Assembly: GCA_026225565.1 (NCBI GenBank)
Contig: JAMFTA010000121.1
Coordinates: 1-44,951 of the forward strand
Source: Caulobacter sp.
GTDB lineage: Bacteria > Pseudomonadota > Alphaproteobacteria > Caulobacterales > Caulobacteraceae
Reading direction: 5' to 3'
DNA: 44,951 nt
Position 1 is the stretch's first letter, and every line of letters begins with the position of its first letter. A program made the position numbers and the translations under genes. Under the pieces are notes generated by a model that saw only the letters and a program-made list of their open reading frames with translations, had not been told where the DNA came from and made no database searches. This document shows, one piece after another, positions 1-44,951 of this stretch.

Positions 1-210
1 ACCAGCTGTACCGGCGCCGGGACACACCCGGTGACGGCGGCGGATATGAGCGCCCTCCTCTCCGGCAAGCCCCAGCATATCATCCAGTGCGACGTGGCGG
101 CCTGGCGGCTGATCGGCCTATCGATGGCCGGATGGAATGCTGTGGCCGCTGCGGGCCTGGCCCTGATCAGCGCCCTCTTCGCTTGGCGCGGCGTTCCCGA
201 CCATGCCTGA
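1..210 (+). CDS. dsbB: Disulfide bond formation protein B, C-terminal fragment
   Basis: The open frame enters from the left edge and ends at TGA 208-210, giving 69 residues. DsbB is an inner-membrane protein that reoxidises DsbA and passes the electrons to ubiquinone. Visible are Cys3 and Cys30, spaced like the second periplasmic Cys pair of DsbB (Cys104/Cys130 in E. coli). The family sequence CDVAAWRLIGLSMAGWN follows, and then a last hydrophobic helix. The stop overlaps the coq7 start by 8 bp (ATGCCTGA), so the two are probably co-transcribed and translationally coupled. The N-terminal part with the first Cys pair lies outside the window. Identification rests on the C-terminal signature and is fairly firm. 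Confidence 0.85.
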   Translation, partial: TSCTGAGTHPVTAADMSALLSGKPQHIIQCDVAAWRLIGLSMAGWNAVAAAGLALISALFAWRGVPDHA

Positions 211-772
211 TCCCCGCGCCATCCCACTGCCCCGCCCTGGCCAAGGTTCAGGCCGCGCCCGGCTGGCTGAGATCCTGCGGGTGGATCACGCGGGGGAGTT
301 GGCGGCCGTGCACATCTATCGCGGCCAGAGGGCGGTGTTCGATACGGCCAAGGGCGGCGAGACCATCGCCGGCCAGCTGGCCGAGATGGAAGGGCATGAG
401 GCGGCGCATCTTGAGGCCTTCGACGCCCTGCTCAATAGCCGGCAGGTGCGACCCACCCTGTTGGCGCCCGTGTGGCGGGTCGCCGGCTTCGCCTTGGGCG
501 CGGGCACGGCCTTGATGGGCGAGAAGGCCGCTCACGCCTGCACTGAGGCGGTGGAGAGCGTGATCGAGGCCCACTATGCCGGCCAGATCGCTGAACTGGG
601 CCAGCGCGAACCGGACCTCGCTGCCGAACTCAGCCAATTTCGCGACGATGAGCTGTCGCATCGCGATCAGGCGGTGGCCCGAGGGGCCAGGGACGCTCCC
701 GGCTATGGCGCCCTCTTTGCCGTCATCGGGGCCGGCTGCCGCGTCGCCATCCGACTTTCTGAAAAGCTGTAG
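203..772 (+). CDS. coq7: Demethoxyubiquinone hydroxylase, Coq7 family
   Basis: This is a 189-residue di-iron monooxygenase that hydroxylates demethoxyubiquinol in the O2-dependent penultimate step of ubiquinone synthesis, at the membrane face. The ferritin-like ligand set is complete: Glu32 (DHAGE), Glu66-x-x-His69, Glu118 (TEAVE) and Glu150-x-x-His153 (DDELSH). Length is normal for the family. The ATG at 203 overlaps the dsbB stop by 8 bp. The gene converges on cydX with 33 bp between stops. Context (DsbB and cytochrome bd, both quinone users) fits. No other identity seems likely. Confidence 0.95.
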   Translation: MPDPRAIPLPRPGQGSGRARLAEILRVDHAGELAAVHIYRGQRAVFDTAKGGETIAGQLAEMEGHEAAHLEAFDALLNSRQVRPTLLAPVWRVAGFALGAGTALMGEKAAHACTEAVESVIEAHYAGQIAELGQREPDLAAELSQFRDDELSHRDQAVARGARDAPGYGALFAVIGAGCRVAIRLSEKL

Positions 773-805
773 GGCCCTGGCGCAGCTGTCGGGCCGCACG
801 GTTGT

Positions 806-925
806 CTAGGGTTCCGACGCCCCTTCGTCACCCGCCTCAAGCAGATTGAACTCGTGCCAGACACCGTTCAAAACGCCAAAGGCGATGGCCAGGCTGACCC
901 CAAGGATCCAGGCGAAGTACCACAT
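806..925 (-). CDS. cydX: Cytochrome bd oxidase small subunit CydX
   Basis: This 39-residue protein starts at ATG 925 and stops at TAG 806-808. It begins MWYFAWILGVSLAIAFG, the hallmark start of the CydX/YbgT family, and has one transmembrane helix and an acidic tail. CydX binds CydAB and stabilises the haem-containing core of the bd quinol oxidase. The start is 30 bp after the cydB stop and is preceded by a good ribosome-binding site (TTAGGAG, about 8 nt upstream). The gene closes the cydABX operon. Confidence 0.93.
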   Translation of the reverse strand: MWYFAWILGVSLAIAFGVLNGVWHEFNLLEAGDEGASEP

Positions 926-955
926 GTTCTTAGCTCCTAAGGATTGATGGGGTGG

Positions 956-2104
956 CTAATAGAGATCCGGATCGGTTCGCAGCGCTGCGGCGCTGGTCCT
1001 GCCCCACAGCACCGAATAGACCCAGGCCGTATAGATCAGGATGATCGGCAAGAAGACCACCGTCACAAGAAGCATGATGAACAGCGTCAAGTGGCTGGAC
1101 GAGGCGTTCCATACCGTAAGGCTCGACTGAGGATCGGCGGAGCTTGGCAGGATGAACGGAAACATCGACAGGCCGACGGTGGAGATAATGCCAATCGCCG
1201 AAATCGATGAGGCCGCCAGAGCCAGGGGCTCGGACCGTTTCCAAAGGCCGATCAAGGCCGCCGCCACGCCTGCGAAGCCCAGCGTCGGCGCTATGAGCAT
1301 CCAGGGATAGCGACCGTAATTTCCGAGCCACGCGCCCGGCGCCGCGGCCACCACGGCTCGCAAGGGGTTGGAGAAGCCTCCCGGGTCCGCGGCGCCGACG
1401 ATGCGGAACCCGAAAGGACCGAAAGCTATGAGCAAGCCGCCCACCGCAAAGAGCACGAGGCTGAAGCCGCCGGCGATGGTCCCATAGGTTCGCGCCCGGT
1501 CGAGGATCGGTCCGCGCTCCGCCTTCACCCCCAGCCAAGCCGCGCCGTGCAGCAGCAACATGGCCACCGACAACAGACCGCAAATCAGGGACAGGGGGGT
1601 GAACAGGCCTAAAAACGACCCGCTGTAGGTGGAGCGCAGGTCGCCGTCGAGTTTGAAGGGGGCGCCTAGCAGTACATTGCCCACCGCCACCCCGAACACC
1701 AGGGCCGGCACGAAGCCGCCGACGAACAGCGCCCAGTCCCAAAACGTCCGCCAGGCGCCATTGGGCCGCTTGGAGCGATACTTGAACGCCACCGGCCGCA
1801 AGATCAGGGCCGACAAAACCAGGAACATGGCCAGGTAGAAGCCCGAAAAGCTGGCGGCGTAGACCAGCGGCCAAGCAGCGAAAATGGCCCCGCCGCCGAG
1901 GATGAACCAGACCTGGTTGCCTTCCCACGTGGCGCCGACGGTGTTGATCACCACGCGGCGCTCCTCATCGGTGCGTGCGACAAAGGGCAGCAGGGCGCAC
2001 ACCCCCATGTCGAACCCGTCGGTTAGGGCGAAACCGATCAAAAGCACGCCCATCAGTCCCCACCAGATAACGCGGAGGGTGGGATAGTCGAGGGGAAGGA
2101 TCAT
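956..2104 (-). CDS. cydB: Cytochrome bd ubiquinol oxidase subunit II
   Basis: This 382-residue membrane protein with about nine hydrophobic helices is CydB, partner of CydA in the high-affinity terminal quinol oxidase. Family sequences are visible throughout: the N-terminal YPTLRVIWWGLMGVLLIGFAL, then GFDMG, ATWEGNQVWF near residues 58-67, and the C-terminal TLFIMLLVTVVFLPIILIYT. It starts 25 bp after the cydA stop with AAGGA 7 nt upstream of the ATG. Length matches the family (about 380). It lies in the operon cydA-cydB-cydX. Confidence 0.97.
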   Translation of the reverse strand: MILPLDYPTLRVIWWGLMGVLLIGFALTDGFDMGVCALLPFVARTDEERRVVINTVGATWEGNQVWFILGGGAIFAAWPLVYAASFSGFYLAMFLVLSALILRPVAFKYRSKRPNGAWRTFWDWALFVGGFVPALVFGVAVGNVLLGAPFKLDGDLRSTYSGSFLGLFTPLSLICGLLSVAMLLLHGAAWLGVKAERGPILDRARTYGTIAGGFSLVLFAVGGLLIAFGPFGFRIVGAADPGGFSNPLRAVVAAAPGAWLGNYGRYPWMLIAPTLGFAGVAAALIGLWKRSEPLALAASSISAIGIISTVGLSMFPFILPSSADPQSSLTVWNASSSHLTLFIMLLVTVVFLPIILIYTAWVYSVLWGRTSAAALRTDPDLY

Positions 2105-2129
2105 CGTCTTATCCTTGAAAGAGGAGCGG

Positions 2130-3692
2130 TCAGGCGGCCGCCGGAGCGCCTTCGGCCTGCATGGCGGCGAAGGCCTGCTGTTGGGCGAACGGTCCCTTCT
2201 TTATGGTGTGCAGGATCAGCCCCACCTCCACCACGGCTAGGCCGCCATAGAGCAGGGTGAAGCCGACGATGCTGGCCAGGAGCTGCGCCACGCTGAGGCT
2301 GGAGGCGCCCAGGAAGGTCGGCAACACCCCTTCCACCGCCCAGGGCTGACGGCCGATCTCCGAGATGAGCCATCCAAGCTCGGTGGATATCCAAGGCAGA
2401 GGAATGGCCAGGACGGCGATCCGCAGGAACCAGCGAACTTCAAACTTCCTGCGCGTCGCCAGCAGGAAGGCTGTGGCGAAAAAGGCGATCATGCCAAAGC
2501 CGATCCCGGCCATGATCCGGAACGACCAGAACATCAGCGGCACATCGGGCACGGTGTCCCATGACGCCTTGCGGATCGTCGCGGCGTCCGCCTGCCGGGG
2601 ATCCGCCACATAGCGCTTCAACAACAGGCCATAGCCGAGATCGCGGCTGTGCAATTCAAAACGGCCGCGCGCTTCGGCGTTGTCGGGTTGCGCCTTCAAG
2701 GTCTGCAGCGCGTCGTAGGCAAGGACGCCAGATTCGATGCGGGTCTCGGAAATCGCCACCAGGTCGAAGATGCCGCTCACCTTCCCATCGAGGCTCCGGG
2801 TGGCGATGAGGCCGAGAACGTAGGGAATCTGGACGGCGAAATTGGTCTGCCGCGCCTTCAGGTCGGGCAGACCGAAGGCGGTGAGGCTGGCGGGGGCCGG
2901 CTCGGTGCGCCACATGGCCTCGATGGCGGCGAGCTTCATCTTCTGATTGTCGGTGAGGGTGTAGCCGCTCTCGTCTCCCAGCACGACCACCGACAACGAC
3001 GCCGCCAGCCCAAAAGCCGCCGCCACGGTGAAGGAGCGCTTGGCCACCCCGACCCACTTGCTCTTCAAAAGGTAGTAGGACGAGACTCCGATCACGAAGA
3101 CCGACGCGATCACGTAGCCCGCGCTGACCGTATGCACGAACTTGGCCTGGGCCACGGGATTGAACAGCACCGCTTCGAAGTTCGACACCTCCATCCGCAT
3201 GGTGGCGGGATTGAAGGCGGCGCCCACGGGGTTTTGCATCCAGCCGTTGGCGATCAGGATCCACAGGGCCGAGAGGTTGGTGCCCAGCGCCACCATGCCG
3301 GTGACGAAGAGGTGCCCAACCCGACTGAGCTTCCCCCAGCCAAAGAACATCAGCCCGACAAAGGTGGCCTCCAGGAAGAAGGCCATCAGCCCCTCGATAG
3401 CCAGAGGCGCGCCGAAGATGTCGCCGACATAGTGGGAGTAGTAGGACCAGTTCATGCCGAACTGGAATTCCATGGTGATGCCGGTGGCCACCCCGAGCAC
3501 GAAATTGATGCCGAACAGGGTCCCCCAGAAGCGCGTGGTGGTCCGCCAGATCGGCCGGCCGGTCATCACATAGATGCTCTCCATGATCACCAGCAGGAGG
3601 GAGAGGCCGAGGGTCAGGGGCACGAACAGAAAATGGTAGAGGGCCGTCAGAGCGAACTGCAGGCGCGAAAGATCGATGACTGCGGGATCCAT
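2130..3692 (-). CDS. cydA: Cytochrome bd ubiquinol oxidase subunit I
   Basis: This 520-residue haem-bearing subunit oxidises quinol and reduces O2 at the inner membrane. Visible are His20 (high-spin haem ligand), Glu100 and Glu108 (proton path), His187 (FVHTVSAGY, haem b558), the Met of LMFWSFRIMAG and the GRQPW motif. I chose ATG 3692 (MDPAVIDLSRLQFAL) because it matches the family N-terminus. An in-frame ATG at 3761 would add 23 residues but lies next to the FNR/FixK box, upstream of the expected transcript start near 3730. Divergent from cydD. Confidence 0.97.
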   Translation of the reverse strand: MDPAVIDLSRLQFALTALYHFLFVPLTLGLSLLLVIMESIYVMTGRPIWRTTTRFWGTLFGINFVLGVATGITMEFQFGMNWSYYSHYVGDIFGAPLAIEGLMAFFLEATFVGLMFFGWGKLSRVGHLFVTGMVALGTNLSALWILIANGWMQNPVGAAFNPATMRMEVSNFEAVLFNPVAQAKFVHTVSAGYVIASVFVIGVSSYYLLKSKWVGVAKRSFTVAAAFGLAASLSVVVLGDESGYTLTDNQKMKLAAIEAMWRTEPAPASLTAFGLPDLKARQTNFAVQIPYVLGLIATRSLDGKVSGIFDLVAISETRIESGVLAYDALQTLKAQPDNAEARGRFELHSRDLGYGLLLKRYVADPRQADAATIRKASWDTVPDVPLMFWSFRIMAGIGFGMIAFFATAFLLATRRKFEVRWFLRIAVLAIPLPWISTELGWLISEIGRQPWAVEGVLPTFLGASSLSVAQLLASIVGFTLLYGGLAVVEVGLILHTIKKGPFAQQQAFAAMQAEGAPAAA

Positions 3693-3736
3693 GGAATGTT
3701 CCAAGTCGACGCCGCGCGCTCTCGCGGCCACGCCCC

Positions 3737-3777
3737 ATCTTAGACCTTTTCGGGGTTGCAACCTTGATTTTAATCAA
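3737..3777 (-). promoter_or_regulatory. FNR/FixK-dependent promoter of cydABX
   Basis: A perfect dyad TTGAT-TTTA-ATCAA lies at 3764-3777, the consensus for FNR/FixK/Anr-type Crp-family regulators. On the cydA strand a TAAGAT -10-like hexamer lies at 3742-3737. That would start transcription near 3730, about 40.5 bp from the centre of the box, the geometry of a class II activator site. The dyad is symmetrical, so it may also serve cydDC: 41.5 bp the other way falls on the cydD ATG at 3812. The box is seen; regulation by oxygen is inferred. Confidence 0.8.
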
Positions 3778-3811
3778 TGCGCCGCCAAGGCGTGGATGGT
3801 AGCGGTATCCC

Positions 3812-5470
3812 ATGGCCGTCGCTCCTGCTTCCGTCGCAGCTCCCTTTGCGGCGCGTGATTGGCTTCGCGCCGCCGGCAAGGGGGAAGGCGGCGTGCAGCT
3901 GTCGGGGCTCCTGCTTATCCTGGACGCCTTCGCGGCCGTCGGCTTCGCCCTTGGCCTGGCGTTTGGGGTGACGGGGATTTCCAGCGGCCTTTTACGGGCG
4001 GCGCCATGGCTCGCCCTGCTTGCCGCCTCAGCGGCTCTGCGCGGCCTTCTGGCCAAGGCGGCGGCCGAGGCCGGAGCCGGAGCGGCCTTGACGGTGAAGG
4101 CCTTCGCCCGCCGCCACGCGTTCGCGGCCGTCTTGGCCCAGCCGCCGGGCGGCGCGCGCACCGCCGGCGAAAGCATGGCCGCAGTGGTCGAAGGGGTCGA
4201 GGCGCTAGACGGCTATTTCAGCCGTTTCATTCCCGCCCGCCTGGCCAGCGCCGCCGCCCCCCTTGTGGTCATTGCGGCGGCGGCCTTCGCCAGTCCTATC
4301 TCGGCCGCCATCATGACGGCGACCCTGATCCCCTTCATTGTCGGCATGGTGCTGGCGGGTTTGTCGGCTGCCGAGGAGTCCCGTCGCCAGTTCCAGGCGC
4401 TAGAGCGACTGTCGGGCCTGTTCCTGGACCGGGTGCGCGCCTTGCCGCTCATTCTCGCCTTTCAAGGGGAGGCCGTACAGGTTCGCGCCTTGACCCTCCG
4501 AGCCGACGAATTGCAGCGGCGCACCGCCAGCGTGCTGCGGATCGCCTTCATCTCATCGGGCGTGCTGGAGTTTTTCGCGGCGATCTCCGTGGCGGTGGTA
4601 GCGGTCTATTGCGGGTTCAACCTCTTGCGCCTGCTGCCGTTTCCTGTGCCGGAAACCCTCGACTTGACCCGCGCCCTGTTTGTCCTCGCCCTGGCGCCGG
4701 AGGTTTACGCCCCCATGCGCCGGCTCGCCGCCGCCTATCACGATCGCCAGGCGGCGGAGGCGGCGGTCGCCTCGTTGGCCCCTCTGTCACAGGCGACCCA
4801 GCCTCTGACTGTGGCGCCGCCGCCGTCGCTCGATCGGGCGCCCGCGATCCGTTTCGTCGGCGCGACCGTCCTCTATCCCGGTACGGATCGGCCCGTGTTC
4901 GACCGTTTTGATCTCGACGTTCCGCCGGACTCGATCACCGTTGTCTTGGGACCGAGCGGGGCGGGCAAGAGCACGCTTCTCCACCTGCTTCTGGGTCTTG
5001 CGCCCCTGAGCGCCGGCGAGGTCTGGATCGACGGGCTTCAACTGTCGGCGGTGGGCTCATTCGCACCGCTGATCGCTTGGGCGGGTCAGGCGCCGCTGAT
5101 CGTCCCCGGCACTTTGGCGGACAATATCGCCTTAGCTCGACGCGGCGCCACCCATGAAGAGATCGCCGAGGCGGCCGAACGGGTCGGCCTTGGCGGCGCG
5201 CTTGGCGCACGGACCATGGGCTTGGACGCCCGCCTCGACGAGCGGGGCGGCGGGCTGTCGGGCGGCGAACGGCGCAGGCTGGCTTTTGCCCGCGCCCTTT
5301 TGAAGCCCGCGCCGATCCTGCTCCTGGACGAGCCCACCGCCAATCTCGACGTGGAATCCGAACGTCGGATGCTGTCGGTGATCACTGAGGCGGCCAAGGG
5401 ACGGACTACCCTGATCGCCACCCATTCCGATCGGGTCGCCGCTCTGGCCGACCAGGTGATCCGCCTGTGA
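3812..5470 (+). CDS. cydD: Thiol reductant ABC exporter subunit CydD
   Basis: This 552-residue fused permease-ATPase is one half of the CydDC heterodimer, which exports cysteine/glutathione to the periplasm and is needed to assemble cytochrome bd. The N-terminal membrane domain (about residues 28-320) is followed by an ATPase domain with Walker A GPSGAGKST (about 380), signature LSGGE (about 482) and Walker B ILLLDEPTANLD (about 500). No convincing Shine-Dalgarno precedes ATG 3812, and a GTG at 3893 has a better one. The ATG gives the usual N-terminal length before the first helix. The stop overlaps cydC by 4 bp. Confidence 0.93.
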   Translation: MAVAPASVAAPFAARDWLRAAGKGEGGVQLSGLLLILDAFAAVGFALGLAFGVTGISSGLLRAAPWLALLAASAALRGLLAKAAAEAGAGAALTVKAFARRHAFAAVLAQPPGGARTAGESMAAVVEGVEALDGYFSRFIPARLASAAAPLVVIAAAAFASPISAAIMTATLIPFIVGMVLAGLSAAEESRRQFQALERLSGLFLDRVRALPLILAFQGEAVQVRALTLRADELQRRTASVLRIAFISSGVLEFFAAISVAVVAVYCGFNLLRLLPFPVPETLDLTRALFVLALAPEVYAPMRRLAAAYHDRQAAEAAVASLAPLSQATQPLTVAPPPSLDRAPAIRFVGATVLYPGTDRPVFDRFDLDVPPDSITVVLGPSGAGKSTLLHLLLGLAPLSAGEVWIDGLQLSAVGSFAPLIAWAGQAPLIVPGTLADNIALARRGATHEEIAEAAERVGLGGALGARTMGLDARLDERGGGLSGGERRRLAFARALLKPAPILLLDEPTANLDVESERRMLSVITEAAKGRTTLIATHSDRVAALADQVIRL

Positions 5471-7104
5471 TCCTCGCCAAGACCAAAAACCTGCGTGCGC
5501 TGGTCGATGGGGAGCGTCGTCGCCAGGGGAGGGCGCTGGCCCTAGCCAGCCTGTCGGCCGCCGTGCTTTCCGTCGCCTCGGTGGCGTTGCTGAGCCTGTC
5601 GGGCTGGTTCATCGCCGCCGCGGCCTTGGCAGGCGCCGCTGGGTTGGCCAGCGCGCAGATGTTCAACTATCTGATCCCCGCCGCCGCCGTTCGGTTCTTG
5701 GCCATACTGCGCACCGGATTTCGCTATGCAGAGCGGGTGGCCAGCCACGAGGCGGCCTTGAAGGCGCTGGCCAGGATCCGCCCGGCCCTGTTCGCCGGCC
5801 TCGCCGCCGCCCCGCCCAAGGAAGCCCTCGCCCTCTCCGGCGGGGAGGCGTCGGCCCGCCTGGTGCAGGATGTGGACGCCATCGAGACCCTGTTCGCGCG
5901 GCTTTCCAATCCCTGGGCGGCCGGCGCGGCGGTGGCGAGCGGGGTGGCGCTGACGGGCCTCGCGGGCTGGGCTCCGGCCCTGGCCTTGGCGGCGTTTTGC
6001 GTGATCGCCACATTCAATGCACGCCACCTGGCGCCCAGCCATGCAAGACTGGGACGGGACCAGCAGCGGGCGGCCGGCGCCCTGAAGGATGCCGTCGCCG
6101 CCTTCGCCGCCGCCGCCCCCGAACTCAGATGCTACGGGCTTGAGACCTGGGCCGCCGATGAGATCGACGCGAGGGGCCGTGCGTTTGGGGCCCTGAAGCT
6201 CCAGAGCGCCAGGGCGCAAGGCTGGTCCAGCTTGGCGCAATCGGCGATCCTGGGCCTGGCCATCGCCACCGTGGTCGCCTTGGCTGCCCGCGCCTCCACG
6301 TCCCTCGCCGCTCTAGCGGGGTTGGCGACGGTGGGCACGCTGGAGATCCTCGCCGGCGTCTTGAAGGCGATGGAGCAGAACGGCGCTGTCGCCGAGGCCG
6401 CCGACCGGCTGGAGCCTCTGCTCGTCCATGGCGCCGCACAGGGCGTGCTCGCCGGTTCTTGGGCGGAGCCGGCCATCGCTTTCGACGGCCAGCTATTTGC
6501 GCCAGGAGAGCGGATCGCCATCGCCGGACCGTCGGGCGCCGGCAAGACGACCCTGTTCGAACGCCTGTTAGTACTGCGTGCGCCGCCAGCGGGATTTGTG
6601 CAGATCGATGGAGTCGACCTCGCCGCCCTGTCGGCGGCTGAGGCGCGCCGATGCTTCGCCTATGCGCCCCAGGACGCAGCGCTGCTGGCGGGAACGGTGC
6701 GGGAGAACCTGGCCCTGGCGGACCCCCAAGCGGACGACGACGCCCTCTGGGCCGTCCTGCACGACGCCGCCTTGGATATCCGCGTGCAGCAGGCGCCAGA
6801 AGGCCTGGACAGCTGGGTCGGCGAGAACGGCGCGCGGCTTTCCGGCGGTGAGCGACGCAGGCTCTGCCTTGCGCGCGCCCTGCTGCGACCCGCGCCCTGG
6901 CTGATCCTGGACGAACCCACCGAGGGGCTGGACGAAGCGACCGAAACGCTCGTGCTCAATCGCCTGCAACAACGGCTGGACCGCACCGGCCAGGGCCTGT
7001 TGATCGCCTCCCATCGCGCCGCGCCCCTACGCCTTTGCAGCCGCCTTGTGCAGTTCGGCGGCTCAGACGCGGCCCAAACCCCGGCTCGATCCGCCCGAGT
7101 GTGA
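5467..7104 (+). CDS. cydC: Thiol reductant ABC exporter subunit CydC
   Basis: This 545-residue partner of CydD has the same architecture: six hydrophobic segments, then an ATPase domain with Walker A GPSGAGKTT (about 355), LSGGE (about 458) and LILDEPTEGLD (about 480). The GTG start at 5467 overlaps the cydD stop (GTGA), so the two subunits are translationally coupled. The gene ends 4 bp before the convergent amidohydrolase gene. Together with the divergent cydABX it gives a full bd oxidase assembly set. Confidence 0.92.
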   Translation: MILAKTKNLRALVDGERRRQGRALALASLSAAVLSVASVALLSLSGWFIAAAALAGAAGLASAQMFNYLIPAAAVRFLAILRTGFRYAERVASHEAALKALARIRPALFAGLAAAPPKEALALSGGEASARLVQDVDAIETLFARLSNPWAAGAAVASGVALTGLAGWAPALALAAFCVIATFNARHLAPSHARLGRDQQRAAGALKDAVAAFAAAAPELRCYGLETWAADEIDARGRAFGALKLQSARAQGWSSLAQSAILGLAIATVVALAARASTSLAALAGLATVGTLEILAGVLKAMEQNGAVAEAADRLEPLLVHGAAQGVLAGSWAEPAIAFDGQLFAPGERIAIAGPSGAGKTTLFERLLVLRAPPAGFVQIDGVDLAALSAAEARRCFAYAPQDAALLAGTVRENLALADPQADDDALWAVLHDAALDIRVQQAPEGLDSWVGENGARLSGGERRRLCLARALLRPAPWLILDEPTEGLDEATETLVLNRLQQRLDRTGQGLLIASHRAAPLRLCSRLVQFGGSDAAQTPARSARV

Positions 7105-7108
7105 GCGC

Positions 7109-8425
7109 CTATCGCGCTTGGCCTTGGCTCTTATAAACCACCCCGCCCTTCATCACGAAGGCGACGTTTTGCATGAGCTTGATATCGGCCATCGGATCCC
7201 CGTTCACCGCGATGATGTCGGCGTAGTAGCCGGGGGCCAGACGCCCCACCCGGTCGCCCCAGCCCATGATCTCGGCGTCCGAGGCGGTGGCGGCGGTGAT
7301 CGCCTGCATCGGCGTCATGCCCCAGACCACCATGGTGTTCAGCTGCTTGGCGTTCCAGCCGTGGGGGTAGACGCCGGCGTCGGTGGCGAAGCCCATCTTG
7401 GCGCCGGCCTGGAAGGCTTTGCGGAAGTTCTCCCGCTGCAGGCGGCCTATCTGCCGCTCCTTGTCCATGGAGGCGGGCTCCACCCCGTTCTTGGCCCCCT
7501 CGGCCAGGATGTAGTCGTCATCGTAGATGTCCATGTCGAGCCAGGTTCCCTTGGCCTTGGCCATGCGGATGCCCTCATCATCGATCAGGGAGGCGTGCTC
7601 GATGGTGTCGGCGCCGGCGCGGATGGCGGTCTTGATGGCTTCCGTGCCGTGGTCATGAACAGCGACTTTTCGGCCCCACATGTGGGCCTCGTCGACGATG
7701 GCGTTCATCTCCTCCTGGGTCAGCTGCTGGCCGCCGACGCTGTCGCCGTGGGAGAGCACCCCGCCCGAACCCATGAACTTGATCAGGTCGGCGCCGTATT
7801 TGAAGTTCTGCCGCACCTTGGCGCGCAGCTCCCAGGGGCCGTCGGCTATGCCCTCGTCCTTGAAGTGGAATTCCCAGGGCAGCATGTTTTCGTCCGCATG
7901 GCCGCCGGTGGCGCCCAGCGGCGGGCCGGAGACCTGCATTCGCGGTCCCTCGATATCGCCCTCGTTGATGGCGTCGCGCAGAGCCACGTCGGTGAAGCCG
8001 CCGGCGCCGACATTGCGGACGGTGGTGAAGCCGGCCAAGAGAGTCTTTCGCGCATTGACCACCCCGTTGATCGCCTCGCGGGGCGTCGAGATGGTCAGGG
8101 ATTTTGGGCCCGAGTCGGTGGGATTGGCGGTCAGGTGCACATGCACGTCGATCAGTCCGGGCAGGACGGTGGCGCCGGATAGATCGATCAGCACCGCCCC
8201 CGACGGAACCGGCACGGCGGCGGGCGCGCCAATGGCCAGGATGCGCTCGCCCTGCACCAGGATGATCTGATCAGGGAGCACCTTGCCCGAGGCTGGATCG
8301 ACCACATGGCCAGCGTGAATCGCCTCCATCGGCTCATTGGCCGGCGATTGCGCCAACACAGCGCCACCGCCAACCAGCCCCAAGATCAAACCCGACGCCA
8401 AGACCCCAGCCCGCCGATTCTGCAT
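7109..8425 (-). CDS. Secreted amidohydrolase family protein
   Basis: This 438-residue metal-dependent hydrolase has an N-terminal signal peptide (hydrophobic stretch ending near AVLAQ, residue 26). Binuclear-centre motifs of the amidohydrolase superfamily are present: HVH in LIDVHVHL, a probable carboxylated Lys (ADLIKF), His in VAVHDHG and IEHASL, and Asp in GFATDAG. The closest families are imidazolonepropionase-like and Xaa-Pro/Xaa-Arg dipeptidases of Caulobacter. The substrate cannot be read from sequence, but a dipeptide or N-acyl amino acid is plausible. It starts 2 bp after the stop of a small basic protein and is probably co-transcribed with it. Confidence 0.88.
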   Translation of the reverse strand: MQNRRAGVLASGLILGLVGGGAVLAQSPANEPMEAIHAGHVVDPASGKVLPDQIILVQGERILAIGAPAAVPVPSGAVLIDLSGATVLPGLIDVHVHLTANPTDSGPKSLTISTPREAINGVVNARKTLLAGFTTVRNVGAGGFTDVALRDAINEGDIEGPRMQVSGPPLGATGGHADENMLPWEFHFKDEGIADGPWELRAKVRQNFKYGADLIKFMGSGGVLSHGDSVGGQQLTQEEMNAIVDEAHMWGRKVAVHDHGTEAIKTAIRAGADTIEHASLIDDEGIRMAKAKGTWLDMDIYDDDYILAEGAKNGVEPASMDKERQIGRLQRENFRKAFQAGAKMGFATDAGVYPHGWNAKQLNTMVVWGMTPMQAITAATASDAEIMGWGDRVGRLAPGYYADIIAVNGDPMADIKLMQNVAFVMKGGVVYKSQGQAR

Positions 8426-8427
8426 GC

Positions 8428-8601
8428 CTATTCACCGTCCTCATGGTTGCCTGTGACGCTGGGGACCTTCTGTGCAGCAGCGGTCTGTCGCGCCGCCAGT
8501 TTTCGCCGCGCCAGGTTGGCGCGTAGCGCCGCCGCCAGCGTGTCGGCCTTGATCGACTTGGCCGGTCGGCCCGTCTGCGGATTGGTCTTGTCGTCCTTCA
8601 C
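8428..8601 (-). CDS. Small basic protein of unknown function
   Basis: An open frame of 57 residues runs from GTG 8601 to TAG 8428-8430, 2 bp ahead of the amidohydrolase start. The middle (TLAAALRANLARRKLAARQ) is an Arg/Lys-rich amphipathic helix of a kind I recall in short unnamed alphaproteobacterial proteins. A TGA lies two codons upstream of the GTG, so no longer start exists. AAGG abuts the start, which is a poor ribosome-binding site. It could bind nucleic acid or ribosome, but that is only a guess from charge. Confidence 0.5.
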   Translation of the reverse strand: MKDDKTNPQTGRPAKSIKADTLAAALRANLARRKLAARQTAAAQKVPSVTGNHEDGE

Positions 8602-8689
8602 CCTTCAGGGGTGCGGCGCACAGAGTGCGAGGTCAAGCGCGATTCTGCTTTCCCTGCGCAATTGCATTCGCTATAGGCCCGACCTCCCC

Positions 8690-8764
<75 letters not shown>

Positions 8765-8765
8765 T

Positions 8766-8784
8766 CCCCATGAAGCTCATGGGG
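8766..8784 (+). terminator. Hairpin directly after tRNA-Thr
   Basis: A perfect 8-bp stem CCCCATGA-agc-TCATGGGG begins 1 nt after the encoded CCA. No T-run follows, so it is either a weak intrinsic terminator or a 3' processing structure. Position is the main support. Confidence 0.45.
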
Positions 8785-8950
8785 TGGCGGGGAGTAGCGC
8801 GGCCGGACTGGCCTTGCCCAGTCGATTCACCGGCGGCGCCAGCCAAAGATTTTATTCCGGCGCCGGCTCATCCCCATTATACAGCCGCAAAGCGCTAAGC
8901 TGAGCCCTGTCCGGCTTGGCGACGGCGCGGTGTAAAGGGCGGCGCGTACA

Positions 8951-9838
8951 GTGAGCTTTGTTTGGGTTATCGCGACAGTGTTCGCGTCGGGCTTCCAGGT
9001 GGCGCGTAATGGTTTGCAACGCAGCCTGATGCCCCAGACCGGCCCCTGGGGCGCGACGCTGGTGCGATTTCTTTTCGGGCTTCCATTCTCCAGCGCGCTC
9101 GCGGCGGTGTTCATTGTCGCCCTACCGCTAGTCCAGCCCGAGTTCAATTGCGCCTTCTGGTCGATGGCGATTCTCGGCGGAGCGACGCAGCTCCTGGCCA
9201 CCGCCGCCTTGCTGGTGGCTATGCAGAGGGCCGGATTCGCCGTCGGCACGGCCTTGCAGCAAAGTTCTATTCCCCTGGCGGCGCTGGTGGGGCTTGTGGT
9301 CTTCCACGACCATTTGCGACCCCTCGCCTGGCTCGGCGTCGCTCTCACCACCCTAGCCCTGGGTCTGCTCACCTGGCCCAAGGAAGCGACCGGGCCCAAG
9401 CCGCGCACCGGCGCCCTGTTCGGCCTGGCGTCAGGACTGGCCTTCGGCTTTTCCCTGAACGCTTTTCGCTACGCCAGCCACGCCTTGGCGCCGGCCCATC
9501 CAATCTATGGAGCGGTGGTGTCGCTGTGCGTCGTGCAGGCGATGCAGAGCTTGGCGCTGGGCGCCATCTTGCTCACCTGGCGGCCCAAGGTGATCACAGC
9601 GGTTTTGGCCAGCGCTCAGCAATCGTGGGGCGCGGGCTTTTGCGGCGCGCTGGCGTCTATCGGCTGGTTCATCGCCGTGGCCTTGGCGCCCGCCGCGCCG
9701 GTGCGGGCGGTGGGGGTGATCGAGGCGCCGATGGCGGCCTTCGCCGGTCATCGCCTGTTCAAGGAAAGGCTGCACCTGATCCAACTCGTGGCTGGGGCCG
9801 CTGTGGCGGCTGGGGTGCTGCTCACCGCTCTCGGCTGA
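8951..9838 (+). CDS. DMT (EamA) family transporter
   Basis: This 295-residue protein has about ten hydrophobic helices arranged as two similar halves, the drug/metabolite transporter pattern. FRYASHALAPAHP lies at the domain junction, and the C-terminal half has the typical ALAPAAPVRAVGVIEAPMAAFAG loop-helix with VIE...F.GH..F.E. The family exports small metabolites at the inner membrane; the substrate cannot be predicted here. The GTG start at 8951 has AAGGGCGG about 10 nt upstream. The gene stands alone between tRNA-Thr and proA. Confidence 0.85.
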   Translation: MSFVWVIATVFASGFQVARNGLQRSLMPQTGPWGATLVRFLFGLPFSSALAAVFIVALPLVQPEFNCAFWSMAILGGATQLLATAALLVAMQRAGFAVGTALQQSSIPLAALVGLVVFHDHLRPLAWLGVALTTLALGLLTWPKEATGPKPRTGALFGLASGLAFGFSLNAFRYASHALAPAHPIYGAVVSLCVVQAMQSLALGAILLTWRPKVITAVLASAQQSWGAGFCGALASIGWFIAVALAPAAPVRAVGVIEAPMAAFAGHRLFKERLHLIQLVAGAAVAAGVLLTALG

Positions 9839-9904
9839 TTCCAGCGCGAGGCCGTCGCCAAGATCGCTTGCAATTGCATGACAGACCCGCGACATCGGGA
9901 GGCG

Positions 9905-11179
9905 ATGGATGACGCGGGCATAGGATTGCGATCGATGCTGCTGGACATGGGCCGAAACGCCCGCGCCGGCGCCGATGCTTTGCGCCTGGCGTCCGCCGGG
10001 ACCCGCACCGCGGCCCTGACCGCCATGGCCGCCGCCATCCGCGCCCATGCCGAACCGATCCTGGCCGCCAATGCGCAGGATCTGGCCGCCGCCCGCGCCG
10101 CCAACATCTCCCCCGCCATGCTCGACCGGTTGGCCCTCACCCCCGCCCGCATCGAGGGCGTCGCCGGCGCGGTGGAGGAGATCGCCGCCATTCCCGATCC
10201 CATCGGCGTGGAGGGCGAGCGCTGGACCCGGCCCAATGGCCTGGATATCTCCCGCGTGGCCGTGCCCATCGGGGTGATCGCGATGATCTATGAGGCGCGC
10301 CCGAACGTCACCGCCGATGCGGCGGCCCTGTGCGTCCGCTCGGGCAACGGGGTGATCCTGCGCGGCGGCTCGGAATGCTTGCGCTCGTCGCTCGCCATCC
10401 ACGCGGCCCTGGTCCAGGGGCTGCAAGCCGCTGGCCTGCCGGAAACCTGTGTGCAGATCATCCGCACCGCCGATCGGGAGGCGGTCGGCCAGATCCTCAC
10501 CGGCCTCGACGGAGCCATCGATCTTTTGATCCCCCGGGGCGGCAAGACCCTGGTGGCGCGCGTCAACGCCGAAGCCCGCGTACCGGTGCTGAGCCACGAG
10601 GACGGCCTCAACCACACCTACATCCACGCCGCCGCCGACCCCGACAAGGCGCGCGCCATCACCCTGAACGCCAAGATGCGGCGAGTGTCGGTCTGCGGCG
10701 CTACCGAGACCCTGTTGATCGACGCCATCGCCGCCGGCCCGCTGCTGCCGCTGATCGCCGCCGATTTGACCGCTGCAGGCTGCGAGCTGCGCGGCGACGG
10801 CCGGGCCCGCGCCCTGGTCCCCACCATGGTCGCCGCCACCGAGGAAGATTGGCGCACCGAATATCTGGAGCCGATCCTGGCCGTGCGGGTGGTGGATGGG
10901 CTGAATGAGGCCATCCACCACATCGAGACCTATGGCTCCCACCACACCGACGCCATCGTCACCGAGGACGCCGCTACAGCCGCCGCCTTCACCGCGCGGG
11001 TGGATAGCGCCATCGTGCTGGTCAACGCCTCCACCCAGTTCGCCGATGGAGGCGAGTTCGGCTTTGGCGGCGAGATCGGCATCGCCACCGGCAGGCTTCA
11101 CGCGCGGGGCCCGGTGGGCGCGCAGCAACTGACGACGTACAAATATGTGGTTCGCGGGACAGGCCAGACGCGTCCCTGA
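9905..11179 (+). CDS. proA: Glutamate-5-semialdehyde dehydrogenase
   Basis: ProA reduces glutamyl 5-phosphate to the semialdehyde in proline synthesis, in the cytoplasm. About 424 residues from ATG 9905. The catalytic Cys sits in RRVSVCGATE (about residue 264). VAVPIGVIAMIYEARPNVTADAAA and the C-terminal FGFGGEIGIATGRLHARGPVG are family signatures. Start choice is open: ATG 9905 follows GGGAGG at only 2 nt, an upstream ATG 9878 has no ribosome-binding site, and ATG 9935 has AGGA 9 nt upstream. The proB gene is not in the window. nadD follows at once, and the pair is probably co-transcribed. Confidence 0.95.
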   Translation: MDDAGIGLRSMLLDMGRNARAGADALRLASAGTRTAALTAMAAAIRAHAEPILAANAQDLAAARAANISPAMLDRLALTPARIEGVAGAVEEIAAIPDPIGVEGERWTRPNGLDISRVAVPIGVIAMIYEARPNVTADAAALCVRSGNGVILRGGSECLRSSLAIHAALVQGLQAAGLPETCVQIIRTADREAVGQILTGLDGAIDLLIPRGGKTLVARVNAEARVPVLSHEDGLNHTYIHAAADPDKARAITLNAKMRRVSVCGATETLLIDAIAAGPLLPLIAADLTAAGCELRGDGRARALVPTMVAATEEDWRTEYLEPILAVRVVDGLNEAIHHIETYGSHHTDAIVTEDAATAAAFTARVDSAIVLVNASTQFADGGEFGFGGEIGIATGRLHARGPVGAQQLTTYKYVVRGTGQTRP

Positions 11180-11228
11180 GGCCGGAAGGCCGGGGGCGCT
11201 GAGGCTGGGGTTTACCCTGGAGCCGGGA

Positions 11229-11816
11229 ATGAAGGTTGGGCTCCTGGGCGGCTCCTTCAATCCCGCGCATGAAGGCCACGCCCATGTGGCTGAAACCGCC
11301 ATGGCGCGCCTGGGGCTGGATCGGGTGATCTGGCTGGTTTCGCCGCAAAATCCCCTGAAAAGCAGCCGCGAGACCGCACCGCTCAAGACCCGAATGGCCA
11401 GCGCCCGGCGCATGGGCGGGGGGCGCCGAATGATCGTCTCCGACGCCGAGACCCGTATCGGCGCCCGCTATACGCTGGATACCCTCAGGGTGCTGAAAGC
11501 CCGCTTTCCCGGCGTGCACTTCGTCTGGCTGATGGGGGCGGACAACCTCTCCAGCTTCCATCGCTGGAAGGGCTGGGTAGAGATCATGAACGAGGTTCCC
11601 GTGGCCGTGGTCTCGCGCCCTTGGGCGGGGCTGAAAAGCCGCTTCGCCCCGGCGGCCAGGCGCTTCGCCGCCTCTCGCTGGCCCTCGGCGCGGGGGCTGC
11701 TGCTGCCCTACGCCAAGCCGCCGGCCTGGGCCTATTTTCGGGGCCCGTTGAACTTCAACTCCTCCACCGCCCTGCGGGCGCGGTTGAAAAAGGCGGATGT
11801 AATCGACGAGAGCTGA
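11229..11816 (+). CDS. nadD: Nicotinate-nucleotide adenylyltransferase
   Basis: NadD converts nicotinate mononucleotide and ATP to deamido-NAD in the NAD pathway. 195 residues from ATG 11229. The nucleotidyltransferase motif GGSFNPAHEGH lies at residues 7-17. LMGADNLSSFHRWKGW is mid-protein, and the C-terminal SSTxxR motif appears as NSSTALR. I chose 11229 because GGAG lies 6 nt upstream and the protein then begins like other NadD (MKVGLLGGSF). An in-frame ATG at 11145 lies inside proA, would add 28 residues and has no ribosome-binding site. rsfS/rlmH, often downstream in alphaproteobacteria, are absent. Confidence 0.92.
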   Translation: MKVGLLGGSFNPAHEGHAHVAETAMARLGLDRVIWLVSPQNPLKSSRETAPLKTRMASARRMGGGRRMIVSDAETRIGARYTLDTLRVLKARFPGVHFVWLMGADNLSSFHRWKGWVEIMNEVPVAVVSRPWAGLKSRFAPAARRFAASRWPSARGLLLPYAKPPAWAYFRGPLNFNSSTALRARLKKADVIDES

Positions 11817-11871
11817 AGCCCGATGGGAGAGAGCAGTAGCGCCTTCCGCCAATCGGCATTATCTCTTATAC

Positions 11872-12072
11872 ATGGACCTGATCATCAATACCCTGATCGT
11901 GGTGGCCATGGCCGCCGTCGTCGTCAGCCTGGGCTTTGGGCTATTCTCGGTCGCCAAAGGCGGGGAATATAGCCGGGCCAACTCCAACAAATTCATGCGT
12001 TGGCGGGTGGGCACGCAGGCCTGCGCGGTAGTCATGCTGACCATCGGCTTCATCTATAAGGCGCATCACTAG
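11872..12072 (+). CDS. HIG1-domain twin transmembrane protein
   Basis: This 66-residue protein has two hydrophobic helices (about 4-24 and 46-62) joined by a basic loop AKGGEYSRANSNKFMRWRVGTQ. That layout is the bacterial HIG1/hypoxia-induced-protein pattern. Mitochondrial relatives associate with cytochrome c oxidase supercomplexes; a respiratory role here is inference. There is no Shine-Dalgarno before ATG 11872, and TTATAC directly precedes it, so a leaderless transcript is possible. The adenosyltransferase gene starts 2 bp after its stop, and the pair looks co-transcribed. Confidence 0.85.
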   Translation: MDLIINTLIVVAMAAVVVSLGFGLFSVAKGGEYSRANSNKFMRWRVGTQACAVVMLTIGFIYKAHH

Positions 12073-12074
12073 GC

Positions 12075-12656
12075 GTGGTCACCCTCAACCGTATCTATAC
12101 CCGCACCGGCGATAAGGGACAGACGCGCCTGGCCACCGGCGAGAGCGTGCAGAAGTTCGACCTGCGGGTGGAGGCTTACGGCGCCGTCGATGAACTGAAC
12201 GCCGTGATCGGCTTGGTGCGGCTGGCGGGCGGGCCGTCGAGCGGCCTCGATCCCTTGCTGGCCCGCATCCAGAACGAGCTGTTCGATCTGGGGGCGGACC
12301 TGGCCACCCCCGACCGTCCGGAAAAGCCCCTGGCCTGGGAGGCCCTGCGCATCCTCGACAGCCAGGTCGACCGCCTGGAGCAGGAAATCGATCAACTGAA
12401 CGCCGAGCTCCTCCCCCTGACCAGCTTCATCCTGCCCGGCGGCACGGCGGAGGCGACGCACCTGCACCTGGCCCGCACCGTCTGTCGCCGCGCCGAGCGG
12501 GTGGCGGTGCAACTGGCTAGCGAGGCAGAGGAGATCGTCAGTCCCGCCGCGCTGAAATATCTGAACCGGCTATCGGATCTGCTGTTCGTCATGTCACGCT
12601 GGGCTAACGGGCGGGGCGCGGGCGACGTCTTGTGGCGGCCGGGGGCGACGCGTTAG
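12075..12656 (+). CDS. Corrinoid (cobalamin) adenosyltransferase, PduO type
   Basis: This 193-residue enzyme transfers the adenosyl group from ATP to cob(I)alamin to make coenzyme B12. The N-terminal NRIYTRTGDKGQTRL and the VEAYGAVDELNAVIG segment are the ATP-binding signatures of the PduO family. RAERVAVQL and LKYLNRLSDLLFVMSRWAN near the C-terminus complete the pattern. The start is GTG 12075, 2 bp after the HIG1 gene stop. No cobalamin riboswitch is visible, as the space upstream is filled by the HIG1 gene. Confidence 0.93.
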   Translation: MVTLNRIYTRTGDKGQTRLATGESVQKFDLRVEAYGAVDELNAVIGLVRLAGGPSSGLDPLLARIQNELFDLGADLATPDRPEKPLAWEALRILDSQVDRLEQEIDQLNAELLPLTSFILPGGTAEATHLHLARTVCRRAERVAVQLASEAEEIVSPAALKYLNRLSDLLFVMSRWANGRGAGDVLWRPGATR

Positions 12657-12667
12657 GGGTTTGCGTC

Positions 12668-12793
12668 GGTTCCCCTCACCCTCCCAGCCGGCGGCTGGGC
12701 CCCCCTCTCCCCGGAGGGGCGAGGGGTCTTGCTGCGAAGGTTGAAGGCTAGAACCCCTCTCCCCTCCGGGGAGAGGGTAGGGTGAGGGGAACC
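12668..12793. repeat. Dispersed palindromic repeat between convergent genes
   Basis: A long imperfect palindrome has perfect 15-bp outer arms GGTTCCCCTCACCCT (12668-12682) and its complement (12779-12793). Inside are further paired blocks rich in CCCCTCTCCCC/GGGGAGAGGG. Transcribed from either side it folds into a strong hairpin, so it may end both the adenosyltransferase transcript and the opposing small gene. The composition is that of the dispersed REP-like element common in proteobacterial genomes. A partial relative lies at 36827-36871. Confidence 0.8.
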
Positions 12794-13017
12794 GGTTCGC
12801 CCGGTTTAAGCTTCGGCGATCCCAGCGGCCGATGGGTGATGTCGGGCAGGAAGATCGGCTTAGCGCAGACCCGCGAATAGGGATCCCACCAGTTGCCGTG
12901 CAGCCCGCAGCGCTGGGCCGGGGCCTGCCAATAGATGGCGTAAAGGAGGCTGGCGATCGCCGCCAGGACGAAGACGGCGAGAAAGGACAGCATTATGCGC
13001 TGGAGAAAGCGGTTCAT
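12748..13017 (-). CDS. Small single-pass membrane protein with repeat-encoded tail
   Basis: 89 residues from ATG 13017 (MNRFLQRIMLSFL). One N-terminal transmembrane helix is followed by a short extracytoplasmic region with two cysteines (QRCGLHGNWWDPYSRVCAKPIF), which could form a disulfide. The last 13 residues, PLTLPSPRRGEGF, are encoded by the dispersed palindromic repeat, so the original stop was probably lost when the repeat inserted or expanded. I do not recognise a named family. An in-frame ATG at 13062 would add 15 residues that look like non-coding sequence. Confidence 0.7.
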   Translation of the reverse strand: MNRFLQRIMLSFLAVFVLAAIASLLYAIYWQAPAQRCGLHGNWWDPYSRVCAKPIFLPDITHRPLGSPKLKPGEPVPLTLPSPRRGEGF

Positions 13018-13175
13018 GGCGCCTCTATGCTGCCCTCCGCCTCGGCGATCAAGCATACACAACCCCTTGACGCACGCGGGTCCAGACGTTTGAACAGGCG
13101 CCCACGCGCGTCAATACCGCACATTCTCTTCCGCGGCGCCCTTCCAGCCCGCAGCCAAACTAAGGACGAATGCCG

Positions 13176-13922
13176 ATGAAGGTCCTGGTCCCGGTCAAAC
13201 GGGTGATCGATTATAACGTGAAGGTGCGGGTCAAACCCGACCAGACCGGCGTCGATCTCGCCAACGTTAAGATGTCGATGAACCCCTTTGACGAGATCGC
13301 CGTCGAAGAGGCGGTGCGCCTGAAGGAAAAGGGCGTCGCCACCGAGGTGGTGGTCGTCTCCATCGGCGTGCAGCAGTGCCAGGAGACTATCCGCACGGCT
13401 CTGGCCATCGGCGCCGACCGCGGCATCCTGATCCTCACCGACGTGGACGCCGATCCGCTCGCAGTGGCCAAGCTCCTGAAAGCCGTCATCGCCGAGGAGA
13501 GCCCCAATCTGGTGATCATGGGCAAGCAGTCCATCGACGGCGACAACAACGCCGTCGGCCAGATGCTCGCCGCCCTGCTCGACTGGCCGCAAGCCACCTT
13601 CGCCTCCAAGCTGGAAGTGACCGGCGATAAGGCCAGCGTCACCCGCGAGATCGACGGCGGCCTGCAGACGCTCGAAGTGGCCCTTCCCGCCATCGTCACC
13701 GCCGACCTGCGCCTGAACGAGCCGCGCTACGCTAGCCTGCCCAACATCATGAAGGCGAAGAAGAAGGAAATCGCCTCCAAGACGCCGGCCGACTACGGCG
13801 TCGATCTCGCCTCGGCCCTGAAGGTCTTGAAGGTCACAGAGCCGCCCAAGCGCGGCGGCGGCATCAAGGTGGACTCAGCGGCGGCCCTCGTCGCCAAACT
13901 CAAAGAAGTGGGAGCGCTCTGA
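13176..13922 (+). CDS. etfB: Electron transfer flavoprotein subunit beta
   Basis: This 248-residue subunit of the FAD/AMP-binding electron-transfer flavoprotein carries electrons from acyl-CoA and other dehydrogenases to ETF-quinone oxidoreductase. The sequence begins [20 protein letters not shown] and contains the [16 protein letters not shown] and [20 protein letters not shown] blocks typical of EtfB. I chose ATG 13176 (AAGGA 9 nt upstream) over ATG 13170, which would leave only 3 nt. The stop overlaps the etfA start by 1 nt (TGATG). Confidence 0.96.
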
Positions 13923-14857
13923 TGGCCGACCTCGTCATCGCCGATCACAACAACACAGCCCTGGGCGACGGCACCGCCAAGACCGTGGCCGCCGCGCAGA
14001 AGCTCTCCTCTGACATCGACATCCTGGTGGCGGGCGAGAATGCGGGGGCCGTGGCCGAAGCGGCCGCCAAGCTGGAAGGCGTGCGCAAGGTCCTCCTCGC
14101 GGAAAGTCCAGCCCTCGGGCACCTGCTGGCCGAAGCCATCACCGACTGCGTGGTCGCGCTCGCGCCCGGCTATGACGCCATCCTGATCCCGGCCACCTCG
14201 GCGGGCAAGAACTACGCCCCCCGCATCGCCGCCAAGCTCGACGTCAACCAGATCACCGACATCATCGACGTGGTCTCCAACGACACCTTCGTCCGCCCCA
14301 TCTACGCCGGCAACGCCCTGGAGACGGTGCAGTCGTCGGATGCGAAGAAGGTGATCACCGTGCGCCCCACCGCGTTCAAGCCTGTGGGCGAAGGTGGATC
14401 GGCCACCGTTGAGAAGATCGCCGCCGGCGCGGCTGACGCTCACGAAGCCAAGTGGGTCTCCGACGAAGTGGTGAAGTCTGACCGGCCGGAGCTCGCCGGG
14501 GCCAAGATCGTCGTCTCCGGCGGCCGGGCGCTGGGCTCGGCGGAAGAGTTCCATAAGGTGATCGAGCCCTTGGCCGACAAGCTTGGCGCCGCCGTCGGCG
14601 CCTCTCGCGCCGCCGTGGACGCCGGCTACGCCCCCAACGACTATCAGGTGGGTCAGACCGGCAAGGTGGTGGCCCCCGGCCTCTATATCGCCGTCGGCAT
14701 TTCGGGCGCCATTCAGCACCTGGCGGGGATGAAGGACTCCAAGGTCATCGTCGCCATCAACAAGGACCCGGACGCGCCGATCTTCCAGGTCGCCGACTTC
14801 GGTCTGGTGGGCGATTACAAGACCCTGGTGCCGGACCTGATGGCGGCTCTGGGCTAA
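13922..14857 (+). CDS. etfA: Electron transfer flavoprotein subunit alpha
   Basis: This 311-residue FAD-binding partner of EtfB has the C-terminal FAD signature [13 protein letters not shown]...[20 protein letters not shown], followed by [30 protein letters not shown]. The start shares one base with the etfB stop, giving tight coupling of the two subunits. The complex feeds electrons from beta-oxidation into the quinone pool, which agrees with the acyl-CoA enzyme next door. Confidence 0.97.
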
Positions 14858-14995
14858 AGGGCGTCGCGGGGGCGAGCCGTGCGAAAACGCCGTGTCGGTC
14901 GGGAGCGGCGTTGGGCCACAAGTTCTGTTCGCTTCACCCGACGGGGATGAGGCGCTCGGCTCCGCAGGCGTATTTCGTCGATGGAGCGAATAGAG

Positions 14996-15781
14996 ATGCC
15001 GGATTTTGAATGCATCCAATTTGGGGTGAGGGATCGCGTTGCTACAATAACGCTTGACCGTCCTAAGGCGGGCAACGCGATGAATCTTGCGCTCACGCGC
15101 GAGCTCGGGCAGGCCGCACAAATCTGCGATCGGGACCCCACCATCAAGACTGTCCTGCTGACCGGCAAGGGCCGCTTCTTTTGTGTAGGGGGCGACTTGA
15201 AGGCCTTTTCCACCTTCGGCGATGAAGCGGACCTCCGCGTCAAGGCGCTCGCCGACGAGCTTCATAAGGCTATTTCTATTTTCGCCAGGATGTCCGCCCC
15301 CCTGGTCGTGGCCGTCAACGGGCCGGCGGCAGGCGCGGGCTTTAGCCTGTCGTTGGTGGGCGACTACGTGGTGGCTGCGCAGTCTGCGACGTTCAGCATG
15401 GCCTATACAGCGGCGGGGCTCAGCCCCGACGGGAGCTCCACCTATTTCCTGCCCCGTCTCGTGGGGCTGCGAAGAGCGCAAGAACTGGCGTTCACCAATC
15501 GGACTCTCGACGCGAACGACGCCATGGAATGGGGACTCGTTACCCGAGTTGTGACAGACGAAGCCTTGCTGGACGAGGCTGCCGCGATCTGCAGCCGGCT
15601 GGCTGCGGGGCCGGCTGACGCCCAGGCCACCGTCAAGAAGCTGCTTTTATGCTCGTTAGGTAACGGGCTTGAGGAACAGATGGAGCTTGAGGGGCGTGCG
15701 ATTTCGCGCGCAGCGGTTTCGATAGACGGTATCGAGGGCGTTCATGCGTTCACCGAGAAGAGGAAGCCTCTGTTCGGTTGA
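14996..15781 (+). CDS. Enoyl-CoA hydratase/isomerase family protein (PaaG-like)
   Basis: 261 residues from ATG 14996, chosen because GGAG lies 9 nt upstream; ATG 14981 has none. The crotonase fold is clear: VATITLDRP, the oxyanion-hole segments GRFFCVGGDL and NGPAAGAGFSLSL, then GLSPDGSSTYFLPRLVG. At the catalytic position it has PD rather than the Glu of classical hydratases, as in PaaG-type isomerases. It may isomerise or hydrate an acyl-CoA and supply electrons to ETF next door. Codon use is less G/C-biased at third positions than in etfBA, which hints at a different history. Confidence 0.85.
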   Translation: MPDFECIQFGVRDRVATITLDRPKAGNAMNLALTRELGQAAQICDRDPTIKTVLLTGKGRFFCVGGDLKAFSTFGDEADLRVKALADELHKAISIFARMSAPLVVAVNGPAAGAGFSLSLVGDYVVAAQSATFSMAYTAAGLSPDGSSTYFLPRLVGLRRAQELAFTNRTLDANDAMEWGLVTRVVTDEALLDEAAAICSRLAAGPADAQATVKKLLLCSLGNGLEEQMELEGRAISRAAVSIDGIEGVHAFTEKRKPLFG

Positions 15782-15969
15782 ACTGGCGAACTGAGGCCAT
15801 ACGGCGATCAACTTGCCAACACGGCGTCCAAGGGAGAGCGGCGGCGACATCCCCGAGGCCCAAGCCCCGCCGGGACCACGGCGGCGCTGTCCAGTTTCAT
15901 GAGCCTTTTCCTCAGCTGTCGTGGTAGGTTGCGAGCCTGCGCCCGCGCTTTTTTTGAAGGTGTCTTCGC

Positions 15970-16371
15970 GTGAACGAGGAAGCCAAGCCCGCCTATGAGA
16001 CCGGCCACCTCCCCGCCGCGCGCTCGGTTGTGCTCCATGCCGTGCGCGTCAACGCAACCGTCGTGAAGCGTGGGTTTTGGCCGAAAATTCGCAAGGTGGC
16101 GGCCCATATCCCGTTTGCCGAGGATGCCGTGGCCCTATGGTACTGTGCGCTCGATAAGGAGACGCCTGCCACGACCAAGGCGATCCTTTTGGCCGCCCTG
16201 GCCTATTTCGTCATCCCCAAGCCCTTTCGTCCGCGCCGCGTGCCGATTCCGGGGCTGAACCTGGCGGATGAGGCGGCGGTGATCGCCGCCGCCATCACCA
16301 TGGCCAACCGCGCCATCCAGCCCCGCCACCGGGTGCTGGCCCGCCGCGCTCTGGACCAGCTGGCCGGTTGA
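15970..16371 (+). CDS. YkvA family (DUF1232) protein
   Basis: This 133-residue protein starts at GTG 15970. The DUF1232 core is at about residues 72-112 (ILLAALAYFVIPKPFRPRRV, then GLNLADEAAVIAAAI), which matches the family pattern of a short membrane-associated helix, a Pro-rich turn and a DEAAV/DDAAV block. Function is unknown in the family. The gene overlaps or abuts the lysoplasmalogenase gene. The 188 bp upstream show a T7 run at 15949 but no clear promoter. Confidence 0.82.
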   Translation: MNEEAKPAYETGHLPAARSVVLHAVRVNATVVKRGFWPKIRKVAAHIPFAEDAVALWYCALDKETPATTKAILLAALAYFVIPKPFRPRRVPIPGLNLADEAAVIAAAITMANRAIQPRHRVLARRALDQLAG

Positions 16372-16385
16372 CCCTGCCGTCATCG

Positions 16386-17063
16386 ATGGGGCTGACGCCG
16401 TTGGCCGGGCTGGCGGCGGTGTCGCTGATCGCCGCGGCGGTCTATGGCTTTGTGCTGCTGCAACGGCCGCCGTCACTGGTGCGGACCCTGACCAAGACCC
16501 TGGCTGTCGCCGCTCTCGCCGTGATCGCTGCGCTGACGGGCCTGGGCTGGCTCTTGGCCATCGGCCTGGGCCTATCGGCGGTGGGCGACGCCGCCTTGGC
16601 CATCGATGGAGCCGGCGGCAAGCGCAGCCTGCCCATCGGCTTGGCCTGTTTCCTCCTGGCCCACGCCGCCTATCTGGTGGTTTTCGTGCATGTGGGCGGG
16701 GGCGCCTTGGCGTTTCGCGCCGAGCCCATCCGCCTGGCCGGGGTGCTGGCGGCCATTTCCGCCGCCGTCTTCATGATCCGGGTCCTATGGCCCTATCTCG
16801 GCAAGATCGAGGGCGGGGCGCTGAAGGGGCCGGTGGTGGTTTATGGGCTGACCATCGCCGCGATGGTCATCGCCGCCTTCACCCTGCCGTGGAGCCGCTG
16901 GCCAGCGATGGCCGGTGCGGCGGCCTTCATGACCTCGGACGCCATCTTGGCCATGCGCCTGTTCCGCCATGAAGGTCGGCCCCATCGCGTGGCCGACCCT
17001 TTCGTGTGGTGGCTCTACTACGCCGCCCAGGTCGGCATCGCCGCCGCCTTTCTACGCCTCTGA
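16386..17063 (+). CDS. Lysoplasmalogenase family (YhhN/TMEM86) membrane protein
   Basis: 225 residues from ATG 16386 with about eight hydrophobic helices. Family motifs are visible: LGLSAVGDAALA, FLLAHAAYLVVF, VVYGLTIAAMV and GAAAFMTSDAILAMRLF, which carry the conserved GD, AH, Y and SD positions. Animal TMEM86 members hydrolyse the vinyl-ether bond of lysoplasmalogens; the bacterial substrate is uncertain. A TTG at 16368 overlapping the YkvA stop (TTGA) would add 6 residues and give translational coupling, so the start is open. Confidence 0.85.
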   Translation: MGLTPLAGLAAVSLIAAAVYGFVLLQRPPSLVRTLTKTLAVAALAVIAALTGLGWLLAIGLGLSAVGDAALAIDGAGGKRSLPIGLACFLLAHAAYLVVFVHVGGGALAFRAEPIRLAGVLAAISAAVFMIRVLWPYLGKIEGGALKGPVVVYGLTIAAMVIAAFTLPWSRWPAMAGAAAFMTSDAILAMRLFRHEGRPHRVADPFVWWLYYAAQVGIAAAFLRL

Positions 17064-17318
17064 AGAATCCGGAAGGGGGGCGATGTCGCGGAAATAGGGC
17101 TCGACCGGGCCTTGCAGCTTGACGGTCATGGCGTTGCCCTTGCGGTCCTTCGTCGCGCCAGCGGTCAGCCTTACCCAGCCTTCGGAGACGCAATATTCGT
17201 CCACATTGGTCTTATCCACGCCCTTGAAGCGCACGCCGACGCCGCGATCCAGAGCGGCGGAATCGTAGAAGGGGCTGTCGGGATTGGCGGACAGGCGGTC
17301 GGGAGGCGCATCGGTCAT
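17052..17318 (-). CDS. DUF3297 family protein
   Basis: 88 residues from ATG 17318 (MTDAPPDRLSANPDSPFYD). The sequence follows the DUF3297 pattern closely: ALDRGVGVRFKG, KTNVDEYCVSEGW, DRKGNAMTVKLQG and VEPYFRD. It is a small cytoplasmic protein of unknown function, widely kept in alpha- and gammaproteobacteria. It lies 93 bp downstream of the quinone oxidoreductase on the same strand, so co-transcription is possible. Its 3' end overlaps the lysoplasmalogenase end by 12 bp, tail to tail. Confidence 0.88.
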   Translation of the reverse strand: MTDAPPDRLSANPDSPFYDSAALDRGVGVRFKGVDKTNVDEYCVSEGWVRLTAGATKDRKGNAMTVKLQGPVEPYFRDIAPLPDSSEA

Positions 17319-17411
17319 GGTCGGTCTCGGAAACAAGTTTGGCGGGGGTGATAGCCGCGATAGGCGAAGGTTCCAAGCTATCGGTGAGTTTAGGCGCGCC
17401 TCGGCCGACGA

Positions 17412-18410
17412 TCACCCCATGGTCACCACCACCTTGCCCTGGGCGCGGCGCTCGGCCAGGTCGGCGATGGCTTGCCCCGCCTGCGCCATCGGATAGGTGG
17501 CCGAGACGTATGGCTTGATCTTGCCGGCGGCGTAGAGGGCCATCAGCTCTTCGATGTTCTCGGCATTCTCCTTGGGGTCCTTAGCGGTGAAGGCGCCCCA
17601 GAAGACGCCGACGATCTGGCAGCCCTTCAGCAGGGTCAGGTTCAGCGGAATGGACGGAATGCCCGCCGGAAAACCAATCACCAGAAAGCGGCCCTCCCAG
17701 GCGATGGCGCGCAGGGCCGCCTCGGCATAATCGCCGCCGACGGCGTCGTAAATGACGTTCGCGCCCTCCTTGCCGCAGGCGCCCTTGAACAGGTCCGCGA
17801 GCGCTTTTCGGCCCTCCTTGTCGAAGGGGCCGTGGGGATAGACCACCCCGGCGTCGGCGCCGTGCTTCAAACAGAGGTCCACCTTCTCCTGGCTGGAGCA
17901 GGCGGCGATCACCCGCGCTCCGGCCGCCTTGGCCAGCTCCACCGCCGCCAGGCCGACGCCCCCGGCGGCGCCCAGCACTAGCAAGGTCTCGCCGGCCTTG
18001 ATGTCCGCCCGCTGCTTTAAGGCATAGTGGGAGGTGCCGTAGGTCATGACGAAGGCCGCACCCTCCTCGAACGACATGCCGTCCGGCATGGGTATGCAGC
18101 GTATTTCGGGGAGGGCGATCTTCTCCGCCATGCCGCCCCAGCCCGCCTGGCCGATCACCCGGTCGCCGACTTTGATCCTGCTCGCGCCCTCGCCCACAGC
18201 TTCCACCACCCCGGCCACTTCGCCGCCGGGGGAGAAGGGGCGTTCGGGTTTGAACTGGTACTTGTCCTCGATGATGATCACGTCGGGGTAGTTGACGCCG
18301 CAGGCCTTCACCGCCACCAGCACTTCGCCGGGCTTCAGCGCCGGATCGGCCACCTCCTCCAAGACCAGGGTGTCGGGCCCGCCCACGGATTTGCTGAGTA
18401 CGGCCTTCAT
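17412..18410 (-). CDS. NADPH:quinone oxidoreductase family protein
   Basis: This 332-residue zinc-free medium-chain dehydrogenase/reductase has an N-terminal GroES-like fold (SPGGEVAGVVEAVGEG, VGDRVIG), then a Rossmann domain with LGAAGGVGLAAVELAKAAGARVIA at about residues 145-168. The catalytic zinc ligands of alcohol dehydrogenases are absent, which places it with quinone oxidoreductase/acryloyl-CoA-reductase-like enzymes that use NADPH on quinones or enones. The exact substrate is unknown. It is divergent from the asparaginase gene across 81 bp. Confidence 0.9.
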   Translation of the reverse strand: MKAVLSKSVGGPDTLVLEEVADPALKPGEVLVAVKACGVNYPDVIIIEDKYQFKPERPFSPGGEVAGVVEAVGEGASRIKVGDRVIGQAGWGGMAEKIALPEIRCIPMPDGMSFEEGAAFVMTYGTSHYALKQRADIKAGETLLVLGAAGGVGLAAVELAKAAGARVIAACSSQEKVDLCLKHGADAGVVYPHGPFDKEGRKALADLFKGACGKEGANVIYDAVGGDYAEAALRAIAWEGRFLVIGFPAGIPSIPLNLTLLKGCQIVGVFWGAFTAKDPKENAENIEELMALYAAGKIKPYVSATYPMAQAGQAIADLAERRAQGKVVVTMG

Positions 18411-18491
18411 GACGTTTCCTTGTTATGACCTCTTGTGCGGGACGCTATCGCACCCATGGCTAGGACGCCAAGACGATTTAGAGGTTTGGGT

Positions 18492-19394
18492 ATGACAAGA
18501 ACCATTGCGCTGGCTTTGCACGGGGGCGCGGGAGCCAAGGCGGGCCGCGACTATACCGCCGAGATCCTCCACATGCGGGGCCTAGTGGAGGCGGCGCGCG
18601 ACCGTCTGCTCGCCGGCGCCGCCGCCCTGGACGTAGTGGTGGAGACCGTGGCGGCGCTGGAGGCCTCGGGGCTTTACGTGGCCGGGCGCGGCGCCTCGCC
18701 CAACCGCGACGGGACCTATGAGCTCGACGCCAGTCTGATGGACGGGGCGAGCAGCCGGGCCGGGGCCGTGGCGGCGCTGAGCGGCTTTCAGAGCCCGATC
18801 GCGGCCGCTCGCGCGGTGATGGAAAACACACCCCATGTCATGCTGGCCGGCGACGGGGCGGCGGCTTTCGCCGGCGCGCAAGGGCTGGCGCGGATCACAG
18901 GTCCCGACGCCTGGTTCACCCGGGCGGGGGCGGCGGAATCCAACCACGCCCCCGGCCAGTCTCCTTCCGACTCGGCCGCGCTCGGCCACGGCACGGTCGG
19001 CTGCGTGGTGCTGGACCTGGAGGGGCGACTGGCGGGCGGCACCTCCACCGGCGGGGTGTTCAACAAGCTGCCGGGGCGGGTGGGCGATACGCCGCTGATC
19101 GGCGCCGGCGCCTGGGCCGACCGCACGGCCGCCATCTCCTGCACCGGCCAGGGGGAATATTTCATCCGCACCGCTGCCGCCTCGCAAGTCGTCCTGCGGA
19201 TGCGGCTGGCCGGCGAGAGCCTGGAGACCGCCACAGCGGCGGTGCTGGCCGAGATCAAGGGTCTCGGCGGCGAGGGTGGCCTCATCGCCGTAAGCGCCGA
19301 CGGCTCCATCGCCATGCCCTATGTCTCCGCCGGCATGAAGCGCGCCGCCCTCTATCCGGACGGCCGCATCGTCTCTGCCGCGTTCGCCGAATGA
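18492..19394 (+). CDS. Isoaspartyl peptidase / L-asparaginase (plant type)
   Basis: This 300-residue Ntn-hydrolase precursor cleaves itself before a Thr to form alpha and beta subunits, then hydrolyses isoaspartyl dipeptides or asparagine. The start of the beta subunit is Thr168 in [19 protein letters not shown] near the N-terminus and [28 protein letters not shown] in the beta subunit are family signatures. I chose ATG 18492, where the conserved sequence begins ([14 protein letters not shown]) after TAGAGGTTTGGGT. An upstream in-frame ATG at 18435 adds 19 residues unlike the family. Confidence 0.92.
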
Positions 19395-19458
19395 GGGAGG
19401 CCTTTGGCCTCGGAGGCCTTATCTGTTAAATCACCTCTCACCTCTTATTTAGCGGCCC

Positions 19459-20655
19459 ATGTCGACCCTGATCCTTAGCCCTTCGCGACCGTCCACAGCG
19501 CCCGCGTCCCCGGCGCCGAGCGCGCCCGTGCGTCCGAACCTCACCGGCCTCACCCGGCCGGAGCTGGCGGCGGCGCTGGTCGCCGGCGGGGCGGTGGAGC
19601 CGGCCAAGGCCAAGATGCGGGCCGGGCAGCTGTGGGGCTGGATGCACCATGCGGGCGCCACCGATTTTGGCGCCATGACCAATGTCTCCAAGGATCTGCG
19701 GGCCACGCTGGCCGAGCGCTTCAGCCTGGAGCGGCCCGAGGTGGTCGAGCGCCAGGTCTCCACCGATGGCGCCCGCAAATGGCTGATCCGCATGGCGCCG
19801 GGCATAGAGGTGGAGACGGTGTTCATCCCCGGCGTCGGGCGGGCGGGGGCTCTGTGCGTCTCCAGCCAGGTCGGCTGCACCCTGAACTGCACCTTCTGCC
19901 ACACCGGCACCCAGGCCCTGGTGAGGAACCTCACCGCCGCCGAGATCATAGCCCAGGTGCTGGCGGCCAAGGATGACCTCGGCGAATGGCCATCGGACAA
20001 GGACGACCGGCAGCTGTCCAACGTCGTCTTCATGGGCATGGGCGAGCCGCTCTATAATATCGACAACGTGGCCAAGGCCATCGATGTGATCTCCGATGGC
20101 GAGGGCATCGCCCTGTCGCGCCGGCGGATCACCGTCTCCACCTCCGGCGTCGTTCCGGAGCTGACCAAGCTCGGGAACGCCACCCAGGCCATGCTGGCCA
20201 TCTCCCTGCACGCCACCAACGATGCGCTGCGCGACGAACTGGTGCCCCTGAACAAGAAGTATCCTATCGCCGAGCTGATAGCCGGCATCCGGGCCTATCC
20301 CGGCCTCTCCAACGCCCGCCGCGTCACCTTCGAGTATGTGATGCTGAAGGGGATCAACGACAGCCCGGCCGAGGCCCGCGCCCTGGTGCAGCTGATGCAG
20401 GGCATCCCCGCCAAGATCAATCTGATCCCCTTCAACCCCTGGCCCGGCTCGCCCTACGCATGCTCGTCCTGGGGGACGATTGAGACCTTCGCCGCCATTC
20501 TCAACAAGGCCGGCTATTCGTCGCCCATCCGCACCCCCCGCGGGCGAGACATCCTGGCCGCCTGCGGCCAGCTGAAGTCGGAGAGTGAGAAGCTAAGGGC
20601 GAGCGCCCGCCGGCAGGCGGAACGCGCCGCTCTTGAAGGCGCGATCGCCGGATGA
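19459..20655 (+). CDS. rlmN: Dual-specificity 23S rRNA/tRNA adenine-C2 methyltransferase RlmN
   Basis: This 398-residue radical-SAM enzyme methylates A2503 of 23S rRNA and A37 of some tRNAs. The 4Fe-4S Cys triad is C140-x3-C144-x2-C147 ([14 protein letters not shown]). [25 protein letters not shown] and [10 protein letters not shown] are present. The second catalytic Cys is probably in [13 protein letters not shown] near the C-terminus. About 30 extra, Pro/Ala-rich residues precede the family core. The stop overlaps the DUF350 start (ATGA), so the downstream membrane genes are likely in its operon. Confidence 0.97.
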
Positions 20656-21065
20656 GTCCTGAGGTTCAGGCCTTCGCGTCGGGCTTCCCCGTCACTATTC
20701 TGCACGCCGCGGTCAGCCTGACGATCCTGGTTCTGGGCTGCGCCGCCTATGGCTTCCTGTCGCCGATCAAGGAGGTGATCCTGATCCGCGAAGGTTCGAC
20801 GGCGGCGACCATCGCCTTCGCAGGCGCCATCCTGGGCCTCGCCATTCCCCTGGCAGTGTCGCTCACCGCCTCCGCCTCGCTAATCGAGATCGCCCTTTGG
20901 GGCGTCAGCCTGATCGTGGTGCAGCTGTTGGTGTTCCGCCTGATCGACCTCCTCCTCACCGGCATCCCGCAAAGGGTGCGGGAGGGCGAGACGGACGCCG
21001 CCGTACTGCTCGCCGCCGCGCGGGTCGGGGCTGCCCTGGTGCTGGCCGCGGCGGTGGCCGGATGA
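20652..21065 (+). CDS. DUF350 domain membrane protein
   Basis: This 137-residue protein has four hydrophobic helices. The pattern [31 protein letters not shown], followed by [23 protein letters not shown], matches the DUF350 repeat (I..GN.AAAI.F.G..LG..IPL). Function is unknown in this family, which in other bacteria sits near potassium-channel-like or membrane-stress genes. ATG 20652 overlaps the rlmN stop by 4 bp, and the protease gene follows after 13 bp. The three genes form one likely transcript. Confidence 0.85.
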
Positions 21066-21078
21066 TCCGAGTGGGCTG

Positions 21079-21975
21079 ATGACCGGAGCGGGGGCTCATC
21101 AGCACTGGCATTTTCCGAGACTGCCTGACTGGCTGATCTACGCCGTCATTGTCGCCGCCCTGGTCCTGGCGGCCCTCGGTCGGCGCGAGAACGCTGACGC
21201 CCCACCGGCCCCACCGCCCCTCTCCAGCGAGGAGGGGCGGCTCCTGCCGTCCGCCTCCACCTTCGCCCCGCAGGTGGTCGTCAAGGTCTCCGCCGATCCG
21301 GGCGGGCCGATGAGCGGCAGCGCCTTTTCCATCAGCCCCACGGGCGTGTGGCTGACCGCCCGGCACGTGGTCGCCGGCTGCCACAAGGTCGCTTTGATGG
21401 AGGCGCCCGGCAAGGCCGCCGCCGCCATGGTCTCCTCCGAGCCGGCCGGCGCGCCGGCCACCGACGTGGCGGTGCTGACCACCGAGGGCGGCGCCCCGGC
21501 CCTGCCGCTGGCCCAGAGCGGCGGGCTGCGCCTGGGCGAGCGAGGCTTTCATCCTGGCTTTCCGCAGGCGCGCGCCGGGGAGGTCACCACCCGTCTGCTC
21601 GGCCGCCAAACCCTGGAATTTCGCGCTCGCAGCAAGGCGGGCCAACGCACCGTGCGTTCGGAATCGGTGCTCTCTTGGGCCGAGGCCGGGCGCACCGGCG
21701 GTCTGCATGGCGACCTGGCGGGACTTTCCGGCGCCCCGGTGCTGGATGCGCGCGGCCGAGTGGTCGGCGTCACCCTGGCCGAGGCGCCTCGGCGTGGCCG
21801 CATCTACTCCGCCTCCTTCGACGCCATCCACCAGGCCCTACAGCAGGCGCGGATAACGCTTCTTCCGACCACGCAGCTGGGGGATCAGGTGAGCGTGGAG
21901 AACTACGGCCGCGTGGCCGATGACCTCCGCCGCGACCTCAGCGTCGCCCAGGTGGTGTGCCTGGATGGGCAGTAG
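21079..21975 (+). CDS. Membrane-anchored trypsin-like serine protease
   Basis: 298 residues. One N-terminal transmembrane helix (about 17-35) is followed by a Pro-rich linker and an S1-type chymotrypsin fold. The triad is readable: His in WLTARHVVAGC (about 95), Asp in PATDVAVL (about 132), and Ser in GDLAGLSGAPVLD (about 217). There is no PDZ domain, unlike HtrA/DegS. It is expected to face the periplasm. Two Cys (GCHKV and near the C-terminus) could pair. It lies 13 bp after the DUF350 gene and probably acts with it. The substrate is unknown. Confidence 0.82.
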   Translation: MTGAGAHQHWHFPRLPDWLIYAVIVAALVLAALGRRENADAPPAPPPLSSEEGRLLPSASTFAPQVVVKVSADPGGPMSGSAFSISPTGVWLTARHVVAGCHKVALMEAPGKAAAAMVSSEPAGAPATDVAVLTTEGGAPALPLAQSGGLRLGERGFHPGFPQARAGEVTTRLLGRQTLEFRARSKAGQRTVRSESVLSWAEAGRTGGLHGDLAGLSGAPVLDARGRVVGVTLAEAPRRGRIYSASFDAIHQALQQARITLLPTTQLGDQVSVENYGRVADDLRRDLSVAQVVCLDGQ

Positions 21976-22020
21976 CGCCCTGCGACCCCTCGTGAGCTCC
22001 ACCGCGCGCAATTTTTCTTA

Positions 22021-22047
22021 TTAGCACTCGATGCTGTTGAGTGCTTG
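22021..22047. promoter_or_regulatory. CIRCE operator (HrcA-binding site), orphan
   Basis: TTAGCACTC-N9-GAGTGCTTG matches the CIRCE consensus TTAGCACTC-N9-GAGTGCTAA at 16 of 18 arm positions with the exact 9-bp spacer. HrcA, encoded at 37530-38618, binds this operator. CIRCE normally precedes groESL or dnaK, but no chaperone gene follows; the next gene is the DUF6572 protein at 22207. A CTTATT -10-like element (22017-22022) overlaps the left end. The partial motif AGCACTCG recurs at 22150-22157. Confidence 0.85.
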
Positions 22048-22206
22048 GTTCCGTCCGAGATGTGCAGCAGTGTCGCAGTTGTGCCCAAGCAAAGGGCGAT
22101 TGCAACGAAATCGTCATAACTCGAGTCGCCTCCTTGATCCGTGGCGCGAAGCACTCGTTGATCTGACCATCAGCTTGTCTGGCGCCGGATGAAAAGGATC
22201 ATTGGC

Positions 22207-22539
22207 ATGTCCGTGCTCGAAACCGATCTTGTCGACTATGTCTATCTGGATGACCTGACCCAGACGCCGGTCTTGGTGGTGTCCGATCCCCTCACCTGGA
22301 AGCCGCCCGAGGATGAGACCCATCTGGACGCCCTGCGCGACAAGCTGAACGCTCAGATCGCCTTTGTGGAGACCGGGCAGATCCGAGGCGTCTGGCCGGG
22401 TTACGCGGGGGGCCTCGTTAAGGTGGAGGTGGTGGCGCGCTACGCTCTCAACCGGGCCGCCGAGCAGTTCTACGGCGCGGCCGAACGGGTGATGAAGAAG
22501 GCCAATATGCAGCTCGACTTTCGCCTCTGCGACGGCTGA
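22207..22539 (+). CDS. DUF6572-like protein
   Basis: 110 residues from ATG 22207, preceded by AAGGA at 8 nt; an in-frame ATG at 22189 would place that site inside the gene. The N-terminal half follows the DUF6572 pattern: VDYVYLDD..QTPVLVVSDPLTW, then HLDALRDKLNAQIAFVETGQI. The function is unknown; it is a soluble cytoplasmic protein by composition. It is the first gene after the CIRCE operator, with a leader of about 160-180 nt if transcription starts there. Regulation by HrcA is an inference from position. Confidence 0.75.
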   Translation: MSVLETDLVDYVYLDDLTQTPVLVVSDPLTWKPPEDETHLDALRDKLNAQIAFVETGQIRGVWPGYAGGLVKVEVVARYALNRAAEQFYGAAERVMKKANMQLDFRLCDG

Positions 22540-22620
22540 GCGGCAAGTTATCGGCCACGCATCCAAAGAGCGGGGCCGGCGTTACGTCGGGTGAATGTAA
22601 AGCGTCCTGAGGAGGACCGC

Positions 22621-23070
22621 ATGTCGCCCAGCCATATCGCCGCCCATCTGGGAGGTCGTCTTGCGTTTCTCGCCACCGTCTTGGTCGCGTCGGCCGCCCT
22701 CGCCCAGCCCATGGCGCCGGTTGGCCCCGTGCCGGTGGCGCCGGGTACCACGGCGGCGGACATAGCGCCGGCGCCGGGCCTGCCCGGACCGCAATCGGTG
22801 GACCCCGCGCCCGGCGCCGCCGGCCCCTACGCCAACCATTCCGCCCACGCCTTCTACGATGTGGACGCCCGTATCGGTCGGGTGGAGCAGCGCATCGGCG
22901 CCAATCTTTCCGGCGCGCAGCAGAAACGGGCCATGCACGTCCTCGCCGGCATCAAGGGCGAGGAAAGATCGCAAATCGCCCGCCATGGCGACCTTCTGGA
23001 CTGGGCGCGGGAAAACCTGAACCATCGGCTGGATGCGCTGATCCATACCTATCCCTCCCTGCATGGCTGA
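22621..23070 (+). CDS. Exported protein of unknown function
   Basis: 149 residues from ATG 22621, with GAGGA 4 nt upstream (an ATG at 22591 lacks a site). A signal peptide ends near ALAQP (residue 29). A Pro/Ala/Gly-rich linker (about 30-70) and then an Arg/Glu-rich helical domain follow (YDVDARIGRVEQRIGANLSG, and HGDLLDWARENLNHRLDALI). The helical part suggests a small periplasmic helical bundle. I do not recognise a named family. Confidence 0.75.
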   Translation: MSPSHIAAHLGGRLAFLATVLVASAALAQPMAPVGPVPVAPGTTAADIAPAPGLPGPQSVDPAPGAAGPYANHSAHAFYDVDARIGRVEQRIGANLSGAQQKRAMHVLAGIKGEERSQIARHGDLLDWARENLNHRLDALIHTYPSLHG

Positions 23071-23166
23071 TCGGGCCGACACGCGTATCTGGGGGTCGAC
23101 AAACGGCTGAGCTGACGTGTTAATAGGCCATCACGCGGCCACGCCGGCCGCGGCCGGAGATGCGCT

Positions 23167-23493
23167 ATGGGCCTGTTTGATTCCCTCGAAGGCATGGCGA
23201 TGCAGGAACTGCGCAGCCAGGGCCCCGGTCTGCTCAACCAGGCTTTAGCCAATACCCCGCTGGCCGGCGCATCGGGCCTGATCGACCAGCTGATCCAAGG
23301 CGGCCTCGGCCCTCAGGTGGCGGCGATGCAGCAGGGAGACGCCAGCGCCGCCCCCAGCCCCGATCAGCTGAAGGATGTGCTCGACGGCGATCACGTGCAG
23401 CAAATGGCCCAATCCCTGGGTGTCAACCCGGATCAGATCCTGGCTCTGATCTCTCAGCACCTTCCCGCCCTGGCGCAACAACAGGCCAGCTGA
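23167..23493 (+). CDS. YidB/DUF937 family protein
   Basis: This 108-residue protein begins MGLFDSL like YidB. The body contains LIDQLIQGGLGPQV, a Ser/Pro spacer, PDQLKDVLDGDHVQQMAQSLGV and PDQILALISQHLPALAQQ, which is the DUF937/YidB pattern. Function is unknown; the proteins are helical and soluble. It starts with a GGAG about 8 nt upstream and stands alone, with 96 bp before it and 119 bp after it. Confidence 0.8.
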   Translation: MGLFDSLEGMAMQELRSQGPGLLNQALANTPLAGASGLIDQLIQGGLGPQVAAMQQGDASAAPSPDQLKDVLDGDHVQQMAQSLGVNPDQILALISQHLPALAQQQAS

Positions 23494-23540
23494 GGCGTCG
23501 ATATCGGGGGCGTGCGTCGCCCCTTCACGGCCGCGGCGGC

Positions 23541-23558
23541 ATGTCATAAAAGCGTTGT
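23541..23558 (+). promoter_or_regulatory. Weak PhoB-box-like site before phnC
   Basis: ATGTCATAAAAGCGTTGT resembles the PhoB direct-repeat box (CTGTCAT-N4-CTGTCAT). The first half-site matches at 6 of 7 bases and the second is poor. It lies 55 bp before phnC, a gene usually induced by phosphate starvation, and context is the main support. Confidence 0.3.
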
Positions 23559-23612
23559 GGGCGGCGGCCTAGGAACGCAAACCTGTCCGACTAAAAAGGC
23601 GATCCGCGAGAC

Positions 23613-24404
23613 ATGGCCGCCGACATCGCCTTCGCCGTTTGCGGCGTCTCCAAGACCTACGGCGGGCGCCAGGCGCTGAATCACGTGACGCTGTCGGTGG
23701 CCAAGGGGGAGATGATCGGCCTGATCGGTCCTTCGGGCTCCGGCAAGTCCACCCTTTTGCGAGCGCTGACGGGCCTGGTGCGTATCGACGCCGATGCCGG
23801 GACCATCTCAGCCTTCGACGCGCCCTTGCAGACCCATGGCCGGGTGATCGACAAGGTGCAGGCGGTGCGCGCTCGCATCGGCTTTATCTTCCAGTCCTTC
23901 AACCTGGTGGGCCGGCTCAGCCTGTTTTCCAACGTCATGGTCGGGGCCCTGGCCAAGCTGCCGGTCTGGCGAGGGATGCTGGGGCTGTGGCCCGCCGAGG
24001 ACAAGGCTCGCGCCATGCAGGCCCTAGCCCGGGTCGGGGTCGCCGACTACGCAGGCCAGCGCGCCAACACCCTTTCGGGGGGGCAGCAGCAGCGGGGCGC
24101 CATTGCCCGCACCCTGGTCCAGGGCGCCGAGGTGATCCTGGCCGACGAGCCGGTCGCCTCCCTCGATCCCGTCGCGGCGAGGAAGGTGATGGGCGCCCTG
24201 CAGGAGCTGAACCGCAACGACAGGCTGACGGTGATCGTCACCCTGCACCATGTGGAATACGCCATCCGCTATTGCCCGCGCATTGTGGCGTTGAAGGCGG
24301 GCCAGATTGTCTACGACGGCCCGGCCAAGGGCCTCGACCGCAAGCGCCTGATCGACATCTATGGTCCGGAAATCGACGACATCATGCCAGAGGATCCCTC
24401 ATGA
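23613..24404 (+). CDS. phnC: Phosphonate ABC transporter ATP-binding protein
   Basis: This 263-residue ATPase of the phosphonate importer has Walker A GPSGSGKST (about 42-50), Q-loop FIFQSFNLVGRL, signature LSGGQQQRGAIARTL (about 154) and Walker B VILADEPVASLDP (about 174). The NVMVGAL segment after the Q-loop is characteristic of PhnC. The stop overlaps phnD (ATGA). Substrate assignment comes from the binding-protein gene that follows; phosphite or another phosphorus ester is possible. Confidence 0.92.
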   Translation: MAADIAFAVCGVSKTYGGRQALNHVTLSVAKGEMIGLIGPSGSGKSTLLRALTGLVRIDADAGTISAFDAPLQTHGRVIDKVQAVRARIGFIFQSFNLVGRLSLFSNVMVGALAKLPVWRGMLGLWPAEDKARAMQALARVGVADYAGQRANTLSGGQQQRGAIARTLVQGAEVILADEPVASLDPVAARKVMGALQELNRNDRLTVIVTLHHVEYAIRYCPRIVALKAGQIVYDGPAKGLDRKRLIDIYGPEIDDIMPEDPS

Positions 24405-25318
24405 GCACGCGCCGCACCTTCCTCAGTCTCGCCGCCGCGGCGCTGGTCAGCCTCGCCGGCTGTAGTAAAATCGCGCCAGCGGACCAGCCCCTGACCTTCT
24501 CCATCCTCTCGGCGGAGGATCAGGCCTCGTTCGGACCCCTGTGGCAGCCAATGCTGGACGACCTCTCCACCGCCATCGGGCGCAGGGTGCAGCCGCGCTT
24601 CTCCTCCAGCTACTCCCTTTTGGTGGAGGCCATGGCCGCCAATCAGTCGCAGATCGGCTGGTTCTCGGCCGAGCCGGCGCTGGACGCCATCGAGCGCGCC
24701 AATGCTCGGGTGTTCGCCCGCACCGTCGATCTGGAGGGGCGCGACACCTATACCTCGGTGGTCATCGTCAAGAAGGGCTCGGGCCTGACGCTCGACCGAA
24801 TCCTGGCCTGCGACCACAGCCTGAACTTCGGCATGGGCGATCCGAAATCCACCTCGGGGACGTTGGCGCCCATGACCTATCTGTTCAAGCCCAAGGGGAT
24901 CGACCCCAACAGCTGCTTCAAGACGGTGAGATCCGCCGCCCACTCGGCCAATCTGTTCGCCGTGGCCAATGGGGCGCTGGACGCCTCCACCAACAATTCA
25001 GTGGGCCTGGACTTCGCCCGGGTCGGCAATCCGGCGGCCAAGGCGGCCTATGACGACCTGCAGGTGGTGTGGACCTCGCCGCCCCTGCCGGAATCGGCCC
25101 TGGTCTATCGCAAGGACATCGATCCGGCACTACAGGCCAAGATCGCCGCCTTCTTCCTGCACTATGGCGTGGGGACCGGGCCCGACGCCGACCGCCAACG
25201 CGCCATCATGACCAAGCTGCACTATTCTGTGTTTCATGCCGCCGACGACAGCTATTTGGATCCGGTGCGCCAGATGGAGGCCGCCAAGGCGCCGACTGGC
25301 GCCAAGCCCACGCCATGA
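24401..25318 (+). CDS. phnD: Phosphonate ABC transporter substrate-binding lipoprotein
   Basis: This 305-residue periplasmic receptor has an N-terminal lipoprotein signal with lipobox LAGC (Cys about 24), which suggests it is tethered to the membrane. The FGMGDPKSTSGTLAPMTYLF segment contains the Ser-Thr-Ser phosph(on)ate-binding loop typical of PhnD. The IGWFSAEPALDAIERANA segment is also conserved. The start overlaps the phnC stop and the end overlaps the phnE start, each by 4 bp. Confidence 0.92.
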   Translation: MSTRRTFLSLAAAALVSLAGCSKIAPADQPLTFSILSAEDQASFGPLWQPMLDDLSTAIGRRVQPRFSSSYSLLVEAMAANQSQIGWFSAEPALDAIERANARVFARTVDLEGRDTYTSVVIVKKGSGLTLDRILACDHSLNFGMGDPKSTSGTLAPMTYLFKPKGIDPNSCFKTVRSAAHSANLFAVANGALDASTNNSVGLDFARVGNPAAKAAYDDLQVVWTSPPLPESALVYRKDIDPALQAKIAAFFLHYGVGTGPDADRQRAIMTKLHYSVFHAADDSYLDPVRQMEAAKAPTGAKPTP

Positions 25319-26130
25319 GCCAGACGCCCGCGGCGTCGCCGATGAGCGATCTGGCTCCGCCCACACGGCCGCTCGCCGGCCGATTGATCGACCTCGCTCT
25401 GTTCGGCGGCCTGGTTATCCTGCTCGCCTGGAGCTTTTCGGCGGTGGAGATGCGGCACCTGCCGCTGATCTTCAGCAACTCCACGCGCATCGGCAATTTC
25501 GCGGCAGGCTTCCTGCACCCCGACTTCTCTCAGTGGCCGCTGTTCGTCGGGGCCATGGTGCTGACCCTGCAGATTGCCCTTTGGGGCACGGTCTTGGCCA
25601 TCGTCATCGCCATTCCGCTCGGCCTTTTGGCCGCCAAGAACGTCAGCCCGATCTGGGTGCAGCAGCCGGTGCGGCGCCTCTTGGATCTGATGCGAGCCGT
25701 GCCGGACCTAGTGATCGGCTATATCTTCATCGTGGCGGTGGGGCTGGGGCCGTTCGCGGGCGTCATGGCCCTGGCCATCAACACCGGCGGCGTCCTGGCC
25801 AAGCTCTTCTCAGAAGCTGTGGAATCCATCGATCCCCAGCCAGTGGAGGGGGTGCGGGCCGTGGGCGCCGCGCCGATCCACGAGGTGGTGTGGGGAATCC
25901 TGCCGCAAGTCGGGCCCCTGTGGACCTCCTACGCCCTCTATCGGTTCGAGAGCAACGCCCGCTCGGCCACCGTGCTCGGCCTGATCGGCGCCGGCGGCAT
26001 CGGCCAGCTCCTGTTTGACAGCCTGAACACCTATGCCTACGGCCAGGTCGCCGCCATCATCGTGGTGATCGTAGTCGCGGTGTCGCTGATCGACCTCTTG
26101 TCCCAGGCGCTGCGGGCGCGGTTGCTGTAG
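25315..26130 (+). CDS. phnE: Phosphonate ABC transporter permease
   Basis: This 271-residue permease with six hydrophobic helices starts at ATG 25315, overlapping the phnD stop (ATGA). Family features are LLDLMRAVPDLVIGYIFIVAVGLGPFAGVMAL and the EAA-type cytoplasmic loop SEAVESIDPQPVEGVRAVGA. YRFESNARSATVLGLIGAGGIGQLL is the PhnE C-terminal signature. It completes a phnCDE importer, and only one permease gene is present. No C-P lyase, phosphonatase or phosphite dehydrogenase gene is near. Confidence 0.93.
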   Translation: MSQTPAASPMSDLAPPTRPLAGRLIDLALFGGLVILLAWSFSAVEMRHLPLIFSNSTRIGNFAAGFLHPDFSQWPLFVGAMVLTLQIALWGTVLAIVIAIPLGLLAAKNVSPIWVQQPVRRLLDLMRAVPDLVIGYIFIVAVGLGPFAGVMALAINTGGVLAKLFSEAVESIDPQPVEGVRAVGAAPIHEVVWGILPQVGPLWTSYALYRFESNARSATVLGLIGAGGIGQLLFDSLNTYAYGQVAAIIVVIVVAVSLIDLLSQALRARLL

Positions 26131-26203
26131 CGGTCCCCGAGGCGGATCGGCGAACCTCACCGAGAATTGTATGGTTTTGATCTATTGATAGTTCCACCCT
26201 ATA

Positions 26204-26217
26204 TGCATATATATGCA
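26204..26217. promoter_or_regulatory. AT-rich perfect palindrome TGCATATATATGCA
   Basis: A perfect 14-bp dyad sits in a conspicuously AT-rich stretch of about 60 bp, 20 bp before the ATG of the small membrane protein gene at 26238. Both the symmetry and its position suggest an operator or a promoter core. The regulator is unknown. Confidence 0.4.
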
Positions 26218-26237
26218 CCTTGCTGCGAGGTGCTGCC

Positions 26238-26471
26238 ATGGCCGAAAAACCGTCTCCCACCACGTTGAAACTCTCCATCGCGGGCCTCAGCTTGCTGGTA
26301 GCCTTGTCGGGCTATGGGGTGTTTCTCGCCTTCAAGATCGGCGGCTTCAGCAAGATCACCGTCCATGGCTGGACCGCCCTCAGCATCGCCGTGGTCGCCA
26401 CCGCCGTCTTGACCGGCGGGCTGATCTGGCTGGCCTTCTATTCCGCTACCCACGGCTACGATGATCGGTGA
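26238..26471 (+). CDS. Small two-helix membrane protein
   Basis: 77 residues from ATG 26238 with GAGGT 6 nt upstream. There are two hydrophobic helices (about 11-33 and 45-68), a short cytoplasmic start MAEKPSPTTLK and a polar end HGYDDR. I do not recognise the family. It lies 107 bp after phnE and ends 17 bp from the convergent MocR gene. The AT-rich palindrome upstream suggests its own promoter, so it need not belong to the phn operon. Confidence 0.7.
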   Translation: MAEKPSPTTLKLSIAGLSLLVALSGYGVFLAFKIGGFSKITVHGWTALSIAVVATAVLTGGLIWLAFYSATHGYDDR

Positions 26472-26488
26472 TGCGTCGCCGAGCGGTG

Positions 26489-27886
26489 TCAGACCACCAT
26501 GGCGGCGCCCTTAGCTGGCTGAACTAGGAGATCTCCCACCCTTTGTAGGCTTTGAGCCAGGAGTTCCCGCCCGCCCGCGGCGCCCAGGCCCAGGCGCACG
26601 GCTTCAGGGGCGTCGCCGAGGGCGAAGGCGTCGGCGGCCACCACGCTCACCCCGATCGAGCGCAGGCGAGAAACGAAGTCGGCCCGCTTCCACGGCGTCG
26701 GTAAGTTCAGCCAGATATGAAATCCCTCCGGATCGGTTCTCATGCATTCGCGAGGCAGGATGCACGCGGCGATGGCCTGACGGGCCTTGGCCTCTGCGCG
26801 GATGGCGTCACGGATGGCGCCGGCTGTCCCGTCCTCGATCCATCGGGTGGCGATGGCGGCGGTCAGGGGCGAGGCCATCGAGGCGGTGGCCCGGATGATC
26901 CCCGCCAGCCGCTCCGCGGCGCGGGCGTCCGGCGTCGCCAGATAGGCCAGACGAAGGGCGGGGGCGATGCATTTGGCGAGGCCGGCGATGTGATAGACCA
27001 TGTCGGGCGCGATAGCTGCAAACGGCGGAACCGGGTTGGTGGGCAGGGCGCCATAGGCGTCGTCCTCGATCAGCATCACCCCGTGTTTGCGCGCTATGGC
27101 GACGATCTGTTTTCGCCGGGCCAGGGGAATGGTCAGGGTGGTAGGGTTCTGGATCGTCGGATTGCAATAGTAGGCCTTGGGGCGCGCCGCCTCGCACAGC
27201 CGCTCGAACGCCTCGGGGATCGGGCCTTGGTCGTCGTTGGGCGCCGCCAAAAGGCGCAGACGCAGATGGGCGGCGAGGGCCAGAAAGCCCGGATAGGTGA
27301 GGGGGTCCGCCAGCACTCCGTCGCCCGGCGAGGTCAGGGCGCCGGCGACGGCGAGCAGCGCCCCTTGCGCGCCAGGCGCCACCAGCACCCGGTCGGGGGT
27401 GATCCCAGCTAGGCGCTCGGAAAGCCATTTGGTCCCCGCCAGTCGATCCGTCGCGGTTCCGCCCGCCTCTTGGTAGCGCAACATGAGATCGAGCCCGCCT
27501 GCAGTTTCCAGACCGGCGATGTCTCGCCACATGCGGGTGTTGAGGGGCGCGTCCCGAAAGCGCGGCGGCATGTTCATGCTCATGTCCAGCATCCCGTCAT
27601 CGCCCCCGGCGGGCGGGGCGGAGCGGGCGCGCACATAGGTGCCCTGGCCAACCCGTCCCTCCACCAATCCGCGCTGGCGGGCCTCGGCGTAGGCGCGGGT
27701 GACGGTGGTGAAGTCGATGCCGAGCGCGCCGGCCAGGGTGCGCTGGGGCGGTAATCGCGCGCCCACGGCCAGGCGGCCAGAGGCGATGTCGGCCTCAAGC
27801 GCATCGGCGATGGCCAGATAGACCGGCCCGGCTTTTTTCGAGATCGAAGGGGTCCAAGCCAGGTCCACGTCGTCGGTCTGCCTCAT
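26489..27886 (-). CDS. MocR-type GntR/aminotransferase-fusion regulator
   Basis: 465 residues from ATG 27886. An N-terminal GntR winged helix (about 17-85; ADIASGRLAVGARLPPQRTLAGALG, then TTVTRAYAEARQRGLVEGRVGQGTYV) is joined to a fold-type I aminotransferase domain. The PLP Lys is expected in YHIAGLAKCIAPALRLAYLA. MocR proteins such as PdxR and GabR use PLP or its adducts to control transcription. Upstream in-frame codons to 28192 look non-coding. There is no vitamin B6 or GABA gene nearby, so the target is unknown. Direct repeats just upstream suggest autoregulation. Confidence 0.9.
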   Translation of the reverse strand: MRQTDDVDLAWTPSISKKAGPVYLAIADALEADIASGRLAVGARLPPQRTLAGALGIDFTTVTRAYAEARQRGLVEGRVGQGTYVRARSAPPAGGDDGMLDMSMNMPPRFRDAPLNTRMWRDIAGLETAGGLDLMLRYQEAGGTATDRLAGTKWLSERLAGITPDRVLVAPGAQGALLAVAGALTSPGDGVLADPLTYPGFLALAAHLRLRLLAAPNDDQGPIPEAFERLCEAARPKAYYCNPTIQNPTTLTIPLARRKQIVAIARKHGVMLIEDDAYGALPTNPVPPFAAIAPDMVYHIAGLAKCIAPALRLAYLATPDARAAERLAGIIRATASMASPLTAAIATRWIEDGTAGAIRDAIRAEAKARQAIAACILPRECMRTDPEGFHIWLNLPTPWKRADFVSRLRSIGVSVVAADAFALGDAPEAVRLGLGAAGGRELLAQSLQRVGDLLVQPAKGAAMVV

Positions 27887-27897
27887 CCGCACCCATC

Positions 27898-27915
27898 CAT
27901 ACAATAAGCATACAA
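27898..27915 (-). promoter_or_regulatory. Direct-repeat operator candidate for the MocR regulator
   Basis: CATACAA occurs twice in the same orientation (27898-27904 and 27909-27915) with an 11-bp period, about one helical turn, 12 bp upstream of the regulator's ATG. Read on the gene strand this is TTGTATG-N4-TTGTATG. MocR regulators such as PdxR and GabR often bind direct repeats at their own promoter. The site is seen; binding is inferred. Confidence 0.5.
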
Positions 27916-28059
27916 GTAGACGACGGGCGACGTCGTCGCAAGCCGCCCTAGCGATCCGCCCTGGCTTTGATACGCACGCTGACGGTCTTGGCGGCGGTGA
28001 GCATGTTAGGGTGAACCAGCGCCCACCACGCGCCATCATCGTCAAAGTCTGGAGGCGCC

Positions 28060-28443
28060 ATGCCTGACACCCGTCCGTTGCACGTTCGCGTTCAAGTCCT
28101 GGCGGAACGCTACGACGCTCTGGCGCTCGGCGCAGGGAAGCGGGCGAACCAAAGTCGACAGGACGCCGGCAATCATCGCCGCGACGCCGCAACCCTGCAT
28201 GAGGCGGCCGATGCTCTATCGCGGGTGGGGCAGGTCAGTTTTCGCCAGACCTGGCCCTATGCGGTGGTGTTTCCCGACAATGCAGCCACCCCCGGCGGGC
28301 ACAACGTCCGTAAGCCCGATGGGACAGCGGTGTTCAGGCAACCGGTGGAGCAAGGGATCGCGCAGCAGGCTTGCGACGCCTTGAATCAAGGCTGGAGCGA
28401 AGATCGAGGGGAGGCGGGCCAGCCAATCCCTACGCCTCCCTGA
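28060..28443 (+). CDS. Hypothetical protein
   Basis: 127 residues from ATG 28060, preceded by GGAGG at 4 nt. The first third is Arg/Ala-rich (YDALALGAGKRANQSRQDAG). The middle has QTWPYAVVFPDN...GGHNVRKPDGTAVFRQPVEQ, which looks like a compact soluble domain. No signal peptide or transmembrane segment is seen. I do not recognise a family. It overlaps the opposing small gene by 14 bp at the 3' ends. Confidence 0.55.
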   Translation: MPDTRPLHVRVQVLAERYDALALGAGKRANQSRQDAGNHRRDAATLHEAADALSRVGQVSFRQTWPYAVVFPDNAATPGGHNVRKPDGTAVFRQPVEQGIAQQACDALNQGWSEDRGEAGQPIPTPP

Positions 28444-28693
28444 GGTGTTCCGCCTCGGCGGCGAATTGGGCTGCCTTTTCCAGGACGGCGAGCCTCTGAT
28501 CGCCATCGAGAGTACTGGCCAGATCGATCAGCCATTTCACATCGGCCTCCACCGTTTCAACGGGGCGCAGAGATTGCGAACGCATGGCTGACGGATCGGG
28601 AACGGGCATCGAGATCGCGTCCAAAGAATGTCTGGTAGTCGACATATCATTGTTCGTGCGTGGATCAATGAGCGGATTAACCCGGATCGGCAT
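28430..28693 (-). CDS. Hypothetical protein with helical C-terminus
   Basis: 87 residues from ATG 28693; the start is uncertain. The C-terminal half (VKWLIDLASTLDGDQRLAVLEKAAQFAAEAEHLREA) is a convincing amphipathic helix pair with normal codon use. The first 30 residues are less G/C-biased, so ATG 28648 or a later start is possible. No ribosome-binding site is clear for any of them. Function unknown. Confidence 0.5.
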   Translation of the reverse strand: MPIRVNPLIDPRTNNDMSTTRHSLDAISMPVPDPSAMRSQSLRPVETVEADVKWLIDLASTLDGDQRLAVLEKAAQFAAEAEHLREA

Positions 28694-29108
28694 GGCGACG
28701 ACCGCCGAGCGCGGATCTGGCCCAGGGCGCGGCGTCCAATGGGTGTAATTCGCCGCCGGCGCGGCCCTGAGGGGCCGCTATGGAGCCGCTGAAATCTCGT
28801 CCGGCATTGAGGCCATCTGTGGGACGAGATACGCCTTGGCGGTCTGGACCGGACTTGACAATGGCCCTGTCCCGGCGCTGAAACTTTCGCCGTCGCCCGA
28901 CGAGGTCGCGCCCAGGGATCGCCCCCAACGCCCAGTGCTCGCACCTTGCCTTTGGTGTCACGTTGGAGATTTGCAAGGCGGTTTTCGCCGCAATCCTATA
29001 GGGGCGCTTCGCATCATGGCGGGCGTTAAGTGTTTGTCATATAACGACCTTCTTGTGGACTTGAACCGTCGCTAGAGCAGCGGCGGGGGACAGTGTTGGA
29101 GCAACGCC
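28694..29108. other. 415-bp gap with two perfect inverted repeats
   Basis: I see no convincing gene here; an open frame at 28836-29075 (+) lacks a ribosome-binding site and has poor composition. The gap contains a 7-bp stem with a 4-nt loop (GCGGCCC-tgag-GGGCCGC, 28761-28778). It also contains a 9-bp stem with a 19-nt loop (ATCTCGTCC...GGACGAGAT, 28794-28830) and a TTGACA hexamer at 28855-28860. This could be a structured RNA or the promoter region of the small gene at 29109. Confidence 0.4.
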
Positions 29109-29342
29109 ATGGTTCACACAATTTGCGTTAAGCCGTTCGACGCCGGGTGGGCCGTCGCATCCGACGGCGCCGACAACGACATGCTGTTTTTGAGCGGCGC
29201 CAAGGCCGAGGCGGCGGCCAGGTCACTCGCGCGGATGCTGGCCGACAGTGGACGTTCGGCCAAGATTGAGATCTGGCTGCGCGATGGGCAACTGGCGGCG
29301 CAGTTCGTCTGCCCGCCAGGGCGCGCGCTCTACGCCGATTGA
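29109..29342 (+). CDS. Small hypothetical protein
   Basis: 77 residues from ATG 29109 with GGAG 8 nt upstream. The layout of a short beta-hairpin (ICVKPFDAGWAVASDGADNDMLFLSG), a helix (AKAEAAARSLARMLADSG) and a final strand (AKIEIWLRDGQLAAQF) resembles DUF2188-type domains. Those are small cytoplasmic proteins of unknown role, and the similarity is by eye only. It stands alone. Confidence 0.65.
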   Translation: MVHTICVKPFDAGWAVASDGADNDMLFLSGAKAEAAARSLARMLADSGRSAKIEIWLRDGQLAAQFVCPPGRALYAD

Positions 29343-29626
29343 GCCGCGGGGCCGAGATGTCATTGCCGCCTTTCAGAACGTCGCTGGGGATACCGCACGA
29401 ACGCCCTCGATCTTCAAAATCACGAACCTTCAGACTGCCTGCGTCCAATCGCGATTGAGCGTCGCACCTCATTGGTGAAGCCCACGACCCTGACCATGAT
29501 GGCCTGTGCGGCGGGCCGCAGCGGTGCTGTCGATCGTCGCCCTGGTCATCGGCCATTTGGCCCGCTAGAGGGATTGGCGACGGTCGCCAAATTCAGGTCG
29601 CGGCCTTGCTCTGTTGAGGACCGCCG

Positions 29627-30019
29627 ATGAAGCGCCTGCTCGCCGTCCCTGTCCTCGGACTGATCTGCATGGGCGCGCTGGCGTCTCCGGCCGCCGCGGA
29701 GGTCTCGGGGCCCTGGCACGTGGCAGGCAAGATCGGCGCCTCCGTCTTCACGCTGAACTGTGTGTTCAAGCCGGATGGGGCGCATCTTGGCGGCGTCTGC
29801 ACGGAGGCGTCCAGCAACGATCCCAAGGTCAAGTCCGGGCGCGCCCATCCCCTGACCGCCGGCGGTGTCACCGGCGACCAGGTGAGCTGGACCTATCGCA
29901 CAAGCTTTCTACTGGCGACGTTCAACGTCACCTTCGAGGGAACCCAGGCTGGCGACCGCATGAGCGGCGCGATCACCGTCATGGGGCGCAAGGGCGACTT
30001 CACCGCCGCCAAGGAATAA
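29627..30019 (+). CDS. Exported small beta-rich protein
   Basis: 130 residues from ATG 29627, with GAGGA 5 nt upstream. A signal peptide ends at AAAEV (about residue 24). The mature part (GPWHVAGKIGASVFTLNCVFKPDGAHLGGVC, then SWTYRTSFLLATFNVTFEGT and MSGAITVMGRKGDFTAAKE) alternates hydrophobic residues like an antiparallel beta-barrel and has two Cys that may pair. A lipocalin-like fold is possible; no ligand can be proposed. The 284 bp upstream hold no gene I can support. Confidence 0.75.
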   Translation: MKRLLAVPVLGLICMGALASPAAAEVSGPWHVAGKIGASVFTLNCVFKPDGAHLGGVCTEASSNDPKVKSGRAHPLTAGGVTGDQVSWTYRTSFLLATFNVTFEGTQAGDRMSGAITVMGRKGDFTAAKE

Positions 30020-30142
30020 CCACAGCAGCGTTGAGAGCGCCGCGGGGGTCCGCGCGATTGTCCATATCTCCACGGTACGGGTCAGCGCCGCGGCGGACGG
30101 CCTGCATCTGGTTGCGGTGTCGGAGCCGGTCAGCCGGGCGTC

Positions 30143-30325
30143 TTAGCCCGTATGGCTATGGACCGGATGTCCGCTGGCCGCCGGGTCATCGAGGCCATGC
30201 TTGCGCCAAGTCGATCGCTGCACCGGAGGCTGGGTGAACCAAACCATGAACATCAAAAGTGACGGATAGCCGACGACGAAGATGAAGAAGATGGCGAAAA
30301 CTAGGATCAGTTCAGATAGCGTCAT
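30143..30325 (-). CDS. 60-residue membrane protein, likely hypoxia-regulated
   Basis: It starts at ATG 30325, with AGGAGG at 5 nt, and ends at 30143. An N-terminal hydrophobic helix (about 5-30, with two Phe-rich segments around a GYPS break) is followed by the polar tail FTQPPVQRSTWRKHGLDDPAASGHPVHSHTG, which ends with three His. It does not match CcoQ, FixS/CcoS or CydX. A perfect FNR/FixK box lies 51 bp upstream of the ATG, in class II position for a start near 30341. A small subunit or assembly partner of a micro-oxic respiratory complex is a reasonable guess only. Confidence 0.75.
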   Translation of the reverse strand: MTLSELILVFAIFFIFVVGYPSLLMFMVWFTQPPVQRSTWRKHGLDDPAASGHPVHSHTG

Positions 30326-30375
30326 GGCGTCCTCCTACGATAAGGACACTCGACCGCAACCCAGATCCCTCGACC

Positions 30376-30389
30376 TTGATCCCGATCAA
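30376..30389 (-). promoter_or_regulatory. FNR/FixK box
   Basis: TTGAT-CCCG-ATCAA is a perfect match to the FNR/FixK dyad and the second in this window. It lies 57 bp (centre to ATG) before the 60-residue membrane protein gene and 32 bp beyond the purU stop, so it can serve only the small gene. No clear -10 element is seen at the expected distance. Confidence 0.8.
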
Positions 30390-30420
30390 GGGATGTGAAT
30401 TAAAGGGCCGCTGAAACGCT

Positions 30421-31299
30421 TTATCGGCCAAAGACCACTGTCTTCACCCCGTTGATCAGGATGCGGTGCTCGGCGTGCCAGACCACCGCCCGCGCCAGCA
30501 CGGAGCATTCAATGTCCTGGCCGATCTTGACCAGATCGTCGGGGGTATGGCCGTGGTCCACCCGCTGCACCCCCTGCTCGATGATCGGACCCTCGTCGAG
30601 ATCGGTGGTGACGTAGTGGGCGGTGGCGCCGATAATCTTCACCCCCCGCTCGAACGCCTGGTGATAGGGCTTGGCGCCCTTGAAGCTCGGCAGGAACGAG
30701 TGGTGGATGTTGATGCAGCGCCCGGCCAGCCGTTCGCACATCTGCGGCGACAGGATCTGCATGTAGCGGGCCAGCACCACCAGATCGACGGCAAGCGCGT
30801 TCACCAGGGCCAGGAATTGGTCTTCCTGGGCCGCCTTGGTCTCCTTGGTCACCGGCAGGAGGTGGAAGGGCAGGCCATTCCACTCCACGAAGGAGCGCAT
30901 GGCGTCGTGGTTGGAGACCACTCCGACGATCTCCACCGGCAGCTGGCCTGAACGCCAGCGGTGCAAGAGGTCATAGAGGCAATGGCCGAACCTGGAGACG
31001 GCGATCAGCACCCGCGGTTTGATGGCCGCCGCGTGCAGGCTCCACTGCATGTCGAAGCGGCGGGCGATCAGCGCAAAGCCGCGCTCCAGGTCAGCCTTGT
31101 CGGGCATGGCGGCGCCGTCGGCGCGAAACACCGTGCGCATGTAGAACTCGTCGGCGATGGCGTCGTTGAAGTGGTTGGACTCCACGATCGAGGCGTCGTT
31201 GTCAGACAGGAAGCTGGAGACGGCCGCCACCACGCCCTTGCGGTCTGGGCACTTGACCACCAGCACGAAGTCGTCGGCGGTCTTTGACGGTTTGGTCAT
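30421..31299 (-). CDS. purU: Formyltetrahydrofolate deformylase
   Basis: This 292-residue cytoplasmic enzyme hydrolyses 10-formyl-THF to THF and formate, which balances the one-carbon pool and feeds purine synthesis. An N-terminal ACT domain (about 10-85; VKCPDRKGVVAAVSSFL) is followed by the formyltransferase fold with the catalytic Asn-His-Asp set: INIHHSFLPSFKGAKPYHQAF and TTDLDEGPIIEQ. Length matches the family. It stands alone. Confidence 0.95.
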   Translation of the reverse strand: MTKPSKTADDFVLVVKCPDRKGVVAAVSSFLSDNDASIVESNHFNDAIADEFYMRTVFRADGAAMPDKADLERGFALIARRFDMQWSLHAAAIKPRVLIAVSRFGHCLYDLLHRWRSGQLPVEIVGVVSNHDAMRSFVEWNGLPFHLLPVTKETKAAQEDQFLALVNALAVDLVVLARYMQILSPQMCERLAGRCINIHHSFLPSFKGAKPYHQAFERGVKIIGATAHYVTTDLDEGPIIEQGVQRVDHGHTPDDLVKIGQDIECSVLARAVVWHAEHRILINGVKTVVFGR

Positions 31300-31599
31300 C
31301 GATGGTCTTTCGCGGGCCTGAGGGGCGTTCCGTGCAAGCGCAGGGCGACGCGACTTTGGCTAGTCTAATTCTCTACGCCGCAAGCTCTTTTTGATGCCGG
31401 CCCCGGACCGATCGCCGGACGAGCGCCTTGTCCCGTTCGCCGATCTCAGCGCGCCAGACCCATGACCTTCCCACTGGAGATCGGCGAGGCGGTGGACGAG
31501 CGGCGGATACAACCTTTTACAATTGCACGCTTAACGGGTGTTAAAATTGGGTCTACACCTCACAACGTAGGCGTCCGGCGGTAAATCGCACGTGAGACC
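31300..31599. other. Intergenic region with TTAAC-GGGT-GTTAA palindrome
   Basis: No gene is apparent. The right part is AT-rich for this genome and holds a perfect dyad TTAAC-GGGT-GTTAA (31530-31545 area, arms at 31531 and 31540), close to AATTG/CAATT repeats. It may be the promoter region of the short reading frames that follow at 31600 and 31714. CtrA needs TTAA-N7-TTAA and this has 6, so it does not fit. Confidence 0.35.
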
Positions 31600-31710
31600 A
31601 TGGCCTTTTCACAAGCCGATCATCTGAATTTCCTCAACCTCCTCACTGGGCCGCCATTCGGCCCAGATGGTTGGCCCCAGGCGCTGCCGCCACTGCTCAA
31701 GCGGCGGTGA
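31600..31710 (+). CDS. Very short reading frame, possible leader peptide
   Basis: 36 codons from ATG 31600 to TGA 31708-31710, ending 3 bp before the next ATG. The peptide has an amphipathic start (FSQADHLNFLNLL) and a Gly/Pro-rich middle (GPPFGPDGWPQ). A GTGAG lies 4 nt upstream. Tight spacing to the next gene suggests translational coupling, but composition alone does not prove coding. Confidence 0.3.
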   Translation: MAFSQADHLNFLNLLTGPPFGPDGWPQALPPLLKRR

Positions 31711-31713
31711 GCG

Positions 31714-31944
31714 ATGAACCATCCACCGAGCAAGCCGCAGTCTGGCCGAAGCCCTCCCGCCGCTGCGGTCAGGGATGCGGAGGCGCCTACAGATCGCCCC
31801 TACCCCCGACCTTTGGTGATTCTTGGCGTCGTTCTGTTTTGCCTGGGATTTTGGGTTGGATGTTACATTGCCGCATCCAGAACCTTCGCCGCCGCCAGAC
31901 TGGAAAACCCCCAGCTGGAGAAGGCGAGCCATGCGTTCAATTGA
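31714..31944 (+). CDS. Small single-pass membrane protein
   Basis: 76 residues from ATG 31714. A Pro/Ser-rich cytoplasmic start of about 32 residues is followed by one strong transmembrane helix (PLVILGVVLFCLGFWVGCYIA, split by GFWVG) and a short polar tail. GGTGAG lies 3 nt upstream. I do not recognise the family. It could be co-transcribed with the 36-codon frame before it. Confidence 0.5.
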   Translation: MNHPPSKPQSGRSPPAAAVRDAEAPTDRPYPRPLVILGVVLFCLGFWVGCYIAASRTFAAARLENPQLEKASHAFN

Positions 31945-32036
31945 TGCATTCACTATGGCGAGCAATGGATCGCAACCCAAATTCCAAGCAAGGCGACTGC
32001 AAGACCGTCGCCGCAAGCAAGCGGGCGGCGTCAGGC

Positions 32037-32240
32037 TCAGACCGGCTTGGCGCCTGGGGCGCCGCACTTGGCGAACTTGCCCTTGGCGTCCTTGCAGCGG
32101 ACCACCACCGGCTTGGCCGGGGGCGGGCACTTAACGAACTTACCCTTGGCGTCCTTGCACGGCGCAGCTATCGCCGGGGCGGCGCCCAGGGCGGTGAGGC
32201 TGAACGCCAGAACGGCGGCGAAGGCGAGGGCGTTGCGCAT
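32037..32240 (-). CDS. Small secreted protein with duplicated CKDAKGKFxKC motif
   Basis: 67 residues from ATG 32240, with GGAG 8 nt upstream. A signal peptide ends at AIAAP (about residue 26). The mature 41 residues are two copies of an 11-residue unit, CKDAKGKFVKC and CKDAKGKFAKC, joined by PPPAKPVVVR. Each unit is basic with a Cys at each end, which fits one small disulfide loop per unit. The function is unknown; similar short Lys/Cys secreted proteins occur in Caulobacterales as I recall. It is monocistronic, convergent with the gene at 31714. Confidence 0.75.
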   Translation of the reverse strand: MRNALAFAAVLAFSLTALGAAPAIAAPCKDAKGKFVKCPPPAKPVVVRCKDAKGKFAKCGAPGAKPV

Positions 32241-32325
32241 GACAGTCTCTCCGGGAGCGTGAGTCGGAGGCTGACATGAGAGGCCTGCCGCGGCAAGATC
32301 GTGCGGCGCGACCCCTCGATGACGG

Positions 32326-33132
32326 TCAGGCGGCCGCCTTCTCGCGATAGCGAGCCGCCGGCTTATCCCGGCCGACGTTCGCGGCCATGGCCAGGCGGGC
32401 CGCGGCATAGGCGTCCCACTGGGCGGCGTCGGGCAGGGAGGGCAGGGTGATCAGCTCATGCTTGTCGAAGCCGACCAGGGCGGCGTCCACCAGATCGTCC
32501 ACCCCCATCACCGTGCCGGCGGGCAGGTCAGAAAGCTTGCGCCCGCCCCGCTCCCAGATCTCGGTGGCGGTGGCTGCGGGCAGCACCGCTTGCACATAGA
32601 GTCCCTTTGAGCCCAGTTCGGCCTGCAAGGCCTGGGAGAAGGTGATGACAAAGGCCTTGGTGGCGCTGTAGAGCCCTGGCATCATCTCCGGGATAAAGCC
32701 CAGCACCGAGGCTAGGTTGACGATCGACCCGCCGCCGCGCGCCAGGAAGCCGGGGATCGCCGCGCCCGCCAGCCGCGTCACCGCGGTGACGTTCAGATCG
32801 ATCAGCGCTTCCTGCTTGTCCAGGTCGGCGTCGGCGAAGCCGCCCTGGCTGCCCATGCCAGCGTTATTGACCAGAAGGGTGATCGATGGGTCGCTCCGCA
32901 GTCGCTGCTCGATGGCGCGCAGGTCGGTCTTGTCGGTCAGGTCGGCCTTGATCACGGCGACCGTCACGCCGGTCTCGGTGCGCAGGCGATCGGCCAGGGC
33001 GTTCAGGCGGTCCACGTCTCGCGCCACCAGGATCAGGTCATAGCCGCGCTTGGCCAGTCGGTCGGCATAGACCGCGCCGATGCCGGTGGAGGCCCCGGTG
33101 ACCAGGGCCGCGCCTTTGTTCGATCCGCTCAT
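32326..33132 (-). CDS. SDR family NAD(P)-dependent oxidoreductase
   Basis: This 268-residue classical short-chain dehydrogenase has the cofactor motif TGASTGIG (about 12-19), NNAG (about 90), catalytic Ser (NLASVLG) and YSATK (about 155-159). The Arg in VARDVDR after the second strand suggests NADP. The substrate is unknown. It is divergent from a HxlR regulator across 90 bp, the usual arrangement for a regulator and its target. Confidence 0.9.
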   Translation of the reverse strand: MSGSNKGAALVTGASTGIGAVYADRLAKRGYDLILVARDVDRLNALADRLRTETGVTVAVIKADLTDKTDLRAIEQRLRSDPSITLLVNNAGMGSQGGFADADLDKQEALIDLNVTAVTRLAGAAIPGFLARGGGSIVNLASVLGFIPEMMPGLYSATKAFVITFSQALQAELGSKGLYVQAVLPAATATEIWERGGRKLSDLPAGTVMGVDDLVDAALVGFDKHELITLPSLPDAAQWDAYAAARLAMAANVGRDKPAARYREKAAA

Positions 33133-33222
33133 TTCAATCTCCGATATTGTCGCTTTGTCGCCGGCTCGGAGCGTGCCGCTCCGTCACTTGCATAATGATA
33201 GTAGCTAGGCCATCTCTTCGCC
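33133..33222. promoter_or_regulatory. Shared promoter region of the SDR and HxlR genes
   Basis: 90 bp lie between the two divergent starts. The right half is AT-rich (TTGCATAATGATAGTAGCTAG, 33187-33207), and TGATAGTA resembles half of the ATAGTA-type sites bound by some HxlR proteins. No full dyad is seen. Confidence 0.35.
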
Positions 33223-33612
33223 ATGCAACGCACGAGTTTTTCTGACATGCCGTGTCCCGTAGCTCGCACCCTCGACAAGGTGGGCGAGTGGTGGAGCATG
33301 TTGATCCTGCGGGACTCCTTCTTCGGGCTGACCCGTTTCGATCAGTTCCAGACCAGCCTCGGCATAGCGCCCAACATGCTGACCCGCCGCCTGAACGCCC
33401 TGGTGGACGGCGGCCTGCTGGAGCGCCGCCGTTACAGCGAGCATCCGCCCCGGGACGAGTATGTGCTGACGGGGCGGGGGCGGGACTTCCTGCCGGTGCT
33501 GCAGGCGCTGCAGGCTTTTGGGGAGGCGCATTTTCCGCGGGGGGCGGTGGAGGCAGGGTCGGCGGACGCCCCCGAGGGCGCGGAAGCAGCGGTGATCAGC
33601 CCCCGGGGGTGA
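33223..33612 (+). CDS. HxlR family transcriptional regulator
   Basis: This 129-residue winged-helix protein has the family signature MPCPVARTLDKVGEWWSMLILRD at the start, with the redox-prone Cys11, then LGIAPNMLTRRLNALVDGGLLERRRYSEHPPRDEYVLTGRG. It probably controls the divergent SDR gene and may sense reactive aldehydes, quinones or oxidants, as YodB/HypR relatives do; that is inference. The start could also be ATG 33247. Its end overlaps the opposing gene by 17 bp. Confidence 0.9.
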   Translation: MQRTSFSDMPCPVARTLDKVGEWWSMLILRDSFFGLTRFDQFQTSLGIAPNMLTRRLNALVDGGLLERRRYSEHPPRDEYVLTGRGRDFLPVLQALQAFGEAHFPRGAVEAGSADAPEGAEAAVISPRG

Positions 33613-34330
33613 ACGACACCAGACTGTCCGTGTCGCGCTTGGTGCGCACGTTTTCGGTATTGTACTGCTCCTCCGTCCGCTTCACCCAGTATTTCACTTG
33701 GGGCGCGTAATAGATCTCCTCGTGGCGGCTGACAGTGACGGTGCGGGCCGGCAACCGGTTCACCTGGGTGACCGCCGTGCCGACCGAAGGATTGACGTCG
33801 GCCGCGTTCACCACCGTCGCCGAGGGCGCCATCTCCGCCTGGATCGTGCCGTCGCCCTCGATCTTCAAGGCACGGAACGTCCCGGCCGGAACGGTGACGC
33901 TCTCCCATCCCACCACCTTATAGAGGGTGTGTTCGCGGGTGGTTTTCTGCAGGCCGTGCGGATTGGTGTCGAAAAAGTCCACCACCCAGCTCTTGCCGAC
34001 GACCAGAGGGAAGGCGAGGGGCCGGCCGCTGAGGGTCTGTTTGCCATCCACCAGCCGCGTCTGGCTCCAGTCCGGTCCGACCATGTGATCCATGAATGCG
34101 GTGGGCGCCCCATCGAGCTTGATTCCGACCAGCACAGTCTCGGCCGCAACCCGATCGACCTTCAGGTCCACCCGTTGCTGGGAAAACCCGGTGTTGCCCT
34201 TTTCATGGGCCCGGTCGAACACCCAAGCGTCGCCCATCTGCAGGGCCGGCGCCGGGACAGCCTCTTGGGAGGACGCCAGGGTTGGCAGGGCCGTCAGCGC
34301 CAGGACCGCCAGAGAGACAGACAAACGCAT
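33596..34330 (-). CDS. Exported protein of unknown function
   Basis: 244 residues from ATG 34330. A signal peptide ends near ASSQE (about residue 23). The mature protein is beta-rich (QMGDAWVFDRAHEKGNTGFSQQRVDLKVD, KSWVVDFFDTNPHG, SVTVPAGTFRALKIEGDGT, YYAPQVKYWVKRTEEQYN). The phrase VPAGTFRALKIE followed by WYAP-like YYAPQVKYWVKR recurs in periplasmic proteins described only as hypothetical. Possibly a beta-sandwich envelope protein. It starts 153 bp from uvrB, divergent. Confidence 0.75.
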   Translation of the reverse strand: MRLSVSLAVLALTALPTLASSQEAVPAPALQMGDAWVFDRAHEKGNTGFSQQRVDLKVDRVAAETVLVGIKLDGAPTAFMDHMVGPDWSQTRLVDGKQTLSGRPLAFPLVVGKSWVVDFFDTNPHGLQKTTREHTLYKVVGWESVTVPAGTFRALKIEGDGTIQAEMAPSATVVNAADVNPSVGTAVTQVNRLPARTVTVSRHEEIYYAPQVKYWVKRTEEQYNTENVRTKRDTDSLVSFTPGG

Positions 34331-34479
34331 ACAGCGATCCCCAGGCGTGAACACATCAAAAGGCGTGGCGAACCCTAATGCAAACGCGACGTGCGTGTAT
34401 TTCACCGGGGAAACAACTGACGGCGCGTGGACGGGGGTGGGCCGGCCCTAGCCAATCCCATCCCGACCCCCTACCTTCC

Positions 34480-34494
34480 GTTCATGGCCCGTTC
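34480..34494 (+). promoter_or_regulatory. LexA (SOS) box at the uvrB start
   Basis: GTTC-ATGGCCC-GTTC is an exact match to the alphaproteobacterial LexA site GTTC-N7-GTTC. Its spacer contains the ATG (34484) taken as the uvrB start. Motifs this short are expected about once per window by chance, but location at the nucleotide-excision-repair gene makes it credible. Confidence 0.65.
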
Positions 34495-36826
34495 CGCGAC
34501 CCGCACCCCCAGGGGGACCACCGTTTCCAAGCCGACCGCTCCCGACCGGAGCCCCGACGTTTCCGCGCAGCTCGACGCCGCCGTCGGCCCTCCCGGAGTT
34601 GAGGAGGCGTCGGCGCGCTTCATCATGGACGTGGCTCCTTCGGTCGCCGCCACCTGGAGGCCCCACCGCCCTGCCCGCCCGGAAAAGTCCGAAGGCGGAC
34701 GAAAATTCAACCTGGTCGCTCCCTATTCCCCCGCAGGCGACCAGCCGACCGCCATCAAGGAGCTGGTCGAGGGCATCAAGGCGCAGGAGGGCGATCAGGT
34801 GCTCTTGGGCGTCACTGGCTCGGGCAAGACCTTCACCATGGCGTCCATCATCGCCGAGACCCAGCGGCCCGCCCTGATCCTCGCCCCCAACAAGACCCTG
34901 GCGGCCCAGCTCTATGGGGAGTTCAAGAGCTTCTTCCCCGACAATGCAGTGGAATACTTCGTCAGCTACTACGACTACTACCAGCCCGAAGCCTATGTCC
35001 CGCGCACCGACACCTATATTGAGAAGGATTCATCCATCAACGAGCAGATCGACCGGATGCGGCACTCGGCCACCCGCGCGATATTGGAGCGGGACGATGT
35101 GATCATCGTCGCCTCGGTTTCCTGCATCTACGGCATCGGGTCGGTGGAGACCTATACGGCCATGACCTTCAGCCTAGAAATCGGCGAGATCGTCGACGAG
35201 CGGCGGCTGATGGCCGATCTGGTGGCCCTGCAATATAAGCGCAACGACGCGTCCTTCGTGCGCGGCTCCTTCCGCCGGCGCGGCGACGTGATCGAGATCT
35301 TCCCCGCCCACTATGAGGATCGCGCCTGGCGCATCTCCCTGTTCGGGGAGGAGGTGGAGTCGATCACCGAATTCGACCCCCTGACCGGCAAGAAGACCGC
35401 CGACCTGCCGTCAGTGAAGATCTACGCCAACAGCCACTATGTGACGCCCCGCCCGACCCTGAAACAGGCCATCGACCACATCCGCGTGGAGATGATCGAG
35501 CGCCTGGCCTGGATGAACGACACCGGCAAGCTCCTGGAGGCCCAACGGCTGGAGCAACGCACGCGCTTCGATCTTGAGATGATGGAGACCACTGGCTCCT
35601 GCGCCGGCATCGAGAACTATAGCCGCTACCTCACCGGCCGCCTGCCGGGCGAGCCGCCGCCGACCCTGTTCGAATATGTGCCGGAAAACGCCCTCCTCTT
35701 CACCGACGAGAGCCACCAGACCGTGCCGCAGATCGGCGCCATGTACAAAGGCGACCGCAGCCGCAAGACCACCCTGGCCGAATACGGCTTCCGCCTGCCC
35801 TCCTGCATGGACAACCGCCCTTTGAAGTTCGAGGAGTGGGACGCCATGCGGCCGCAGACGGTGCACGTCTCCGCCACCCCCGGTCCGTGGGAGCTGGACA
35901 AGACCGGCGGCGTCTTTGCCGAACAGGTGATCCGCCCCACTGGCCTGATCGACCCGCCCGTGGAGGTGCGTCCGGTCTCCAAGACCCCCGACGGCCGCCC
36001 CTTCAGCCAGGTGGACGACGTGATCGCTGAGGTGAAGCAAACCGCCCTCATAGGCTACCGCACCCTGGTCACCGTTCTGACCAAGAAGATGGCCGAAGAC
36101 CTCACCGAATATATGCACGAGCAGGGGGTGCGGGTGCGCTACATGCACTCCGATGTGGATACGGTCGAGCGGATCGAGATCATCCGCGATCTGCGCCTGG
36201 GCGCCTTCGACGTCTTGATCGGCATCAACCTGCTGCGCGAGGGTCTGGACATTCCCGAGTGCGGCCTAGTCGCCATCCTGGACGCGGACAAGGAGGGGTT
36301 CCTGCGCTCGGAAACCTCGCTCATTCAAACCATCGGCCGAGCCGCCAGAAACGTCGACGGCAAGGTGATCCTCTACGCCGACCGCATCACCGGCTCCATG
36401 GAGCGGTCCATGGCGGAGACCCAGCGCCGCCGGGAAAAGCAGCACGAATTCAATCTTGCTAACGGCATCACCCCGGAAAGCATCAAGAGCAACATCAAGG
36501 ACATCCTCGACAGCCCCTATGAGAAGCAAGGAAGGGTGCAGGTGGACGCCGGGGTGGCTGAGGCCGCCAAGCCCTTCCTGGGCTCCAACTTCCAGGCCAC
36601 GTTGCGGGACCTCGAAAGCAAGATGCGCGAGGCGGCCTCGAACCTCGAATTTGAAGTCGCCGGCCGCATCCGCGACGAGATCAAGCGCCTGAAACTGCTG
36701 GACCTGGAATTCGCCAACGACGTCATGACCGGCGTCGGCGAAACCGTGGACAAGGCCGAACCCGCCCGCCTGCGCAAAGAGGCGCGGGCGGAGGCGGCGG
36801 AGCGCTTCCGGAAGGGGCGGCTGTGA
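34484..36826 (+). CDS. uvrB: UvrABC excision nuclease subunit B
   Basis: This DNA-damage-verifying helicase-like subunit loads UvrC. 780 residues from ATG 34484. Walker A GVTGSGKT is at about 109-116, the beta-hairpin [12 protein letters not shown] follows at about 163, then DESHQT, the helicase motif GRAARN, and the C-terminal UVR motif ([30 protein letters not shown]). The first 80 residues or so are a Pro/Ala-rich extension absent from E. coli UvrB (673 residues). The start is uncertain: a GTG at 34427 and ATG 34625 are in frame, and none has a good ribosome-binding site. Confidence 0.97.
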
Positions 36827-36871
36827 CCCCTCGCCCCTCCTCTCCCCGAGGGAGAAATGGGATTGGAGAGG
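36827..36871. repeat. Partial copy of the 12.7-kb palindromic repeat, possible terminator
   Basis: ACCCCTCGCCCCTCC (36826-36840) is the exact complement of 12712-12726 in the larger repeat. CCTCTCC (36839-36845) pairs with GGAGAGG (36865-36871). It lies between convergent uvrB and grpE and could end both transcripts. No T-run is present. Confidence 0.5.
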
Positions 36872-36887
36872 CTGGCCGACAGGCCGG

Positions 36888-37511
36888 CTAGGCCTTGCGA
36901 TCCACCGACGCGCCGGCGTCCGCTTCGCTGGCGGCGTAGGCCTTGGTTTCCGCCGCCTGCATCGCGGCGGCCTGGGCGGCGGTGGCCTTCGGCGTCACCA
37001 CCACCATGGCGGGGCGCACCAGGCGGCCCAGGAGTTCATAGCCGGCCTGCATCACCTGCACCACCGAGCCGGGCGCCACGTCGTCCACCGGCTGCTCCAT
37101 CATCGCCTGGTGCAGGTTGGGGTCGAATTTGGCGCCCTTTTCCGGGGCGATACGCTTCAGCCCATTGCGCTCGAAGGCGCTCTGCAGCGACTTCTCGGTC
37201 ATTTCCACGCCCATCACCATATTGTTGACCGAGGCGTCGGCGGAATCCTTGGGCGAATGCTCGACGGCGCGGGCTAGGCTGTCGGCGGCGTCCAGCAAGT
37301 CGCGGGCGAACTTCTGAATGGCGTAGGCGCGGGCGTCATTGGCGTCCCGCTCGGCCCGGCGCTTGGTGTTCTCGGCGTCTGCGGCGTAGCGCAGGGCCTG
37401 TTCCTTCAGGGCGGCGTTTTCGGCCAGGAGCTTCAGCACCTCGTCCTGGGCCGCGTCTTCGGCCTCGGCGGCGTGTTCTTCAGCGGCGTCTTCAAAAGCG
37501 TCGTCGACCAT
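36888..37511 (-). CDS. grpE: Nucleotide exchange factor GrpE
   Basis: This 207-residue cochaperone releases ADP from DnaK. An acidic N-terminus and a long coiled coil (about 24-90, ENAALKEQALRYAADAENTKRRAERD) are followed by the beta-domain with GLKRIAPEKGAKFDPNLHQAMMEQPVDD and GSVVQVMQAGYELLGRLVRPAMVVV, the GrpE signature. An Ala-rich tail of about 25 residues is extra. It starts 18 bp after the hrcA stop, the common hrcA-grpE operon. dnaK and dnaJ are not in the window. Confidence 0.96.
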   Translation of the reverse strand: MVDDAFEDAAEEHAAEAEDAAQDEVLKLLAENAALKEQALRYAADAENTKRRAERDANDARAYAIQKFARDLLDAADSLARAVEHSPKDSADASVNNMVMGVEMTEKSLQSAFERNGLKRIAPEKGAKFDPNLHQAMMEQPVDDVAPGSVVQVMQAGYELLGRLVRPAMVVVTPKATAAQAAAMQAAETKAYAASEADAGASVDRKA

Positions 37512-37529
37512 AATCTTCCTTTTGCGGCC

Positions 37530-38618
37530 TTAGCCGTCGAGCATTCGCCCGAGCACCTTGGCGGTATAGTCCACCAAGGGGATCACGCGGGCATAGTTGA
37601 GCCTTGCGGGGCCGATCACGCCGATGGCGCCCACGACCTTCTGTCGGCCCGTCATATAGGGCGCCGCGATCACAGCGGAACCCGAAAGGGAGAATAGTCG
37701 CGTCTCCGCGCCAATGAAAATACGAACCCCCTCGGCGGCGCGCACATCATCGAGCAAACCGATCAACCGCTCCTTCTGTTCCAGGTCATCGAACAGGGAG
37801 CGTACCCGCTCCAGATCCGCCGCCTGGGCGTCGTGTAACAGGTTGGCGCGGCCGCGCACGATCAGCGAGCGATCCACCCCGCCGCCGCCGCTCCAGGCCG
37901 CCAGCCCCTCCTCAACCAGCCGCGCGGCGGTCTTGTCGAGATCGCTTCGGGCGATATCCAGCTCCACCCCCACTTCCGCCTTGGTCTCCACCAGCGTGCG
38001 GCCCTTCAGCCGGGCGTTGAGGAAGTTCGACGCTTCCTGCAGGGCCGAGGGGGTCAAGCCCGGCGGGGTGCGCATCAGGCGGTTCTCCACCCCCCCGTCC
38101 TCGAACACCATCACCGCCAGGGTCTGCTCGCCGCCCAGGGCCACGAACTCCACGTGCTTGACGCCCCCGTCGCGCACCGGCGTCACCACCATGCCCGCCC
38201 CGCCGGCGAGACCGGAGAGCAGGGAGGATGCCTCGTCCAGCGCGTCCTGAAAGCTTTGACCCCTGCCGGTCAGGCGCGTTTCGATGGCGCGTTTCTCATC
38301 CTCGCCGATATCGCCGATCTCCATCAGGCCATCGACGAAGAGGCGCAGTCCCGCGTGGGTGGGCAGGCGCCCGGCCGAGGTGTGGGGCGCGGCCAAGAGT
38401 CCCATGTAGGTCAGATCCTGCATGGTGTTGCGAATCGAGGCCGGGGACAGCTGCACCCCGCCGCGCGACACCGTGCGCGAGCCCACGGGCTCGCCGGTCT
38501 CCAGGTAGGTCTCGACGATGCGGCGGAAGATGTCGCGGGCCCGCTCGTCCAGCGCGCCGAGGCTCGCCATCCGCTCCAGGGCGAAGCCGTCGCCGAACGA
38601 GGCATTGAATTGAGACAT
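37530..38618 (-). CDS. hrcA: Heat-inducible transcription repressor HrcA
   Basis: This 362-residue repressor of CIRCE-controlled chaperone genes starts at ATG 38618 (MSQFNASFG), with AAGG upstream. The winged helix is at about 18-85 ([63 protein letters not shown]). The dimerisation/GroEL-sensing domain follows, and the C-terminal signature [27 protein letters not shown] closes it. Sequence upstream to 38738 overlaps rph and is not coding for HrcA. An orphan CIRCE lies at 22021-22047. Confidence 0.96.
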
Positions 38619-38627
38619 GGCCTTAGG

Positions 38628-38653
38628 ATAAGCCCCCCGGACCTTGGCGCAAG
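38628..38653 (-). promoter_or_regulatory. Sigma-32-like promoter before hrcA
   Basis: On the hrcA strand CTTG (38653-38650) is followed after 17 bp by CTTAT (38632-38628), close to the alphaproteobacterial heat-shock pattern CTTG-N17/18-CYTAT. The -10 is only about 10 bp from the hrcA ATG, so the leader would be almost nil. No CIRCE is present here. Confidence 0.35.
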
Positions 38654-38676
38654 CGCCCCGTTTGAAAGCACCTCCT

Positions 38677-39396
38677 ATGCGCCCCTCTGAACGCCTGGCC
38701 GACCAACTTCGCACCGTCACCATCGAAACCGCCGTCAATCGCTACGCCGAAGGCTCCTGCCTGATCAGTTTCGGCCACACCAAGGTTCTGGTCACCGCCA
38801 GCCTGGAGGAGAGCGTGCCGGGCTGGATGCGCAACAAGGGGGCCGGCTGGGTCACCGCTGAATACGGCATGTTGCCCCGCGCCACCCACACCCGCGGCCG
38901 ACGGGAGGCCGCCTCTGGCAAGCAGTCGGGCCGCACGCAGGAGATCCAGCGCTTGATCGGCCGGTCGCTCCGCGCCGTGGTCGATCTGAAGGCTCTGGGC
39001 GAGCGGCAGATCAGCGTCGACTGCGACGTGATCCAGGCCGACGGCGGCACCCGCACCGCCTCCATCACCGGCGCCTGGATCGCCCTGAAGCAATGCTGCG
39101 ACTACTTGCGCGCCGAGGGAGTGATCAAGACCGACCCGATCCTGGACCAGATCGCCGCCATCTCCTGCGGCATCCACCAGGACACCCCGGTGCTGGACCT
39201 GGATTACGAGGAGGATTCCACCGCCGAAGCCGACGCCAACTTCGTGCTGACGGGTTCGGGGACGATTGTGGAAATTCAGGCGACGGGCGAAAAGCGCGGA
39301 TTCAGCCAAGGGGAGTTCGACGCCCTATTCGGCCTGGCCCGCAAGGGCATCGGGGAGCTCTGCGAAATGCAGAAGGCGGCGGTGGGTTCGATCTGA
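38677..39396 (+). CDS. rph: Ribonuclease PH
   Basis: This 239-residue phosphorolytic 3'-5' exonuclease trims tRNA 3' ends. It begins [17 protein letters not shown] and contains [49 protein letters not shown] and [19 protein letters not shown], all RNase PH signatures. Length equals E. coli Rph. It is divergent from hrcA across 58 bp, an arrangement common in alphaproteobacteria. The rdgB gene that often follows rph is replaced by a convergent peptidase. Confidence 0.96.
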
Positions 39397-39409
39397 GCGT
39401 TCGGGCGGA

Positions 39410-40759
39410 TCAGAAGGCCCCGGCCGCCCCCGGAAATTCAACCGGGCTTTGCAGGCCTTCAGCGCCCACCGACGAGACGCCGAAGAAGAAGTCGTCGATG
39501 TTGACCCCCTTCAGGGTCGCCGTTACTCCGCCCGTCACCGTCTGGCTGTGCTCCCAGCGGGGGGCGGTGGTCTCGCGCCACCACACCCGATAGGCGACGG
39601 CCCCCGGCGCGGCGGTCCAGGCAAGGGTGGTGTCGGGGGTCACCGCGCCGCTGATCTTCACCTCAGCAGGCGACGGCGGTGCTGAGGCGAGACTGGCCAG
39701 GGCGACGGCGTTCAGGCGAGTCACCTGGGCCAGATAGGGCAGGTCCACGCCTGCGGCCACGTCGCCGTAAGCGACGCCGCCTTCGCTGTGCAGGTCCTGA
39801 TGCTGGCGGGTGTAGTTCTCGTCCGCCTCGGTCAGACGCACGGCGGGATAGCCGGACTCTTGCATCGGTTCCTGATCCCCGCCGCGGCTGAATCGATCGG
39901 CGCGATAGATCATCCGCACCTTGAAGTCCCTCAAGTACGTCTCGGCGATCCCCGCCAGATAGCGGGAGAGGTTGCGGGACGGGGCGTCCAACTCCCCGCC
40001 GCTGTGACGACGGGCGGCCGCGTCCTTCTCTATCTCGCCGGGGCGCGTGCCTTCGGAAAACACTCGCACGATGGTGTTTTCCACTCGGCCGTCTTGGCCG
40101 TGGATGTTGCCGACGATGTCATTGTTCAAATCGGCCTCCACTCGCCACCCTTGCGCCTTCGCGTAGTCGGCCAGCACCTTGCCGCCATAGAGGCCCTGCT
40201 CCTCGCCCGACAGCACCGCATAGACGATGGTGGCGGGAAATTTGCGCTGGGAGAGCACCCGCGCCGCCTCCAGCACGGCGGCGACCCCCGATCCGTCGTC
40301 GTTGGCGCCGGGCGCATCGCTGGTCGCGTTCAGGACGTCGGTGACCCGGCTGTCTATGTGAGCGCTGATGATCACCACCCGGTTCGGATCGCCCTCGCCC
40401 TTCTGGATGGCCAGCACGTCCTGGATCAGGGTCGGGTTGGGGACGCGTGCGCCAGTGACCGTCTGCCCCGGCGTCTCCACCACGAGGCAGCCGCCGCACG
40501 CTTCAGATAGGGCGGTGAAGCGCCCGGCCGCCCATCGCCGCGCCGCGCCGATGCCGCGCACATCCGACACAGTGTCCGAGAGCGTATGGCGGGTGCCAAA
40601 GCCGACTAGGGTGTGGATGGTGGCGCCGAGGGGGTCGGGCTTCACCGCCTTAGCGATGGCGGCAAGCTCGGGGAAGATGGGGTCGTCGCCACGCCCCTGC
40701 GCCACCGCCGGACCCGCCAGGGCCGCCGCGAGGAGGGTGAAGGTCATCAACCGGCGCAT
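39410..40759 (-). CDS. Secreted M28 family zinc peptidase with fibronectin-like C-terminus
   Basis: 449 residues from ATG 40759 (AAGGAG 5 nt upstream). A signal peptide ends at AVAQG (about 21). The M28 domain contains the metal motifs AHIDS, GANDDGSG, SGEEQGLYGG and NNDIVG, and a later His in QHQDLHSEGG. The last 90 residues (SPAEVKISGAVTPDTTLAWTA, VAYRVWWRETT, GVNIDDFFFGVSSVGAEG) are a fibronectin type III-like module. It is probably a periplasmic or secreted aminopeptidase. Confidence 0.9.
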   Translation of the reverse strand: MRRLMTFTLLAAALAGPAVAQGRGDDPIFPELAAIAKAVKPDPLGATIHTLVGFGTRHTLSDTVSDVRGIGAARRWAAGRFTALSEACGGCLVVETPGQTVTGARVPNPTLIQDVLAIQKGEGDPNRVVIISAHIDSRVTDVLNATSDAPGANDDGSGVAAVLEAARVLSQRKFPATIVYAVLSGEEQGLYGGKVLADYAKAQGWRVEADLNNDIVGNIHGQDGRVENTIVRVFSEGTRPGEIEKDAAARRHSGGELDAPSRNLSRYLAGIAETYLRDFKVRMIYRADRFSRGGDQEPMQESGYPAVRLTEADENYTRQHQDLHSEGGVAYGDVAAGVDLPYLAQVTRLNAVALASLASAPPSPAEVKISGAVTPDTTLAWTAAPGAVAYRVWWRETTAPRWEHSQTVTGGVTATLKGVNIDDFFFGVSSVGAEGLQSPVEFPGAAGAF

Positions 40760-40942
40760 ACAGGCTCCTTTGAACTGGCGCGACCATAGAGCACCGAGGG
40801 AAACCGCCGCAACGGCGCGCAACGCTTTTCCATTGAGCCCCGGTGTGCAGGCAGGATATGGCTGCATCTAAGCTTTCAACGGCACATTCGCCGGATTAGC
40901 CGCACCAATGCGATAATCCCCACCGCGGCCAAGGAGATCACC

Positions 40943-42061
40943 ATGCGCGTCGGCGTTCCCAAAGAGATCAAGCCCGACGAATACCGGGTCGGCCTCACTC
41001 CCACAGCCGCGCGCGAATACGTGGCTCACGGGCACGAGGTGCTGGTGCAGACCGGCGCGGGCGAAGGCGCGGGCTTTGGCGACGATCTCTATGAGCGCGC
41101 CGGCGCTAAGGTCGCGCCTGACGCAGCGGCGGTGTTCGCTGGGGCCCAGATGATCGTCAAGGTGAAGGAGCCGCAAGCGGTGGAGTGGGCGCGGCTGACC
41201 CCAGAGCATATCCTCTTCACCTACCTGCATCTGGCCCCCGATCCCGCCCAGACCGAGGGGCTGATCAAATCCGGTTGCGCCGCCATCGCCTATGAGACGG
41301 TGACCGACGCGCGGGGCGGCCTTCCTCTGCTGGCGCCCATGTCCGAGGTGGCCGGCCGGATCGCCGTCTTCTCCGCCGCCGAGACCTTGCTGAAGCACAA
41401 TGGCGGTATGGGATTGCTCCTCTGCGGCGTGCCGGGCGTGGCGCCGGCTCGGGTTGTGGTTCTGGGCGGCGGTGTGGTGGGGATCAACGCCGCTCGCATG
41501 GCCATGGGGCTGAACGCCGAGGTGGTGGTGATGGAGCGCTCCATCCCCCGAATGCGCGAGATCGACGATATCTTTCTCGGCAGGGTGCTCACCCGCTATT
41601 CGTCGCTGGCCGCGATCGAAGAGGAGATCCTGAAGGCCGATGTGGTGATCGGCGCGGTGCTGACCGTTGGGGCGGCGGCGCCCAAGCTGGTCAAGCGCGA
41701 GCACCTGTCTCGCATGAAGCCCGGCAGCGTCTTGGTGGACGTCTCCATCGATCAGGGCGGTTGTTTCGAGACCTCTCGCCCCACCACCCATGCCGATCCG
41801 ACCTTCACTGTCGATGGGGTGGTGCACTATTGCGTCGCCAATATGCCGGGCGCGGCGCCCCGCACTTCGTCCGAAGCGCTCGGCAACGCCACCCTGCCGT
41901 TTGGACTGGCCCTTGCCGATCACGGGCTTGAGGCCCTGGCCAAGGATCCTCACCTGGCCCGCGGCTTGAATGTGTTGAAGGGGGCGATCGCCCACCCGGC
42001 GGTGGCGGCGGCCCTCAGCAAGCCCTTCGTCGATCCCTATGGGATTTGGCCGAAGGCGTGA
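40943..42061 (+). CDS. ald: Alanine dehydrogenase
   Basis: This 372-residue NAD-dependent enzyme interconverts L-alanine and pyruvate plus ammonia. The N-terminal MRVGVPKEIKPDEYRVGLTP, the catalytic Lys in MIVKVKEPQ and His in FTYLHLAPDP are visible. The Rossmann motif VVVLGGGVVGINAARMA and the Asp of VDVSIDQGGCFETSRPTTH complete the family pattern. Ribosome-binding site AAGGAG is 6 nt upstream of ATG 40943. It stands alone, with no Lrp/AldR regulator nearby. Confidence 0.97.
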   Translation: MRVGVPKEIKPDEYRVGLTPTAAREYVAHGHEVLVQTGAGEGAGFGDDLYERAGAKVAPDAAAVFAGAQMIVKVKEPQAVEWARLTPEHILFTYLHLAPDPAQTEGLIKSGCAAIAYETVTDARGGLPLLAPMSEVAGRIAVFSAAETLLKHNGGMGLLLCGVPGVAPARVVVLGGGVVGINAARMAMGLNAEVVVMERSIPRMREIDDIFLGRVLTRYSSLAAIEEEILKADVVIGAVLTVGAAAPKLVKREHLSRMKPGSVLVDVSIDQGGCFETSRPTTHADPTFTVDGVVHYCVANMPGAAPRTSSEALGNATLPFGLALADHGLEALAKDPHLARGLNVLKGAIAHPAVAAALSKPFVDPYGIWPKA

Positions 42062-42140
42062 GCTAGGGCGCGATTGCGGCGGGCTGGAAACATCCTCGCC
42101 GCAAACCGCGTTCAGACGTGTAGGGTGTGGAGGTGATGGA

Positions 42141-42683
42141 ATGACGATGTTGAAAACCGCCCTTGCCCTCTGCGTCCTCACCCTGTCCAGCGGGGGCTTG
42201 GCCATGGCCCAGACCGATCCCGCTTCCGGCCTGGTCACGCCCTCGCCGGCCGCAGCCGCCCAGACCGATTCCACCGACGCCCAGATCGCCGCCTGGACCG
42301 CCGCCCCGCCGCAGCCCGCCGACGCGTTGGCCAAGGGCGGCGTCGACACCCTGGGTCCGCGCCAAATCCACGGCGAGGCCGGCGTCTCAATAGGCAGCAA
42401 CGGCTATCGTTCCGGCTATGTGACCACGGAAATTCCCATCGGCGCCGATTCCACCCTGGGTCTGGGCGTGGCCCAATCCCAGATCAAGCTGAAGAACGGA
42501 CCGACCCTGAAGAACCAGTCCGTCGCTGTCAGCCTGAGCCTCGGCGGTCAGGCCGGTCCCAACCCCGGCTGCGGGCGCAGCCTTCGGGTCAACAATCAGA
42601 ATGTCGAGCCCCTGTGGGTATCGAATTTACGCGGCGCGCCTTTGGCCCCCGGCCAAGGCGCCTGCGGCAAGGACGCCGACTAG
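42141..42683 (+). CDS. Exported protein of unknown function
   Basis: 180 residues from ATG 42141, with GGAGG 7 nt upstream. A signal peptide ends at AMAQT (about 24). An Ala/Pro/Thr-rich linker (about 25-65) is followed by a beta-strand-rich domain (EAGVSIGSNGYRSGYVTTEIPIGADSTLGLGVAQSQIKL) and a C-terminal part with two Cys (PGCGRSLRVNN and GACGKDAD) likely to pair. The repeating strand pattern suggests a small periplasmic or outer-membrane-associated protein. I do not recognise the family. Confidence 0.75.
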   Translation: MTMLKTALALCVLTLSSGGLAMAQTDPASGLVTPSPAAAAQTDSTDAQIAAWTAAPPQPADALAKGGVDTLGPRQIHGEAGVSIGSNGYRSGYVTTEIPIGADSTLGLGVAQSQIKLKNGPTLKNQSVAVSLSLGGQAGPNPGCGRSLRVNNQNVEPLWVSNLRGAPLAPGQGACGKDAD

Positions 42684-42704
42684 GCTCCGACTGGCGCCTC
42701 TGGA

Positions 42705-43388
42705 TCAGAACGGGACCCAGTTGCGCCGGCGGCTGTAGGACAGATAGCCGACATTCGCGCCCAGGCGCAGACCCACCCCGGCGTGAATCGGGGCGAGGAC
42801 GATGTCGTTGGCGCGCTGATAGGTGACCCCAAGCCCCCCCACCAGATAGGCCGATCCCTGCACCCCCGGGAAGCGCTGGAAGATCGCATCCGGATACTGC
42901 AGATTGTAGCAGAGGGTGAAGACCCGCGAGGCGTTGCCGCCCCAGTCGAATCCCACCGTCGGTCCCTGCCAAAACAACTGATGGGTGGGCCGGTTCTTCA
43001 TATAGAGCAGGCCCTTGCCGTAGCGCAGCCCGGCGATGAAGGCGCCCGACGCCTCTTCCCCGGCGATATAGCCGGTGGGGCGGCCGTTATCGCGGAACAC
43101 CCGCTCGATCGCCGAACCGGCCGCCTCGGCGGTGACGCCCAGAAAGTCCGAGGCGCTGCGGACGATGTCCTCGCGCGAATAGGTCTGAGCCGCCGCCGTA
43201 TCGGTGGCGTATTCCGGTTGCGCGGCGGAGGGCGATGGCATGGCTCGCGGCGCATCCCCCGGCGGCGGCGCATCCTGGGGATAGGCGCGCGCCGGCGGCA
43301 GCTCGGTTTGCGCCACGGCTTGTTCGGCCAGCGCGCCCGCGCCGACCACAAGGCCCGCGCCGGTCAAAAGAAGGCTGCGCCTGTCCAT
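42705..43388 (-). CDS. eipA: EipA family (DUF1134) periplasmic envelope protein
   Basis: 227 residues from ATG 43388 (GGAGAG 6 nt upstream). A signal peptide ends at AVAQT (about 27). A Pro-rich linker then leads to the DUF1134 domain (GYIAGEEASGAFIAGLRYGKGLLYMK, LFWQGPTVGFDWGGNASRVFTLCYNL, GLGVTYQRANDIVLAPIHAGVGLRLGANVGYL). EipA of Brucella is a periplasmic beta-sandwich/barrel protein needed for envelope stress resistance, and its gene is CtrA-regulated there. A CtrA-like site lies 46 bp upstream. Confidence 0.87.
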   Translation of the reverse strand: MDRRSLLLTGAGLVVGAGALAEQAVAQTELPPARAYPQDAPPPGDAPRAMPSPSAAQPEYATDTAAAQTYSREDIVRSASDFLGVTAEAAGSAIERVFRDNGRPTGYIAGEEASGAFIAGLRYGKGLLYMKNRPTHQLFWQGPTVGFDWGGNASRVFTLCYNLQYPDAIFQRFPGVQGSAYLVGGLGVTYQRANDIVLAPIHAGVGLRLGANVGYLSYSRRRNWVPF

Positions 43389-43433
43389 GGGAATCTCTCC
43401 GCTTATCCAACGCAACGATTGGCCGACCTATGC

Positions 43434-43449
43434 TTAACGGCGCGTGAAC
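43434..43449. promoter_or_regulatory. CtrA-like binding site upstream of eipA
   Basis: TTAA-CGGCGCG-TGAAC differs from the CtrA consensus TTAA-N7-TTAAC at one base and has the exact 7-bp spacer. It lies 46 bp before the eipA ATG and 82 bp before lepA. Reported CtrA control of eipA in Brucella supports it. Confidence 0.45.
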
Positions 43450-43530
43450 CATGGGCGACGATCACGGCGATCTCGCGACACATAGCGCGCCACATCTCGC
43501 GGGCGCCGCAAGATGTGCTAGAGGCAGGCC

Positions 43531-44951
43531 ATGACCACCCCGCTTTCGCATATTCGTAATTTCGCCATCGTGGCGCACATCGACCATGGCAAGTCCACGC
43601 TTTCGGACCGGCTGATCCAGGAGACCGGCGGGCTGACCGCCCGGGAGATGACCGCCCAGGTGCTCGACTCCATGGATATCGAGCGCGAGCGCGGCATCAC
43701 CATCAAGGCCCAGACCGTGCGCCTGACCTATAGGGCCGACGACGGCGAGACCTATATCCTGAACCTCATCGACACTCCCGGCCATGTGGACTTCGCCTAT
43801 GAGGTTTCCCGGTCGCTGGCCGCCTGCGAAGGAAGCTTGCTGGTGGTCGACGCCTCCCAGGGCGTGGAGGCCCAGACCCTGGCCAACGTCTACCAGGCGC
43901 TGGACAACGGCCACGAGATCGTCCCCGTGCTCAACAAGGTCGACCTGCCCGCCGCCGACGTGGAGCGGGTGAAGACCCAGATCGAGGACGTCATCGGTCT
44001 CGACGCCTCCGACGCCATCCTCACCTCCGCCAAGACCGGCCTTGGCATCCACGAGACCCTGGAAGCCATCGTCCACCGCCTGCCCGCCCCCAAGGGCGAC
44101 GAGGCCGCGCCCCTCAAAGCCCTCCTGGTCGACGCCTGGTACGACGCCTACCTCGGCGTGGTGGTCCTCGTCCGCATCATCGACGGCCGCATGAAGCCCG
44201 GCCAGCGCGTCAAGCTGATGAACGCCGGCGCCGTCTACGGCATCGACAACATCGGCGTCTTCAAGCCCAAGCCCGTCAACGTCGATAGCCTCGGCCCCGG
44301 CGAAATCGGCTTCTTCACCGCCCAGATCAAACAGGTCTCCGACGCCGCCGTCGGCGACACCATCACCGACGAGAAAAAGCCCACCGCCCACGCCCTCACC
44401 GGCTTTCGCGCCGTGCAGCCGGTGGTCTTCTGCGGCCTCTTCCCGGTCGACGCCGCCGATTTCGAGGACCTGCGCGCCGCCGTCGGGCGCCTCAGACTCA
44501 ACGACGCCTCCTTCACCTTCGAGATGGAGACCTCAGCGGCTCTAGGGTTCGGCTTCCGCTGCGGCTTCCTGGGGCTCCTTCACCTTGAAATCATCCAGGA
44601 GCGCCTATCCCGCGAGTTCAACCTCGACCTGATCGCCACCGCGCCCAGCGTCGTCTACCACATCAAGCTCCTGCACACCGGCGAGGTGGTCGAGCTGCAC
44701 AATCCGGCCGACATGCCCGATCCCATCCGCATCGACACCATCAGCGAGCCCTGGATCAAGGCCACCATCTTCACCCCGGACGACTACCTCGGCGCCGTGA
44801 TCAAGCTCTGCCAAGACCGGCGCGGCGAACAGCGCGAGCTTTCCTACGTGGGCTCTAGAGCCATGGTGGTCTATGACCTGCCGCTCAACGAGGTGGTGTT
44901 CGACTTCTACGACCGGCTGAAATCGGTCTCCAAGGGCTACGCCTCCTTCGA
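43531..44951 (+). CDS. lepA: Elongation factor 4 (LepA), N-terminal part
   Basis: This ribosome-associated translational GTPase starts at ATG 43531 and stays open to the window edge, giving 473 codons of about 600. GTPase motifs are present: AHIDHGKST (15-23), [18 protein letters not shown] and NKVD. Domain II follows at about 185-275. The LepA-specific domain III/V stretch ([20 protein letters not shown] and [19 protein letters not shown]) is visible. The C-terminal tail lies outside the window. Confidence 0.97.

Follow-up and report, generated by a model that had tools for sequence, protein, structure and literature searches.

The 44,951-nucleotide stretch of Caulobacter sp. DNA analysed here (the window) carries a perfect FNR/FixK box at promoter distance from an ORF coding for a 60-aa single-helix membrane protein, P0001, which is probably a fast-diverging member of an FNR/FixK-led group of micro-membrane proteins in its Caulobacterales family. 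The box, its geometry, the ORF, the recurring architecture and the cyd neighbourhood in relatives were all observed. Because this cyd neighbourhood is repeated, cytochrome bd is favoured as the partner, and there is a nearly even chance that P0001 serves a terminal oxidase of low-oxygen respiration, cytochrome bd first of all, as a small accessory subunit or as a stabiliser.

The P0001 gene, its box and its likely regulator

P0001 (MTLSELILVFAIFFIFVVGYPSLLMFMVWFTQPPVQRSTWRKHGLDDPAASGHPVHSHTG) is encoded on the reverse strand at positions 30143-30325, with a Shine-Dalgarno AGGAGG (30331-30336, reverse strand) 5 nt ahead of its ATG, in line with the preliminary description of a short gene bearing such a site. 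Its upstream neighbour on the same strand is purU (formyltetrahydrofolate deformylase; 30421-31299), and the 95-bp gap between the purU stop (30421) and the P0001 ATG (30325) contains the box (30376-30389). A weak terminator-like stem lies about 100 nt past the P0001 stop (30025-30043, reverse strand), a single stem vs. 0.6 expected in shuffles, which is not significant. The cydABX genes are 26 kb away.

The dyad at 30376-30389 is indeed perfect, as had been described (TTGATCCCGATCAA), and its centre falls 57.5 nt before the P0001 ATG; for most other box-led genes this distance is 54-65 nt. It is the only site in the window that fits the 16-mer FixK/FnrN consensus TTGANCNNGATCAANG given in PMC4999443, and it does so in both orientations. 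Three perfect TTGAT-N4-ATCAA dyads were observed in the window vs. 0.02 expected from dinucleotide shuffles, which bears out the earlier estimate of far fewer than one. The sole other perfect copy had been said to control cytochrome bd; there are in fact two others, one between the divergent cydA (reverse strand) and cydD (forward strand) genes (3764-3777), and one within uvrB (36215-36228), which is probably a chance match since it lies inside coding sequence. The uvrB copy falls in the conserved stretch DVLIGINLL. Box 30376-30389 has no gene start on its other flank and can therefore have no target but the 60-aa ORF.

For the regulator, the genus was searched with a FixK-like protein of the congeneric genome G001, and the source genome (98% complete) gave a single homologue (C137:25409), with CRP-type domains, an N-terminal C-x3-C-x2-C-x7-C cluster and further cysteines. 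This FNR-type regulator is flanked by hemN and ompW and has a perfect box next to it (L083:5284-6006, G000:C137). Being of the FNR/FnrN kind, it would sense oxygen via an iron-sulphur cluster, as is established for FNR. A second congeneric genome, G002, has a regulator of the same type, also with the cysteine cluster, making two Caulobacterales genomes in which such proteins were seen (L083:5284-6006; L381); G001 has cysteine-poor FixK-like proteins in their place. Judged from their sequences, the source genome and G002 look like exceptions to the loss of FnrN in Caulobacterales stated in PMC4999443. Since the sole regulator found is of the FNR type with a cysteine cluster, the site was read as an FNR site: the likely activator of P0001 would be an FNR-type protein, and FixK, proposed earlier, is unlikely.

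As for the protein, AlphaFold predicts a helix over residues 3-31 (pLDDT 93-97 over the helix; hydropathy 2.64) followed by a soluble tail, in agreement with the single hydrophobic helix described before. Lysine and arginine occur only after the helix, i.e. an N-out/C-in pattern. The tail does contain histidines, but its C-terminal end is HSHTG and not the histidine previously reported.

Taken as a whole, P0001 is very likely a real FNR-controlled gene. Four of the seven perfect boxes of the source genome lie within coding sequence and are probably due to chance, and the same might be asked of box 30376-30389; a chance origin is nevertheless the least probable of the alternatives, given the shuffle expectation, the fit to the 16-mer consensus in both directions and the position at promoter distance from the one gene that it could serve. 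It is improbable that the box serves to express a small regulatory RNA of the E. coli FnrS kind, with the ORF incidental: chance 60-codon ORFs are common in the GC-rich DNA of the window and the GC3 of P0001 (0.69) is modest and low for the source genome, but AGGAGG is ideally spaced, the helix is strongly hydropathic and the same type of ORF recurs behind boxes in other genera. Very improbable, too, is a type I toxin-like hydrophobic peptide, suggested by the size, the single helix and a meaningless TisB match of one group member (E=0.73); a strong Shine-Dalgarno and FNR activation point instead to steady expression, and a shallow look brought up no antisense RNA or antitoxin feature.

Relatives in the genus and in the family

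No homologues of P0001 were found at E<=0.001 in 60 relatives, GTDB contigs and plasmids, nor any relatives in phages, and nothing rose above noise in 299 family genomes, where the weak matches were antisense or frame noise. A profile search of the PDB gave no match, nor did the Pfam and NCBIfam profiles up to E=10, those of CcoQ/FixQ and CcoS/FixS among them. The CydX (PF08173) and CydP (NF045611) profiles also failed to match, and the earlier statement that P0001 fits no CcoQ, CcoS/FixS or CydX pattern thus holds, for CydP as well. A literature search retrieved no paper on FNR-led micro-membrane proteins, and the portions consulted of published accounts of alphaproteobacterial FNR/FnrL/FixK regulons make no mention of such a small protein. 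Behind purU, a synteny check of relatives showed neither box nor small ORF. On the point of homologues with a conserved box, raised earlier, P0001 is therefore a sequence orphan, while architecture and promoter are conserved in sister genomes.

The genus sample consisted of three genomes: the source genome (G000), G001 and G002, an uncultured Caulobacterales MAG. Inspection of the sequence behind the boxes of the genus turned up two candidates. G001a is a 62-aa single-TM protein with a box 63.5 nt upstream, two genes beyond cydAB. In the source genome itself, a 56-aa single-TM protein, G000b, is encoded between ompW and fnr (L083:4827-5063, G000:C137), with hemN also near the locus and a one-mismatch box centred 62.5 nt before the ATG. 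A box-blind HMM built from four candidates matched a 58-aa protein in G002:C3 (E=6.9e-5), whose gene starts 57.5 nt after one of the three perfect boxes of that genome and comes next after cydA-cydB-cydX. In leave-one-out comparisons, none of 2000 shuffles scored as well as G000b, G002 or G001a, and 19 did for P0001. The pairwise score of P0001 and G000b was exceeded by 1/2000 shuffles, and P0001 and the G002 protein have the same box distance (57.5) and Shine-Dalgarno; in P0001 an additional residue separates the ELI motif from the helix proline. G001b (46 aa), which is not directly box-led, was marginal (34/2000) and was kept out of the main group. In G001, a low-oxygen cluster of about 50 kb (C27:98000-152000; L080-L082) has six perfect FNR/FixK boxes, with genes for universal stress and Hsp20-like proteins, FixK, hemN, ompW, cydDCAB and two tiny membrane proteins.

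The promoter pattern box-N26..46-GGAG-N4..9-ATG was searched in 99 genomes of the same family and gave 53 sites, vs. none for the reversed pattern. The source genome has just one such site, that of P0001, and G002 likewise one, that of the 58-aa protein. Behind 11 of the 53 promoters stands a single-TM ORF of 33-64 aa, CydP being one of these; other box-led genes code for cytochromes, universal stress proteins and others. In known targets, the box-to-ATG distance is about 52-67 nt for rhizobial hemN and 55-64 nt for cytochromes, universal stress proteins and CydP. Among starts with Shine-Dalgarno and ATG, small TM ORFs made up 14/199 at 48-71 nt from a perfect box, vs. two at all other sampled distances; as patterns that fix this distance fetched part of the set, it is the ratio that counts as evidence here, rather than the absolute number. 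Since the group came largely from searches that started from the box, its association with the box is partly built in. About 30 genomes were also scanned behind cydB without regard to boxes: apart from CydX, small TM ORFs turned up in no more than three of them, the congeneric G002 and, from other genera, G067 and G011, each time preceded at 57-65 nt by a box with 0-1 mismatch.

Other members share a core, x-A-[IV]-x-[AST]-x-F-x-x-F-M-x-x-L-G-x-x-S-x-[YW]-[ST], and those with it had no Pfam or NCBIfam match. One member directly follows cydC (G120) and another stands behind cydDC (G067); the neighbourhoods are varied (purU, bioY/rimP, SemiSWEET-like/SCP2-like, ompW), many away from any oxidase. 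In the 13 group proteins checked, lysine and arginine occur only at the helix end or after it, which by the positive-inside rule makes the tails cytoplasmic. Against a model from other genera, G000b scored 20.7 bits, which none of 2000 shuffles equalled, as compared with 35/2000 for G002 and 1578/2000 for P0001. By these scores a family exists, with one clear member in the source genome, the better-conserved G000b, and P0001 is at best a divergent copy that has promoter, size, topology and helix in common with it. P0001 does combine a box, a Shine-Dalgarno and a single N-out/C-in helix in a protein of 33-64 aa, by which the group is defined here.

Some other searches were discarded. A five-candidate profile run over 385 genomes of the class returned only transporters and noise, without a box. 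Pro-Thr-Gly or Pro-[Ser/Thr] patterns behind a box gave mostly chance matches and hemN, Pro-[Ser/Thr] finding the G002 gene again, and candidates from G795 and G307 failed the shuffle test.

A possible role in low-oxygen respiration

Upon falling oxygen, the FNR-type regulator would activate P0001 as a class II activator, from a box that would be centred near -41.5 and leave a short 5' UTR with barely enough room for the ribosome site. The predicted product would be a 60-residue N-out/C-in single-helix membrane protein, whose helix may pack against an oxidase, as those of CydX or CcoM do, and so join or stabilise it. The preliminary description had suggested an undescribed component of low-oxygen respiration: P0001 is indeed unannotated and box-led, with relatives partly beside cydABX, and the respiratory role is plausible from regulation and neighbourhood.

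Two other readings have to be weighed against this one. P0001 could be an unrelated orphan, sharing length, helix and promoter by coincidence. Its sequence signal is marginal or absent, depending on the model (19/2000 in the leave-one-out comparison, 1578/2000 with other genera), and the extra residue before the helix proline points the same way; yet only one shuffle in 2000 beat its score with G000b, and box distance and Shine-Dalgarno are identical to those of the G002 protein. Such a coincidence is considered unlikely, and membership of the group fairly likely. P0001 may also be FNR-activated but no part of an oxidase, i.e. a general membrane stress protein of low-oxygen conditions, or one that regulates a transporter or protease, a possibility that deserves attention as a minority view. 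Many stress-induced single-helix proteins regulate transporters or proteases or act in membrane stress. The varied neighbourhoods of the members fit this role, as does the fast drift of their sequences, as if only a greasy helix and a basic cytoplasmic tail mattered. About five instances in several genera, however, adjoin cydAB, cydX or cydC, more than expected of random placement.

The accessory-subunit reading, which we retain for P0001, can be extended more tentatively to the whole group: an undescribed, family-wide set of FNR/FixK-induced single-helix subunits of 33-64 residues, belonging to cytochrome bd (perhaps cbb3), opposite in topology to CydX and duplicated in the source genome, might be at hand. 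CydX, CcoM and similar small subunits went unnoticed for years, yet they are decisive for the working of their oxidases. The signature of a box and a small ORF, recurring beside cydAB, is a simple sequence route to subunits of this kind, and the candidates that it yields can be tested directly in cultured relatives from Caulobacter and Brevundimonas.

Comparison with known systems

CydX (YbgT, PF08173), the small subunit of cytochrome bd-I, is likewise small, single-helix and tied to a low-oxygen oxidase, and it adjoins the P0001 relative in G002. Unlike it, P0001 lacks the N-terminal MWYFxW and shows no sequence match, and the window already has a genuine and separate cydX (39 aa; 806-925, reverse strand; PF08173, E=1.9e-15) behind cydAB. 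The C-terminal tail of CydX is acidic, free of lysine and arginine and predicted to be periplasmic (PMC5322542), whereas the tails of the group are basic and predicted to be cytoplasmic, hence the opposite topology.

CcoM (36 aa; Pseudomonas stutzeri cbb3, PDB 5djq chain N), which matters at low oxygen (PMC10433244), comes nearest to the 33-38-aa members in both size and topology, with the same N-out/C-in charges and a lone helix, P0001 being longer. No sequence relationship was found between CcoM and the group model (340/2000 shuffles as good), and the group profile did not find 5djq in the PDB.

CydP, a putative small subunit of cytochrome bd, is also a single-helix protein. In G011:C19 (L343:1568, reverse complement) it was identified by NF045611 (4.3e-9), directly before cydA and behind a perfect box; the cyd locus of this genome has box-led micro-proteins on both flanks, CydP on one side and a 55-aa protein behind cydB on the other. 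P0001 and the other members differ from CydP in the position of the helix and in their termini, and have no NF045611 match.

Finally, the alphaproteobacterial FNR/FnrL/FixK regulons offer the same box, the same spacing and the same neighbours, namely cydAB, hemN, ompW and universal stress proteins, and the C. crescentus FixK targets given in PMC3751524 include ompW, cydA and ccoN.
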